Source: Falsiroseomonas stagni DSM 19981 (GTDB taxonomy: Bacteria > Pseudomonadota > Alphaproteobacteria > Acetobacterales > Acetobacteraceae). Taken from it: a stretch of DNA of 64,000 nt. Under the pieces are notes generated by a model. That model searched no databases. It was not told the origin of the DNA and saw only the letters and a program-made list of their open reading frames with translations. Below are positions 1 through 64,000 of this stretch, one piece after another; the first letter of the stretch is position 1; the number at the start of each line of letters is the position of its first letter. The translations under genes and the position numbers were made by a program. The stretch lies in the NCBI RefSeq assembly GCF_900114315.1, contig NZ_FOSQ01000002.1, positions 496,001 through 560,000 on the forward strand, written 5' to 3'.

Positions 1-1
1 C

Positions 2-508
2 GCCGAATTGTCGAAGCACCCGGTGAAGACCCGCGTGTCGCTGACCGGCACGGTGGTGGTCGCCCGCGACATCGCGCATGCGAAGCTGCAGGAACGCCTC
101 GACCGGGGCGAGGGCCTGCCCGACTACCTGAAGAACCACCCCGTCTATTACGCCGGCCCCGCCAAGACCCCGACCGGCATGGCCACCGGCAGCTTCGGCC
201 CCACCACCGCCGGGCGCATGGACAGCTATGTCGAGGCCTTCCAGAAGGCCGGCGGTTCGCTGGTGATGCTGGCCAAGGGCAACCGCTCCAAGGCCGTGCT
301 CAACGCCTGCAAGAGCTATGGCGGCTTCTACCTGGGCTCCGTTGGTGGGCCTGCGGCGCGGCTGGCGCAGGACTGCATCCGCAAGGTCGAGGTTCTGGAA
401 TACCCGGAGCTCGGCATGGAAGCGGTCTGGCGGATCGAGGTCGAGGACTTTCCTGCGTTCATCGTCGTCGATGACAAGGGCAATGATTTCTACGAAGGGC
501 TGGAATAG
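2..508 (+). CDS. fumA: Class I fumarate hydratase, C-terminal part (5' end outside window)
   Basis: The reading frame is open to the left edge of the window, so only the last ~168 residues are present. They correspond to the C-terminal swivelling domain of iron-sulfur class I fumarases (FumA/FumB type), which convert fumarate to malate in the TCA cycle. Recognisable stretches are [14 protein letters not shown], the glycine-rich [20 protein letters not shown] run and [18 protein letters not shown] near the end, all characteristic of this family. The cysteines that bind the cluster lie in the missing N-terminal half. A TTG at position 8 is an internal codon, not a start. The gene is followed after 3 bases by a small DUF1272 gene on the same strand. 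A class II fumarase (fumC) lies 3.7 kb downstream, so the organism appears to carry both unrelated fumarases. Confidence 0.92.
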
Positions 509-511
509 GCC

Positions 512-763
512 ATGCTGGAGCTGCGCCCGAACTGCGAATGCTGCGGCACGGATTTGCCGCCGGAGTCCGACCGGGCGCTGATCTGCTCCTTCGAATGCAC
601 CTGGTGCCGGGACTGCGCGGCCACGCGCCTGCCCGGCGGGCTGTGCCCGAATTGCGGGGGCAACCTGGTCCCCCGCCCGATCCGCCCGGCGGGGAAGCTG
701 GAGCGTTTTCCGGCGAGTACGGTGCGCAAGCGCAGCACGCTGCCGGCCTGCACGGGGGGCTGA
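512..763 (+). CDS. DUF1272 family small cysteine-rich protein
   Basis: An 83-residue protein with zinc-ribbon-like cysteine pairs: CECC near residue 8, CSFECTWCRDC around residues 25-35 and CPNCGG near residue 46, followed by LVPRPIRP. This pattern (acidic LPPES stretch, then two CxxC knuckles) is that of the DUF1272 family, whose function is unknown; binding of a structural zinc is inferred from the cysteines. It starts 3 bases after the class I fumarase stop, so it is probably co-transcribed with it. The last ~25 residues are basic and not recognisably conserved. The convergent antitoxin gene ends immediately after its stop codon. Confidence 0.75.
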   Translation: MLELRPNCECCGTDLPPESDRALICSFECTWCRDCAATRLPGGLCPNCGGNLVPRPIRPAGKLERFPASTVRKRSTLPACTGG

Positions 764-1108
764 TCAGCCCGCCTTGCGCTCCCGCTGCGTGCCGACCCAT
801 TCGCGAAGCGCGGCGTTGATGCGGGTCTGATACCCCTTCCCGGCCGCCTCGAAGAAATCCAGGAGGTCGGCGTCCAGCCGGAGCGTGATCTGGCGCTTCA
901 CGGGCCGGTACATCCCGCCCCGCACCGCATCGCTCCAATCCAGCACTTCCGGAATGTCGGAGGTGTCGATGGTCTCATCCGGCATGGCCGCCAGTGCGCG
1001 GAGCCTTGCCTCAGCCTCGCGTGTCAGCGGCTCAGAACCGTCCAGCTTCATACGCACGTCGCTCTCGCGGTGTCGCTCGTCGAGCCGAGATGATCCTGAT
1101 TTCTTCAT
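764..1108 (-). CDS. brnA: BrnA-family antitoxin
   Basis: A 114-residue protein with the architecture of BrnA antitoxins of type II toxin-antitoxin systems. It has a variable N-terminal toxin-binding half containing the DTSDIPEVLDWSDAVRGGMY segment, then a C-terminal ribbon-helix-helix DNA-binding half with KRQITLRLDADLLDFFEAAGKGYQTRINAALREW. The ATG at 1108 gives an MKKSGSS N-terminus typical of the family and lies inside the 3' end of the upstream toxin frame (77-base overlap), as is usual for brnTA. The protein would neutralise BrnT and repress the operon. The partner toxin gene looks damaged at its start (see next entry), so this may be an orphaned antitoxin. Confidence 0.85.
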   Translation of the reverse strand: MKKSGSSRLDERHRESDVRMKLDGSEPLTREAEARLRALAAMPDETIDTSDIPEVLDWSDAVRGGMYRPVKRQITLRLDADLLDFFEAAGKGYQTRINAALREWVGTQRERKAG

Positions 1109-1347
1109 GGCCGTCGTCCTCGCTCACCCAATCCACATGCACGACGAGCAGGACCATGGGGAAGGCGCCGCTCGGGATCCCGATGGTCTGCCACCGCTCC
1201 TCATGCGGGTGCTGGTCAAGGCGCGTGGCACGACGCGGGTCGTTGAAGACCAGCGCCGCGTCCTCGAACGCGACGCCATGCTTCCGCAGGTTCTCCGCAG
1301 CTTTCCAAGGGCTCCAGCGGAAGCTGACCGTCTCGTCCCTACCGCAT
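1032..1347 (-). pseudogene. brnT: BrnT-family toxin with an apparent frameshift at codon 3
   Basis: This gene was found by reading the minus strand directly upstream of brnA. One frame ends at 1032 and encodes a BrnT ribonuclease-like sequence: FRWSPWKAAENLRKHGVAFEDA, then LVFNDPRRATRLDQHPHEER, a TIGIPSG strand, and EIRIISARRATPRERRAYE at the end. In that frame there is no ATG, GTG or TTG between the preceding stop (just upstream of 1347) and the conserved core. An ATG at 1345-1347 sits where the start should be but reads ATG-CGG-TAG. Removing one base (the T at 1341) joins it to the toxin frame as M-R-R-D-E-T-V-S-F-R-W. The toxin is therefore probably inactivated by a 1-base insertion, or translated from a non-standard start such as CTG. 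A sequencing error cannot be excluded from the sequence alone. Confidence 0.7.
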
Positions 1348-1379
1348 TGTAGTTACAGCGCGTCCCGATCTCAACCCCC

Positions 1380-2927
1380 TCACCGCGGCCTGATCTCCAC
1401 CGCCAGCACCTCCTCGTCCGCCCGCGCCCTGGTCACCAGGTTCGCACTCCCCGCATGGGCGGAGTGGACCAGTCCGACGCCGATGATCAGCGCCTCATCC
1501 ACCGTCCGCTGCACCAGCGCCCGCAGAAGGCGGTTGCGTTCCGCATCGTCCAGCGTGGCCCGCGCCCGCGCGATCTCCGCATCCACCGAAGCCACGCCGT
1601 AGCCCGTGAAGTTCAGCGTCCCCAGCCCCGGCACCGTGCCGCTGGTGTGGATCTGGGAACTCAGCAGGTAGGACGTCTCCCCGGTCAGGGATCCGAAGAC
1701 GGTGACGAAGACGCCGTATTCCCGCCGGTTGCGCCGGGTCAGGAAGGTCGCCTGCGGCACCACCTCCACGGTCGTGCGGATGCCGATGCGCGTCCAGGCG
1801 GAAGCGATCGCCTGGCAGATGCGCGGTGTCCGGTTGGGGGAGCAGAACAGGTTCAGCCCGAAGCCCTGCCCCCAGCCCGCCTCCGCCAACAGGGCGCGGG
1901 CGGCGTTGATGTCGGCCGCCGGCAGGGCGCGGTCCGGGATGGCGCCGAAGACGAAGGGCGGCACGGGCTGGTCGGTCGGCTCCGCATAGCCTTCCATGAT
2001 CTGGCGCGCGATCCCCTCCCGGTTCAGGGCGAGCGACATGGCGCGGCGGACGCGCACATCCCGCATCGGGTTCTGGCCGTTGGCGTCCACGCCGGGCGGG
2101 CTGGCGCGTTCCACATCGGGGTAGATGTTGACCGCATAGATGGAGGGCGCGGTGAACAGCGCCAGGCGCCGGTCCGCGCCGATCCGCCCCGCATCCTGCA
2201 GGGGTACGTTGTTGATGAAATCCACATCGCCCGCCAGCAGCGCCGCCACGCGCGCCGGGTCGTTCGGGATGGGCGTCAGCACGGCGGATTCCCACGGCAC
2301 CCGCCCGCCCCACCATTCCTCGTTGCGGCGCAGGACCAGCGGCGCGTTGGTGGACCAGGATCCCAGCTTGAAGGGCCCGGTCCCGATCGCCGCCTGGCCG
2401 CTGTTGAATTCCGGGTTGCCGAGGCCCGCCACCGATCTCGGCACGATGAAGATCTGCGTCAGATTGGTGGGCAGGATCGGCAAGGGCCCGGATGTGCGGA
2501 TGCGGAAGGTCAGCGCATCCACCACCTCCACCCCCGTCACCCCCGACAGGTAGATGGAATAGGGGTTCGGGTTGCCCGGCACGTTCGGCACGCGCTGGAA
2601 GCTGGCGGCGATATCCTCCGACGTCAGCGGGCTGCCGTCATGGAAGCGCACCCCGGCGCGCAGCCGGAACTCCCAGGTCGTGTCATCCACCACCCGCCAG
2701 GACTCCGCGAGCCCCGGCCGCAGCGCCATCTGGTCATCGCGCATGACCAGCGTCTCATAGATGTTCCGCAGCGCCCCGGTATTGGCCAGGTTCAGCAGCC
2801 AATGCGGGTCCAGCGTGCTGGGCGGCGCCTGCATGCCGATGCGCAGCGTCTGCGCCGAGGCCGGCGGCAGCGCCGGCACCGCCAGCACGAGGGAAAGCCC
2901 GAAGGCCAGCCGTTTCACGAATCCCAT
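1380..2927 (-). CDS. Oligopeptide/dipeptide-type ABC transporter substrate-binding protein (SBP family 5)
   Basis: A periplasmic solute-binding protein of about 515 residues. From the chosen ATG (2927) it begins MGFVKRLAFGLSLVLAV, a classical Sec signal peptide with likely cleavage after ASA. A longer frame from 2984 would place 19 unlikely residues before it. Family hallmarks of SBP_bac_5 are DPHWLLNLANTGALRNIYETL, PGLAESWRVVDDTTWEFRLR, GVRFHDGSPLTSEDIAAS near the N-terminus and ALNREGIARQIMEG in lobe II. The protein would deliver peptides or related solutes to an ABC importer. No permease or ATPase genes lie beside it, so the binding protein is an orphan here and its substrate cannot be inferred. 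Confidence 0.88.
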   Translation of the reverse strand: MGFVKRLAFGLSLVLAVPALPPASAQTLRIGMQAPPSTLDPHWLLNLANTGALRNIYETLVMRDDQMALRPGLAESWRVVDDTTWEFRLRAGVRFHDGSPLTSEDIAASFQRVPNVPGNPNPYSIYLSGVTGVEVVDALTFRIRTSGPLPILPTNLTQIFIVPRSVAGLGNPEFNSGQAAIGTGPFKLGSWSTNAPLVLRRNEEWWGGRVPWESAVLTPIPNDPARVAALLAGDVDFINNVPLQDAGRIGADRRLALFTAPSIYAVNIYPDVERASPPGVDANGQNPMRDVRVRRAMSLALNREGIARQIMEGYAEPTDQPVPPFVFGAIPDRALPAADINAARALLAEAGWGQGFGLNLFCSPNRTPRICQAIASAWTRIGIRTTVEVVPQATFLTRRNRREYGVFVTVFGSLTGETSYLLSSQIHTSGTVPGLGTLNFTGYGVASVDAEIARARATLDDAERNRLLRALVQRTVDEALIIGVGLVHSAHAGSANLVTRARADEEVLAVEIRPR

Positions 2928-3313
2928 GCAGCCCGATCCCTTCCGCGCCGGCGCCCCCGGCATTGCCGCCGTGGAGAGTGCCACCCACGGCGCGGCCTCG
3001 GCCAGGGGCGACGGGCGATGAAATCCATGGCGCAGGCGGTCGTGTTTCTGCTACGTTCTCGCCGTCACCGACCCTGCGCGCCGCCTCCCTGCCCCGATCC
3101 CCAGGAAAACACCCCCCGAAAATCGCGACTAAATGCGCATAAACGGCATAAACGGCTTAATGTCCTAAAGGCTTTTAGTGGCAATCCTGCCACAGGCCAG
3201 CACCACCTTCGGTTGTTCCGCGATGCGCCGGGGTGCGCCCTGGCCCTTCCGGCGGGCTTCCCGCTGGGATATGGCTTCCGCGACCAGCACCTCCCCCGGG
3301 AACCCACCGCCCC
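2928..3313. other. Intergenic region with AT-rich island, tandem 9-mer and small inverted repeat
   Basis: This stretch separates the divergent substrate-binding protein and Rid genes and holds no convincing gene. Within GC-rich sequence, roughly 3110-3195 is AT-rich. It contains CATAAACGG repeated in tandem at 3138-3146 and 3147-3155, and a perfect 6-bp inverted repeat GTGGCA-atcc-TGCCAC at 3178-3193. On the minus strand a TTGCCA-17-ATTAAG arrangement could be a weak promoter for the binding protein. Divergent promoters and a regulator site are the likely content, but no specific regulator can be named. Confidence 0.4.
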
Positions 3314-3712
3314 ATGGCCCGCCTCCGCTTCTCCTCCGGGAGCCGATTCGAGGAAGAGATCGGATATTCCCGCGCCGTCATCGATGGCGACTGGATCTTC
3401 GTCTCCGGCACCACCGGCTTCGACTACGCGACCATGACGATCGAGCCCGGCGTGATCGAGCAGTGCGACCAGGCGTTCCGCAACATCGAGGCCGCGCTGA
3501 AACAGGCCAATGGCCGGATCGAAGACATCGTGCGCGCCAATTTCATCCTGCCGGACCGCGCGGATTGGCCGCCCTGCTGGCCGGTGGTGAAGAAGTGGCT
3601 GGGCCGCGTGCGCCCGGCCTCCACGATGATCGTGGCGGGGCTGCAGGCCCCGGAAATGCGGATCGAGATCGAGGTGACGGCCCGTCTGCGCCGTCGCGAA
3701 GGGGACAAGTAG
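3314..3712 (+). CDS. Rid family (YjgF/YER057c/UK114) protein
   Basis: A 132-residue protein beginning MARLRFSSGSRFEEEIGYSRAV. The start at 3314 is chosen because family similarity begins there; the upstream extension to 3233 is proline-rich and unlike the family. The Rid fold is shown by FVSGTTGFD, QCDQAFRNIEAALKQANGRIEDIVRANFIL and the C-terminal EMRIEIEV strand. Classic RidA enzymes deaminate reactive enamines/imines using an arginine in a PAR-S context; here the equivalent stretch reads RPASTMIV, so that arginine is absent. This places it among Rid subfamilies without proven deaminase activity. It is followed after one base by a VOC-fold gene. Confidence 0.82.
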   Translation: MARLRFSSGSRFEEEIGYSRAVIDGDWIFVSGTTGFDYATMTIEPGVIEQCDQAFRNIEAALKQANGRIEDIVRANFILPDRADWPPCWPVVKKWLGRVRPASTMIVAGLQAPEMRIEIEVTARLRRREGDK

Positions 3713-3713
3713 C

Positions 3714-4124
3714 ATGCGCTTCGCGGTCGACCGCCTGGACCACCTGGTCATCACCTGCCGGGACGTGGAGACCAGCGCCGGCTGGTACCAGCGCGTGCTG
3801 GGGATGGAGCGTGAGGAATTCGGCGAACAGCGCCGCACCGCGCTGCGCTTCGGCGGGCAGAAGCTGAACCTCCGCCCGAAGGAGGCGACGCAGCAGGCCT
3901 GGTTCTCCTCCGTCGTGGCGGAACCCGGCACGCAGGACATCTGCTTCATCGTGACGGTGGACGCCGACGACATCGTCAGCCACCTCCGCGGCTGCGGCGT
4001 GCAGGTCGAATTGGGCCCGGTGCCGAAGCAGGGCGCGCTGGGGCCGATGACGTCGGTCTATTGCCGCGACCCCGATGGCAACCTGATCGAGATCGCGACC
4101 TACGGGGACCGATTCCCGGAATAG
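3714..4124 (+). CDS. VOC (glyoxalase/dioxygenase superfamily) protein
   Basis: A 136-residue single-domain vicinal-oxygen-chelate protein. It has two beta-alpha-beta-beta-beta modules: DRLDHLVITCRDVETSAGWYQRVLGM, supplying a likely metal-binding His near residue 10, and TSVYCRDPDGNLIEIA near the end, supplying the Glu ligand. The length and the DPDGNLIE motif are typical of this superfamily, which includes lyases, dioxygenases and antibiotic-modifying enzymes. The substrate cannot be deduced. It starts one base after the Rid gene stop and is probably co-transcribed with it. Confidence 0.8.
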   Translation: MRFAVDRLDHLVITCRDVETSAGWYQRVLGMEREEFGEQRRTALRFGGQKLNLRPKEATQQAWFSSVVAEPGTQDICFIVTVDADDIVSHLRGCGVQVELGPVPKQGALGPMTSVYCRDPDGNLIEIATYGDRFPE

Positions 4125-4184
4125 CCAAGCGTGATGGGCGGCCGCGCCCGCGGCTGCCTATGTTGCGGGGCGGAGGGTCCCAGC

Positions 4185-5606
4185 ATGACCGATACACCCG
4201 CTACACGCACGGAAACGGACAGCCTCGGCACCATCGACATCCCCGCCGACCGGCTGTGGGGCCCGCAGACCGAACGCGCGCGCCGCCTGTTCCGCATCGG
4301 GACGGAGCGTTTCCCCGCTGTCCTGATCCGCGCCGTGGGCCTGCAGAAACAGGCCGCCGCAGAGGCCAATGCGCGGCTCGGCGAACTGCCCGCCGACATC
4401 GCCGCCGCCATTGCGCAAGCGGCGGCGGAGGTCGCGGAGGGCCGCCACGATGCCGAATTCCCGCTGCCGGTCTGGCAGACGGGCTCCGGCACCCAGACGA
4501 ACATGAACGCCAACGAGGTCATCGCGAACCTCGCCAACCAGGCGCTCGGCCAGCCGCTTGGCAGCCGACGGCCGGTGCATCCGAACGATCATGTGAACCG
4601 CGGCCAATCCTCCAACGACAGCTTCCCCACGGTGATGCATGTGGCGGCGGCGGAAGCGGTGGCGCGGCGGCTGATCCCGGCGCTCGGCGTGCTGCTCGCC
4701 AGCCTGTCGCGCCGCGCGCGGGACTGGCAGGCGATCGTGAAGATCGGCCGCACCCATATGATGGATGCGGTGCCCGTGACCCTCGGCCAGGAAGCGGCCG
4801 CCTGGGCGCGCCAGGTGGAACTCGGCATCGCGCGGCTGGGCGATGCGCTGCCACGCCTGATGGAACTCGCCCAGGGCGGCACCGCGGCCGGCACCGGGCT
4901 CAACCGCCACCCCGACTTTCCGAGGGTCTTCGCGGAGATCATCGCCGCGCGCACCGGCCTGCCCTTCCGCCCCAGCCCCAACCCGTTCGAGGGCATGGGC
5001 GCGCATGACGCGCTGGTCGAACTCTCCGGCGCGATGAACACCATCGCCGTCTCGCTCACCAAGATCGGCAACGATGTCCGCCTGCTCGGCAGCGGGCCGC
5101 GCGCCGGCTTCTCGGAACTCGTCATCCCCGCCGACGGGCTGTCCAGCAGCATCATGCCGGGCAAGACCAACCCGACGCAGTCGGAGGCGCTGACGATGGT
5201 GGCCGCCCAGGTCATGGGCAACCACGTCGCCGTCACCATCGGCGCGGCGCAGGGTCACCTGGAACTCAACGTCTTCAAGCCCGTCATCATCCACAATGTC
5301 CTGCAATCCGCGGCGCTGCTGGCGGATGCGGCGGAAAGCTTCGCCGCCAACATGATGGACAAGCTCGAACCCAACCACGCCCGCATCGCCGACAACCTCG
5401 CGAAGTCCCTGATGCTCGTGACGGCGCTGAACCCCCGCATCGGCTACGACAAGGCCGTCGCCATCGCGAAGCTGGCGCTGGCGGAGGACATCACCCTGAA
5501 GGCCGCCGCCGCGCGGCTCGGCCATGTCAGCGAAGCGGATTTCGACCGCTGGGTGGTACCGGCCGACATGCTGCGCCCCGGCACCACGCTGGATGGCGGC
5601 GGATGA
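4185..5606 (+). CDS. fumC: Class II fumarate hydratase
   Basis: A 473-residue iron-independent fumarase catalysing the reversible hydration of fumarate to L-malate in the TCA cycle. Family landmarks in order are DSLGTIDIPADRLWGPQTERA at the N-terminus, TGSGTQTNMNANEVIANLA, HPNDHVNRGQSSNDSFPT, KIGRTHMMDAVPVTLGQE and the signature GSSIMPGKTNP-like segment (here SSSIMPGKTNPTQSEA) that forms the mobile active-site loop. The ATG at 4185 is preferred over the upstream in-frame ATG at 4131 because the family N-terminus begins there and an AGGGTCC-type ribosome site precedes it. The stop overlaps the start of the next gene by 4 bases. The class I fumarase at the left edge makes this a two-fumarase neighbourhood. 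Confidence 0.97.
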   Translation: MTDTPATRTETDSLGTIDIPADRLWGPQTERARRLFRIGTERFPAVLIRAVGLQKQAAAEANARLGELPADIAAAIAQAAAEVAEGRHDAEFPLPVWQTGSGTQTNMNANEVIANLANQALGQPLGSRRPVHPNDHVNRGQSSNDSFPTVMHVAAAEAVARRLIPALGVLLASLSRRARDWQAIVKIGRTHMMDAVPVTLGQEAAAWARQVELGIARLGDALPRLMELAQGGTAAGTGLNRHPDFPRVFAEIIAARTGLPFRPSPNPFEGMGAHDALVELSGAMNTIAVSLTKIGNDVRLLGSGPRAGFSELVIPADGLSSSIMPGKTNPTQSEALTMVAAQVMGNHVAVTIGAAQGHLELNVFKPVIIHNVLQSAALLADAAESFAANMMDKLEPNHARIADNLAKSLMLVTALNPRIGYDKAVAIAKLALAEDITLKAAAARLGHVSEADFDRWVVPADMLRPGTTLDGGG

Positions 5607-5872
5607 GCGAAAGGGCCGCGCGCCACCTCCGCAAGCGGTCCTTCCGCCTGGCCGGCCACCGCACCTCCGTCGCGCTGGAACCGGCCTTCTGGGCCGCGCT
5701 CGAAGCGATGGCGGCAGGCCGGGGCACCAGCCTCGCGGGCCTGGTGGCGGCGGTGGATGCGGCCCGCACCGACATCGCCATCCCCCTGTCGAGCGCGCTG
5801 CGGGTGGAGGCCCTGCACGCAGCCCGTGACGGCGCCGAACGGGATCTTCCCCCCCCTCCCCCACACCCGTGA
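5603..5872 (+). CDS. Ribbon-helix-helix domain protein
   Basis: An 89-residue protein, translationally coupled to fumC through an ATGA overlap. It reads RKRSFRLAGHRTSVALEPAFWAALEAMAAGRGTSLAGLVAAVD, the strand-helix-helix pattern of the RHH_4 family common in alphaproteobacteria. The basic strand (residues ~10-25) would insert into the DNA major groove in a dimer. The C-terminus after residue ~65 is low-complexity and proline-rich. These proteins often sit beside fumC in this group, but their targets are unknown. The gene is convergent with the AsmA-like gene. Confidence 0.75.
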   Translation: MSERAARHLRKRSFRLAGHRTSVALEPAFWAALEAMAAGRGTSLAGLVAAVDAARTDIAIPLSSALRVEALHAARDGAERDLPPPPPHP

Positions 5873-5906
5873 CCGGATCGAGGACCTGATCTCGATGACC
5901 TGAGGG

Positions 5907-8746
5907 CTACCCGCGCTCCGCCCGCCAGCGGGCCCAGGCCGCGGTCTCGGGCAGCGCGCGGGGGCCATCGCCCGGGCCGGTCAGGCGCAGGCCGAGGTCG
6001 GGGGCCTCGGGCGCCGCGGGGCGCGACAGGATATGCAGGTCGAGCGCGGCGCGGGCCAGGTCGATCTCTCCCCGGAGGGTCGCAGTGGCCCCGCCCTCCG
6101 CGGCCAGCCTCGCCTCCTCCAGCCGCAGCCGGCCCGCCGTGAGCCTCGCCGTCGCATCCAGCCGGTCGAAGGCCGTGGCACCCTCCAGCAGCGCCCGCCG
6201 CGTGCCGCGTTCCGCCGCCACCGGATCGGGCAGCGCCGTGGCCTGCGCGGCCGCCGCCAGGTCGAATCCCGCCAGCACCCCGTCCCGCAGCCCGATGCCG
6301 ACCTGGCCTTCGAGTGTCCCCAGCAGCGCGGCCGGGGCATGGCCGCTGGCGGCGACCGCGAAGGTGAGATCGCCGCGCCCGGCGGTGAGGTCGACCGGCA
6401 CAGCGAAGAGCGGCGCCGCGATGCTGGCACCCGTCAGCCGCCCCTCCGCCGCCAGGCGGGGCGGCGCCTGGGGATCCAGGTCCAGCGTCACCAGCGCCTC
6501 CAGCGACCCGCCCGCCAGGCGGGCGCGCATGCCTTCCAGCCGCAGGCGGCCGTCCGCCAGCCTCAGCATGGCCGTCACCTGGTCGGCCACCGTGCCACCG
6601 ACCTCGATGCGCGCGGCCTCCAGCGCCAGTTCGGCGTCGAAGCCCGCCAGCGCCTCCAGCCCCAGGGGATTGCCGCTCCGCCACCCCGCGAAGGGCAGCG
6701 GCAGGCGTTCGGCGGCGAGGCGCCCGGTCAGCCTTGGCCTTCCCGCCAGCGAAAGGGCCAGCGCGCCCCGCGCCCGCAGCCCGCCGGCCACCACCTCGAA
6801 GCTCTCGGCCGCGATGCCCTGCGGCCCGGCGGCGAGGGTGGCGATGAGGGAGAAGGACCCCTCCCCCAGCCAGGCCCCGGCATCGCTGCGGAAGGCTTCC
6901 GCCAGCAGCCGCGGCGCGCCGGGATGGCGGAGCGTGACGCTGGCGCTCCCCCGGCGCTGCGGCAGGTCCAATGTGCCGGAGGCTTCCAGCCGAAGTTCCC
7001 CGACATCCGCGCCGCCGCGCAGCGCCAGCGCATCCAGCGTGCCGCCGCCGGACAGGCGCAGCGCCAGCGGCATGCCGGCGATCGCCGTGCGGTCCGGCCA
7101 TTCCCCCGGCACCAGCGCCAGCAGCCCGCGGCCGGAGGAGCCGCTGGCCTCGATGGTCAGGTCCTGCAGGCGCAGCTGCGGGCCGAGCATCAGGACACCC
7201 GAGGCCGTCAGATCGGTATCGGCCAGCCGGCCGGACAGGCGCCGCAGCGTCATCCGGCCATTCTCCAGCGCGCCATCCAGGGAGGCCCGCTCCATCAGCG
7301 CGCCCCCCAGGATCACGCGGTCCGCGGCCAGGCGCAGATTGAGGTCCACGGCCCCCAGCGCACGGCCGGCCTGAACGGGGTCGAAGCCCTGGGGCAGCCA
7401 GCGGGCGAGGTCGAGGCGATCCAGCGTCAGCCCGATGCCCAGCGCCGGCCGCGCCCCGTGCCGCAGCACGCCGGCGCCGGACAGGCGGAGGTCGCCGATC
7501 GTCGCGGAAAGCTCCGGGATCGCCGCCTGCGCATCCTCCAGCACCAGGCGGAAGCGGCCCTCCCCCCGCCGCAGCAGGGAGGGGTCGAGCTCCTCCACCG
7601 GCAGGCCGATGGCGCCGAGGCTGGTGCGCATGTCGGGCCCGGCGAAACGCGCGCGTATCTCAAGCCGCCCGCCCGCGGTGGCGCCGGCGAATTCCAGCTC
7701 CGCCTCCCCCGGCAGCAGGACGGAGACGTCGCTGAGCGTGAGGCGTCCATCCTCCAGGAAGGCGGCGCCGCGGATGCGCCGCAGCGCCACGCCCTGGAAG
7801 GTGCCGGCCTCGGCGGACAGGTCAAGCGCAAGGGGCACCGGCCGCGCCGCGCCCTGCCGGAGGGCCGTGACCCAGCCATCCAGGTCCAGCCGGCTGGCCA
7901 CCAGCGCCACGTCCAGCCGCGGCGCCGGCAGCAGCCGCAGCGCGATGGATCCCCGCGCGGGCACGCCGCCGACATCCATCACCAGCTGGTCGGCCGCGAC
8001 CAGTTCCGCCGAGGCATTGAGCCGCCCCGCGAGGCGGAACGGCACGGCCGGCCCGGCCATCAGCGCGGCCAGGTCCGGGCCGCGCGCTTCCACGGTGCCT
8101 TCGAACCCCGCGCCCGGCACCAGCACCCCGCGCGCCGCCCCGCTGGCTTCCGGCAGGGTCAGGGAAAGTTCGAGCGTCGCGACGCCGTCCCAGCCCGGCC
8201 GGCCCAGCGTGCCGGAAAACCGCGCCGCGCGGCCCGCCCAGGTGAAGCTGCCCGAGGATTCGATGGCCTGCGCCAGGCCGGCGGAGGTCAGGCGCGCATT
8301 CACACCCTCCAGCACCGCATCGCCGATGCGCACGCGGCTGTTCTCCACCCGCGCATCCAGTTCCGTGATCCAGGCCGGGGGCCGCAGCGCCAGCAGCGCG
8401 CCGGGCGGCCAGGGCAGCGTGAGGTCGGCGCCGACCAGCGCGATCTCCCGAGGTGCCAGCCGCCCCGCGATCAGCGCGGGCAGGTCGAGGCGGACGCGCA
8501 GGAGCTGCGCGGTGACGCTGAACTCCTCCCCGGCATCGCCGATGGAAACGCCGCCGGCGCGCACCATGGGCTGGGGCAGCAGCAGCAATTCGACGGGGCC
8601 GTTCAGCGTGACGGCGCGGCCCAGCCGGTCGCTCGCCAATTCGGCCAGGCGGCCGCGCCAGGGCTCCCAATCCACCAGGCGCGGGCCGAGCCAGAGGCCC
8701 AGCACGGCCAGCAGCAGAAGGGACGTCAGCGCGACCGCGAGACGCT

Positions 8747-8750
<4 letters not shown>
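5907..8750 (-). CDS. AsmA family protein
   Basis: A 947-residue inner-membrane-anchored protein. The N-terminus [23 protein letters not shown] is a single membrane segment, and [28 protein letters not shown] is the classic AsmA start. A long periplasmic body of repeated beta-rich units follows (many LxLxGGxLxL- and GxAxxxxRLxLDLxxxxLR-like segments). AsmA-like proteins form elongated grooves thought to move phospholipids between membranes or limit outer-membrane assembly defects. The C-terminal third matches the conserved AsmA_2 region ([18 protein letters not shown]). Its start overlaps the stop of the upstream oxoprolinase gene by 4 bases, so the two are probably co-transcribed, although no functional link is evident. 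Confidence 0.85.
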
Positions 8751-12373
<3,623 letters not shown>

Positions 12374-12447
12374 GCATCCCCCTCGGCCAAACGGTGATCA
12401 CACCCCGGCAGCGGCCGCGCAAGGCCGCCGGGGCGTGCTGCGTTTCA

Positions 12448-12473
12448 TTGACAATTCATCGATAAATCGTCAA
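12448..12473. promoter_or_regulatory. 26-bp near-perfect palindrome, probable MarR operator
   Basis: TTGACAATTCATCGAT at 12448-12463 and its mirrored half to 12473 form a 26-bp palindrome (TTGAC...ATCGAT...GTCAA) with only two mismatched base pairs. It is the only AT-rich part of the intergenic region between the divergent oxoprolinase and MarR-type genes. Both strands carry a TTGAC(A/G) hexamer inside it, so a repressor bound here would cover the -35 elements of both genes. This fits autoregulation of a MarR protein plus control of the divergent enzyme gene. Confidence 0.65.
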
Positions 12474-12504
12474 CGTTTTTCCGGGACGCAGGAGGGCCAC
12501 CGCC

Positions 12505-13029
12505 ATGCCGACATCGAGACGCGGGGACGCACCCCCGGTGGTGTCCTCCGCCCATCTCGCGGCCGGTGCCTCCCCTGCCCTGTCGGAGGTGGAGTTCGGC
12601 CTGATCCTGGCCGGGCACGGCTTCAATCGCTGGATGGTCCGCTGCATGGCGGCGGCGGGACGGCCGGGGATGTCGCCGACCGAGATCCTGATCCTGCACA
12701 CTGTCCGCCACCGCGACCGGCCGAAGCGCCTGGCGGATATCCTTCTGGTGCTGGACATCGAGGATACGCATGTCGCGACCTATGCCATCCGCAAGCTGGA
12801 GGAAGCGGGGCTGGTGGCGACGGGTCGCGCGGGCAAGGAGAAGGTGGTGAGCGCGACCGAGGCCGGAAGCGCGCTCTGCGGTGCCTATGCCGAGGTCCGG
12901 GAAAGGCTGCTGGCGGAGGCGCTGCGCGCATCCGGCCCCTCCGAGGAGCAGCTTTCGGCAGTGGCGCAATTGCTGCGCACCCTGTCCGGCTTCTACGACC
13001 AGGCGGCACGGGCGGCTGCCACCCTCTGA
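12505..13029 (+). CDS. MarR-type winged-helix transcriptional regulator
   Basis: A 174-residue regulator. After a disordered ~25-residue N-terminus it has the MarR dimer/winged-helix layout: SEVEFGLILAGHGFNRWMVRCM, SPTEILILHTV, RPKRLADILLVLDIEDTHVATYAIRKLEEAGLV (recognition helix region) and a wing KEKVVSATEAG. It resembles the predicted MarR-type regulators with a shortened N-terminus found in proteobacteria. A strong ribosome site (AGGAGGG) lies 8 bases before the ATG. It is divergent from the 5-oxoprolinase gene, with a 26-bp palindrome between them, so it most likely senses a metabolite linked to that enzyme and represses both genes. The ligand is not known. Confidence 0.8.
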   Translation: MPTSRRGDAPPVVSSAHLAAGASPALSEVEFGLILAGHGFNRWMVRCMAAAGRPGMSPTEILILHTVRHRDRPKRLADILLVLDIEDTHVATYAIRKLEEAGLVATGRAGKEKVVSATEAGSALCGAYAEVRERLLAEALRASGPSEEQLSAVAQLLRTLSGFYDQAARAAATL

Positions 13030-13102
13030 CAGACCCCGCGCGGAGCCCCTGTGGCAGGGCCGGCAAGCGTGCTAGGACCCGGACCGCATCATCGAGGCCG
13101 GC

Positions 13103-13876
13103 TTGAGCATCTGGGGCAAACTCATCGGCGGCGTGGCCGGCTTCGTCACCGGCGGGCCGCTTGGCGCCGTGGTCGGCGCGGCGCTTGGCCACGCGGCGGA
13201 TAATGGCGTCATGCCGGGGCGGCAGATCGGCCCCGGGGCGGCGGACCTCGCGGCGTTTCTCGGCAACAAGGAAACGCTCTTCGCCATCTCCGTCATCGTG
13301 CTCTCGGCCAAGCTCGCCAAGGCGGATGGGCCGGTGAAGCGGGAGGAGATCGACGCCTTCAAGGCGATGTTCCGCATCCCGCCGGAAAACCTGCGCGAGG
13401 TCGCGCAGATGTTCGACGAGGCCCGCAAGGATTCCGATGGCTGGGAGCCCTTCGCGGAGCGGATGGGGGAGGCCTTCGCCGACAACCGCGCGCTGCTGGA
13501 GGATGTGCTGACGGCGCTGTTCTACATCGCCCGTGCGGATGGGCCGGTGACGAAGGGCGAATTGCCGGTCCTCCAAGGCGTCCACCTGCGCTTCGGCCTG
13601 GATTCCGGCGCCTGGGAACGCGCCAAGGGCGGGGGATCGCCCGGCGGCGCGGCGCAGCGCGCGACGGAGGACAAGGACGCCTACGCCGTGCTCGGCCTGC
13701 CATCGACCGCGACGGATGAGGAAGTGCGCCTGGCCTGGCGGAAGCTGATGCGGGAGAACCACCCGGACGGCCTGGCCGCCCGCGGCGTGCCGCCGGAATT
13801 CGTGGACCGCGCGACGCGCAAGGTGGCGGAGATCAACGCCGCCTGGGACAAGATCAAGCGCCAGCGCGGGTTGTGA
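13103..13876 (+). CDS. djlA: DjlA-like co-chaperone (TerB domain plus J domain)
   Basis: A 257-residue protein with a TTG start. The N-terminus SIWGKLIGGVAGFVTGGPLGAVVGAALGHAAD is a glycine-rich membrane-associated helix as in DjlA. Residues ~45-175 form a TerB-like helical domain (LFAISVIVLSAKLAKADGPVKREEIDAFK and LFYIARADGPVTKGEL). The C-terminus is a J domain (DAYAVLGLPSTATDEEVRLAWRKLMRENHPD) with the HPD motif that stimulates DnaK ATPase. It is followed after 3 bases by the amidase gene. The djlA-amidase-rnpB-mraZ order recurs in alphaproteobacteria, to my knowledge. Confidence 0.9.
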   Translation: MSIWGKLIGGVAGFVTGGPLGAVVGAALGHAADNGVMPGRQIGPGAADLAAFLGNKETLFAISVIVLSAKLAKADGPVKREEIDAFKAMFRIPPENLREVAQMFDEARKDSDGWEPFAERMGEAFADNRALLEDVLTALFYIARADGPVTKGELPVLQGVHLRFGLDSGAWERAKGGGSPGGAAQRATEDKDAYAVLGLPSTATDEEVRLAWRKLMRENHPDGLAARGVPPEFVDRATRKVAEINAAWDKIKRQRGL

Positions 13877-13879
13877 GCC

Positions 13880-14554
13880 ATGCGCATCCGCGACCTGCCG
13901 AGCCCCAACCAGGATGACCGCCCGGCAGGTCAGGCGATCGACATGCTGGTCCTGCACTATACCGGGATGGAAAGCGGCCAGGCCGCGATCGACCGGCTGC
14001 GCGATCCCCTCGCCGCCGTCTCCTCCCATTATGTGGTGGAGGAGGATGGCAGCGTTTTCCGCCTGGTGGAGGAGGAACGCCGCGCCTGGCATGCCGGAAT
14101 CTCCCACTGGCGGGGGGCCAGCGGGCTGAACGGCCGCAGCATCGGGATCGAGATCGTCAATCCCGGCCATGAATTCGGCTACCGCCCCTTCCCCGCCCTG
14201 CAGATGGCCGCGGTCTGCGACCTCTGCCTGGATATCCTGTCGCGGCACCCGATCGCGCCGCGGGACGTGGTGGCGCATTCGGATGTGGCGCCGGACCGCA
14301 AGGAGGATCCGGGGGAGTTGTTCGACTGGCAGGGCTTGGCGGCCAATGGTGTCGGGCTGTGGCCGGCCAACGCCGCGCCGAAGATGAACGGCGAACCGCT
14401 GGAACTGCTGGGCACGATCGGATACCGCACGGACCTGCCGTTGCCCGTGCTGCTGCGCGCCTTCCAGCGGCACTGGCATCCCGCCCGCGTCGATGGGCTG
14501 CTGGATGCAGGCACGCTGCGGCGCCTGCGCGCGGTGGCTGCCGCGGTGGCATGA
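13880..14554 (+). CDS. N-acetylmuramoyl-L-alanine amidase (Amidase_2 family)
   Basis: A 224-residue zinc amidase that cleaves the bond between N-acetylmuramic acid and L-alanine in peptidoglycan or muropeptides. Zinc-ligand contexts are VLHYTGMES near residue 30, DVVAHSDVAPDRKEDPG near residue 135 (His and Asp), and SHYVVEEDGSVFRLVEEERRAWHAG between them. GLNGRSIGIEIVNPGHEFGYRPF is typical of the AmiD/AmpD group. The C-terminal ~60 residues (LLRAFQRHWHPARVDGLLDAGTLRRL) look like a peptidoglycan-binding helical module. There is no obvious signal peptide, so a cytoplasmic recycling role like AmpD is possible. The stop overlaps the next start (ATGA). Confidence 0.9.
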   Translation: MRIRDLPSPNQDDRPAGQAIDMLVLHYTGMESGQAAIDRLRDPLAAVSSHYVVEEDGSVFRLVEEERRAWHAGISHWRGASGLNGRSIGIEIVNPGHEFGYRPFPALQMAAVCDLCLDILSRHPIAPRDVVAHSDVAPDRKEDPGELFDWQGLAANGVGLWPANAAPKMNGEPLELLGTIGYRTDLPLPVLLRAFQRHWHPARVDGLLDAGTLRRLRAVAAAVA

Positions 14555-15099
14555 GCGCGGCGCGCGTCGCCGCGATCCTCGGCGCCAGCGCGCCGCACCG
14601 GGATGCGCTGCAGGCCCTCGCCCTGGCCGGCCCGCGCGGCGCCTGGATCGGCGCCGGCTTCGTCCGCAACGCGGTGTGGGATGCGCTGAGCGGGCGTGCG
14701 CCGGATACCGCGGCGCTTGCCGATATCGATGTCGTGCACTGGGACGATGCCGCACCTGATACCGTGTTCGAGGCCGCGCTCCGCGCCGTCCGGCCGGGGC
14801 TGCCCTGGTCCGTGACGCATCAGGGCGGCATGGCGGGGGCGAATGGCCATGCGCCCTATCGCGACATCGCCGACGCGCTGGTGCATTGGCCGGAAACCGC
14901 CACCGCCGTCGCGGCGCGGCTGGTGGCAGGGCGGGTGGAGGTGCTGGCGCCGCTCGGCCTGGATGACCTGATGGCGCTGGTGGTGCGACCCGGGCCTGCC
15001 CACGCGGCGCAACCTTCGGTGGCGCGGGACCGGTTGCAAAGGAAGGCGTGGCAGCGGCGCTGGCCTGCATTGCGCGTATTCGGCCTGGCGGGCGATTGA
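14551..15099 (+). CDS. Nucleotidyltransferase family protein (NTP_transf_6/DUF925)
   Basis: A 182-residue protein translationally coupled to the amidase. GAGFVRNAVWDALSG followed by LADIDVVHWDD is the GxG...DxD-type motif of the nucleotidyltransferase-like DUF925 family, whose substrate is unknown. HAPYRDIADALVHWPETATAVAARL and the C-terminal region are family-typical. The start at 14551 is set by the ATGA overlap and by the family N-terminus; a longer upstream frame runs antiparallel through the amidase end and is not used. The last bases overlap the predicted rnpB promoter. Confidence 0.78.
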   Translation: MSAARVAAILGASAPHRDALQALALAGPRGAWIGAGFVRNAVWDALSGRAPDTAALADIDVVHWDDAAPDTVFEAALRAVRPGLPWSVTHQGGMAGANGHAPYRDIADALVHWPETATAVAARLVAGRVEVLAPLGLDDLMALVVRPGPAHAAQPSVARDRLQRKAWQRRWPALRVFGLAGD

Positions 15100-15124
15100 C
15101 CGCGGCCTCCAGGGGCGCGATGTG
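15096..15124 (+). promoter_or_regulatory. Probable sigma-70 promoter of rnpB
   Basis: TTGACC at 15096-15101, a 17-bp spacer and GATGTG at 15119-15124. A transcript starting 7 bases later would begin at 15131, exactly the 5' base of the P1 helix of RNase P RNA. The -35 box is good and the -10 box is degenerate, as is common in GC-rich alphaproteobacteria. Confidence 0.5.
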
Positions 15125-15130
15125 GGGGGC

Positions 15131-15562
15131 GGTGCCGGTTGGCTGGGCGACCGCTGGCGTTGGATGCCCCCCGGGGTGGTCCGGCGCTGGAGGAAAGTCC
15201 GGGCTCCACGGGAATACGGTGCCGGTCAACGACCGGCGGGGGTCAAACCCCAGGGAAAGTGCCACAGAAAGCAAACCGCCACGGCGTGGAAACACCCCGC
15301 GGCAAGGGTGAAAGGGTGGGGTAAGAGCCCACCGCATCCACGGCAACGTGGGTGGCATGGTAAACCCCACCGGGAGCAAGGCCGAATAGGGGTGGCCGGC
15401 AGTGCGGCATGGGGTTCGCGCCCCAGGTCGCGGATGCAGGGGCGTTCCCGCCCCGCCGCCCGGGTTGGCCGCGAGAAGCCTGTGGCGACACAGGCTCCAG
15501 AGGAATGGTCGTCCACTGCCTTCGGGCAGGGACAGAACCCGGCTTACAGGCCATCCGGCACC
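15131..15562 (+). ncRNA. rnpB: RNase P RNA (bacterial type A)
   Basis: This is the catalytic RNA that trims the 5' leader from tRNA precursors. Universally conserved pieces are readable in order: GAGGAAAGTCCGGGCTCC (P3/P4 side, ~15192), a GGGGTAAGAGCCCACCGC segment, AGAGGAATGGTCGTCC and the 3' ACAGAACCCGGCTTA motif. The ends pair perfectly: GGTGCCGG (15131-15138) with CCGGCACC (15555-15562) forms P1, which fixes both ends to within a few bases. The length of about 430 nt fits alphaproteobacterial examples. It lies between the nucleotidyltransferase gene and mraZ. Confidence 0.96.
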
Positions 15563-15611
15563 ACTTTTCCCCGTTTTCCACAGGCTGAGGCCGGTCGCTC
15601 AAGGAACAAAT

Positions 15612-15647
15612 TGCGAATCAGTATGACGTATACTGAATTGCATTTTT
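15612..15647 (+). terminator. Probable intrinsic terminator of rnpB
   Basis: A 13-base stem (15612-15624 with 15630-15642; one mismatch and one G-T pair) closes a 5-base loop and runs directly into TTTTT at 15643-15647. It lies 50 bases after the rnpB 3' end and is the only such structure before mraZ. Confidence 0.65.
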
Positions 15648-15807
15648 CTTCTCTCGCGCTGCCGGAGAACTGGTGTCTATAGTGCTGTAAATGCTAACTT
15701 TTCACTCCGCTGTTTAGAGTTTGCTAACGGTAATTCCTCTTGTCGTCCCAGGAAAACCCGTGCTATCCCAAGCCATCCCGTGAGGGACCCGGCTCGGGGG
15801 GGCATTG
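15648..15807 (+). other. rnpB-mraZ intergenic region
   Basis: No gene is evident between the rnpB terminator and the MraZ boxes. The stretch around 15650-15740 is clearly more AT-rich than its surroundings (for example AGTGCTGTAAATGCTAACTT), as expected for the promoter of the division and cell-wall cluster. I could not choose a single -35/-10 pair with confidence. Confidence 0.35.
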
Positions 15808-15831
15808 TGGGTCTCAAGGGGGATGGTCGGG
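15808..15831 (+). promoter_or_regulatory. MraZ-binding boxes upstream of mraZ
   Basis: Three NGGG elements recur at exact 10-bp spacing: TGGG (15808-15811), GGGG (15818-15821) and CGGG (15828-15831). MraZ is known to bind direct TGGGN repeats at one-helical-turn spacing in its own promoter region and thereby autoregulate the dcw operon. The array ends 87 bases before the mraZ start. The first box matches the known core; the others are degenerate. Confidence 0.55.
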
Positions 15832-15918
15832 CGAGCCGGCGGGGTCGGGGGGCCTCGCCGGCCGCTGAGCGGGGGACGGCGGCCGGCAGGCTGCCGATGG
15901 GGGCAGCAGCATAGCGCG

Positions 15919-16395
15919 ATGACCCAGTTCGTGGGCACGCATTTCGGAAAGCGGGACTCCAAAGGCCGCATTTCCGTGCCCGCGCCCTTCCGCGCCGAGC
16001 TGGAGGCTGCCGCCACCAACCAGCTCGTCTTTCGCGTCTCCCATCAACATCCCTGCATCGAGGCCCGAAGCCGCGCCGTGTTCCAGCAAATGCTCGACAG
16101 CATCCTGCGCCTCGACCACTTCTCGGAGGAGCGCGAGGCCCTGGAAGCCGGCATCGTCGCCGACAGCATGATGCTGCGCATCGATGGCGAAGGCCGCCTG
16201 GTGCTGCCCGAGGACATGGTCGAGGAGGTCGGGCTGAAGGGCGAGATCGCCTTCCTCGGCAAGGGCGATCGCTTCGAGGTCTGGGACGCCGAAGCGGCGC
16301 GGGCGCATGTCGCCGCGGCGAAGGCGCTGGTGCGCGAACGTCGCCTCACGATTGCTGCGACACCCCTCAACACGAATCCGAAGGCCGTGCCATGA
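15919..16395 (+). CDS. mraZ: Transcriptional regulator MraZ
   Basis: A 158-residue protein with two tandem SpoVT/AbrB-like MraZ domains: [17 protein letters not shown] at the N-terminus and [39 protein letters not shown] at ~90-125. It forms rings that bind repeats upstream of its own gene and represses the dcw cluster. The ATG at 15919 is chosen because the conserved MxxFxGTH start (MTQFVGTHF) begins there; upstream in-frame sequence is low-complexity. It is the first gene of the cluster, and its stop overlaps rsmH (ATGA). Confidence 0.95.
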
Positions 16396-17339
16396 CGGGC
16401 CACATTCCTGTCATGCTGGAGGAAGTGCTGGCGACCTTGGCGCCCCGCGCTGGTGCGAACTACCTCGACGCCACCTTTGGTGGCGGCGGCTATGCGCGTG
16501 CGATTCTTGCCGCTGCAAACTGCACTTTGTGGGCGCTGGACCGCGATCCCGATGCCATCGCGCGCGGCGCCGCGCTGGCGGCATCCCATCCCGGCCGGCT
16601 GCATCTGGTGCATGCGCGCTTCGGGGACATGCTGGACGCGATGGCGGCGCGCGGCGTCGAGACATTGGACGGCGTCGTGATGGATCTCGGCGTGTCGTCC
16701 TTCCAGATCGACCAGGCGGAGCGCGGCTTCTCCTTCCGCGCGGACGGGCCGCTCGACATGCGGATGGATCGCAGCGGCCCCTCGGCCGCCGATCTGGTCA
16801 ACACGCTGGATGAGGGCGCGCTGGCCACGATCATCAAGGAATTCGGCGAGGAGCGGCATGCGCGCCGCGTCGCCCGCGCCATCCTGCGCGAACGCGCGGT
16901 GGAGCCCATCACCACGACCGCACGACTGGCGGAGATCGTCCGCTCCGCCGTGCCGCGCGACCCATCCGGAATCGATGGAGCGACGCGGTCCTTCCAGGCG
17001 CTGCGCATCGCGGTGAATGACGAGCTTGGCGAGATCGAGCGCGGGCTGGCGCAGGCGATGGGCATGCTGGCGCCGGGCGGTCGGCTGGTGGTCGTCGCCT
17101 TCCACTCGCTGGAGGACCGGCTGGTCAAGCGCGCCATGGTCGCGGCGGCGGGCCGCGGCGGCCACGCGTCGCGCCACGATCCGGCCTCGCTCCTGCCCCG
17201 CGGGGAGGCGGACTTCACCCTGCTGACGCAGCGCGCCCTGCGGCCGGGTGATGCCGAGACTGCCAGCAACAGCCGGGCGCGTTCCGCGCGCCTGCGTGCC
17301 ATCGAACGTCGCGTCGCGTCGCAGGGAATGCCGTCATGA
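16392..17339 (+). CDS. rsmH: 16S rRNA (cytosine(1402)-N(4))-methyltransferase
   Basis: A 315-residue SAM-dependent methyltransferase (formerly MraW) that methylates N4 of C1402 in the decoding centre of 16S rRNA. Landmarks are [34 protein letters not shown] (SAM-binding glycine loop), [37 protein letters not shown] and the C-terminal [12 protein letters not shown]. Its start overlaps mraZ by 4 bases and its stop overlaps ftsL likewise, so it sits in the cluster as in most bacteria. Confidence 0.97.
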
Positions 17340-18205
17340 TCCGGCCCTTCACCTTTGTCTGCTTCGTGGCCTTCGCGGGTGCCGGTGCCTGGCTGTATCA
17401 GGTGAAGCATCACGTCGCGACCTATGACCGCGAATTGCGGGACATCCGGCGGCAGACGGAACAGGCGCGCGACCGCATCTCCATCCTGCGCGCCGAATGG
17501 GCGCTGCTGAACGAACCCGACCGGCTTCGCCAGGTCGCAACGCGCCACCTGCCGCTGGAGCCGATGCAGCCGACGCAATTCGCCCGGCTGGCGGAGATGG
17601 AGCGCCGGCTGCCGCAGGCCGTGGCCTTTGCCGGACCGCCCAACCTGTTCGCGCCGCCCGAAGGCCCGCGCCACGCGGGCAACGTGATGGTCGCGGCAGC
17701 CCAGGTGCCGGCGCCCGCCACCCGGCCGCAGCCCGCCGCCGCGCCGGCCCGCACCGCGCCTGCGCAGGATCCGCGCGCGCCGGAAGCCCCCGCCTTGCAG
17801 GCGCTGGCGGCCACCGTCGCCGCGCAGCGCGCCACCCAGACCGCCGTCCCGCCGCCCGTGCCGCCCCGCCCCGCCCCCCTGCGGGACGTGGCGCCCCGTG
17901 CGCCGTCCCCCACCCTTGCGCAGCTGTCGCCTGGTGTGATCCGCCCGGCCGCCGCCGCACCGGCGCCCGTCACCCCCGCCGCCACGCCGGTTGCCCAGCC
18001 GCGCCCGCCCTCCCCCGCCCCGGCCGAGCCGGTGCGCGTGGCGCGCGCCGCGCCGGCGCCGGCCCCCGCGCCGGCGCCGGCCACCTTCGTCTCCGCCCTG
18101 GGCGGCGGCTCCAGCCTCGGCCGCCCGGCGCTGGCGCCGCCCGTGCCCTTCGGCTCGGCTTCCGCCGCCACGCTGGGCGGCCTCGCGCCCCCGCAGCCGC
18201 GCTGA
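17336..18205 (+). CDS. ftsL: Cell division protein FtsL with long Pro/Ala-rich tail
   Basis: A 289-residue protein in the FtsL position. Residues 1-20 are a short cytoplasmic tip and membrane segment ([17 protein letters not shown]). Residues ~25-75 are the conserved coiled-coil leucine-zipper region ([39 protein letters not shown]), which pairs with FtsB and recruits FtsQ/FtsW/FtsI. The remaining ~190 residues are almost entirely Ala, Pro, Arg and Gln and predicted disordered. Ordinary FtsL proteins are about 100-140 residues, so this is roughly twice the usual length. It overlaps rsmH by 4 bases, and ftsI starts 7 bases after its stop. Confidence 0.85.
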
Positions 18206-18212
18206 CCGGCTG

Positions 18213-20258
18213 ATGAACCCCCTTCCCCCGGCCCCGGACGCCGCGCCCATCGGCCGCACCATTGGGCGTGAAGGATCGACGCGCACGGATCTGGTGCGCG
18301 TCCCGCGCCCCGAACTGGCCCGGCGCGCGGTGCTGGAGCGCAGCCGCAAGCGGCTGGTCGTTGCGGCCGGCGGTTTCGGCCTGCTCTTCGCCGTGGTCGG
18401 CTTCCGGCTGGCGGATGCGACGCTGCTGTCCCCGGCGGAGCCCCGCCGCCTTGCCGCCATGGCGCGGCTCGATACCGCGCCGGTCGAGCACCTGCCCGGC
18501 CGCGGCACCATCGCCGACCGCAACGGAGAGATCCTCGCGGTGTCGCTGCCCGTCACCGCGCTCTACGCCAATCCGCAGCAGATCGAGAACCCGGCCGAGG
18601 CCGCGCGCCGGCTGGTGCGCGTGCTGCCGCAGCTGGATGTGGAACGGGTGACGGCGCGCCTGTCGGGCGAACGGCAATTCGCCTACATCGCGCGCGCGCT
18701 GACGCCGCGTGAACAGCAGGCGGTGAACTCGCTCGGCATTCCCGGGCTCTACTTCCAGCAGGCGGAGCGGCGGGTCTATCCGCAGGGACGCTCGGCGGCC
18801 CATATCCTGGGCGGCGTGGACGTCGACGGGAACGGCACCGCGGGTGTCGAGAAGTATTTCGACGAACGCCTGCGCCTGCGCCGCGGCGATCAGCTTCGCC
18901 TCGCGGTGGATGTTCGGGTGCAGCTGGCGCTGCGCGATTCCGTGCAGCGCGCGATCACCGAGTTCAACGGCATCGGCGGCACCGGCATCCTGATGGATGT
19001 GCAGACCGGCGAGGTGCTGGGCATGGTGTCACTGCCCGACTTCGACCTCGCCGAGCCCGCCCGCATCGACAACACGCCGCAATCGCGGGAGGAGCAGGCC
19101 CAGAACCCGCGCTTCAACCGTGCGACCGTCGGGGTCTATGAGCCTGGCTCCACCTTCAAGTTGCTGACCGCGGCCATGGCGCTGGAACTGGGGACGGTGA
19201 ATGTGTGGGGGGGCTACGATGCCTCCCGCCCCATCCGCTACGGGCGCTTCACGATCAACGACTTCCGCGGCAAGAACCGCTGGCTCGCCCTGCCGGAGAT
19301 CCTGGCCTACTCTTCCAACCTGGCGTCCGCCCATATGGCGGCGGCGGTCGGCCCGCCCCGGCACCGGGACTTCATGGTCCGCATGGGCATGGGCAGCCGC
19401 CTGCCGATCGAACTGCCGGAAACGGCGGTTCCGCTGATCCCGACGCCGAATGGCTGGCGGGAGATCAACACCATGACGATCGGCTTCGGCCACGGCATCT
19501 CCGTGACGCCGCTGCATGTCGTGACCGGCGTGGCGGCCATCGCCAATGGCGGCATCCTCCGGGCGCCGACGCTGATGGTGCGCGAACCCGGCGTGCCGGT
19601 CGAAGGGACGCGCGTGTTGAGCGAGCGGACGTCGGACACGATGCGCCGGCTGATGCGGCTGGTCGTGACCGAGGGATCGGGCAAGAGCGCCGACGTGCCG
19701 GGCTATTTCGTCGGCGGCAAGACCGGGACGGCGCAGAAGACCGGTCCGCGCGGCGGCTACCTGGAGAACAAGCGCATCGCCGCCTTCGTCGGCGCCTTCC
19801 CGATGAATGCGCCGCGCTACGCCCTGTATGTGATGGTGGACGAACCGAAGCCGAATGCGCGCAGCCAGGGCTACGCCACGGCGGGCTGGGTGGCGGCACC
19901 GGCCGCGGGCATGGTGGTCCGCCAGGTGGCCCCGATCCTCGGCATGGCGCCGGAGACGGACCGCGCCGCGGAGATCCAGGCCTCGCTCGCCATGCCGATG
20001 CAGCCAGGCCGTCCGCCGGCGGCGGCCCGCCCGGCTGGCGCCCCGCCCGCCGGGGCGGCTCCCGCCCGCCCGGCGCCCGCGACGCAGCCGGCCTCCTCCC
20101 CCACCCCGCAGCCGCCGCCGCCGCGGGCAGCGCCCACCGCGCCGACGGCCGCCGCCCCGGCCCGCGCCGCCGAGGCGACCCGGCCCGGCGGCGAGGCGAA
20201 CCGGCCCGCCGCCGCGCCCCCCGCTGGGCTGCGGGAGGCGAGCCTTGCGCCCCGATGA
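18213..20258 (+). CDS. ftsI: Peptidoglycan transpeptidase FtsI (penicillin-binding protein 3)
   Basis: A 681-residue class B penicillin-binding protein that cross-links septal peptidoglycan. It has one N-terminal membrane segment (about 52-70), a pedestal domain with RGTIADRNGEILAVS, and a transpeptidase domain with all three active-site motifs: S313-T-F-K316, S367-S-N369 and K503-T-G. Beyond residue ~595 an unusual tail of about 85 residues rich in Pro, Ala and Arg follows. The start at 18213 is the first ATG after ftsL (TGATGA context); upstream in-frame sequence belongs to the ftsL tail read out of frame. The 3' end overlaps the start of murE by 14 bases. Confidence 0.95.
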   Translation: MNPLPPAPDAAPIGRTIGREGSTRTDLVRVPRPELARRAVLERSRKRLVVAAGGFGLLFAVVGFRLADATLLSPAEPRRLAAMARLDTAPVEHLPGRGTIADRNGEILAVSLPVTALYANPQQIENPAEAARRLVRVLPQLDVERVTARLSGERQFAYIARALTPREQQAVNSLGIPGLYFQQAERRVYPQGRSAAHILGGVDVDGNGTAGVEKYFDERLRLRRGDQLRLAVDVRVQLALRDSVQRAITEFNGIGGTGILMDVQTGEVLGMVSLPDFDLAEPARIDNTPQSREEQAQNPRFNRATVGVYEPGSTFKLLTAAMALELGTVNVWGGYDASRPIRYGRFTINDFRGKNRWLALPEILAYSSNLASAHMAAAVGPPRHRDFMVRMGMGSRLPIELPETAVPLIPTPNGWREINTMTIGFGHGISVTPLHVVTGVAAIANGGILRAPTLMVREPGVPVEGTRVLSERTSDTMRRLMRLVVTEGSGKSADVPGYFVGGKTGTAQKTGPRGGYLENKRIAAFVGAFPMNAPRYALYVMVDEPKPNARSQGYATAGWVAAPAAGMVVRQVAPILGMAPETDRAAEIQASLAMPMQPGRPPAAARPAGAPPAGAAPARPAPATQPASSPTPQPPPPRAAPTAPTAAAPARAAEATRPGGEANRPAAAPPAGLREASLAPR

Positions 20259-21747
20259 CGGTGCGACCTTGCGCCCGCTCTCCGATCTTCTGCGCGGCTT
20301 GGGCGGGATCGAGCCGCCGGCGGGCACGCTGCCCGCAATCGTGGGGCTGACGGCGGACAGCCGCGAGGTTCGTCCCGGCTTCCTGTTTGCCGCCCTGCCG
20401 GGCAGCCAGGCCGATGGCCGCCGCTTCATCCCGGCCGCGGTCGGGGCTGGCGCCGCGGCGGTGCTCGCGCCCCGGGACAGCGTTTGGCCCGAAGGCACGC
20501 CCGCGCGGCCGATGATCCGGGCCACGGATCCTCGCCGCGCGCTGGCGCAACTGGCCGCGGCCTTCCACGCACCGCAGCCTGCCACGCTGGTCGCGGTGAC
20601 CGGCACCAACGGCAAGACCAGCACCGTCGATTTCCTCCGCCAGCTCTGGACGCTCGATGGCGGCGTCGCGGGCTCGATGGGCACGCTCGGGCTGGTGTCG
20701 CCGGGTTTTCCGCCCGGGCCGTCCCTGACCACGCCGGACCCGGTGGCGCTGCACGGGACGCTCGGTGCCCTGGCACGCGGCGGCGTCACGGCCGTGGCGA
20801 TGGAGGCGTCCTCCCACGGGATCGAGCAGCGCCGGCTGGATGGCGTGGTCCTGGCGGCGGCCGGCTTCAGCAACCTGACGCGGGACCATCTGGACTACCA
20901 CGGCAGCATGGGGGCCTACCGCGCCGCCAAGCTGCGCCTGTTCGACACGCTGCTGCCCGAAGGCGCGACGGCGGTGGCGAATGCGGAGATGGAGGGCGAA
21001 ACCCTGGCCGCGCTGCGCGCCATCGCCGCCCGGCGGCGCCTGCGCCTGCTGACGGTGGGTGAGGGCGGGGAGGCGCTCCGCCTTGCTGCCCACGCGCCGC
21101 TGCCCGAAGGCCAGCGCATCCGGGTGTTGGGCATGGGTGAAGACCGGGAAGTCACGCTGCCCCTGCCCGGCCGCTTCCAGGCCGACAATGCGCTGATGGC
21201 GGCCGGGCTGGCGATCGCCACCGGCATGGCGGCCGGGCGAGCGCTGGACCTGCTGGCGGGGCTGCGTGGCGTGCGCGGGCGGATGGAACTGGCGGCACGC
21301 CTGCCGAGCGGCGCGGCCGTCTATGTCGACTACGCCCATACGCCGGACGCGCTGGAACGGCTGCTGATGGCGCTCCGCCCCCATGTGGCAACCGGCGCGC
21401 GCCTGCATGTGCTGTTCGGCGCGGGCGGGGACCGGGACCCGGGCAAGCGGCCGCTGATGGGCGCGGCCTGCGCCAGGCTGGCCGACCGGTGCTGGGTCAC
21501 GGATGACAACCCCCGCAGCGAGGATCCGGCCACGATCCGCGCCGCGGTGCTGGCGGGTTGCCCCGGCGGGATCGATGCCGGTGACCGCCATGCCGCGATC
21601 GCCCGGGCGCTGTCCGACCTCGGGCCGGGCGATGTCCTCGCGGTGGCGGGCAAGGGCCATGAAAGCGGGCAGACGATCGGCACCGTGACGCTGCCCTTCG
21701 ATGACGTGCAGGTCGTGCGCGGCCTGGCCGGGGGTGTGGCGGCATGA
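20245..21747 (+). CDS. murE: UDP-MurNAc-L-Ala-D-Glu:meso-diaminopimelate ligase
   Basis: A 500-residue Mur ligase that adds the third residue of the peptidoglycan stem. Domain order is an N-terminal UDP-binding domain (VGLTADSREVRPGFLFAAL), the central ATPase (VTGTNGKTSTVDFLRQ P-loop; AMEASSHGIEQRRLDGV) and a C-terminal domain with WVTDDNPRSEDPATI. The DNPR motif specifies meso-diaminopimelate rather than lysine, as expected for a Gram-negative. No ATG is available in this frame near the N-terminus. TTG at 20245, preceded by GGGAGG, is chosen; a second TTG at 20269 is the alternative. The gene starts inside the ftsI 3' end. Confidence 0.95.
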   Translation: MRPDDGATLRPLSDLLRGLGGIEPPAGTLPAIVGLTADSREVRPGFLFAALPGSQADGRRFIPAAVGAGAAAVLAPRDSVWPEGTPARPMIRATDPRRALAQLAAAFHAPQPATLVAVTGTNGKTSTVDFLRQLWTLDGGVAGSMGTLGLVSPGFPPGPSLTTPDPVALHGTLGALARGGVTAVAMEASSHGIEQRRLDGVVLAAAGFSNLTRDHLDYHGSMGAYRAAKLRLFDTLLPEGATAVANAEMEGETLAALRAIAARRRLRLLTVGEGGEALRLAAHAPLPEGQRIRVLGMGEDREVTLPLPGRFQADNALMAAGLAIATGMAAGRALDLLAGLRGVRGRMELAARLPSGAAVYVDYAHTPDALERLLMALRPHVATGARLHVLFGAGGDRDPGKRPLMGAACARLADRCWVTDDNPRSEDPATIRAAVLAGCPGGIDAGDRHAAIARALSDLGPGDVLAVAGKGHESGQTIGTVTLPFDDVQVVRGLAGGVAA

Positions 21748-23114
21748 CCGTGTTGTGGGACAGCGCCGGGCTGCGGGATGCCACGGGCGGCGCGATGGTC
21801 GGCGATGTCCGGATCACCGGCGTCTCCATCGACAGCCGCTCCGTCGGGCCGGGTGACCTGTTCATCGCGCTGCGCGATGCGCGGGACGGGCATGATTTCG
21901 TGGCCGATGCGCTGGCCCGCGGCGCTGCCGCCGCCATGGTGGACCGGGACCCGCCCGGGGTGCCACCGGATGCACCCCTGCTGCGTGTGGCGGACACGCT
22001 GGCGGGGCTGACGGCGCTGGGCCAGGCGGGCCGCCAGCGCGCCGGCGGGCGCTTCGTCGGCGTCACGGGCAGCGTCGGCAAGACGACGACGAAGGAAATG
22101 CTGCGGGCGGCGCTTTCCGCGCAAGGCCCGACCCATGCCGCGGTTGCCAGCTACAACAACCACTGGGGCGTGCCGCTGACGCTGGCCCGGATGCCCGCCG
22201 GCAGCGCCTTCGGCGTCATCGAGATCGGCATGAACCACCCCGGGGAGATCGCGCCGCTGGCCCGCCTCGCCCGGCCCCATGTCACCGCGATCACGGCCAT
22301 CGAGGCCGCGCATATCGGCCATATGGGCAGCCTGGAGGCGATCGCGCGGGAGAAGGGCTCCATCATGGAAGGGCTGGCGCCCGGCGGCGTCGCGGTGCTG
22401 CCGGCGGAAAGCCCCTTCCTGCCCCTGCTGCGCGACCTCGCGGGCAAGGCCAGCATCATGACCTTCGGGGCCCATGGCGATGCCCGCGCGACGGCGATGG
22501 AGCCGGATGCCGAGGGCACCACCATCACCGCCGATATCGCCGGGCAGACCGTGCGCTTCCGGCTCGGCACACCCGGGCTGCACATGGCGCGCAACGCGAT
22601 CGCCGCGCTGGCCGTCGTGCGCGCGCTCGGCGCCGATGTGGCCGTGGCGGCGCAGAGCCTTGCGGGGTTCCGCGCCTTGGCGGGCCGGGGCGACCGGCAG
22701 CGCATCGCAACCCCCGATGGCGGCAGCGCGACCCTGCTGGACGAGGCCTATAACGGCCAGCCGCCCTCCATGCGCGCCGCGCTGGCCCTGCTGAAGTTGC
22801 TGCCGGCCCGCCGGCGGATCGCGGTGCTCGGCCAGATGGGGGAACTCGGCGACTTCGCGGAGGCGGAGCACGCCGCGCTCGCGCCGCACATCGCGGAATC
22901 CGCGGATCTGGTCTTCGCCTGCGGGCCATTGATGCGCCACGCCCTGGCTGCCATTCCCGCGGCCCTGCATGGGGGCTGGGTCCCGACCTCCCGGGAACTC
23001 GTCCCCCTCGTCCTAGGCGCGCTGCGCGATGGCGATGCGATCCTCGTCAAGGGCAGCCTGGCCACGGGCATGAAGACCGTGGTGCAGGCGCTGACCGAAA
23101 GTGCTTCCCGATGA
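21744..23114 (+). CDS. murF: UDP-MurNAc-tripeptide:D-alanyl-D-alanine ligase
   Basis: A 456-residue Mur ligase completing UDP-MurNAc-pentapeptide. Motifs are [22 protein letters not shown] (N-domain), [18 protein letters not shown] (P-loop), [36 protein letters not shown] and [17 protein letters not shown] in the C-terminal half. It overlaps murE and mraY by 4 bases on each side, so translation is probably coupled through all three steps. Confidence 0.96.
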
Positions 23115-24199
23115 TCTTCAACCTGCTCTCGCCGCTGGCCGACGAGTTCATCCTGTTCAACCTGATCCGCTACACGACGTTCCGGGCCGGCGCCGCCTGC
23201 ATGACGGCGCTGTTCGTCGCCCTCGCCTTCGGCCCCATGGTCATCCGCTTCCTGCGCGCGCACCAGAATGGCGGCCAGCCGATCCGGGAGGATGGGCCGC
23301 AGAGCCACCTGCTGACGAAGAAGGGCACGCCCACCATGGGCGGCGTGCTGATCCTGCTGTCGCTCGGCGTTTCCACCCTGCTGTGGGCCGATCTGCGGAA
23401 CGGCTTCGTCTGGGTCGTGCTGATGGTGACGCTGGGCTACGGCGCGCTGGGCTTCGCGGATGACTGGCTGAAGGTCACGAAGCGGAACACCAAGGGCGTT
23501 TCCGGCCGGCAGAAGCTGATCACCCAGGCGCTGATCGGCCTGGCGGCCGCGCTGTGGATGGCCTGGCTGATGCCGGCGCATCTGTCCGACAAGCTCGCCC
23601 TGCCTTTCTTCAAGGAACTGCTGATCCCCTTCGGCTTCGTCTTCCCCCTGCTGGCCATGCTGGTGATGATGGGGTCTTCCAACGCCGTGAACCTGACCGA
23701 TGGGCTGGACGGCCTGGCCATCGTGCCGGTGATGATCGCGGCCGGCGTCTTCGCCCTGATCGCCTATCTCGTTGGCAACCGCATCTTCGCGGACTACCTG
23801 CAGTTGCACGCCGTGCCAGGATCGGGGGAGTTGGCGGTGTTCTGCTCCGCGCTGATCGGGGCGAGCCTCGGCTTCCTCTGGTTCAATGCGCCGCCCGCGG
23901 CGGTCTTCATGGGCGATACCGGGTCGCTGGCACTCGGCGGCGCGCTGGGCGCGGTGGCGGTGGCGACGAAGCATGAAGTCGTGCTGGCCATCGTCGGCGG
24001 GCTGTTCGTGGTGGAGACGGTGTCCGTCATCATCCAGGTCTTCTGGTACAAGCGCACCGGCAGGCGCGTCTTCCTGATGGCGCCGCTGCACCACCATTTC
24101 GAGAAGAAGGGCTGGGCGGAGCCCACCATCGTCATCCGCTTCTGGATCATCGCCATGGTGCTGGCGCTGATCGGCCTGAGCACCCTGAAGATCCGATGA
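23111..24199 (+). CDS. mraY: Phospho-N-acetylmuramoyl-pentapeptide-transferase
   Basis: A 362-residue polytopic membrane enzyme that moves phospho-MurNAc-pentapeptide from UDP to undecaprenyl phosphate, giving lipid I. Diagnostic segments are [10 protein letters not shown], the catalytic aspartate pair in [47 protein letters not shown] and the cytoplasmic histidine loop [18 protein letters not shown]. About ten membrane segments are visible. It is coupled to murF and murD by ATGA overlaps. Confidence 0.97.
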
Positions 24200-25575
24200 G
24201 CGATTTCCGCCCCTTCGCCGGCGAACGGATCGCGGTGCTCGGCCTGGGCAAGGCCGGGCTGCCCGCGGCCGCGCGCCTGGCGGCATGGGGGGCGGAGGTG
24301 ACCTGCTGGGATGACCGGCCGGAAGGCCGCGCCGCGGCGGAGGCCGCCGGCTTCACGCTGCGGGACCCGGCTGCGGGCCCCTTCGCGCAGGATGCGCTGC
24401 TGCTGTCGCCGGGCATCCCGCACATCCTGCCCAGGCCCCACCCGGCCGCGATCCGGGCGCGGGAGGCGGGGCGGCCGATCCTCTGCGACGTGGAATACCT
24501 GTTCCGGGCCGTGCGCGCGGCGGGCAGCGCGGCGCGCTTCGTCGGCATCACGGGCACCAATGGGAAGTCCACCACCACCGCGCTGCTGCACCATCTGCTG
24601 GTGGGGGCGGGCCGCGTTTCCGCGGTGGGGGGGAACCTGGGGCCGGCCGCGTTGGGCCTCAACATGTTGGGGTCGGAGGGGGTCTATACCCTCGAAATGT
24701 CGTCGTACAGCTTGGAGCGAATCGCAACGGTCGGGTTCAACGTGGGGGTTATGCTGAACCTCAGCCCCGACCATCTCGACCGCCATGGAAGCATGGCAGG
24801 CTATGCCGCTGCGAAGGCCAACGTCTTCGCGCGCCAGGGCCGGGACGACGTCGCCGTGCTGGGACAGGATGACGCGTTTTCCACGGCCATGTCCGCTTCG
24901 GTCACGGCGCGGCTGGTGCCGGTGTCGGGCCTGCGCGCGGTGCCCGGGGGTGTCTGGGCCGCCGGGCCGATGCTGCGGGACGAGGCGGGGGAAATCGCCG
25001 ACCTGCGCGAGGCCCCTGCCCTTCCGGGCACCCATAATGCGCAGAATGCGGCAGCCGCGACGGCGGCGGCCCTTGCCCTGGGGCTCGACCGGGATGGAAT
25101 CGCGGCGGGGCTGGCCGGCTTTCCTGGCCTGCCGCACCGCCAGGAACGCGTCGGCGTCCTGCGGGGCGTGACCTTCGTGAATGACAGCAAGGCCACAAAC
25201 GCCGACAGTGCGGCGCGCGCCCTGGCATCCTATGACAGGGTCGTGTGGATCGCGGGCGGGATCGCCAAGGATGGCGGGATCGACAGCTTGGCGCCCTACT
25301 TCGCCCGTATCGCGCGGGCGATCCTGATCGGGCGCGATGGGCCTGCCTTCGCGGCCACGCTGGCCGCCCATGGCGTGGCGCATGAGGTGGCGGAGACGCT
25401 GGATACGGCCCTGCCCGCCGCCGCCGCCGCCGCCTTCGCGGGCGCGGCGCCGGTCGTGCTGCTGTCGCCGGCCTGCGCGTCCTTCGACCAATTCAGCGGC
25501 TTCGACGCGCGCGGCGATCGTTTCCGCGCGCTGGTCCAGGCCATGGGCACCACGGATTTCGGGAGGGCGGCATGA
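24196..25575 (+). CDS. murD: UDP-MurNAc-L-alanine:D-glutamate ligase
   Basis: A 459-residue Mur ligase that adds D-Glu to UDP-MurNAc-L-Ala. The N-terminal domain begins [18 protein letters not shown], a Rossmann-like UDP-binding fold. The P-loop [19 protein letters not shown] lies at ~115-130, the Mur-ligase GNLGP motif follows in [10 protein letters not shown], and the C-terminus has [13 protein letters not shown] and [13 protein letters not shown]. Both ends overlap neighbours by 4 bases. Confidence 0.96.
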
Positions 25576-26705
25576 TCCAGGTTTCTCGCGCCGATACCTC
25601 GACCCTCGGTCGGTGGTGGTGGACGGTCGATCGCTGGACCCTGGCGGCGCTGCTGGCGCTGATCGGCTTCGGCTACGTGATGATGCTGGCTGCCAGCCCC
25701 GCGGTGGCGGAGCGCATCGGCGCTTCATCCCGCAACATGTTCTTCCTCCGCCAGATCCTCTACCTCGCCATGGCGGCTTCCGTGCTGGTCGCGGTCTCCA
25801 TGCTGTCGGTCAAGCAGGTCCGGCTGCTGGCCTGGGCGGGGCTCATCGGCTCCGTCGCCATGGTCGCGGCCACGCTGGTGCTGGGCGTGGAGATCAAGGG
25901 GGCCCGGCGATGGATCTCGCTGCCGGGCCTCGGGTCCCTGCAGCCGTCGGAATTCCTGAAGCCGTGCTTCGCGGTGGTCGCGGCCTGGCTGATCGCGGAG
26001 GGCAAACTCAACGGTCGCTGGGGCGCGACGCTGCTCGTGCTTGGCATCTTCATTGTCATCGCGGGTCTGCTGAAGGGGCAGCCTGACATCGGCATGCTGC
26101 TGGTCGTCACCGCCGTGTTCTTCGCGCAGTTCTTCGTGGCGGGGCTGAACCTCTTCATCGTGGGCTTCCTCGGCGCGGCCGGCGCGGCGCTGGCCGGCGT
26201 CGCCTACATGATCTTCCCGCATGTGCAGTCGCGCGTGCACCGCTTCCTCGACCCCGCCGCGGGCGACAACTACCAGGTCACGGTGGCGCTGGAGGCGTTC
26301 GGCCATGGCGGGCTGCTGGGCCGCGGCCCCGGCGAGGGACGCGTGAAGAACCTGCTGCCGGACGCGCATGCCGACTTCGTCTTCGCCGTGGCGGGGGAGG
26401 AGTTCGGCTTGGTGGTCTGCCTGCTCATCCTCGGGCTGTTCGCCTTCGTCGTCGTGCGCGGGTTGATCCGCCTGCTGGGGGAGATGGACCTCTTCGTCGT
26501 GCTTGCCTCCGCGGGGCTGCTGACCCAGTTCGGGCTGCAGGCCTTCGTCAACATGGCCTCCTCGCTGCACCTGATCCCGACCAAGGGGATGACGCTGCCC
26601 TTCGTCAGCTATGGCGGGTCTTCCGTCCTGGCCATCGCGCTCGGCATGGGCATGCTGCTGGCGCTGACGCGCAAGCGCCTTTCCCGCGCCGAGGAAGATC
26701 GATGA
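25572..26705 (+). CDS. ftsW: Septal peptidoglycan polymerase FtsW (SEDS family)
   Basis: A 377-residue SEDS glycosyltransferase that polymerises lipid II at the septum together with FtsI. About ten membrane helices are visible. Landmarks are IKGARRWISLPGLGSLQPSEFLKP, DNYQVTVALEAFGHGGLLGRGPGEG and the C-terminal signature LPFVSYGGSSVLAIALGMGMLLAL. Its N-terminal 25 residues are polar and cytoplasmic. It overlaps murD and murG by ATGA junctions, an order that places the polymerase between the two ligase blocks as in other proteobacteria. Confidence 0.96.
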   Translation: MIQVSRADTSTLGRWWWTVDRWTLAALLALIGFGYVMMLAASPAVAERIGASSRNMFFLRQILYLAMAASVLVAVSMLSVKQVRLLAWAGLIGSVAMVAATLVLGVEIKGARRWISLPGLGSLQPSEFLKPCFAVVAAWLIAEGKLNGRWGATLLVLGIFIVIAGLLKGQPDIGMLLVVTAVFFAQFFVAGLNLFIVGFLGAAGAALAGVAYMIFPHVQSRVHRFLDPAAGDNYQVTVALEAFGHGGLLGRGPGEGRVKNLLPDAHADFVFAVAGEEFGLVVCLLILGLFAFVVVRGLIRLLGEMDLFVVLASAGLLTQFGLQAFVNMASSLHLIPTKGMTLPFVSYGGSSVLAIALGMGMLLALTRKRLSRAEEDR

Positions 26706-27865
26706 GAGGCCCCGCAGTGCGCCCCATCGTCATCGCCGCCGGCGGCACCGGTGGCCATCTGTTCCCCGCCGAGGCCCTGGCGGCCGAGTTGCTGGCGCGC
26801 GGGGAGCGCATTGCGCTGATGACCGATGCGCGCAGCGCAGCCTTCGAAAGTCCGGCCTTCAGCAACGCCGAACGCTTCGTGCTGCGCGGGTCGGGCATCG
26901 CGGGCCGCGGCGTGAAGGGCGCGGCGCAGGGTGCCCTGGCGCTGGCGGCCGGGACGCTGGAAGCGCGGCGCATCCTGCTCCGGCTCGATGCCGCGGCGGT
27001 GGTGGGTTTCGGCGGCTATCCCTCCGTGCCGCCGCTGATCGCGGCGCGCACCCTGCCGCGCGCGACGCGGCCGGTGACGGCGCTGCACGAACAGAATGCG
27101 GTGCTCGGCCGGGCGAACCGGCTGCTGGCGCCGGGCGCCGACCTGCTGGCGCTGTCGGTGGCGGATACCGCGAAGGTCCCGTCCTCGGCCCATGCGGAGG
27201 TGGTCGGCAACCCCGTGCGCCCCGCACTCGCCGCCCTGGCGGAGGAAGGCTACACGGCGCCGAGCGACGAGGGGGCCATCCGCCTCCTGGTGCTGGGCGG
27301 CAGCCTCGGCGCCCGCATCTTCGCCGATGTGGTGCCGGCCGCCGTGGCGCTGCTGCCGGAGGCGCTGCGTCAGCGCCTGGTGGTGACGCAGCAGACGCGG
27401 GCCGAGGATCTTCCGCGCGTCGAGACGGCCTATCGCGAAGCAGGGGTGCCGGCGGATCTCTCGCCCTTCTTCGGCAACATCGCGACACGGCTGGCAATGG
27501 CGCATCTGGTCATCGCGCGGGCCGGTGCTTCTACCGTCGCGGAACTTGCCTGCGCGGGGCGGCCTTCCGTGCTGGTGCCGCTGCCGCATGCGATCGATGA
27601 CCATCAGACCGCCAACGGACGGTCGCTGGACAGCGCGGGCGCCGCGTGGCTCATGCGCCAGCCGGATTTCACGCCGGATGCGCTGGCCCGGCATCTGGCT
27701 GCCATGTTCTCCAACCCGCCCGTGCTCGCGCGCGCGGCGGCCGCTGCTTCACGCTTGGCGCGACCCGATGCGGCGCGACGACTGGCCGACCTTCTGCTGA
27801 ACCTGACCAACCGCGCCGAGGCGCCAGAATTGACGCGCCTCCCCGCGCGCCCGGAGTCCCGCTAG
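26702..27865 (+). CDS. murG: UDP-GlcNAc:MurNAc-pentapeptide-undecaprenol GlcNAc transferase
   Basis: A 387-residue GT-B glycosyltransferase that converts lipid I to lipid II at the inner face of the membrane. The N-terminal glycine loop IAAGGTGGHLFPAEALAAEL, VVGFGGYPSVPPLIAA, HEQNAVLGRANRLL, the second-domain LVLGGSLGARIF and RAGASTVAELACAGRPSVLVPLPHAIDDHQTAN (UDP-GlcNAc pocket) are all present. It is coupled to ftsW and is followed directly, with no spacer, by the murC start. Confidence 0.97.
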   Translation: MRGPAVRPIVIAAGGTGGHLFPAEALAAELLARGERIALMTDARSAAFESPAFSNAERFVLRGSGIAGRGVKGAAQGALALAAGTLEARRILLRLDAAAVVGFGGYPSVPPLIAARTLPRATRPVTALHEQNAVLGRANRLLAPGADLLALSVADTAKVPSSAHAEVVGNPVRPALAALAEEGYTAPSDEGAIRLLVLGGSLGARIFADVVPAAVALLPEALRQRLVVTQQTRAEDLPRVETAYREAGVPADLSPFFGNIATRLAMAHLVIARAGASTVAELACAGRPSVLVPLPHAIDDHQTANGRSLDSAGAAWLMRQPDFTPDALARHLAAMFSNPPVLARAAAAASRLARPDAARRLADLLLNLTNRAEAPELTRLPARPESR

Positions 27866-29308
27866 ATGCGCGCCCTTCCCCTCTCGATCGGCCCCATCCA
27901 TTTCGTCGGCATCGGCGGCATCGGCATGTCCGGCATCGCCCAGGTGCTGCACAACCTCGGCTACACGGTCCAGGGCAGCGACATCGCGGAGGGCTACAAC
28001 GTCACCCGCCTGCGCGAAGCCGGCATTCCCGTGATGGTGGGGCATGAAGCCGCCAATCTGGGCGCCGCGCAGGTCGTCGTCGTCTCCACCGCCGTCAAGC
28101 GCGACAACCCGGAAGTGCAGGCGGCGCGCGCGCGGCTGATCCCGGTGGTGCGGCGCGCGGAAATGCTGGCGGAGTTGATGCGGCTGAAATGGGCGGTCGC
28201 GATCGGCGGCACCCATGGCAAGACCACGACGACCAGCCTGGTGGCCGCGGTGCTGGAAGCCGCGAAGCTCGACCCCACCGTCATCAATGGCGGTATCATC
28301 AATGCCTATGGCACCAATACGCGCCTCGGTTCCGGCGACTGGATGGTGGTGGAGGCGGATGAAAGCGACGGCTCCTTCCTGAAGCTGCCCGCCGTCTGCG
28401 CCGTTGTCACCAACATGGACCCGGAGCACCTGGACCATTGGGGGACCGAGGAGGCGATGAAGGAGGGCTACGCTCAGTTCGTCGGCAACATCCCCTTCTA
28501 CGGCTTCGCTGTGCTTTGCGCGGACCACCCGGAAGTGCAGGCGATGATCCCCCGCCTGTCCGATCGCCGCATCATCACCTACGGCTTCTCCCCCCAGGCG
28601 GATGTGCGGGCGGAGAAGCTGATCACGGACCGCATGGGCGCGACCTTCGAGGTCGCGGTGCGGGACCGCGCCACGGGCCGCAGCCGGACGCTGAAGCCGA
28701 TGCGCCTGCCGATGCTGGGCAGCCACAACGTCCAGAACGCGCTGGCCGCCGTGGCCATCGGCATGGAGATGGACATCGACGAGGGCACGATCCGCACCGC
28801 GCTGATGGGCTTCAAGGGCGTGAAGCGCCGCTTCACCCGCACGGGGGAGGCCGGCGGCATCACCGTGATCGACGATTACGGCCATCACCCCGTGGAAATT
28901 GCGGCGGTGCTGAAGGCCGCGCGGCAGGCCGGCGCGCGCGATGTCGTCGCCATCGTGCAGCCGCACCGCTATTCGCGCCTGGCCTCGCTGTTCGAGGATT
29001 TCTGCGCCTGCATGAATGACGCCGGCACGGTGATCGTCGCCGATGTCTATGCGGCCGGCGAACAGCCGATCCCCGGTGTCGATCGCGACGCGCTGGTGGA
29101 AGGGCTGCGCGCGCGCGGGCATCGCTCCGTGGTGCCGCTGCCGGGGCCGGACAGCCTGGCGGAGATGGTGAACGCCATCGCGCGCCCGGGCGACTACGTC
29201 GTCTGCCTCGGCGCCGGCAACATCACGACCTGGGCGCACGCCCTGCCGGATGAGCTGACCGCCCTGCAATCCCGCACCAGGCCGCGCCTGGTGGGCAGCA
29301 GCAAGTGA
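27866..29308 (+). CDS. murC: UDP-MurNAc:L-alanine ligase
   Basis: A 480-residue Mur ligase that adds L-Ala to UDP-MurNAc, the first stem-peptide step. Motifs are [29 protein letters not shown] (UDP-binding N-domain), [20 protein letters not shown] (P-loop), [14 protein letters not shown], the DHWG segment and [20 protein letters not shown]. It starts at the base after the murG stop and overlaps the murB GTG start. Confidence 0.97.
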
Positions 29309-30222
29309 CGGCCATGGCGGACCCGCGCGGACTGGCCACGCTGCCGCCGATCCGCGGCCGCGTGCAGCAGGCGGCGCCGCTGGCGCCCTTCACCTGGTTC
29401 CGCGTCGGTGGCCCGGCCGAATGGCTGGTGCGCCCGGCCGACATGGACGATTTGCTGCTGCTGCTGCGCGATCTGCCGGACCAGGTGCCGCTGGCGGTGA
29501 TCGGCGCGGCCTCCAACCTCATCATCCGCGACGGGGGCGTGCGCGGCGTCGTGCTGCGGCTGGCGGGCAAGGGGTTCGGCGACATCGTGCTGGAGGATGA
29601 CGGCATCATCGCCGGCGCCGCCGCGCTGGATGCGGTGGTGGCGGAACATGCGGCGGCGGCGGGCCTCGCGGGGCTGGAGTTCCTCTCCGGCATCCCGGGT
29701 GCCGTCGGCGGGGCCGTGGCGATGAATGCCGGCGCCTACGGCGCCGAGGTGAAGGATGTGCTGGACTGGGCGGAGGTCGCGACTCCTCGCGGCCTGCTGC
29801 GCCTGACGGCCGCCGAATTCGGCTTTGCCTACCGCAAGGCCGTCCTGCCCACGCGCGGCGTGGTGGCCCGTGCGCGGTTCCGCGCGCGCCCGGGCCAACC
29901 CGCGGCGATCGCCGTCCGCATGGCGGAGATCCGGGCAGCGCGGGAAGCGACCCAGCCCGTGCGGGCACGCACCGGCGGCTCCACCTTCAAGAATCCGCCG
30001 GGCGAAAAGGCCTGGGCGCTGGTCGATGTAGCGGGCTGCCGCGGCCTGGTGCGTGGTGGCGCGCAGGTCAGCGAGAAGCACACGAATTTCCTGCTGAACC
30101 TCGGCAGCGCGACGGCCGCGGATATCGAGGGGCTGGGCGAGGAAGTGCGCGCGCGGGTCCTCGCTTCCAGCGGCATCACGCTGGAATGGGAAATCCAGCG
30201 GATCGGCGAGGTGATGCCATGA
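29305..30222 (+). CDS. murB: UDP-N-acetylenolpyruvoylglucosamine reductase
   Basis: A 305-residue FAD enzyme that reduces UDP-GlcNAc-enolpyruvate to UDP-MurNAc with NADPH. FAD-binding segments are [25 protein letters not shown] and [17 protein letters not shown]. The substrate domain has [33 protein letters not shown] and the catalytic-region [20 protein letters not shown]. The short insert after AFRYRK and the GSTFKNP form indicate a type II MurB. A GTG at 29305 overlaps the murC stop (GTGA); ATG at 29314 is an alternative start. Confidence 0.95.
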
Positions 30223-31142
30223 CGATGCATGTCGCCGTCTTGCATGGCGGTGTGTCCGCCGAGCGCGAGGTGAGCCTGGCGACGGGCGCGCAGGTGGTCG
30301 GTGCCCTGAGGGCGGCCGGCTTCACCGTGACCCCCATCGAGGTCGGCCCGGACCTGGGCGCGGTGATCGCCGCGTTGCAGGCGGCGAAGCCCGATGTGGT
30401 GTTCAATGCCCTGCATGGCCGGTTCGGCGAGGACGGCTGCATCCAGGGCGTGCTGGATTGGATGGGGCTGCCCTACACGCATTCCGGCGTGCGTGCGTCG
30501 TCCCTGGCCATGGACAAGGCGGCGTCGAAGGCGGCCTTCGCCGCGGCGGGCCTGCCGGTGCCGCCCGGCCGGATCGTGACGCCGGAGGAGTTGGAGGCCG
30601 AAGACCCCCTGCCCCGCCCCTATGTCGTCAAGCCGGTCAATGAGGGTTCCTCGGTCGGCGTCGAGATCCTGCGGGAGGGCGACAACCGCCGCGCCGACAT
30701 CGCGCGGCGCTGGAAGTTCGACCGCCGCATCATGGTGGAAGCCTTCATTCCCGGCCGGGAGTTGACCGTGGCGGTGATGGGTGACCGGACGCTGGAGGTG
30801 ACGGAAATCGCCACCGGCCATGTGTTCTACGACTATGAAGCGAAGTATGCGGATGGCGGCAGCCATCACACCCTGCCTGCCCCCGTGCATCCGGCGACGC
30901 GCGCCAAGGCGATGGATATCGCCTTGCGGGCCCATCAGGCGCTGGGTTGCCGCGGCGTATCCCGCGCCGATCTCCGCTACGACGATACGGCCGGGGAGCC
31001 GGGGCAGTTGTACCTGCTGGAAGTGAACACCCAGCCGGGAATGACGCGGACCAGCCTGGTGCCGGAGCAGGCGGCCCATGTCGGCATCCCCTTCCCGGAC
31101 CTCTGCGCGTGGATGGTGAGGGAGGCGCGCCATGGCCCGTAA
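30219..31142 (+). CDS. ddl: D-alanine:D-alanine ligase
   Basis: A 307-residue ATP-grasp enzyme that makes the D-Ala-D-Ala dipeptide used by MurF. It has AVLHGGVSAEREVSLATG (N-terminal nucleotide/substrate loop), NALHGRFGEDGCIQGVLDWMGLPYTHSGV, the ATP-grasp strand YVVKPVNEGSSVGVEIL and the metal-binding LLEVNTQPGMTRTSLVPEQA. The ATG at 30219 overlaps the murB stop; ATG at 30225 is two codons on. It overlaps ftsQ by 11 bases. Confidence 0.96.
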   Translation: MTMHVAVLHGGVSAEREVSLATGAQVVGALRAAGFTVTPIEVGPDLGAVIAALQAAKPDVVFNALHGRFGEDGCIQGVLDWMGLPYTHSGVRASSLAMDKAASKAAFAAAGLPVPPGRIVTPEELEAEDPLPRPYVVKPVNEGSSVGVEILREGDNRRADIARRWKFDRRIMVEAFIPGRELTVAVMGDRTLEVTEIATGHVFYDYEAKYADGGSHHTLPAPVHPATRAKAMDIALRAHQALGCRGVSRADLRYDDTAGEPGQLYLLEVNTQPGMTRTSLVPEQAAHVGIPFPDLCAWMVREARHGP

Positions 31143-32010
31143 CGCTCCGGTCTCCGCCCGCCGGTCTCGGCGCGATCCCGACCGGCCCAGCCGGCTCCGC
31201 CTGTGGGTCAAGCGCCGCCGTGGCCTCATGCGGCCCGCAGCGCTCGGCCTGATGGCCACGGCACTCGTGCTCGGCGTCGGCTATGCCGTCTATGCGAGCG
31301 ACCCGGCCGGCCGCATGCGCGCCATCGTGGAGAATGTCGGGGAGATCGGGCTTTCCGCGGGGCTCGAGGTGGCGGAAGTCGTGGTGCAGGGCCGGCGCAA
31401 CACGCCGCAGGACCTGATCAGCGCGGCGATCGGCGCGCAGCGCGGCGACCCGATGCTCGCCTTCTCGCCGGAGGAGGCCAAGGCGCGGCTGGAGACGATC
31501 GCCTGGGTGGAGGCCGCGCATGTGGAGCGCCGCCTGCCCGGCACGATCCTGGTGCGGCTGACGGAACGCACACCCTTCGCGATCTGGCAGCACAACAGCC
31601 GCTTCGCGGTGATCGACCGCGAGGGCCGCGTGGTGGCGACGGAGACCCTGGACGCCTTCGGGCCGCTGCCGCTGGTGGTGGGTGCGGGTGCGGACAAGCA
31701 CGCCGCTGCACTCTACGATCTGCTGCTGGCGCATCGGAACATCCTGGAACGCACCCAGGCGCTGGTGCGCGTTGGTGAGCGGCGCTGGAACCTTCGCCTC
31801 CATAACGGTACCGACGTGCTCCTGCCGGAAGGCCAGGAAGCGCCGGCGCTCAACCGCCTGTCGGAACTGCAGACGCGGAACGCGCTGCTGGATCGCCCGC
31901 TGGCCGCCGTCGACATGCGACTGCCGGACCGCTTGGTGCTGCGGCAGCAGCCAGCGCCCGAACAACCCGCGCAACCACAACGGCGCAACACGGCGAGTAC
32001 CCGCGGATGA
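31132..32010 (+). CDS. ftsQ: Cell division protein FtsQ
   Basis: A 292-residue bitopic divisome protein. A basic cytoplasmic N-terminus (~35 residues, many Arg) precedes one membrane helix (LGLMATALVLGVGYAVYA). A periplasmic POTRA domain (LEVAEVVVQGRRNTPQDLISAAIGAQRGDPMLAFSPEEAKARL) and the beta domain follow, the latter with VERRLPGTILVRLTERTPFAIWQ. FtsQ links the early and late divisome through the FtsB-FtsL pair. It overlaps ddl by 11 bases and ftsA by 4. Confidence 0.94.
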   Translation: MARNAPVSARRSRRDPDRPSRLRLWVKRRRGLMRPAALGLMATALVLGVGYAVYASDPAGRMRAIVENVGEIGLSAGLEVAEVVVQGRRNTPQDLISAAIGAQRGDPMLAFSPEEAKARLETIAWVEAAHVERRLPGTILVRLTERTPFAIWQHNSRFAVIDREGRVVATETLDAFGPLPLVVGAGADKHAAALYDLLLAHRNILERTQALVRVGERRWNLRLHNGTDVLLPEGQEAPALNRLSELQTRNALLDRPLAAVDMRLPDRLVLRQQPAPEQPAQPQRRNTASTRG

Positions 32011-33299
32011 ACGCGCTGTCCCGCCTGCCCGCCGGTGTCGACCCGCCACCCGAAAAGCGCCGCCGCGGCGCCCGCACCGGCCCCTTCGGCGTGCTGGATA
32101 TCGGCACGACCAAGGTGGTGTGCCTGATCGCGCGCATCGAGGGTGACGGCGAACCGCGCGTGCTCGGCTTCGGCTGGCAGCGCGGGCGGGGCGTGAAGGG
32201 CGGATCCATCATCGACCTGGAGGAAGCCGAGCGCGCGATTCGCGCCGCCGTCGGCCAGGCGGAGGAGATGTCGGACACGCAATTGTCCGGCGCGATCGTC
32301 AACCTGTCCTGCGGCCAGCCCGATTCGCGGCTGCTGCATGTGCAGTGGCCGATCGGCGGGCGCGCGGTGACGGATGCAGATCTTCGCGCGATCCTGCATG
32401 AGGGCCGCCGGCGCGGCACTGAGGATGGGCGGGAGACGGTGCACGGATCGCCCGTCTCCTTCACCGTCGACGCCACGCCGGGCGTCGAGGATCCACGCGG
32501 CATGGTGTGCGACACGCTCGGCGCCCGCGTGCACCTGGTGGATGCGTCCCAGGCGGCGCTGCGCAACCTCGGCGCGTGCCTGGCGCGCTGCGACCTGGAG
32601 GTGGAGGAACTCGTCTCCGCGCCGCTCGCCGCCGGATTGGCGACGCTGGTGGAGGATGAGAAGCGAATCGGCGCGACCGTCATCGATATGGGCGGCGGCA
32701 CCACCTCCATCGCCGTGTTCAGCGAAGGCCAGTTGATTCACACGGCGCAGATTCCCGTGGGCGGGTGGCAGGTGACGAACGACCTGGCGCGCGTCCTCTC
32801 CACGCCGATCAGCCACGCGGAACGGCTGAAGACGCTGCATGGCGGCGCGCTAGCCGCGGCGGATGATGAGCGCGAGATGCTGCCCGTGCCGCTGGTCGGC
32901 GAGGACGAGGACCACATCGCGCGGGTGCCGCGGACGATGATCGTCAACATCATCCGCCCGCGGCTCGAGGAGACCTTCGAATTCGTGCGCGAAAGGCTGG
33001 AACAGGCCGGAGTCGCGAAGGAAGCGGGCACGCGCGTGGTGCTGACAGGCGGCGCGAGCCAGATGATCGGCGCGCGCGAACTGGCGGCGCGGGTGCTGGA
33101 CCGGCAGGTGCGAATCGGCCGGCCACGCAGCGTGCGCGGGCTGCCGGATACGGCCGGCGGACCGCCCTTCGCGGCCGCGATCGGCCTTCTGGCATGGGGT
33201 GCCGGCGAAGGCCGCCCCGTTGTTGACATCGCGCCTGGAGTCGATCGGCCGCAGAGCTCGATTCGACGCCTCTATGGTTGGCTGCGGGACCGCTTGTGA
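32007..33299 (+). CDS. ftsA: Cell division protein FtsA
   Basis: A 430-residue actin-like ATPase that tethers FtsZ to the membrane and recruits later proteins. Actin-fold phosphate loops are FGVLDIGTTKVVCLIARI and ATVIDMGGGTTSIAVFSEG; VLTGGASQMIGARELAARVL is the adenosine motif. The C-terminus ends RRLYGWLRDRL, an amphipathic membrane-targeting helix. The N-terminal ~25 residues before the first strand are an extension rich in Arg and Pro. ftsZ begins 77 bases downstream, the first sizeable gap in the cluster. Confidence 0.96.
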   Translation: MNALSRLPAGVDPPPEKRRRGARTGPFGVLDIGTTKVVCLIARIEGDGEPRVLGFGWQRGRGVKGGSIIDLEEAERAIRAAVGQAEEMSDTQLSGAIVNLSCGQPDSRLLHVQWPIGGRAVTDADLRAILHEGRRRGTEDGRETVHGSPVSFTVDATPGVEDPRGMVCDTLGARVHLVDASQAALRNLGACLARCDLEVEELVSAPLAAGLATLVEDEKRIGATVIDMGGGTTSIAVFSEGQLIHTAQIPVGGWQVTNDLARVLSTPISHAERLKTLHGGALAAADDEREMLPVPLVGEDEDHIARVPRTMIVNIIRPRLEETFEFVRERLEQAGVAKEAGTRVVLTGGASQMIGARELAARVLDRQVRIGRPRSVRGLPDTAGGPPFAAAIGLLAWGAGEGRPVVDIAPGVDRPQSSIRRLYGWLRDRL

Positions 33300-33376
33300 T
33301 GCGTCCGCGCTGCATTACCCCCATCCCAATCCCCCGGCCGGTGCGCTAGGCTGAGTCCCAGGAGAGGCCCCCACAC

Positions 33377-34876
33377 ATGACCCTGAACCTGACCATTCCG
33401 ATCCACCAGCACACCGACTTCAGCCCGCGGATCACCGTCGTCGGCGTCGGCGGCGGCGGCACCAATGCCGTCAACAACATGGTCGCCATGGGTCTGGAGG
33501 GCGTGGAATTCCTCGTCGCCAATACCGATGCGCAGTCGCTGGTGCACAGCAAGGCCGACCGACGCGTGCAGCTTGGCCCGCATCTGACGCAGGGACTCGG
33601 CGCGGGCGCAAAGCCGGAGATCGGGCGAGCCGCTGCGGAGGAAGCGACCGAGGAACTGGCCCGCCACCTCGATGGCTGCCACATGGTCTTCGTGACGGCC
33701 GGCATGGGGGGCGGCACGGGCACCGGTGCGGCGCCGGTGATCGCACGCATGGCGCGCGAGCGCGGCATCCTGACCGTCGGCGTGGTGACGAAGCCCTTCG
33801 ATTTCGAAGGGCCGAAGCGGAAGAAGTCCGCCGATGCAGGAATCGAGGAGCTGCAGCAGTTCGTCGATACGCTGATCGTCATCCCGAACCAGAATCTGTT
33901 CAGGCTGGCGAATGAGCGGACGACCTTCGCCGAGGCCTTCAAGATGGCCGACAACGTCCTCTACATGGGCGTGCGCGGCGTGACCGACCTGATGGTGAAC
34001 CCGGGCCTCGTGAATCTCGACTTCGCCGACATCCGCACCGTGATGGCGGAGATGGGCAAGGCGATGATGGGCACGGGTGAGGCCGAGGGCGAGGATCGCG
34101 CGATCAAGGCCAGCGAGGCCGCGATCAGCAACCCGCTGCTGGAGGATACCTCCATGCGCGGAGCGCGCGGCGTGCTGATCAACATCACCGGCGGCTACGA
34201 CATGACGCTGTTCGAGGTCGATGAGGCCGCGAACCGCATCCGCAAGGAAGTGGACGAGGACGCGAACATCATCTTCGGCTCCTCGGTCGATGAGACGATG
34301 AACGGGCGCCTTCGCGTGTCCGTCGTTGCGACCGGCATCGATGCGCGCGAATCGCGGGATGCCGAGCGGCCGAAGCTGGTAGCCATGGGTGGCGGCGCGC
34401 CGGTTCAGGCGGTGGCGACGGCCAACGTCGCGCCGGCCCCGGCCATGCGGTCGCCCGGCGGCTTCACGCCGCGGGTTGCCGCAGCGCCTCCGCCCGCCGC
34501 GATGCGCCCTGCGCAGTCCTATGTCGCGCCGGTCGTGGCGCAGCCTGCCGCACCTGTACCCGCCCCGGCCGCGCCGGAACCGCCGCCCGTGGCGGAGGCT
34601 CCGATCATCATGGCGCAGCAGGCCGATGTCGGTCTCCGCGCGCCGGCCACGACACGGGCTCCGGTCGTGCCGCCGCCCGCGCCGACCGGGGGGCTCAACA
34701 ACCTGTTCCGGCGCGCGACCGGCCTGATGCGGCGCGATGTGCCGGACGTGCAGGCCCCGGCGCCCACGGCCACGCGCATCGAACCGCCGGCGGCGCCCCG
34801 CCCGGTGGCGCGTGCACCGCAGCAGGATGAGATGGGGCTCGACATCCCCACCTTCTTGCGCCGGCAAAGCAATTAA
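33377..34876 (+). CDS. ftsZ: Cell division GTPase FtsZ
   Basis: A 499-residue tubulin homologue forming the division ring. GTPase landmarks are [15 protein letters not shown] near residue 17, the tubulin signature [15 protein letters not shown] near residue 110 and [17 protein letters not shown] (T7 synergy-loop area). The globular part ends near residue 320; a ~160-residue Ala/Pro linker leads to the conserved C-terminal peptide [11 protein letters not shown], which binds FtsA and other partners. The long linker is usual in alphaproteobacteria. A strong ribosome site (AGGAGAGG) precedes the ATG, consistent with higher expression than its neighbours. Confidence 0.97.
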
Positions 34877-34886
34877 GGCCGAAATG

Positions 34887-34919
34887 GGGCATTGCTGCAT
34901 CACAGCAATGCCCATTTTT
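34887..34919 (+). terminator. Intrinsic terminator after ftsZ
   Basis: A perfect 11-bp stem GGGCATTGCTG (34887-34897) / CAGCAATGCCC (34903-34913) with a CATCA loop is followed by ATTTTT. It lies 10 bases after the ftsZ stop and ends the dcw transcript. The remaining 200 bases to lpxC hold no visible gene and presumably carry the lpxC promoter, which I could not place with confidence. Confidence 0.9.
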
Positions 34920-35127
34920 CAACGACTTGCGACGTAATACCGCGAAACAAGGCTTGAATGGCATTCTCAGGGTGAGACTGCCATTTTAGCTTTGGTGGTC
35001 CAGCCTGGGCCCCTGCGCTGGTGCAACCGCAAAAAGCGGACCGGCGTCGTTGGAACGGGGGATGCGCTGCTGAAGGGGTCTGCAACACGCGGATCCGGTC
35101 ATGCGGCGCAGACAGAGGCGCAAGCAC

Positions 35128-36075
35128 ATGGACGGTTTCCTTCCGATCGACAGGGCCCGGCGCAAGACGCTGAAGACTGCGATCGGCTGCGTCGGTGTCG
35201 GGCTTCATAGCGGCCGCCGCGTCTCCCTCACCCTGCGTCCCGCCGCAGCCGGCACCGGCATCATCTTCCGCCGCACCGACCTCGGTATCGATGTCCCCGC
35301 CCGCTTCGACCGCGTGGCCGATACCCGCCTGTGCACGGCCATCGTCGCCGCGGATGCGCCGCAGGCGCGCATCGGGACGGTCGAGCACGTGATGGCCGCC
35401 CTCGCCGGCACGGGCGTGACGGATGCGATCCTGGAGATCGACGGCGCCGAGGTTCCGATCCTCGACGGCTCCGCCGCCCCCTTCGTCTTCCTGATCGACT
35501 GCGCCGGCACCATCAGCCTGAACCTGCCTGCCCCGGTGATCGAGGTGCTGCGCCGCGTCCGGGTCGAGGAGAAGGGCGCCTTCGTGGAACTGCTGCCCTC
35601 CGCCACGGCGGGGTTCGAGGCGGAGTTGTCGATCGATTTCCCGTCCACCGCCATCGGCAGCCAGAGCGTGGGCATGCGCGTCACCCCCGCGGCCTTCCGG
35701 GCCGGGCTGGCGGATGCGCGGACCTTCACCCTGGCGGAGGAGGTCGCCCAGCTGCGCGCCGCCGGGCTGGCGCAGGGCGGCAGCCTGGCCAATGCGATCG
35801 TGGTCGATGGCCCGATGGTGCTGAACCCGGGCGGCCTGCGCCGGCCGGATGAATTCGTGCGCCACAAGCTTCTGGACGTGGTGGGCGACCTCGCGCTGGC
35901 CGGGGCGCAACTATCCGGCCGCTTCGTCGGGCATCGGTCTGGCCATGCGCTCAACAACAAGCTGTTGCGGGCGATGTTTGCCGACCGCAGTGCCTGGCGT
36001 CTGGTCGAGGGCGAGGTGCCGGTCGATGGCGCAACCACCCGTATGCCGGCGGCCGCCGCGCCGGCCATGGCCTGA
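35128..36075 (+). CDS. lpxC: UDP-3-O-acyl-N-acetylglucosamine deacetylase
   Basis: A 315-residue zinc amidohydrolase that performs the committed step of lipid A synthesis. Conserved elements are CVGVGLHSGRRVSLTLRPA, RIGTVEHVMAALAG (zinc His), EVPILDGSAAPF, ARTFTLAEEV, EFVRHKLLDVVGDLALAG (second zinc His and Asp) and GHRSGHALNNKLLRA (general acid His). The ATG at 35128 is preferred over 35101 because the family-like TAIGCVGVGLHSG segment begins ~18 residues after it. It follows the ftsZ terminator, so it has its own transcript. Confidence 0.96.
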   Translation: MDGFLPIDRARRKTLKTAIGCVGVGLHSGRRVSLTLRPAAAGTGIIFRRTDLGIDVPARFDRVADTRLCTAIVAADAPQARIGTVEHVMAALAGTGVTDAILEIDGAEVPILDGSAAPFVFLIDCAGTISLNLPAPVIEVLRRVRVEEKGAFVELLPSATAGFEAELSIDFPSTAIGSQSVGMRVTPAAFRAGLADARTFTLAEEVAQLRAAGLAQGGSLANAIVVDGPMVLNPGGLRRPDEFVRHKLLDVVGDLALAGAQLSGRFVGHRSGHALNNKLLRAMFADRSAWRLVEGEVPVDGATTRMPAAAAPAMA

Positions 36076-36117
36076 TCTGCCAGGTTCGCGGTTGCCAGCC
36101 GGCCGCGCCTGCCGCAT

Positions 36118-36137
36118 CACCCCATCTTGATGGGGTG
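36118..36137. other. Perfect hairpin between lpxC and bamD
   Basis: CACCCCATC and GATGGGGTG (9-bp arms, 2-base centre, or 7 bp with a 6-base loop) lie 42 bases after the lpxC stop. No T-run follows, so this is not a classical intrinsic terminator; it may be an mRNA 3'-end stabiliser or an imperfect terminator. The rest of the 135-base gap shows nothing else. Confidence 0.45.
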
Positions 36138-36210
36138 AGCGACCGCTTCTCACGAAGCGCGCTCCCCGCCTTGCCCCTGGTGGGCCGCGGCGTGGTATAG
36201 GGGGGTTCTC

Positions 36211-37071
36211 ATGCGTGACCGGTCCATAATGCTCCGACGGATGCTTCCCCTCGTCCTCATCCTGCCCATCGCGGCGTGTTCCGGGCCTACCGCCTGGGAC
36301 GGGCGCGGATCCTCCCTGGGCGCGCAGCGGCCAGGCGCCACCGGACAGGATACCTCCCCGGAAGCCCTCTACGCCGCGGGGATGGAGGAGCTGAACGCCG
36401 AACGCTTCCAGCGCGCGGTGCAGCTGTTCGACACGGTGGAGCGGGAGCATCCCTATTCCGCCTTCGCCACGAACGCGAAGCTCATGTCCGCCTATGGCGA
36501 GTACATGCGGAACCGCTACACGGAAGCCCTGGGTGCGCTGGACCGGTTCATCCAGCTGCACCCGGCGCATCGCGACATCGCCTACGCCTACTACCTCCGC
36601 GCGCTCTGCTACTATGAGCAGATCAACGACACGGAACGCGACCAGCGGACGACCGAGCAGGCGATGGCCGCGCTGCAGGATGTCGCCAACCGCTTCCCCA
36701 ATACGCCCTATGCCCGCGATGCGCGGCTGAAGATGGACCTGGCGCGGGACCATCTGGCGGGGCGGGAGATGGTGGTCGGGCGCTTCTACCAGAACCGGCG
36801 CCTCTACACGGCCGCCATCGGCCGTTTCCGCCGCGTGGTCGATGAATTCCAGACCACCAACCATGTGCCGGAAGCCCTGCACCGGCTGACGGAAATCTAC
36901 CTGGCGCTCGGCCTGACGGATGAGGCGCGGCGCACCGCTTCGGTGCTGGGCCACAACTACCCCGGCAGCGAATGGTACCAGGACAGCTACGCGCTGCTGG
37001 TGGACGGGGCGTCGCCGGCCTATCAGGACCGGCCCGGCTTCTTCCGTCGCGCCGTGGGCTGGATCTTCTGA
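36211..37071 (+). CDS. bamD: Outer-membrane assembly lipoprotein BamD
   Basis: A 286-residue lipoprotein of the BAM complex, which inserts beta-barrel proteins into the outer membrane. The N-terminus MLRRMLPLVLILPIAAC is a type II signal peptide with lipobox ending at Cys ~23. The mature part is a series of TPR-like helical pairs: ALYAAGMEELNAERFQRAVQLFDTVEREHPYS, AYAYYLRALCYYEQINDTERDQ and AEYYxxR-like repeats further on. The ATG at 36211 is used; in-frame ATGs at 36229 and 36241 are possible. The next gene starts 22 bases after its stop. Confidence 0.93.
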   Translation: MRDRSIMLRRMLPLVLILPIAACSGPTAWDGRGSSLGAQRPGATGQDTSPEALYAAGMEELNAERFQRAVQLFDTVEREHPYSAFATNAKLMSAYGEYMRNRYTEALGALDRFIQLHPAHRDIAYAYYLRALCYYEQINDTERDQRTTEQAMAALQDVANRFPNTPYARDARLKMDLARDHLAGREMVVGRFYQNRRLYTAAIGRFRRVVDEFQTTNHVPEALHRLTEIYLALGLTDEARRTASVLGHNYPGSEWYQDSYALLVDGASPAYQDRPGFFRRAVGWIF

Positions 37072-37093
37072 GCCGCGGGGCGCAGCGCCTGCC

Positions 37094-38772
37094 GTGCTGA
37101 CCGCCCTCGCCATCCGGGATGTGGTGCTGATCGAGCGGCTGGACCTGGTGTTCGGACCGGGCCTGACCGTGCTGACCGGCGAGACCGGCGCGGGAAAATC
37201 CATCCTGCTGGACAGCCTCGGCCTGGCCCTCGGCGCACGGTCCACCGGCGGCGGGCTGGTGCGTGCCGGACAGGCCCAGGCCAGCGTGGCGGCGGCCTTC
37301 GCCCCCGGCGACCAGCATCCCGCCCGCGCCCTCCTCACCGAGCAGGGGATCGAGTCGGAGGAGGAGATCGTCCTCCGCCGCATCATCACGGCCGATGGCC
37401 GCAGCCGGGCCTTCGTGAACGACCAACCCGTCGGCCTCGCAATGCTGCGGCGCCTCGGCTCGCTGCTGGTCGAGGTGCAGGGCCAGCACGACCAGGTCGG
37501 CCTTGCCGATCCGACCCATCACGCCGGGCTGCTGGATGCCTCGGGGGCGCTGGATGGGCTGCGCGGCACGGTGGCTGACGCCCATCGTGCCTGGCGGGAG
37601 GCTGAGCGCGCCCTGGCCACGGCGAGGGAGGAGATCGCCGCTGCCCAGCGGGACGAGGAATTCCTGCGCCACGCCGTCGGCGAGTTGGAGGACCTCACCC
37701 CGGTCGAAGGCGAGGAAGACCAGTTGGCGGCGGAACGCCAGCACCTGCAGCAGGGAGAGCGCCGGGGCGAGGCCATCGCGGAGGCGCTGGCCGCGCTGCA
37801 GCCGCGCGACCGGCGCAGCGCCAATCCGGGCGCCGCGCTGCGAAGCGCTTCCCGGGCGCTGGAACGCCTGCCGGCGCCGAATACGGACGCCGAGCCGGCA
37901 CTCGAAGCCATCGGCCGGGCCCTGGATGCGCTGTCGGAGGCGGAGACGGCGCTGGAGCGGCTGTCGCATGAGGCCGCGGCCGATCCGCGCCGGCTGGAAC
38001 AGGTGGAGGAGCGGTTGTTCGCGCTTCGCGCCTCGGCCCGGAAACATCTGGTGCCCGTGGTGGAACTGCCGGCGCTGCTCGTCTCCCTGAAGGCCCGGCT
38101 GGCGGCGCTCGATGCCGGGACCGGCCAGGTGGCGGCAGCGGAGCGCCGGGCGAGGGAGACCCGCGACGCCTATGTCACCGCCGCGGCGCGGCTGACGGCG
38201 GCGCGCCGTGATGCGGCGCAGAAGCTGGAGAAATCGATCGCCCGCGAATTGCCGCCGCTGAAGCTGGACCGCGCCCGGCTGGTGGTGGAGGTGGCGGAGA
38301 AGCCGGAAGCGGCCTGGGGGCCGGATGGCATGGATCGCGTGACCTTCCTGGTCTCCACCAACCCCGGCCAGCCGCCGGGGGCGCTGGACAAGGTCGCCTC
38401 GGGTGGTGAACTGTCGCGCCTGATGCTGGCCTTCAAGGTGGTGCTGGCGCGCGGATCGCCGGTGCCGACGCTGGTATTCGACGAGGTCGACAGCGGTGTC
38501 GGCGGCGCCACCGCGGCCGCGGTGGGCGAACGCCTGGCCCGGGTGGCGGAGCGGTTGCAGGTGCTGGTGGTGACGCACTCGCCCCAGGTCGCGGCGCGTG
38601 GCGGGCGGCATTTCTCCGTCGCCAAGCAGGTCAAGGCCGGGCGGGCGGAGACGCGCGTGCTGCCGCTGGACGTGCCTGCGCGTCGGGAGGAGATCGCCCG
38701 CATGCTGGCCGGGGAGAAGGTGACGGAGGCCGCGCGCATGGCCGCCGACAGCCTGCTGGCGGGCAGCCTGTT

Positions 38773-38776
<4 letters not shown>
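37094..38776 (+). CDS. recN: DNA repair protein RecN
   Basis: A 560-residue SMC-like ATPase used in double-strand-break repair. The N-terminal Walker A is LTGETGAGKSILLDSLGLALG. A coiled-coil middle (roughly 150-370) is rich in Ala, Arg and Glu. The C-terminal head has the signature ASGGELSRLMLAFKVVLARG and Walker B VFDEVDSGVGGATAAAVGERLA. The N-terminus TALAIRDVVLIERLDLVF is typical, which fixes the GTG start at 37094. The stop overlaps the next gene's GTG. Confidence 0.95.
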
Positions 38777-41410
<2,634 letters not shown>

Positions 41411-41448
41411 CGCTTGCGTCGGCGGGCAAGCCGGTCCTATCTGCCGGC

Positions 41449-41778
41449 ATGTCGGCCTTCTTCCTCTCAGCCCTGCTGCTGTCCGTCTCCGCGTATATCC
41501 ATACGCTGTCGGAGAACCCGGCCATGCGCCCGGCCAACCCGATCGCGGACCAGTTCTGGCGGGGCTTGTCCTATCTCTGCGTGGCCGGCTGGGTGCTGAT
41601 GATCCTGCGCGGATTCTACGACCGGCATTGGGCGGATGGGCTGGCGGCGCTGCTCGGTTCCTTCGCCGTCAACTGGTGGTTCGGCCATCGCGGGCCGAAG
41701 CGAACCTGGCCCGGCATTTCCATGCTGTTCGGCGTCGTGGGCTTGGCGCTCGCGACCTATTCCTTCCTCTACGAGTAG
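41449..41778 (+). CDS. Small integral membrane protein of unknown function
   Basis: A 109-residue protein that I do not recognise. Three to four hydrophobic segments are visible: FFLSALLLSVSAYI, LSYLCVAGWVLMILRGFY, AALLGSFAVNWWFG and ISMLFGVVGLALATYSFLY. It starts at ATG 41449, 38 bases after ligA; an in-frame ATG at 41383 lies inside ligA. Its 3' end overlaps the convergent lactonase-like gene by 10 bases. No functional clue comes from the neighbours. Confidence 0.65.
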   Translation: MSAFFLSALLLSVSAYIHTLSENPAMRPANPIADQFWRGLSYLCVAGWVLMILRGFYDRHWADGLAALLGSFAVNWWFGHRGPKRTWPGISMLFGVVGLALATYSFLYE

Positions 41779-42557
41779 GGCGGCAGGTCGAGGCGCGTCG
41801 CCTCCGGGTTGCCCGGCTCCGCCGGGAAGCGGATGCGCACCAGCGGGTCGTGGCCCGGGATCACCAGGCTTTCGTCGCCCCCGGCCAGCGCCCTCGCGCG
41901 TCGCCAGCCCTGCACCATGGCGCCGAGGTCGAAGACGATCGGGAACGGGTTCTCCCGCGCCATGTTGGCGTAGTAGTGGCTGGCGTCGCCGGCGATGACG
42001 AGCGGCCCGCGCGCGGTCGCGATCCGCACCATCTGCAATCCGCCGGAATGGCCGCCGACGCCGTGCAGCGTGACGCCCGGCGCGACCTCCCCTTCCCCGT
42101 CATGGAACACCACGCGGTCCGCATAGACGGCACGGATCAGGCGGACGACGTCCTGCACCTCGAAGGGATGGCGCAGGCAGTGGCTGCACATGTGGCGGCC
42201 GGTGGCGAAGGAGACCTCGTTGTCCTGGATGTGGAAGCGGGCGTTAGGGAACAGATCGAGGTTGCCGGCGTGGTCGTAGTGCAGATGGGTGACGACCACG
42301 TCCTGGATCGCGGCGGGATCGACGCCGATGGCGCGCAGGCAATCGCCGACGGGACGCAGGATGGTGCGGCCGCGCTTCGCCGCCGTCTCCTCGCTGAAGC
42401 CGGTATCGACCAGCACCAGGCGCCCTTCCGGCCCGCGCAGCAGCCAGACGAAATAGTCCATCGGCATGGCGTCATGCGGATCCGGCACCGGCATCATGAA
42501 GTTGGACTGCGCGGTGCGGTCATGCCGCGCGTAGCGCAGCGCCAGGACTTCCCACAT
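41769..42557 (-). CDS. MBL-fold hydrolase resembling N-acyl homoserine lactonases
   Basis: A 262-residue metallo-beta-lactamase-fold enzyme. The dinuclear-zinc motif is VTHLHYDHAGNLDLFP (HxHxDH) near residue 105; further ligands lie in GVGGHSGGLQ, VIAGDASHYYAN and the terminal VIPGHDPLV. The YFVWLLRGPEGRLVLVDTGF start and overall layout are those of AHL-lactonase-like proteins, which open acyl-homoserine lactone rings and quench quorum sensing, but many relatives act on other lactones. It starts 4 bases after the dehydrogenase gene upstream and is probably co-transcribed with it. Confidence 0.8.
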   Translation of the reverse strand: MWEVLALRYARHDRTAQSNFMMPVPDPHDAMPMDYFVWLLRGPEGRLVLVDTGFSEETAAKRGRTILRPVGDCLRAIGVDPAAIQDVVVTHLHYDHAGNLDLFPNARFHIQDNEVSFATGRHMCSHCLRHPFEVQDVVRLIRAVYADRVVFHDGEGEVAPGVTLHGVGGHSGGLQMVRIATARGPLVIAGDASHYYANMARENPFPIVFDLGAMVQGWRRARALAGGDESLVIPGHDPLVRIRFPAEPGNPEATRLDLPPYS

Positions 42558-42561
42558 GGCG

Positions 42562-43479
42562 CTACGCCTTCTTCGTAATCTGCGGCGATTCGAGTTCGGA
42601 GGCGGCCAGCGCCTCGCTGAACCGGGCCGCCGCCGTGTGATCCTGGCCGGGGCCGAGAAGCGATGCCGCGGCCGCCCACAATTCGCGGGTCTGCGCGGCC
42701 AGCGGCGTGGGGGTTGCCGTCTCTCGCCCCACCTGCAGGGCGATGGACAGGTCCTTCACCATCAGGTCCAGCCCGAAGCCGGAATTGAATTTCCGCGACA
42801 GCACGAACTGGTTCAGCTTGCGCTGGGTGCTGTTGTTCATGCCGGTGGAGTTGTTCAGCACCTCCACCATGACAGCGGGATCGAGCCCGAAGCGGCTGCC
42901 GATCAACAGCGCTTCCACGCTGACCAGGAAGCCCGCCGCGCTGACGAGGTTGTTGAGCGCCTTCATCGCCTGCCCCGCGCCGACATCGCCGCAGCGCGTG
43001 ATGCTGCCGCCCATGGCACGGAGAAGCCGGTCCACGCGGTCCAGCGGCACGATGTCGCCGCCGGTCATGATGGCCAGCGTGCCCGTCTCCGCCCGGGCGA
43101 CGCCGCCGGAGACAGGGGCGTCCACCATGGCGATCCCGTGTTCGGCCAGATCCTTCGCCAGGGCCCGGGTGGCCGAGGGCTCGCCGGACGACATCTCGAC
43201 GACGATGGCGCCGGGGGAAAGTTCCGGGCGGATGGCGGCCACTACCTCCGCCACTTCGCGACTCGTGGGCAGCATGGTGATCACGGCGCCCGCACCCTGC
43301 GCGGCCGCTGCGGCCGTGGCTGCCGCGATACCGCCATGCTTCGCGGCGAATTCCGCGGCGCGGCCGGGCACGGCGTCATGCACCGCGACGATGAAGCCGG
43401 CCTCCCGCAGCCTGATTGCCATGGGCCAGCCCATGCGGCCGATGCCGATGAAGGCCACCCGGCTGATCTCGCTTTCCAT
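42562..43479 (-). CDS. NAD(P)-dependent oxidoreductase, 3-hydroxyisobutyrate dehydrogenase family
   Basis: A 305-residue beta-hydroxyacid dehydrogenase. The Rossmann start is VAFIGIGRMGWPMAIRLREAGF. The substrate-binding DAPVSGGVARAETGTLAIMTGG and the catalytic-lysine segment GAGQAMKALNNLVSAAGFLVSVEAL are all present. The ATG at 43479 (MESEISRVAF) is chosen because it sits close to the first strand; an upstream ATG at 43506 adds nine unlikely residues. It probably oxidises a 3-hydroxy acid such as 3-hydroxyisobutyrate or glycerate derivatives; the exact substrate is not evident. It is the first gene of a two-gene unit with the lactonase-like gene. Confidence 0.88.
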   Translation of the reverse strand: MESEISRVAFIGIGRMGWPMAIRLREAGFIVAVHDAVPGRAAEFAAKHGGIAAATAAAAAQGAGAVITMLPTSREVAEVVAAIRPELSPGAIVVEMSSGEPSATRALAKDLAEHGIAMVDAPVSGGVARAETGTLAIMTGGDIVPLDRVDRLLRAMGGSITRCGDVGAGQAMKALNNLVSAAGFLVSVEALLIGSRFGLDPAVMVEVLNNSTGMNNSTQRKLNQFVLSRKFNSGFGLDLMVKDLSIALQVGRETATPTPLAAQTRELWAAAASLLGPGQDHTAAARFSEALAASELESPQITKKA

Positions 43480-43584
43480 CCCGTTTCTCCCGCGTTGTCC
43501 GTGCAAGGCTGGCCGCAGCCGTGGTGGGGGTCAACGCCCCATGCCATCGTCACGGCCTGGCCATGACGGACGGGGGCAGCGCCG

Positions 43585-44475
43585 GTGTTCGAGGGTTTCA
43601 TCGAGGAAACGAGGCAGGTGGATGGCCAGGCGCTGCGCCTGCGCCGCGGCGGCAAGGGCCCTCCCCTGCTGCTGCTGCACGGCAACCCGCAGACCCATGC
43701 CATGTGGCACAAGGTGGCACCGGTGCTGGCACGTGACTTCACCGTGGTCTGCCCCGACCTGCGGGGCTACGGGCTTTCCGGCAAGCCACCCGTCTCCGCC
43801 GACCACGCCGCCTATGCGAAGCGCGCCATGGCGGCGGATATGGTGAGGCTGATGCGTGGCCTCGGCTTCGACCGCTTCCAGGTCGTGGCGCATGACCGCG
43901 GCGCGCGGGTGGCGCATCGGATGGCGCTGGATGCGCCCGACGCCGTGGAACGCCTCTGCACCATGGATATCGTGCCGACGCTGCACCATTTCGAACACAC
44001 CGACATGGCCTTTGCGCTGGGCTACTATCACTGGTTCTGGCTGGCCCAGCCGCATCCGAAGCCGGAACGGCTGATCCTTCGCGATGTCGAGGACTGGTTC
44101 GACATGCACACATCCCGCGAGCCGAAGGACAAGGGCTTCTTCCATCCCGGGGCCCGTGCCGACTACCTGACGGCGCTGCGCACGCCCGGGACCGTCGAGG
44201 CGATCTGCGAAGACTATCGCGCGGCGACCACCATCGACCTGGACCATGACCGCGCCAGCCGGGACGCCGGGCAGACGGTGCAGTGCCCGCTGCTGGCGCT
44301 CTGGGGCGCCAAGGGCAAGGTCGGGGTCTGGTACCAGCCGCTGGAGGTCTGGCGCCGCTACGCCAGCGGGCCGGTCAGCGGTGGCCCTGTCAATTCAGGG
44401 CATTACCTCGCGGAGGAAGCGCCGGAGGAGGTGCTGGCGGCCCTGGATGGGTTCCTCAGTCGAAGGGAAGGATGA
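43585..44475 (+). CDS. Alpha/beta hydrolase resembling haloacetate (fluoroacetate) dehalogenase
   Basis: A 296-residue alpha/beta hydrolase with a GTG start. LLLLHGNPQTHAMW forms the oxyanion side. The nucleophile elbow is AHDRGARVAHRM with Asp104 in place of serine, flanked by Arg105 and Arg108 that in fluoroacetate dehalogenases grip the carboxylate. Asp128 lies in MDIVP, the halide-pocket pair His149-Trp150 in YYHWFW, Tyr211 in EDYRAATTIDL, and the catalytic base His273 in NSGHYL. All align with the Rhodopseudomonas-type fluoroacetate dehalogenase as I remember it. The enzyme probably hydrolyses haloacetates or a related small acid; an epoxide-hydrolase role is less likely. It converges with the DinB gene with a 20-base overlap. 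Confidence 0.85.
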   Translation: MFEGFIEETRQVDGQALRLRRGGKGPPLLLLHGNPQTHAMWHKVAPVLARDFTVVCPDLRGYGLSGKPPVSADHAAYAKRAMAADMVRLMRGLGFDRFQVVAHDRGARVAHRMALDAPDAVERLCTMDIVPTLHHFEHTDMAFALGYYHWFWLAQPHPKPERLILRDVEDWFDMHTSREPKDKGFFHPGARADYLTALRTPGTVEAICEDYRAATTIDLDHDRASRDAGQTVQCPLLALWGAKGKVGVWYQPLEVWRRYASGPVSGGPVNSGHYLAEEAPEEVLAALDGFLSRREG

Positions 44476-44962
44476 AGGGGATATCCGTATCCCCCGTCTT
44501 CTCGCCGAAGGCGGTGATGAGGGCATGCGCCTGGCCGCGGTGATGGGTCTGATGGTTGAAGAAATGCGTCACAAGCACCCAGGTCGGCCGCGTCACGTCC
44601 CGCTGCATCGCGGCGCTGTACCAGGACAGCGTGCCGGACAGCCAGGCAAGCTCGACCGTCGCCGCCCAGGCCTCGATCCGTGCATCCGTCTCCGCACGGA
44701 CGGCCTTCAGCGCGTCCCAGTCATCATGCAGCGACACGCTGGCGGGGATCCCGACCTTCGGCGCATCCCAGCCGGCGAAGCGCCCCATCCACACCGAATC
44801 GCCCCAGACCAGATGGTTCAGCGTGGCGTGGATGGACCCGAAGAAGGCGCCCCGGTTCTCCCGCCGCTGGTCGTCGCGCAGGCGATCGGCCGCGGCGTAG
44901 AGGCGGCGGTTCATCTCCGCATTATAGGCGGCCATCAGGCGGACATGGTCGGTCGAGATCAC
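44456..44962 (-). CDS. DinB family protein
   Basis: A 168-residue four-helix-bundle protein of the DinB/YfiT superfamily. The three-histidine metal site is visible as SIHATLNHLVWGD near residue 47 and THFFNHQTHHRGQAHALI near residue 135. These proteins include thiol-dependent transferases (bacillithiol, mycothiol) and many of unknown role. The stop of the convergent dehalogenase-like gene lies inside its 3' end. Its start overlaps the 3' end of the double GNAT gene by 4 bases, so it belongs to that leftward unit. Confidence 0.82.
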   Translation of the reverse strand: MISTDHVRLMAAYNAEMNRRLYAAADRLRDDQRRENRGAFFGSIHATLNHLVWGDSVWMGRFAGWDAPKVGIPASVSLHDDWDALKAVRAETDARIEAWAATVELAWLSGTLSWYSAAMQRDVTRPTWVLVTHFFNHQTHHRGQAHALITAFGEKTGDTDIPFILPFD

Positions 44963-45957
44963 GGCACGGCCTTCCAGAAATAGAGGATGTCCCGGGGCTG
45001 CATCGCCGCGTCCAACTCGCCGCCGGGGATGCAGCCGCCCTCGGTCCAGCCGGCCACACGATACAGCGCCTCCGCCGCCGTGCCACGGCGCGTATCCAGC
45101 ACCAGCAGGCGACGGCCGATGCCACGCGCGGTCTGGTCCACGCGCCGCATGAGGGCCTGGCCGACGCCGCGACGGCGATGGGCGGGATCGACCATCAGCT
45201 TCTCGACATCGACGCGATGGGGCTGGTTCGGCTCCGTCGCCAGGGAGAGTTGCGCCGTGCCGACCAGCACGCCGTCCAGCCAGGCCACCAGCAGGATCCG
45301 CCGGCCGAGCGCGATGTCAGAGGATACCCGCTTCCAGGCATCCCGCGCCGCGGCGGGCGACAGCGGCGGCAGGTAGGACAGGCTCGCCCCCTCTGCTACG
45401 CAATCCACCAGCAGGCGGGCGAGCGCCCGCTCCGCACTCGCCGCCGCGGCCGCATCCAGCGCCTCCACCACCAGGCCGCGGATGGGCTTGGTGTAGCGGA
45501 ACTCCAGGCTGTGGGAGATGTCGTCCAGGATGCGGATGGAGCCCTGCCGGACGAAGCCGCGCTTCTCGTAGAAGCGATGCGCAGCCTCGAACCGCGTATC
45601 GGTCCAGAGCACAAGTCGATGCGCGCCGGCCTCCAGCGCGTGGCGCTCCGCCCTTTCCAGCAACTGGTGCGCAAGGCCCGTGCCGCGGGCCTCGGCCGCC
45701 ACATAGACCTTGCAGATCTCCCAGGCCTGGTCCTGGTTCAGGGGTCGCGTGGCCGCCATGCCGATGACGCGGCCATCGCGTTCCGCCACCCAGAGCGCGC
45801 CGCCGGCTTCCGCGAAATAGGTGGCCAGCGCCCGAAGCTCCGGCACCTCCGCATCCACATCCAGGATGCAGTTCGGATATTCGGACCAGCAGGCGTCGAT
45901 CAGCGCGATGAAGCCCGCTTCGTCCTCATCCCGCCCGGGGCGCAGCAGCGCGGTCAC
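44959..45957 (-). CDS. Tandem GNAT-domain N-acetyltransferase
   Basis: A 332-residue protein with two acetyltransferase folds. The first has WEICKVYVAAEARGTGLAHQLLERAERHA and HRFYEKRGFVRQGSI (about 65-150). The second has VDVEKLMVDPAHRRRGVGQALMRRVDQTA followed by ALYRVAGWTEGG (about 235-315). Each shows a Q/RxxGxG/A acetyl-CoA loop. The GTG at 45957 overlaps the stop of the upstream aminotransferase gene (GTGA), which sets the start; a longer frame to 46209 runs inside that gene. The substrate is unknown. Confidence 0.85.
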   Translation of the reverse strand: MTALLRPGRDEDEAGFIALIDACWSEYPNCILDVDAEVPELRALATYFAEAGGALWVAERDGRVIGMAATRPLNQDQAWEICKVYVAAEARGTGLAHQLLERAERHALEAGAHRLVLWTDTRFEAAHRFYEKRGFVRQGSIRILDDISHSLEFRYTKPIRGLVVEALDAAAAASAERALARLLVDCVAEGASLSYLPPLSPAAARDAWKRVSSDIALGRRILLVAWLDGVLVGTAQLSLATEPNQPHRVDVEKLMVDPAHRRRGVGQALMRRVDQTARGIGRRLLVLDTRRGTAAEALYRVAGWTEGGCIPGGELDAAMQPRDILYFWKAVP

Positions 45958-47156
45958 GACAGGCCTTTGCAGAACTCCTGGATGCGCGTGCAGGCCTCTC
46001 GCAGGCTGTCCGTATCCGTGGCGTAGGAGATGCGGATATAGGGGCTCATGCCATAGGCGCTGCCATGGACGGTCGCGACATGCGCCTCCTCCAGCACCGC
46101 CAGGGCGAAGTCGAGGTCGGTCTCGATCCTGCGGCCACCCTTGCTGGTCTTGCCGAGGCAGCCCGCCACATTCGGGAAGACGTAGAAGGCGCCTTCCGGC
46201 CGGTGGCACTGGATGCCGGGGGCCTCGTTCAGCATGTCCACCACCATGTTGCGGCGCTGGCGGTAGATCTCCGCGCGTTCCTTGACGCCGTCCTGCGGCC
46301 CGTCCAGCGCGGCGATGGCGGCGGCCTGGCCGACGCTGCTGGTGCCGGCGCTGATCTGGCTCTGCATGTTCACCATCGCGGCGATCAGATTCCTCGGACC
46401 GCCGCAGAAGCCGATGCGCCAGCCCGTCATCGCATAGGTCTTGGACACGCCGTTGACCGTCAGCACGCGGTCCTTCAGCCGTGGTTCCACATCCGCGATC
46501 GTGCAGAACTCGAACCCGTCATAGACGAGGTGCTCGTACATATCGTCGGTCAGCACCCAGACATGCGGGTGCTTCAGCAGCACCTCCGCCAGCGCCTTCA
46601 TCTCCGCCCGCGAACAGGCGGCACCCGTCGGGTTGTTCGGGAAGTTGAGGAACAGCCACTTGGTCTTCGGCGTGATGGCAGCGTCCAGATCCTCCGGCCG
46701 CAGCTTGAAGCCGTTGTTCTGCGGGCAGGCGATAGTCACCGGCGTGGCCGTCGCGAGCTTCGCCATCTCGGCGTAGCTGGTCCAGTACGGGGCGGGGATC
46801 AGCACCTCGTCACCCGGATCGCAGGTGCCGAACAGGGCGTTCATGATCACCTGCTTGCCGCCGTTGGAGATCATGATCTCGTTCAGCGCGTAGTCGAGGT
46901 TGTTGTCGCGCTTGAACTTGCGCTGCACGGCTTCCTTCAGCGCGCGGGTGCCGTCCTGGGGCGGGTACTTCGTCTCACCGCGCAGCGCCGCCTGGTAGCC
47001 GGCCTCGATCGCGTGGCGGGGGCTGTCGAAATTGGGCTCCCCGATCGCCAGGCTGATGACCTTCTGGCCGGAGGCCGCGATCTCCCGCGCGCGGTTCGTC
47101 ATCACCGCCGTGGCGGCGAGCTTGATGTCGTTCAACCTGGTGGCGAGAGCGGGCAT
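45954..47156 (-). CDS. Pyridoxal-phosphate aspartate/aromatic aminotransferase
   Basis: A 400-residue class I aminotransferase. The PLP lysine sits in [19 protein letters not shown] near residue 236. Further marks are VISLAIGEPNFDSPRHA, GETKYPPQDGTRALKEAV, FLNFPNNPTGAACSRAEM and the C-terminal arginine segment SPYIRISYATD. This is the alphaproteobacterial AspC-type aminotransferase exchanging aspartate and 2-oxoglutarate. A close paralogue is encoded 0.5 kb further on (47698-48897). It is coupled to the downstream double GNAT gene by overlap. Confidence 0.93.
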   Translation of the reverse strand: MPALATRLNDIKLAATAVMTNRAREIAASGQKVISLAIGEPNFDSPRHAIEAGYQAALRGETKYPPQDGTRALKEAVQRKFKRDNNLDYALNEIMISNGGKQVIMNALFGTCDPGDEVLIPAPYWTSYAEMAKLATATPVTIACPQNNGFKLRPEDLDAAITPKTKWLFLNFPNNPTGAACSRAEMKALAEVLLKHPHVWVLTDDMYEHLVYDGFEFCTIADVEPRLKDRVLTVNGVSKTYAMTGWRIGFCGGPRNLIAAMVNMQSQISAGTSSVGQAAAIAALDGPQDGVKERAEIYRQRRNMVVDMLNEAPGIQCHRPEGAFYVFPNVAGCLGKTSKGGRRIETDLDFALAVLEEAHVATVHGSAYGMSPYIRISYATDTDSLREACTRIQEFCKGLS

Positions 47157-47210
47157 GGTGACCGGTTTCCAGTACGAATGCCCGACATTTAGCCAAGCCG
47201 GGGCGGCCGC

Positions 47211-47651
47211 TCAATCCGCCGGGCGGTGCAGGACCCAATCGAAGGGCTGTTCGCCGGTCACGACGAAGCCGAGCCGTTCCCAGAAGCGCCGCGCGGGGCT
47301 TTCCTTCAGGACCTCGATCGCGAAGGCGCGGCCGGGATGCGTGGCCTGGATGGCACGGAACACCGCCACGCCCAGGCCCCTTCCCTGTGCCTCGGGTGCC
47401 AGGAACAGGCTGTGGATCTCGATGGCGTCGCCGCCCTGCTCGATGCCGACGCAGCCAAGCATGGCGCCGTCGGCCTCGATGACGTTCAGGATGCCGGCGT
47501 CGAACTGCTTCCGCATCCGGGCGCGGCGGCGGTCAGGGTCGTAGCGGCCGATCCGTTCCAGATGCGGGCGCATCACGCGGATCGACAGCGCCAGCATCGG
47601 TTCGAAATCCGCCTCCGCCGCGGGGCGGAGGCGGAACGCTTGGCTGGCCAT
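47211..47651 (-). CDS. GNAT family N-acetyltransferase
   Basis: A 146-residue protein with the GNAT fold: FRLRPAAEADFEPMLALS at the N-terminus, IHSLFLAPEAQGRGLGVAVFRAI (acetyl-CoA loop QGRGLG) and a terminal PARRFWERLGFVVTGEQPFDW. The substrate is unknown. It lies between two paralogous aminotransferase genes, 46 bases after the second one's stop and 54 bases before the first one's start, all on the same strand. Confidence 0.83.
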   Translation of the reverse strand: MASQAFRLRPAAEADFEPMLALSIRVMRPHLERIGRYDPDRRRARMRKQFDAGILNVIEADGAMLGCVGIEQGGDAIEIHSLFLAPEAQGRGLGVAVFRAIQATHPGRAFAIEVLKESPARRFWERLGFVVTGEQPFDWVLHRPAD

Positions 47652-47697
47652 GCGATTCAGACCTTCAGGCCTGCGGCCTTCCGGTCATCGCATGGCG

Positions 47698-49353
<1,656 letters not shown>

Positions 49354-49398
49354 CTATTCTGGATGAGCCTTGTGGATAAAGCATGGCAGCGGCGCCGC

Positions 49399-50196
49399 TC
49401 AGCCGGGGCGCCGGGGGAAGGCCACCCAGGCGGCAATGCCGATGCCGATCGCCACCACGGCCACCAGCAGCGTCGCGAGCGCGTAGAGGTCGGGCGTCAG
49501 CCCCAGCCGGACGGCGGAGAAGATGACCATCGGCAGGGTCGATGCGCCCGGGCCCGAGACGAAGCTCGCAATCACGAGGTCATCGAGCGAGAGGGTGAAG
49601 GCCAGCAGCCAGCCGGCGGCGATGGCCGGGGCGATCAGCGGCAGGGTGATCAGGAAGAACACCTTCCAGGGCCTGGCGCCCAGGTCCATGGCCGCTTCCT
49701 CCAGGCTGGTGTCGAAATCCGCCAGGCGGGCCTGCACCACCACCGCCACATAGGCGGCCCCGAAGGTGGCATGGGCGATCGCCACCGTGTCCGCCCCGCG
49801 GCCGGCCGGGAAGCCGAAGGCCTGTTCCATCGCCACGAACATCAGCAGCAGGGACAGGCCGGTGATGACTTCCGGCATCACCAGCGGTGCCGCCATGGCG
49901 CCGGCAAAGGCCGCGCGGCCGCGGAAGCGGCCCATCCGCGCCAGGGCAAAACCCGCGACCACGCCCAGCAGGGTCGCCATGGTGGCCGAGACAGCCGCGA
50001 TGCGAAGCGACAGGACCGCCGCCCCCATCAGCGCCTCGTTCTCCCACAGCGCGAAGTACCAACGCGTGGAGAAACCGGTGAAACTCGTCACCAGGCGGCT
50101 GTCGTTGAAAGAGAACAGCACCATCAACAGGATCGGGAGGTAGAGGAAGGCGAAACCAAGCCCGAGCGGGACGGCCAGCCTCGACGCGCGGCGCAT
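49399..50196 (-). CDS. potI: Polyamine-type ABC transporter permease (PotI-like)
   Basis: A 265-residue inner-membrane permease with about six membrane helices. The start MRRASRLAVPLGLGFAFLYLPILLMVLFSFNDS is characteristic of PotI/PotC. The cytoplasmic EAA loop is SLEEAAMDLGARPWKVFFLITLPLIAPAI, which docks with the ATPase. It is the last gene of the potFGHI operon, starting 2 bases after potH. The transported solute is probably putrescine or spermidine, judged from the binding protein. Confidence 0.9.
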   Translation of the reverse strand: MRRASRLAVPLGLGFAFLYLPILLMVLFSFNDSRLVTSFTGFSTRWYFALWENEALMGAAVLSLRIAAVSATMATLLGVVAGFALARMGRFRGRAAFAGAMAAPLVMPEVITGLSLLLMFVAMEQAFGFPAGRGADTVAIAHATFGAAYVAVVVQARLADFDTSLEEAAMDLGARPWKVFFLITLPLIAPAIAAGWLLAFTLSLDDLVIASFVSGPGASTLPMVIFSAVRLGLTPDLYALATLLVAVVAIGIGIAAWVAFPRRPG

Positions 50197-50198
50197 GG

Positions 50199-51080
50199 CT
50201 ACCTCCCCTCCCGCGCCGCGCGGGCCTGGAACAGGGCGATGGGCGCGACCAGGATCATCAGCAGGACGACGGCCAGGGCGGAGGCCAAGGGCCAGTCCCG
50301 GTTCTGGAAGAACTCCGTCCACAGCACGCGGCCGATCAACTGCGCCCCCGGCCCGCCGAGCAATTCCGGGATCACGAACTCACCCACCACGGGGATGAAG
50401 ACCAGCAGGAAGCCGGCCACGACGCCCGGCATGGACAGGGGCAGCGTCACCTGCAGGAAGGCGCGCCAGGGCCGCGCGCCCAGATCCTCCGCCGCTTCCA
50501 GCAAGGCGGGGTCCAGCTTGGACAGGGTGGCGTAGAGCGGCAGCACCATGAAGGGCAGGTAGCAATAGGTGATGCCGATATAGAGGGCGAAGTCGGTGTA
50601 GAGCAGGCGGAGCGGCTCCCTGATGACGCCCAGCGCCATCAAGGCGCTGTTCAGCCAGCCCTGGTCCTGGAGGATGCCGATCCAGGCGGTGATCCGCAGC
50701 AGGAAGGACGTCCAGAACGGCAGGATCACGAGCATCAGCAGCGTGGCGCGCCAGCGTTCCGGCGCGCGTGCGATGGCGAGCGCCATCGGGTAGCCGATGA
50801 GCAGGCACAGCGTGGCGGAGATCGCGGCGACGCGGAGGCTCCGGAGGCCCGCTTCAAGGTAGAAGGGGTCCTCCAGGAACAGGCGGAAATTCGCCAGGTT
50901 CAGCTGGATGACCGGCCCGCCTTCCTCGCTCCATCGCAGCAGGGGGGTATAGGGCGGCAGGCCTTCGCTCGGCTCCGCGAAGGCGATGGTCAGCACGATC
51001 AGGAAGGGTACGACGAAGAAAAGCGCCATCCAGCTCCAGGGAAGGGCCAGGACGATGGCGCGGCCAAGCCGCCCCTTCAT
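50199..51080 (-). CDS. potH: Polyamine-type ABC transporter permease (PotH-like)
   Basis: A 293-residue permease with about six membrane helices. LALPWSWMALFFVVPFLIVLTIAF starts the first. The EAA loop is ALLEAAEDLGARPWRAFLQVTLPLSMPGVVAG. WTSFLLRITAWIGILQDQGWLN is conserved in PotH/PotB. It forms a heterodimer with the PotI-like protein. Its start overlaps the upstream ATPase gene by 4 bases. Confidence 0.9.
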   Translation of the reverse strand: MKGRLGRAIVLALPWSWMALFFVVPFLIVLTIAFAEPSEGLPPYTPLLRWSEEGGPVIQLNLANFRLFLEDPFYLEAGLRSLRVAAISATLCLLIGYPMALAIARAPERWRATLLMLVILPFWTSFLLRITAWIGILQDQGWLNSALMALGVIREPLRLLYTDFALYIGITYCYLPFMVLPLYATLSKLDPALLEAAEDLGARPWRAFLQVTLPLSMPGVVAGFLLVFIPVVGEFVIPELLGGPGAQLIGRVLWTEFFQNRDWPLASALAVVLLMILVAPIALFQARAAREGR

Positions 51081-52228
51081 TCAGGCAGCACCATGCTCGC
51101 TTCAGCGTCCCAGGTGACGGCGACACGGTCATCCCAGTCGACTGGCCGCGCCGTCATGCGCCGCAGGTTCGGCTGGCTCACCCGGATCTCCTTCCCGGAG
51201 TCGAGGACCACGTAGTACATGAAGAAGTCCCCGAAATAGGCGATGTCCCGGACCCGCCCGACCAGACGGTTGTCGGCAAGCGGCGTGGCGGGGTCCGTGC
51301 GCTCGATCCGCATGCGCTCGGGCCGGATGGCGACATAGGCGCGGCTGCCGATGGGCTTGAGGGCCCCAGCCTCCGCCAGGATGTCGAAATCCAGTTCCGA
51401 ACTGCCGATTCGTGTCACCTGGTCATCCGCCGCCTCGATGACGCCTTCCAGGATATTGGCGGTGCCTAGGAATTCGGCGGTGAAGCGACTGTTCGGGAAT
51501 TCATAGACCTCCCCGGGCGTGCCCACCTGCGCCAGCGTGCCGCGATCCATCACCGCGAGGCGCGTCGCCATGGTCATCGCCTCCTCCTGGTCATGTGTGA
51601 CGATGACGAAGGTGGTGCCGGTGCGTTCCTGGATGTTGACCAGTTCGAACTGGGTCGCCTCACGCAGGTTCTTGTCCAGCGCGGAAAGCGGTTCGTCCAG
51701 CAGCAGCAGCTTGGGGCGCTTGGCGAGCGCCCGGGCCAGCGCCACGCGCGCCTTCTGGCCGCCGGACAGGGCGGCGGGCTTGCGATTGCCGAAGCCCTCC
51801 ATCTGCACCAGGGCCAGCATCTCCGCCACCCGGTCGGCGATCAGCGCCTTGGGCGCGCCTTCCTGGCGCAGGCCGAAGCCGATGTTCTGCGCCACCGTCA
51901 TGTGCGGGAACAGGGCATAGGACTGGAACATCATGTTGATGGGCCGCTCATAGGGCGGCACGCCTGCCAGGTCCTGGCCATCCAGCACGATGCGGCCTGC
52001 ATCCGGTTCGATGAAGCCGGCCAGGCAGCGCAGCAGGGTGGATTTGCCCGAGCCTGAGGCGCCGAGCAGGGCGAACAACTCACCGCGGTAGATCGGCAGC
52101 GTCACGGCATCCAGGGCGACGAAGCCGTCGAAGCGCTTCGTCACCCCCTCGATCCGCAGGAACGGATCCGCCGCCGGGTCGCGCCAGGGCTCGGCCGTAC
52201 CGGGCCGTGCCGCGACCGCACTACTCAT
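51077..52228 (-). CDS. potG: Polyamine-type ABC transporter ATPase (PotG-like)
   Basis: A 383-residue ABC ATPase. Motifs in order are FALLGASGSGKSTLLRCLAG (Walker A), the Q-loop region NMMFQSYALFPHMTVAQN, the signature ALSGGQKARVALARAL, Walker B PKLLLLDEPLSALD and the H-loop VTHDQEEAM. A C-terminal TOBE-type domain (residues ~280-380) follows, with YVAIRPERMRIER. It energises uptake through the PotH/PotI pair. It overlaps the binding-protein gene by 4 bases and potH by 4 bases. Confidence 0.93.
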   Translation of the reverse strand: MSSAVAARPGTAEPWRDPAADPFLRIEGVTKRFDGFVALDAVTLPIYRGELFALLGASGSGKSTLLRCLAGFIEPDAGRIVLDGQDLAGVPPYERPINMMFQSYALFPHMTVAQNIGFGLRQEGAPKALIADRVAEMLALVQMEGFGNRKPAALSGGQKARVALARALAKRPKLLLLDEPLSALDKNLREATQFELVNIQERTGTTFVIVTHDQEEAMTMATRLAVMDRGTLAQVGTPGEVYEFPNSRFTAEFLGTANILEGVIEAADDQVTRIGSSELDFDILAEAGALKPIGSRAYVAIRPERMRIERTDPATPLADNRLVGRVRDIAYFGDFFMYYVVLDSGKEIRVSQPNLRRMTARPVDWDDRVAVTWDAEASMVLPE

Positions 52229-53328
52229 CGGCCAGCCTTGAAACGCGCCCAGACGCGGTTGCGGGCGCGTTCCGCGGCCTGGGGCACGGCACCGATGGTG
52301 AAGAAGCGCGCGCGCATCTCCTCCGTCGGGAAGACGGAGGGATCATTGGCCACCTCCGGCGCCACCAGCGGCCGGCTGGCCGGCACCCCGTTGGGGTAGC
52401 GGACATGGTTCGTGATGTTGGCCATCACGTCGGGCTGGAGGAGGAAGTTGATGAAGGCATGCGCCGCCGCCGGGTTCGGCGCGTCCGCTGGAATCGCCAG
52501 CAGGTCGAACCAGAGCTGCGCGCCTTCCCTCGGCGCGATGTACTGGATGTTGACGCCGCGATTCGCTTCCTCCGCGCGCGCCGCCGCCTGGATGACGTCG
52601 CCGGAATAGGCGAAGGCCATGCAGAACTGCCCACCGGCCAGCGCCTCGATCACCCCGCCGGAGGAGAAGGCCCGGATGAAGGGGCGGATCGTCATCAGCG
52701 TGCGCTCGACGTCGCGCAGGTCTTCGGGACTCGTGCTGTTCGGGTCCTTGCCGAGATAGCGCAACACCATCGGAATGACGTCGGAAGCACTGTCCATCAT
52801 GACGATGCCGCAGCGCTGGAGCCTCCGCGCATTCGCGGGGTCGAGCATCAGGCGAAGGCTGTCCATGGGCGCGTCAGGCGCCAGGGCGCGCACGCGGTCC
52901 ACATTGATGCCGAGCCCGATGGTTCCGTAGAGGTACAGCGCGCCGAAGCGGTTCTCGGGATCGGAACTCGCCACCTGCTGCTGCAGCGCCGGGTCGATGT
53001 TGGCGAGGTTGGGGATCAGGCTGCGATCGAGCGGCCGGAACGCCCCGGCACGGGCGAGTCGGGAGAAGGTCGGCTCACTGGTCGGGACGACGATGTCGTA
53101 GCCGGTGCGGCCGGCGGACATGCGGCCCTCCAGCGTCTCCAGGCTGTCATAGATGTCGTATCGGACCCGGATACCTGTCTCCCGCACGAAGCGCTGGACC
53201 ATGTAGGGGTCGATATAGTCGTTCCAGTTGAAGACGTTGACGACCTGTTGTGGCTGCTGCGCCTGCGCCACCGGCGCCAGGCAGGCCGATACCAGCACGG
53301 CCGCCATCACGGCCAAACGACGGATCAT
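52225..53328 (-). CDS. potF: Polyamine-type periplasmic binding protein (PotF-like)
   Basis: A 367-residue solute-binding protein with a Sec signal peptide (MIRRLAVMAAVLVSACLAPVAQAQ). The mature start VVNVFNWNDYIDPYMVQRFVRETGIRVRYDIYDSLETLE is the hallmark of PotD/PotF proteins that bind putrescine or spermidine. YDIVVPTSEPTFSRLARAGAF and LYLYGTIGLGINVDRV follow as expected. The ATG at 53328 is chosen because the signal peptide begins there; the frame to 53508 is a non-coding extension. It heads the leftward operon potF-G-H-I. Confidence 0.93.
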   Translation of the reverse strand: MIRRLAVMAAVLVSACLAPVAQAQQPQQVVNVFNWNDYIDPYMVQRFVRETGIRVRYDIYDSLETLEGRMSAGRTGYDIVVPTSEPTFSRLARAGAFRPLDRSLIPNLANIDPALQQQVASSDPENRFGALYLYGTIGLGINVDRVRALAPDAPMDSLRLMLDPANARRLQRCGIVMMDSASDVIPMVLRYLGKDPNSTSPEDLRDVERTLMTIRPFIRAFSSGGVIEALAGGQFCMAFAYSGDVIQAAARAEEANRGVNIQYIAPREGAQLWFDLLAIPADAPNPAAAHAFINFLLQPDVMANITNHVRYPNGVPASRPLVAPEVANDPSVFPTEEMRARFFTIGAVPQAAERARNRVWARFKAGR

Positions 53329-53425
53329 ACGAGGCACTCCCGCGGTTCCATGGCAGGTTGAACCTAACACGGCATCGCGATCGCGCATCGGGCTAGAAGC
53401 CGAAACAAGACTAGGTCTTTTTTCC

Positions 53426-53454
53426 TTGACCTGTGATGTGCCGCGCTGTACAGA
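53426..53454 (+). promoter_or_regulatory. Probable promoter of the tail-spike-like cluster
   Basis: TTGACC (53426-53431), a 17-bp spacer and TACAGA (53449-53454), read rightward in the 356-base gap between potF and the first gene of the cluster. The boxes match sigma-70 well. A transcript would carry a ~220-base leader with a strong hairpin just before the first ATG. The rest of the gap shows no gene. Confidence 0.5.
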
Positions 53455-53628
53455 TGGCGCGCCACGGGGCGAATTGCGCCCCGCTCCCTGCCCCGGATTT
53501 GCGCGCACGTCGCGATATCAATGGGAACCAGGCGAAGGGCACCCGTCCTTGCACCTCTCAACCCAGTCCTGACCTCAACGGGCAATGCCCGTCGACAGGA
53601 TGATAATCCCCACCCCACCCCCGGATCA

Positions 53629-53656
53629 CCGGGGCGCGCAGCCCTGCGCGCCCCGG
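53629..53656 (+). other. Strong GC hairpin in the leader before the tail-like cluster
   Basis: CCGGGGCGCGCA (53629-53640) pairs perfectly with TGCGCGCCCCGG (53645-53656) around a GCCC loop. It lies 28 bases before the ATG at 53685 and is not followed by a T-run. It may block or pause ribosomes or stabilise the 5' end of the transcript. Confidence 0.6.
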
Positions 53657-53684
53657 GCCGCCGGCTGTCCGAACGGAGACGACG

Positions 53685-54335
53685 ATGCCCTTCGACAACA
53701 CCTCCCTGATCCCCCTGCTGACCGGGAGTGGGTTCACGCTCTGGCTCTACCGGACGAGCGATACGCGGGCCACGGCGCTGGGCGCCAACTACTTCTCCCC
53801 GGCCGCCAGTCGCATCACCACCGGTGACCTGATCCTGCTCCAGTCGTCCGATTCGGTCGGCTTGCTGCCGGTCCGCTCCAGCAGCGTGGTCGCGGCTGGC
53901 GTGGTGCTGGATACCGCGGCAGCGCCCTTCCGGGTGAACAGGACGGCGGCGCAGCGCTTCTCCGTCCGGCAGGCCGCCACGGCCGTGGCGATGACCGCCG
54001 TGCTGGCACCGCTGGCAGCTGGCATCGTGTCCAACGGCACCATCGATGCGCAGGCGGCGATCGTGGGGCCGGTGCCCGAAGTCGCCTTCAGCATCAGTGA
54101 CGCATCGGGTGCCACAGTGCGCGGTCCCCAGACCGCGACCGTGTCCGCCGGCACCGCCACGGCCACCTTGCCGGCACCGCCGGCTGGCTCAGGCTACCGC
54201 ATGCGGGTCCAGGCGACGATCGACCCCGCCGTTGCCGACAGTTCGGCACCCTTCGCCGTGACCGCGCCCTACGGGCTTCTGCTGCAAAGCGGCGTGTCGC
54301 TGCTGCTGGAGGATGGCGGACGGGTCCTGATCTGA
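53685..54335 (+). CDS. Phage-tail-style protein of unknown function
   Basis: A 216-residue protein that I do not recognise as a named family. It begins PFDNTSLIPLLTGSGFTLWLYRTSDTRATALGANYFSPAASRITTGDLILLQ, a compact beta-rich head. A 60-residue Ala/Val linker follows, then a second beta region (VAFSISDASGATVRGPQTATVSAGTATATL) like an immunoglobulin-type fold. It ends LLLEDGGRVLI. The Ala/Thr/Gly-rich, Cys-free composition resembles virion fibre-base proteins. It is the first of four same-strand genes and carries a GGAGACGACG ribosome site. Confidence 0.6.
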   Translation: MPFDNTSLIPLLTGSGFTLWLYRTSDTRATALGANYFSPAASRITTGDLILLQSSDSVGLLPVRSSSVVAAGVVLDTAAAPFRVNRTAAQRFSVRQAATAVAMTAVLAPLAAGIVSNGTIDAQAAIVGPVPEVAFSISDASGATVRGPQTATVSAGTATATLPAPPAGSGYRMRVQATIDPAVADSSAPFAVTAPYGLLLQSGVSLLLEDGGRVLI

Positions 54336-54383
54336 CCGCCGCACGAACCCCTCCCCCGCCCCAGACCAGGACAGGAACCCCCG

Positions 54384-56738
54384 ATGGCTGACGCCAGGAT
54401 TTCAGAATTGCCGGTCGCTTCCGCGCTGGCCGCTGCTGACATCGCGCCTTTCGTGCAGGGCAGCGGCACTGCGGCCCAGACGCGGCGCGCGACCTTCGCG
54501 CAGATCACCGCCGGCGTGCACGCCGAACGCATGTTCCACGTGCGGGACTACGGCGCCGTCGGCAATGGCACCACCGACGATGCCGCCGCCATCCAGGCGG
54601 CCATCAACGCGGCCTCCGCCGCCGGGGGCGGCACGGTCCGGCTTGGCCCAAGGCGCTATCGCGTCGTCGCATCCGACATCACGGTGCTGGAGAATGTCTG
54701 CCTGGAAGGCCCCACGACCTTCCCCGGTGGCCAGCGCGCCGCGGCCGACTACCGGGGCATTCCCGGCACGCTGGTGATCGATCCAGCGCGGACCGTGCGC
54801 GTGATGCGGGCCGCCACGCTGCGGGCGATGACGCTGTCCCGCGATGGGCTCGGCGCGCCCCCTACCAACCTGCGTGCGGGCGTGACGCTTCGCGCGGCGA
54901 TGGCAGGCACGGCCGTCACGATCGGCGATGGCTCCGGCAGCCAGCACGACGTGCTGGTGGAGGACCTGTTGATCCTGGGCTTCAACCTGGCGATCCGATC
55001 GGACAACAGCCAGCGCCTCAGTGTGCGTCGCGTCCGCGGCGACAACCAGAACGGCATCTACCTGACGCGGACCTACGACGTCACGCGAATCCACGAGGTG
55101 CATTTCTGGCCGTTCCTGACGGGCAACATCTCGAACGTCTCCCTGGCGCAGGCGGGCGTGGCCGGTGTGGCCAACAACGGGTCCGGCCTTGTGCGGATCA
55201 CCTGCACGGGCGCGCATGGGCTCGTCACGGGCGACCTGGTGAACACCTATGGCATCAGTGGCGTACCGGCCAACGGCCTCTACATCGCCACCGTGGTGGA
55301 TGCCACGCGCGTCGACCTCCAGGGCAGCACCTTCTCCGGGACCTGGACCGGCGGCGGCAACGTCGCCATCTGGAACAACCGCCGGACAGGCACGGCCTTC
55401 CGCGTGGAGGACAGCGACGTCGCCGAATTCGTCAGCTGCTTCGCCTATGGCTATCGAACCGGCTTCGACCTCGGCAACGGGGCGCAATCCATCCAGCTCA
55501 GCAATTGCAGCGTCGATGACCTGCTGTCGCTGAAGGATCCGACCACGGTCGGCGCCCTGATCCAGGGGACGGCCTTCCGCACCAAATGGGTCGGCGGCTT
55601 CATCAGCAGCATGTCCACGGCGATTCGGGTGAACTCATCCGCGCCGAACCAGGGCGACAACCAGTTCGTCGGCGTCATGGTCGGCGGCGATGGCGCCGGC
55701 AGGGCGGTCGAGGTCCTCGATGGCGGCCTCACGCTCGTGGCCTGCGATCTTCCTGCCGCACGCGTGTTCCTGGCCTCGACCGGCGACAGTCTTTCCGTCG
55801 TGGCCTCCGACACGCGTTCCGCCACCTTCCAGGGCCAGACGAACGCGGACCTGGCGCGCATCGTGCTCGTCGGCAACCGGCTGCAGGCGCTGGGCTCCTC
55901 CCCCGACCAGGAGCGCGCGCTGCTGCGCCGGCGATCAGCGACGCTGGGTGGCGACCTGGATATCGAGAACCAGGACGGTAACGTCACCTATTCGCTCAGC
56001 ATCGGCGCCGGTGCGCTTGCGCCTCTCGAGATCGCAGGGGACAGCACGAACAATCCGAATGGCGGCGTGGTGTTCGGCCCCGATGCGGGCATGACGGCGC
56101 CGATGACCGTGACGCTCCGGCGGCGTTCCACGGCGCCGGCGGCGAATGATGCGATCGGCCGCCTGGCCTTCAATGGCAACAACACGACGGGCACGGAGAC
56201 ATCCTTCGCCCGTGCGGGTGGCGTGAGCGAAGCGGTGATGGCGGGCGCAGAGGCGGGCGCCTTCGTCGTGGAGACGCGCAACGGCGCCACGCTGGCGGAG
56301 CGCTTTCGCATCGGACCGACCGGTACCGTGACGCTGACCGGCCCCCTGGTGCTGCCGGCCGACCCGACGACGTCAAGCCAGGCGGCCAGCAAGGGCTATG
56401 TGGACGCCCAGTTCACCAGCCGGCGGCTGCCGGTCGTTGGCACCTCGGCCGCGACGCCACTGACTCTGGCGGCCCACCACGCGCGGGTCGTCTCCGCCAA
56501 TGCGGGCACGACCCTTTCCATCGACTGGACGGCGACCGGCGACGGCTTCACCTGCCTGGTCGTCAATCGCACGGGCGCAGACCTCGCGGTGACGATGACG
56601 GGCTTCACGGGCACCACGCCCACCAACCCCGATGGCCTGACCCGGATCAGGCCGGACGGGCTGGCAACGCTGCTGGCCTTCAGCCCGGACGGCGGCACCA
56701 CCCGGCTGCTCCTGCTGTCCGGCGCCGCCGCGCCATGA
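54384..56738 (+). CDS. Pectate-lyase-fold tail-spike-like protein
   Basis: A 784-residue protein. Residues 1-50 (ARISELPVASALAAADIAPFVQGSGTAAQTRRATFAQI) match the short N-terminal anchor seen in phage tail fibres. From ~50, FHVRDYGAVGNGTTDDAAAIQAAINAASAAGGGTVRLG is the start of the Pectate_lyase_3 right-handed beta-helix used by phage tail-spike depolymerases. The helix continues to ~residue 520. The C-terminal third has NPNGGVVFGPDAGM, TLRRRSTAPAANDAIGRLAFNGNN, DPTTSSQAASKGYVD and a jelly-roll-like end, all typical of fibre C-termini. It probably binds or cleaves a surface polysaccharide. Confidence 0.78.
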   Translation: MADARISELPVASALAAADIAPFVQGSGTAAQTRRATFAQITAGVHAERMFHVRDYGAVGNGTTDDAAAIQAAINAASAAGGGTVRLGPRRYRVVASDITVLENVCLEGPTTFPGGQRAAADYRGIPGTLVIDPARTVRVMRAATLRAMTLSRDGLGAPPTNLRAGVTLRAAMAGTAVTIGDGSGSQHDVLVEDLLILGFNLAIRSDNSQRLSVRRVRGDNQNGIYLTRTYDVTRIHEVHFWPFLTGNISNVSLAQAGVAGVANNGSGLVRITCTGAHGLVTGDLVNTYGISGVPANGLYIATVVDATRVDLQGSTFSGTWTGGGNVAIWNNRRTGTAFRVEDSDVAEFVSCFAYGYRTGFDLGNGAQSIQLSNCSVDDLLSLKDPTTVGALIQGTAFRTKWVGGFISSMSTAIRVNSSAPNQGDNQFVGVMVGGDGAGRAVEVLDGGLTLVACDLPAARVFLASTGDSLSVVASDTRSATFQGQTNADLARIVLVGNRLQALGSSPDQERALLRRRSATLGGDLDIENQDGNVTYSLSIGAGALAPLEIAGDSTNNPNGGVVFGPDAGMTAPMTVTLRRRSTAPAANDAIGRLAFNGNNTTGTETSFARAGGVSEAVMAGAEAGAFVVETRNGATLAERFRIGPTGTVTLTGPLVLPADPTTSSQAASKGYVDAQFTSRRLPVVGTSAATPLTLAAHHARVVSANAGTTLSIDWTATGDGFTCLVVNRTGADLAVTMTGFTGTTPTNPDGLTRIRPDGLATLLAFSPDGGTTRLLLLSGAAAP

Positions 56739-56778
56739 GGCTGCCCCGCATCACCCAGCACAGAGCAAGGAGCACCCG

Positions 56779-57048
56779 ATGAACGAGTGGACCATGACAT
56801 ACTGGCAGGGTCCGCCTGAGGCCGCCGCCGACGGCCTGCGTCTGTTCGGCTGGACGGGTCCGGGCGAAAGCCCGACCGACGCGCTGGACCCGCGCGTCGG
56901 TGGCTTCATCCCGCCGAGCGGCGAACCCATCGTAACCGTGGACGGCGTCGCCTTCGTAGCCCTTGTCACGATGGGGCCGATCGAACCCCCGCCCGGCCTG
57001 ACGGCCACGGACCCGGAACTGTCCCGCAGCATCATCGGCAGTTTCTGA
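56779..57048 (+). CDS. Small protein of the tail-like cluster
   Basis: An 89-residue protein with no recognised family. It reads WTMTYWQGPPEAAADGLRLFGWTGPGESPTDALDPRVGG and ends in a polar DPELSRSIIGSF. A strong ribosome site (AAGGAG) lies 9 bases before the ATG. It starts 40 bases after the spike gene and is followed 28 bases later by the fourth member, so it is likely a structural or chaperone partner of the spike. Confidence 0.55.
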   Translation: MNEWTMTYWQGPPEAAADGLRLFGWTGPGESPTDALDPRVGGFIPPSGEPIVTVDGVAFVALVTMGPIEPPPGLTATDPELSRSIIGSF

Positions 57049-57076
57049 CACCGCACCCCATCACGAGGAGATCGGC

Positions 57077-57451
57077 ATGACCGACCTTACCGACCACGCG
57101 AAGAACCTGCTCGCCCGCGCCCTCTGCGGCCGCCTGCCCACGCTGCCAACCGCGGCCTGGGCCGCCATCGGCACCGGTGGTTCGGATCCCGCCGGCATCA
57201 CCGGCGAACCCGCCGGCACCGGCTATGCCCGCCAGCGGGTGACCTTCACCGGCACCGGGCAGCAGCGGAACGTGGAGGCGATCCGCTTCACCTTCACCGC
57301 CGCGGCCGGGACGATGAGCCATATCGGCCTGTTCGACGCCGCGACCGGCGGCAATCCGCTCACCTGGTCGGCGCTCGCATCCCCGGTCACCGTGGCCGGC
57401 CCCGGCACGGTGACGATCGCCGTCGACGCCCTGACCGTGACACCGGAGTAA
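57077..57451 (+). CDS. Phage tail-fibre-like small protein
   Basis: A 124-residue protein. TDHAKNLLARALCGRLPTLPTAAWAAIGTGGSDPAG and EPAGTGYARQRVTFTGTGQQRNVEAIRFTFTAAAGTMSHIGLFDAATGGNPL correspond to the widespread phage tail-fibre protein in which a GxGYAR segment precedes the H-I-G-L/I-F/Y-D-A run. It would be a virion or tail-associated structural protein. A GAGGAG ribosome site precedes the ATG. It ends the four-gene cluster, 92 bases before the FNR-type start. Confidence 0.68.
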   Translation: MTDLTDHAKNLLARALCGRLPTLPTAAWAAIGTGGSDPAGITGEPAGTGYARQRVTFTGTGQQRNVEAIRFTFTAAAGTMSHIGLFDAATGGNPLTWSALASPVTVAGPGTVTIAVDALTVTPE

Positions 57452-57543
57452 GCCCAGCCTGACAGGCGAGAGTGTCCAGCCCCCTTGAAGCCGACTCAGA
57501 CGGTCGGATAACCTCGTTACGGGAGAAACAGGGGAGGCAAGGC

Positions 57544-58293
57544 GTGAACCCGCTCGACGCGACCAGGCGCCTGGTGCGTGACGCCTTGGGCGAGGGCGAG
57601 ATTTGCGGAAACTGCGGCTCTCGCGTCGCCGGCCTGTGCAGGCCACTTGATGCCGCAACCCTGGACGATGTGCCCGCGGAAGCGGAGCATGTCGTCTTCG
57701 GGGCACGCGACTACCTGTTCCAGGAAGGCGACCGGGCCGGGCACGTCTTCACGCTCGTGCATGGCACGGCGAAACTGGTGCGCCTGCTGCCCGATGGGCG
57801 GGAACAGGTGCTGGGGTTCCGGTTCACCGGCGATGTGCTGGGCTACACCACGTCCGGCACCTACCCCTTCGCCGCGCAATTGCTGACGGGGGCGACTGTC
57901 TGTCGCCTCGACCGCCCCCGCCTGGATGCGTTGATGCGGCGCTACCCGGCGCTCGACCGGCGATTCCTGGATCTCTGCATCCAGTAACTCGCTTCAACGC
58001 GGGACCAGCTTGTCTCGGTCGGTCGGCGCACGGCGGAAGCCCGGCTGGCGGCCTTCCTGCTCTCCCTGGCCGAAACCGGGCAGCGGCGGCACGTTGCGGG
58101 CCCCGTGCTGGACGTGCCGATGACCCGCGCGGACATCGCCGACTTCCTGGGCCGGACGCTGGAGACGGTCAGCCGTGGGTTCACCGCGTTCCGCCGCCGC
58201 GGCTGGATCCGCGAACCCGCCCATCGACGGGTGGAACTGCTGCGCCGGCCGGCACTGCTGGACCTTGTGGAGGGTGAGGCGGCAGGCCCGTAG
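57544..58293 (+). pseudogene. FNR-type [4Fe-4S] transcription regulator interrupted by an in-frame TAA
   Basis: The frame from GTG 57544 (GGGGAGG ribosome site) to TAG 58291-58293 encodes a 249-codon Crp/Fnr protein with one internal stop, TAA at 57985-57987. The first part has the oxygen-sensing cysteine cluster CGNC-x7-C, and a fourth Cys lies in ATVCRLDRP. The cyclic-nucleotide-type beta roll is LFQEGDRAGHVFTLVHGTAKLVRLLPDGREQVLGFRFTGDVLG. Translation would stop after FLDLCIQ. The frame then continues without shift as LASTRDQLVSVGRRTAEARLAAFLLSLAE and the complete helix-turn-helix MTRADIADFLGRTLETVSRGFTAFRRRGWI. In relatives this junction reads ...REL..., so a single G-to-T change (GAA to TAA) probably inactivated the gene. 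No ATG or GTG allows restart before ~58105. Confidence 0.85.
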
Positions 58294-58333
58294 CGAGGGC
58301 GGCCAGACCTGATGGCGCGGGACCTGACGGCGA

Positions 58334-58408
<75 letters not shown>

Positions 58409-58431
58409 GTGCCACCGTCGAAGTGGACGGC

Positions 58432-58460
58432 TAACTAGCGGTTCGATGGGGGGCGCGCAA
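58432..58460 (-). promoter_or_regulatory. Possible promoter of tRNA-Thr
   Basis: On the minus strand TTGCGC (58460-58455), a 17-bp spacer and TAGTTA (58437-58432) end 23 bases before the tRNA 5' end. The spacing is right and the -35 box fair; the -10 box is weak. Confidence 0.35.
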
Positions 58461-58502
58461 CCCCCGGGGCTGGTGGGCGATATCCGCGGCCGGACCGTGG
58501 CT

Positions 58503-59513
58503 TCAGGCCAGCAGCGATCCGTTCTCTGCCAGCCATTGCCGTTCCTCGGGCCGGAGGGCGGGCACCTTGTACCGCCGACGCAGTTCGGCGACGGGCTGGT
58601 CCACCGCGGACCAGAGGTCCCATTCGGCCAGGATATCGACCTCGGTCGCCGCACCCCGCGCCACCGCGCGGAAGAAGGCATCGGGCCGGAGTTCATCCTG
58701 GAGAACCGGCCCGGGCATGACCTGGAACCCGGCCTGGAATTGGAGCAGGGAGAGCAGCAGCAGGTCCATGCACAGGACCTCGGTATTGCCGCCGCTGAAG
58801 GCGGCGTTGAGCATCTCGCCCTGCAGCGACGTCTCATATTCGCTGATGATGTGGTAGACCTCGTGCTTGGACCAGCCCTCCGGGAAGCTCTTGGGCTCGC
58901 CCGGCATCGGAAAGCCGCGGTCGCGATAGAAGCGGAACAGCCCATGGCCCAGGGTGCCTTCGGGCCGGTGTTCCAGGCCGCGATACCGCTCCAGCAGGCC
59001 TCGATCGACGAGCATGGCGTAGACGCCCGGGATGGCCGGCATGGCGATCCGGATCATGTCGAGCCAATCCCGCAAGCGGGCGCGGCCGGTCGGCGACCAG
59101 TAATGGGCGACCGACCGCATCATCAGCCGGAAGGCCAGCTTGCGGAACTTCCGCTCCTGCGCCAGGCGCAGAAGGCCAACGCCATATTCATCCACGCCCA
59201 GTTGCGCCGCCACGGCTTCCACAAGCCGGACCTTCGCATCCAGCACCTGCTTATCGAGCACCGGCACCATGGCCAGGATGCGCACGGTTTCGCGCCGCAT
59301 CAGGGGTGAGTCGATCGTCGCGGCGAGGTCGGCCGGAACGGAGAGCGCCGGCGGTTCAAGCGGCTCATCCAGATGCAGCAGATGCCGCTGGATGGCCAGG
59401 ATGCTGTCGTGCTCGACAGGCAGCAAGGGCAGCGCGCCTTCCGCGGTGGCGACCGCATGCATGGTCTGCACGATGGACAGCGCCTGCTTCGTGGTTGGCG
59501 TAATCACCTGCAT
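58503..59513 (-). CDS. TerB-like/Coq4-like fusion protein (paralogue C)
   Basis: A 336-residue soluble protein, one of three paralogues in this operon. Residues ~10-130 are helical and TerB-like (TMHAVATAEGALPLLPVEHDSILAIQRHLL, then EAVAAQLGVDEYGVGLLRLA), with a weak acidic motif. From ~175 the sequence follows the Coq4 family: RPEGTLGHGLFRFYRDRGF, then H217-E-V-Y-H221-IIS followed 11 residues later by E233, the zinc-type H-x3-H-x11-E motif of COQ4. Its N-terminal ~175 residues are unlike Coq4, and the C-terminus (AELRRRYKVPALRPEER) is shared with the paralogues. It is the last gene of the unit, 52 bases after paralogue B, with a GGAG ribosome site. A quinone-pathway role is possible but unproven. 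Confidence 0.7.
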   Translation of the reverse strand: MQVITPTTKQALSIVQTMHAVATAEGALPLLPVEHDSILAIQRHLLHLDEPLEPPALSVPADLAATIDSPLMRRETVRILAMVPVLDKQVLDAKVRLVEAVAAQLGVDEYGVGLLRLAQERKFRKLAFRLMMRSVAHYWSPTGRARLRDWLDMIRIAMPAIPGVYAMLVDRGLLERYRGLEHRPEGTLGHGLFRFYRDRGFPMPGEPKSFPEGWSKHEVYHIISEYETSLQGEMLNAAFSGGNTEVLCMDLLLLSLLQFQAGFQVMPGPVLQDELRPDAFFRAVARGAATEVDILAEWDLWSAVDQPVAELRRRYKVPALRPEERQWLAENGSLLA

Positions 59514-59565
59514 GATGGGTCTCCGAACCGCTCCTCGCTCTCCGCCCCGGCCTCGTCGCTGATCG

Positions 59566-60579
59566 TCAGGCCGGCAGAAGGGCCTTGTGGGGCGCCAACT
59601 CTTCCCGTTCCGCTGCGGTCAGCGCCGGTATGCCGTAGCGGCGCCGCACATCCTCGAGCGGCAGGTCGGCGACATCCCACAGCCGCCATCCCGCCAGAAG
59701 ATCCACCTGCATCGCGGCACCACGCGCCATGGCACGGAAGAAGGGGTCAGGCTGCAGCTTCCCCTTGGACACGGGTCCTGGCACGAATTTCAGGCCGACA
59801 TGAAGCTGGATCAGCGCCGGCAGGACGATGTCCAGGCAAAGCTCCTCCGTGTTGCCGGCAATGAAGCCGGCCAGCAGCAATTCGCCCTGCAGGTTCGTCG
59901 CATAGCCGCTGAGCACGTGGTAGATTTCATGGCGCGCCCACCCCTCCGGCAGGCTCTTCGGCTCGCCGGGCATGGGAAAACCGTGATGCGTGTAGTACCC
60001 ATGCACCATGCGTCCGAAGCTCCCCGTCGGGAGGGCGCCGAGCGCCTGGTAGCGCCTCAGCAACTCATCGCGGCCGAGGTAGCGGCCGAGGCCCGGCAGC
60101 CATGGCGCGGCCGTCCAGACCATGCCGAGCCAGTCACGCAGCGTGGCGCGGCCGTCGAAAGACCAGTAATGCGCCACGATGCGGCGCATGAAGCCGAAGA
60201 CGTGGCCGCGCCCCTTCCGCTCCGCGAGTTGCAACAGCACCGTCAATCCGAATTCGGCAACGCCGAGACGGCGTGCAGCCTCCGCCACCACCGCGACCTT
60301 CTCCTGCCGCAGCGTGCCATCGACCAGTGACAGGATCGCCAACTGGCGAACCAGCTGCCGCCGGGAGGCGGGATCGGCGATGACGCTGCCCAATGCCGGC
60401 GGCAGAGAACCCGGCACGCCCCGCATGGGCGTCTCCTGCCCCAGCATGTGCCGCTGGAAGGCATCGATGGCCTCGACCTCGATCGCTTCCGGGACAAGGG
60501 CTCCATCGGCCGAGGCCACCGCATAGGCCGCGGCCACGATGCAGGCCAGTTCCTCGGGACCCGGCACGACCGGCTTCAT
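59566..60579 (-). CDS. TerB-like/Coq4-like fusion protein (paralogue B)
   Basis: A 337-residue paralogue. The N-terminal half is the clearest TerB-like region of the three: AAAYAVASADGALVPEAIEVEAIDAF and LSLVDGTLRQEKVAVVAEAARRLGV, each with the A/VDG turn that in TerB begins an acidic metal-binding helix. The Coq4-like half has GALPTGSFGRMVHGYYTHHGF, PMPGEPKSLPEGW and H217-E-I-Y-H221 with E233 (HVLSGYATNLQGE), identical in number to paralogue C. Its ATG overlaps the stop of the NHLP-like gene by 4 bases, so the two are translationally coupled. No signal peptide or membrane segment is visible. Confidence 0.72.
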   Translation of the reverse strand: MKPVVPGPEELACIVAAAYAVASADGALVPEAIEVEAIDAFQRHMLGQETPMRGVPGSLPPALGSVIADPASRRQLVRQLAILSLVDGTLRQEKVAVVAEAARRLGVAEFGLTVLLQLAERKGRGHVFGFMRRIVAHYWSFDGRATLRDWLGMVWTAAPWLPGLGRYLGRDELLRRYQALGALPTGSFGRMVHGYYTHHGFPMPGEPKSLPEGWARHEIYHVLSGYATNLQGELLLAGFIAGNTEELCLDIVLPALIQLHVGLKFVPGPVSKGKLQPDPFFRAMARGAAMQVDLLAGWRLWDVADLPLEDVRRRYGIPALTAAEREELAPHKALLPA

Positions 60580-60986
60580 GCCACGGCATCCTCGGCCTCG
60601 ACGCGGCCTTGCGCCGCAAGCCCGCGCAGCGCGCCTGCGGCATCCAGCAGCACGCGGCGACCCAGGGACGGATCATCCACGGCACGCGTGAGGATCATCC
60701 CGTAGGCGGCCTGCTGCGCACAGGGCGACCGCGGCGATGGAATGAAGAAGTAGGCGTAGCCTCCGCCCTGTTCCAGCACCACCTGGATCAATGACGGGTC
60801 GTCCACGTCTCCAGGCGCACCCTTGCTGCCGACCACGCGGACTGTCGCGCCCGCAGGGATGTCGATACCGATATCGGGCAACGCCCTGCCCGGTGCCTCG
60901 ACAAGCCGCTTGCGAAAAGCTGCATCGGTCCAGATCCGGGCGATTGCCGCGGCCGAGGCTTCATCCATCATGGCTGGCGTCTCCAC
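60576..60986 (-). CDS. NHLP/nitrile-hydratase-leader-like small protein
   Basis: A protein of 136 residues from GTG 60986, or 131 from ATG 60971 (GGAG 9 bases upstream favours the latter). Residues ~11-52, AAAIARIWTDAAFRKRLVEAPGRALPDIGIDIPAGATVRVV, match the NHLP leader fold of some RiPP precursors, which derives from the nitrile hydratase alpha subunit (pattern W-x-D-x-x-F-x-x-x-L-x-x-x-P-x-x-A-L-x-x-x-G). The cysteine motif of true nitrile hydratase is absent. GGGYAYFFIPSPRSPCAQQ forms a middle segment with one Cys, and RAVDDPSLGRRVLLDAAGAL near the end looks like a decayed second copy of the leader helix. It is coupled to paralogue B. It could be a precursor peptide, a scaffold or a regulatory partner. 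Confidence 0.6.
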   Translation of the reverse strand: METPAMMDEASAAAIARIWTDAAFRKRLVEAPGRALPDIGIDIPAGATVRVVGSKGAPGDVDDPSLIQVVLEQGGGYAYFFIPSPRSPCAQQAAYGMILTRAVDDPSLGRRVLLDAAGALRGLAAQGRVEAEDAVA

Positions 60987-61022
60987 CGCAATCGCCCTCG
61001 CGCGCTCTCCGCATCATCGACG

Positions 61023-62093
61023 TCAGGCCATGGCTGCCGCGGGACGGCCCTGGCCGATGCCGGGCCAATCCGCCGGTGTCGAATGTCCAGGCCCGGTCAG
61101 CAGGCCGTTATAGCCGCCGACCAGGGCGCGCTCCTGCTCCGCCAGCGGCGGAATGCCGTACTGGGCGCGAAGCTGCTCCAGGTCGGTCTCCGCCACCGCC
61201 CAGAGATCCCAGCCCCGCACGACGCTGACCGTCATCGCGGCGCCGCGTGCCATCGCCGCGAAATAGCTCTCCGGGTCCAGCAAGCCCTCCGCCACCACGC
61301 CACCGATCAGCGGGCTGCCGGTCTGGTAGGACAGCAGGCCAAACAGGATCTGGTCCATGCAGTTCTCGCCGAGCGACCCGCCCACGAAGGCCGTCAGCAG
61401 CATCTCCGCCTCGAGCTTCACGCCGTATTCGCTCAGCACGTGATAGACCTCGTGCATCACCCAGGGGACGCTCTTGGGTTCGCCCGGCAGGCCGATGTCG
61501 TTGTCGGCGTAGAAGGCATGCAGCGCGCGGCCGAAGGTGCCTTCGGGCAGCTGGCCCAGGGCGGCGTAGCGGGCGGCCAGTTCGGCGTGCCGGCGCGCGG
61601 TCCCCTTGCCGTGCAACTGCGGCAGCATCCACCAGATGAAGCGCATCCAGTCACCGATGCCCGCCTTCCCCGATGGCGACCACCAATCGACGAAGCCCTT
61701 CATCAACGACATCGCGATGCGCTTGAACTGCCCCCGCGCAGCCCGCTGGAGCAGCGCCACGCCACGCTCCTCGATGCCGAGGCGACGCGCCGCTTCCACA
61801 ACCACGGCGACCTTCTCGTCGCTGATCCGCCGGCCGACCAGGGACAGGATGACGAGAAGCTGGACCGTCAGGCGCCGCAGATCCGGATCGACAATGGTCG
61901 CAGCCAGGTCGTCCGGCAGCGGGCCTGCCTCGGCGCGGGTGGGCGCCGCCTGTCCCAGCAGATGGCGCTGGATCGCCTCGATGCTGGCCTGCTCCACCGG
62001 CAAGGGCGGAACCCGTCCCTCGGCTGAAACAACGGCCGACATGGCCTTGACCATCGTGGAAAGCTGCGCCGGCGTCGGATGGATCAGCTTCAT
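61023..62093 (-). CDS. TerB-like/Coq4-like fusion protein (paralogue A)
   Basis: A 356-residue paralogue and first gene of the leftward operon. It starts MKLIHPTPAQLSTMVKAMSAVVSAEGRVPPLPVEQASIEAIQRHLLG and continues LVGRRISDEKVAVVVEAARRLGIEERG (TerB-like half). The Coq4-like half has ARYAALGQLPEGTFGRALHAFYAD and the motif H214-E-V-Y-H218 ... E230 (HVLSEYGVKLEAE). QYGIPPLAEQERALVGGYNGLL matches the ends of the other two; a 15-residue tail is extra. GGGTGAGG precedes the ATG. A 36-base gap separates it from the NHLP-like gene. The 111 bases upstream separate it from the RND gene and may hold its promoter (TTCGCA-17-GTCATA, weak). Confidence 0.7.
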   Translation of the reverse strand: MKLIHPTPAQLSTMVKAMSAVVSAEGRVPPLPVEQASIEAIQRHLLGQAAPTRAEAGPLPDDLAATIVDPDLRRLTVQLLVILSLVGRRISDEKVAVVVEAARRLGIEERGVALLQRAARGQFKRIAMSLMKGFVDWWSPSGKAGIGDWMRFIWWMLPQLHGKGTARRHAELAARYAALGQLPEGTFGRALHAFYADNDIGLPGEPKSVPWVMHEVYHVLSEYGVKLEAEMLLTAFVGGSLGENCMDQILFGLLSYQTGSPLIGGVVAEGLLDPESYFAAMARGAAMTVSVVRGWDLWAVAETDLEQLRAQYGIPPLAEQERALVGGYNGLLTGPGHSTPADWPGIGQGRPAAAMA

Positions 62094-62204
62094 GCCTCAC
62101 CCTGGTTCAGTCGCGCCGTATGACGGCGTCACGTTCCGATTTGCGAACAGACTAGACGAAGGCCAGCACGCAGTGGAAGCGCAGACTGATGAGCCCCCAT
62201 CCGA

Positions 62205-64000
62205 TCACCCATGCGTCCCGCCGCCGACCGGCGGCGGGGTCACCAGCGGCTTCCGCACCTTACGCGACATCACGACATAGCAGGCCGGCACGACGAAGAG
62301 CGAAACCACCGTGCCGAACACCATGCCGCCCACGACGACGGCGCCGAGATCCTCCCGGGAGCGTGCCCCAGGCCCGACGGTGAGGAGAAGCGGCACCGCG
62401 CCCAGGATGGTGGCCACCGTCGTCATTAGGATGGGACGCAGCCGCGTCGCCGCGGCCTCAACGATCGCCTCGTGCAGGTCACGTCCCTCGTCGCGCAGCT
62501 GGTTCGCGAACTCCGTGATGAGGATGCCGCCCTTGGCGACAAGCCCTATCAGGGTGACCAATCCGATGAAGCTGTAGGCGTTGAGCGATCCGTTCACGGC
62601 CAGAAGGCCCAGCGCGGCACCGACCATGGCCAGCGGGACCACCGACAGCACGATGAACGGGTCGCGGAAGCTCTCGAACTGCGCCGCGAGGGTCAGGAAG
62701 ATGAACCCGAGCGCCAGCAGGAACACGATACCCACACTGGCATCGGCCTGCTTCAAGGCGCGCGACGGGCCATCATAATCCACCTGGTAGCCGGGCGGCA
62801 GAATTCGGGCGGCCTCGCCTTCCAACGCCGCCAGCGCCTCCGACAGCGACCAGCCGGGCGCGAGGGTGGCGGTGATCCGGGCGGCCCGCAGCTGCTGGAA
62901 GCGCGGCAGCGTCGATGCCCCAACCGTCTCACGCTGCGACACGACATAGGAGAGCGGGACGACATCGCCGGCGGCGCTGCGAAGATAGATATTGTTGACG
63001 ATGTCGGAGTCGCGGCGATCCTGCTCCTCGATCTGCAACAGAACCTTGTACTGCTGCCCTTCCCATCCGAAGTTGCCCGCCTGCTGGCCGCCCAGGAAGG
63101 TGTTGATCGTCTGCCCGATCCGCATGATGTCGATGCCGACGACAGCCGCGAGAGGCCGGTCGATGACCACGTCGATGCGGCGGGTGTTCAGGTCGAGGTC
63201 CAGCGCCGGCGATGAGAAGGCGGGGTGACGCCGGGCGAAGTCGTGCAGCCGCGTCATCACCTGCGACAGGTCCTCGTAGTTGCCGGTGGTGCGGACCACG
63301 AACTGCACCGGCGCGACGTTGCCGCCCGCGAGCGGGTTGGGATCGAGCAGGGTGAAGCGCGCACCCGCGATGCGGTTGAGGACGGGCATGATCCGCGCGC
63401 CGATTTCCACCGACGTCGCCTCGCGTTCCGACCAGGGCTTCAGCAGCAGCAGGCCGAGACCTGACGTCGGTGACGACATGCCATTCATGATCATGGTGCC
63501 GCGGCGCTCCGGCACCGTGGCGAAAGCCGCATCGACCCGCGCCGCCAGCTCGTCCATGTAGTAGGTGGTTGCGTCGGATGGCGCGGTGAACTCCACGATG
63601 ACGTAGCCAGGGTCGTCGGCCGGCGCGAATTCACCGGGCAGGCGCATCATCAAGGTGATGCCGCCAGCGAAGACCGCGACGCTTCCCAGCAACACGAACC
63701 ACCGGAACCGCAACGTGCCGCGCAGCAGATGGGCATACCCCCTCGACAGCCTTGCGAAGGCGTTGTCGATGCGGACCGCCACGCCCCCCGGGCGCTTGGC
63801 GCGCAGCATCCGTGAACACATGGCCGGCGACAGCGTCCGGGACACGAAGCCGGAGATCACGACACCCGCAGCGAGCGTGAAGGCGAATTCGGAGAACAGG
63901 CTTCCCAGCAAGCCGGGCATCAGGCCGATGGGCAGATAGACCGCCGCCAGGGTCAGCGTCGTCGCGACGATGGCAAAGCCGATCTCGCGGCTGCCGATGA
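62205..64000 (-). CDS. RND efflux transporter inner-membrane subunit (5' part outside window)
   Basis: The last ~598 residues of an AcrB/MexF-type proton-driven efflux pump; the gene continues past the right edge. The segment begins in the transmembrane region (LAAVYLPIGLMPGLLGSLFSEFAFTLAAGVVISGFVSRTLSPAM), passes through the second periplasmic porter/docking loop (residues ~80-370 here, with GGNVAPVQFVVRTTG, LDLDLNTRRIDVVIDRPLAAVVGI and QRETVGASTLPRFQQL), and ends in the C-terminal helices (AQFESFRDPFIVLSVVPLAMVGAALG, FIGLVTLIGLVAKGGILITEFA, RPILMTTVATILGAVPLLL). It exports drugs or other amphiphiles with a periplasmic adaptor and outer-membrane channel not seen here. It precedes the Coq4-like operon on the same strand. 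Confidence 0.94.
   Translation of the reverse strand, partial: IGSREIGFAIVATTLTLAAVYLPIGLMPGLLGSLFSEFAFTLAAGVVISGFVSRTLSPAMCSRMLRAKRPGGVAVRIDNAFARLSRGYAHLLRGTLRFRWFVLLGSVAVFAGGITLMMRLPGEFAPADDPGYVIVEFTAPSDATTYYMDELAARVDAAFATVPERRGTMIMNGMSSPTSGLGLLLLKPWSEREATSVEIGARIMPVLNRIAGARFTLLDPNPLAGGNVAPVQFVVRTTGNYEDLSQVMTRLHDFARRHPAFSSPALDLDLNTRRIDVVIDRPLAAVVGIDIMRIGQTINTFLGGQQAGNFGWEGQQYKVLLQIEEQDRRDSDIVNNIYLRSAAGDVVPLSYVVSQRETVGASTLPRFQQLRAARITATLAPGWSLSEALAALEGEAARILPPGYQVDYDGPSRALKQADASVGIVFLLALGFIFLTLAAQFESFRDPFIVLSVVPLAMVGAALGLLAVNGSLNAYSFIGLVTLIGLVAKGGILITEFANQLRDEGRDLHEAIVEAAATRLRPILMTTVATILGAVPLLLTVGPGARSREDLGAVVVGGMVFGTVVSLFVVPACYVVMSRKVRKPLVTPPPVGGGTHG

Follow-up and report, generated by a model that had tools for sequence, protein, structure and literature searches.

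Four adjacent genes (termed here A, N, B and C) form a conserved cassette that is very probably linked to a PKS-NRPS pathway: in the genomes searched, the cassette was found only alongside a marker of that pathway, either adjacent to it or at a separate place, and usually by an RND pump. The cassette probably helps to finish or handle the PKS/peptide product.

Organization of the cassette

Within the window (that is, the whole stretch of 64,000 nucleotides that was analysed), the cassette genes run on the minus strand in the order A, N, B, C from 62093 to 58503. These genes and their neighbours are as follows:

61023..62093, minus strand: gene A, a TerB-Coq4 paralogue of 356 aa, with HEVYH-x11-E (H214/H218/E230)
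60576..60986, minus strand: gene N, 136 aa, with ~45 NHLP/NHase-alpha-like N-terminal residues and a conserved alpha/beta C-terminal part containing AQQAAYG
59566..60579, minus strand: gene B, a TerB-Coq4 paralogue of 337 aa, with HEIYH-x11-E (H217/H221/E233)
58503..59513, minus strand: gene C, a TerB-Coq4 paralogue of 336 aa, with HEVYH-x11-E (H217/H221/E233)
62205..64000, minus strand: RND (AcrB-type) efflux pump gene, its 5' part lying outside the window (1023 aa in full, G000:C30:558205-561276)
C30:561276-562376, outside the window: membrane-fusion protein (MFP) gene, next after the RND gene
58334..58408, minus strand: tRNA-Thr(GGT), 94 nt past the end of C, which marks the cassette edge and has no part in cassette function

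These four open reading frames had been delineated by a first-pass annotation made from the letters of the DNA and their translations; they are indeed found on the minus strand at those positions, with an overlap of N stop and B start (an interval of -4 nt) that agrees with the translational coupling proposed there. The other intervals are 111 nt (RND-A), 36 nt (A-N) and 52 nt (B-C). In the window's own genome (G000) the cassette, RND and MFP genes lie on one strand, and the short intervals together with the N-B overlap make a single transcript MFP-RND-A-N-B-C plausible. The length previously given for N, 131-136 residues, corresponds to 136 residues from a GTG and to 131 or 130 from two internal ATGs. 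The paralogues, described earlier as three adjacent proteins of about 340 residues, are 336-356 residues long, B being 46% identical to C and 44% identical to A. The pump in the window is 93% identical to a protein of locus L013 that scores 879.6 bits against Pfam ACR_tran.

TerB-Coq4 paralogues with an altered metal motif

In single-sequence HMM searches none of A, B and C reaches the curated Coq4 (PF05019) score cut-off: A scores 11.8 bits against a cut-off of 22.9, and no Coq4 match is seen for B or C; B scores 15.7 bits against TerB (cut-off 24.4), and C is without any match. At E<=0.01, Coq4 is matched by 1 of the 25 cassette family members and TerB by 2. Despite these weak scores, placement of A, B and C with the Coq4 and TerB families is supported by a profile search of the cassette family, which matches the Coq4 structure 3msq (E 0.001); by a bridging homologue, namely a TerB-Coq4 protein of the same genome (P0005) that at 25 bits lies above the Pfam Coq4 cut-off and that is linked to B by BLASTP (3e-21); and by fold comparison, in which the predicted fold of B agrees with the Coq4 fold and a predicted fold likewise agrees with TerB. 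Hence the TerB-Coq4 architecture first assigned by eye is supported, even though the single-sequence scores lie below the cut-offs.

The metal motif of COQ4 is HDxxH-x11-E, which is present in 3msq and in 13 of 13 non-cassette TerB-Coq4 relatives. The H-x3-H-x11-E spacing is kept in 25/25 cassette members, but all of these read HE-x-Y-H-x11-E, with E for D (one of the two scan patterns included HE[VI]YH, which partly preselected the HE motif in a single gene of each locus and in none of the others). Thus the exact COQ4 metal motif claimed in the first-pass annotation is confirmed as to its residues (H217/H221/E233 in B and C, H214/H218/E230 in A) and their spacing, but not as to its sequence, which is HExYH, unlike the HDxxH of the relatives. 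An LP-x-G-x-x-G segment, likewise attributed to all three proteins, is found as LPEGTFG in A and as LPTGSFG in B; the sequence of C there is RPEGTLG. The title of another Coq4 structure, 6e12 (Alr8543), records bound oleic acid and magnesium. In the own genome, a Pfam Coq4 search at E<=0.001 matched P0005 alone, which is a TerB-Coq4 protein, and no single-domain coq4; the reach of this search is limited, since it also missed A, B and C.

Gene N and its relation to NHLP precursors

As a single sequence, N scores 25.8 bits against NHase_alpha (cut-off 27.2) and 31.2 bits against the NHLP leader family TIGR03793 (cut-off 50.9). When an N profile is compared with the PDB, residues ~5-49 match nitrile hydratase alpha (best E 1.6e-10) and the NHLP structure 8tb1 (9.6e-7), which lends support to the earlier view of N as an NHLP-like small protein. 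The C-terminal part has no family match. An AlphaFold2 model presents N as one folded unit (pLDDT 88.0, pTM 0.82), with helices within residues 9-39, strands at 48-54, 66-73 and 76-83, and helices at 88-95 and 106-135; N is thus predicted to be an NHLP-related protein folded along nearly its whole length. Four residues (Q91, Q92, Y95 and G96) are invariant in 9/9 N sequences.

NHLP precursors have, according to passages of PMC2887384, a conserved leader, a Gly-Gly site and a variable core. No Gly-Gly cleavage site is conserved among the nine N sequences, so that N does not show a Gly-Gly site followed by a variable core. Moreover, the pattern of constraint is reversed relative to those precursors: dN/dS (window versus L008, L009, L013 and L015) is 0.20-0.52 in the leader-like part and 0.07-0.16 for residues 56-120, the C-terminal half being the more constrained. 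N is an NHLP relative that seems to have left the RiPP role.

These observations bear on an explanation in which N would itself be a precursor, its AQQAAYG segment being modified by the HExxH Coq4-fold enzymes, and in which the ribosomal unit would join or accompany the polyketide. It draws upon the homology of the N-terminal part of N to NHLP precursors, the N-B translational overlap, the four invariant residues, and the hydroxylation of consecutive Gln in NHLP precursors by HEXXH enzymes (passages of PMC12636437); in addition, the gene cluster described below has a sub-cut-off SagB match and encodes a B12-radical SAM protein, both of kinds that occur in RiPP clusters as well. Yet the HEXXH enzymes in those passages are zincin-like, unlike Coq4; N has no Gly-Gly site and is predicted as a single folded unit, its helix 106-135 lying C-terminal to the motif (pLDDT 88); and no YcaO, lanthionine-synthetase or peptidase family scored above cut-off among the subset of neighbouring ORFs scanned. 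This explanation is quite improbable, and maturation of a peptide, one of the roles first suggested for the cassette, is disfavoured by the missing Gly-Gly site, the nearly full-length predicted fold and the reversed constraint.

Conservation and phylogeny

A scan of genome contigs found 8 loci besides the window (9 cassette loci in all). Genes A, N, B and C are all present in 8/8 of these other loci, with A of L014 and C of L010 cut by contig ends and the remainder of the latter on a separate contig (L079); because the four genes recur in this way, their grouping is not due to chance, and the pairing of an NHLP-like gene with TerB-Coq4 genes, first noticed in the window, is a conserved one. 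The carriers are Roseomonas/Falsiroseomonas and Thalassobaculum, together with MAGs assigned to Acetobacteraceae, to Rhodospirillales and, in one case, to Rhodanobacteraceae.

A tree was computed from the full-length cassette proteins (25 in total, of which 8 are A, 9 are B and 8 are C) together with every other TerB-Coq4 relative found (13). The A proteins (100/100), B proteins (100/99) and C proteins (94/88, not starred) each fall on one side of a branch, and all 13 non-cassette relatives lie outside the cassette clade; L014_B forms a long branch, and the tree tool warns of long branches near the root. By this computation, the A/B/C triplication came before the divergence of the known carriers; probably, therefore, none of the three copies can stand in for another. 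All four genes are under purifying selection (window versus L008, L009, L013 and L015: dN/dS 0.09-0.34 in the three paralogues, 0.15-0.28 in N). The placement of Thalassobaculum beside Roseomonas, and of the Rhodanobacteraceae MAG among alphaproteobacteria, suggests horizontal transfer.

A neighbouring PKS-NRPS cluster and efflux pump

Past the MFP gene, the own genome encodes a UbiB-like ABC1 kinase (232.7 bits against UbiB, whose cut-off is 487.55), a DUF6200 protein and a type II thioesterase and then, from about C30:565 kb, PKS ORFs with KS, AT, DH, MT, ER, KR and ACP domains. An NRPS, in which a nitroreductase match accompanies TubC_N, C, A and PCP domains, is followed by a methyltransferase, an MBOAT protein, a B12-radical SAM protein, FkbH (TIGR01686, 269 bits; cut-off 146.65), a protein termed P0008 and a last multidomain ORF, which lies at about 625-635 kb and has a KS, a C domain, an A motif and a TE motif. 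One cluster ORF matches SagB peptide-dehydrogenase at 34.7 bits (cut-off 78.4). At E<=0.001, Pfam gives no match for P0008 or for P0007, a relative, and at 0.01 NCBIfam gives none for P0008; the motifs of P0008 resemble those of stand-alone condensation/PapA-type acyltransferases. In the Rhodanobacteraceae MAG (L014, G1178) the cassette itself, that is, the end of A followed by N, B and C, reads on the same strand into FkbH (283 bits; cut-off 146.65), an ACP and a P0008 homologue, a gene run that points to acyl-chain biosynthesis.

In 7/9 loci RND/MFP genes stand beside the cassette. Two arrangements are seen: the pair is either upstream of A, as in the window, L008, L009 and L013, or downstream of a divergent C (L010/L079, L011 and L012), one arrangement being C-MFP-RND-TolC-like (TolC by eye). 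Of the other two loci, L014 is cut in A by its contig end, and the 12.9-kb locus L015 contains no pump, a weak MFP match (27%) lying about 8 kb away (L069). The pump points to export. Its link to the cassette is weaker than that of P0008, since RND pumps are common and since the L011-type pump shares only 43% identity with that of the window.

The pump also enters into the explanation that the cassette serves self-protection and export, in which the Coq4-fold proteins would bind or inactivate the hydrophobic product, or would adjust the quinone pool that it attacks, before the RND pump takes over. The pump's position next to the cassette even where the synthase is on another contig, the arrangement with a TolC-like gene, the oleic acid in 6e12 and the UbiB-like kinase that the own genome, G1172 and G1177 encode next to the pump all accord with this. 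Against it, the cassette of L014 leads into acyl-loading-type genes, L015 is without a nearby pump, and the retention of metal motifs in three paralogues suggests catalysis. Self-protection is accordingly judged rather unlikely.

Co-occurrence with the pathway across genomes

Condensation domains (PF00668) occur in 9/9 cassette genomes (in two places in seven, in one in G1176 and in ten in G1178), as does the pathway marker P0008, which FkbH adjoins in all 7 genomes read there (the own genome and G1174-G1179). In searches of first-look depth, whose absences are no proof, 2 of 395 genomes of the order have full-length N (G000, the own genome, and G338; G141 matches the NHLP part only), P0008 occurs in the same two only (Fisher p 1.3e-5; 0.0025 when the own genome is set aside), and the 11 own-genus genomes listed in both searches have neither; at the same depth, phylum samples yielded full-length N (1/398) and P0008 (among 195 genomes) only in the own genome. 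Given identical P0008 coordinates, G338 is probably G1176, the genome of L012.

In G000, G1172, G1173 and G1178 (L014) a single contig carries both cassette and marker, side by side or not far apart. In G1177 the cassette contig holds the cluster's pump, kinase and thioesterase (L070), the marker and C domains being on other contigs. Different contigs carry cassette and marker in G1175, G1176, G1179 and G1174, the last with short contigs, so that its separation carries no weight; in G1175 (a MAG) and G1179 (an isolate), where both contigs span 140-656 kb and the genes are well away from the ends of at least one of them, the two loci seem truly apart. This persistence of co-occurrence, across families and across contigs, speaks against mere hitchhiking, in which the four genes would share an island with the pathway and do no work in it. 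That islands may be involved is indicated by a tRNA 82-109 nt from the cassette end in five loci, and the tree placements that suggest horizontal transfer would agree; hitchhiking is nevertheless very improbable.

It is extremely improbable, too, that A, B and C act on ubiquinone or a related respiratory quinone. Their Coq4 homology, the nearby UbiB-like kinase and the oxidative decarboxylation of quinone precursors reported for COQ4 (review PMC12938788) would fit such a role, but the cassette is rare (the own genome being counted in both the 2/395 and the 1/398), it tracks the PKS-NRPS pathway, and its motif has changed from HD to HE. The original remark that the cassette does not suit ordinary ubiquinone synthesis is supported by this tracking.

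Proposed function

The preferred explanation, to which about an even chance is given, is that A-N-B-C belongs, as an accessory module, to a single hybrid PKS-NRPS pathway, with proposed complex, adaptor and oxidative roles. A, B and C, as three non-redundant subunits, would form a soluble complex with N, which would act as an adaptor through its NHLP surface, elsewhere used for docking on RiPP enzymes, and would gather the Coq4-fold enzymes together or onto the synthase; this role is suggested by the description of NHLPs as docking modules that are structured and that engage various enzymes through their surfaces (passages of PMC12455567). One or more of A, B and C might use the bound metal to oxidise the hydrophobic polyketide chain, with loss of a carboxyl and a hydroxylation if COQ4 is the guide, after which the pump would export the tailored polyketide. 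Such a step is the natural guess given the oleic acid and magnesium of 6e12 and the report in a review (PMC12938788) that COQ4 is an oxidative decarboxylase of prenylated quinone precursors; the specific oxidative chemistry is doubtful. Biosynthetic tailoring or handling of the product is mildly favoured over resistance, and delivery or modification of a small molecule, the other role offered in the first-pass annotation, fits a PKS-NRPS cluster with an RND pump.

A bolder proposal, possible if tentative, is that a heteromeric Coq4-fold metalloenzyme complex of A, B and C, organised by the NHLP-derived N, tailors the NRPS-PKS product and constitutes a new enzyme class. In its boldest form N itself would be substrate or carrier: the HExYH enzymes would modify its invariant QQ-x2-YG, and either a fragment of ribosomal origin or a modified side chain would become part of the polyketide or escort it, as a cross between RiPP and PKS systems.

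COQ4 was long seen as structural only, an enzymatic role having been assigned lately (same review). If the preferred explanation is true, a triplicated Coq4 fold with an altered metal motif, tied to one natural-product pathway, would show further abilities of this fold and would make dispensable COQ4 relatives available for study.

Comparison with known systems

A hybrid NRPS-PKS cluster of Roseomonas algicola PeD5, the host of L009, was reported in 2021 as having fourteen modules, including two NRPS modules along with PKS modules, and two efflux genes (passages of PMC8776678); matched by description, it very probably corresponds to the cluster seen in G1173. The main text of that paper is without the words Coq4, TerB, nitrile hydratase, FkbH and tellurite, and the present analysis thus brings to notice, as a conserved pathway, what had been listed for one strain with its accessory genes unnamed there. 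Coq4 also occurs in or beside other PKS clusters: disorazol orf9 is a coq4 gene found with PKS genes and reported as not needed (PMC9712229), and a Synechococcus singleton cluster comprises PKS, syncA and Coq4 (PMC10783134). Both papers touch on the coq4 gene only briefly, triple copies and an NHLP partner going unmentioned in the passages concerned. A literature search, whose coverage was without most subscription journals, gave no account of an A-N-B-C cassette or of such a role for the Coq4 family.

Other TerB-Coq4 proteins (P0005 and 12 others) have the same two domains at roughly 25-36% identity, but they have HDxxH (13/13), fall outside the cassette clade and are without an N homologue in the 3.5-18-kb stretches read around their genes. 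N shares similarity over residues ~5-49 with the NHLP leader and nitrile hydratase alpha families (TIGR03793, PF02979), below curated cut-offs, and differs from NHLP precursors in its lack of a Gly-Gly site and in a C-terminal part that is conserved, predicted to be folded and unmatched by any family. In comparison with the Coq4/COQ4 family (PF05019; 6e12 and 3msq), the cassette proteins are fused to TerB, have HExYH instead of HDxxH (25/25), occur as three paralogues per locus, and go together with a PKS-NRPS pathway and, at most loci, with a pump. The cassette is of the TerB-Coq4 kind with an NHLP-derived partner, departing from the Coq4 motif in its HD part and from the NHLP definition in its Gly-Gly/variable-core part.

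Cassette boundary and adjoining ORFs

The end of the cassette formed by the three TerB-Coq4 genes (A, B and C) and the NHLP-like gene lies close to a tRNA gene at five loci:

window:58334-58408, minus strand, tRNA-Thr(GGT) gene past C
L008:8157-8231, L009:8173-8247, L013:8139-8213 and L015:8066-8142, plus strand, tRNA genes past C

The distance from the end of C is 82-109 nt, and the tRNA is tRNA-Thr(GGT) at four of these loci and tRNA-Arg(CCT) in Thalassobaculum; this side of the cassette is possibly an island edge. The window also carries a run of ORFs adjoining the cassette:

window:53685-57451, ORF run

Relatives occur in L008 and L013. By eye, the 784-aa ORF of the run has a pectin-lyase/tail-spike look, and an integrase-like ORF follows the tRNA gene in L009 (Roseomonas algicola PeD5).

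Related genes and locus forms

L001:853-1872 (own genome, C39), P0005, single TerB-Coq4 homologue, Pfam Coq4 match
L021:1348-1839, plus strand, NHLP-like ORF, 163 aa, distant genome G678
L014:2626-5387, plus strand, FkbH, ACP and P0008-like (pathway-marker-like) gene, Rhodanobacteraceae MAG

P0005 has the motif HDITH, and its score exceeds the Pfam cut-off for Coq4. Seven of the nine cassette genomes have one or more TerB-Coq4 relatives outside the cassette. The G678 ORF has a Lys/Ala-rich N-terminal extension and an end that contains Cys, and it resembles a RiPP precursor. L014, a short contig in which C is followed at once by the three genes listed, is a compact gammaproteobacterial form of the cassette locus.

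Enzymes of the neighboring cluster

L041:6450-8072, minus strand, B12-binding radical SAM protein, within the cluster
L038:4472-6430 (own genome, C30:562471-564429), minus strand, UbiB/ABC1-type kinase

The radical SAM protein is best matched by the model of the PhpK P-methyltransferase family, at 367.8 bits against a cut-off of 600. The kinase, which is also present in G1172 and G1177, matches the UbiB model at 232.7 bits, under the equivalog cut-off of 487.55; in the own genome it has the pump on one side and the PKS on the other, and is a second quinone-pathway-like protein alongside the Coq4-like ones.
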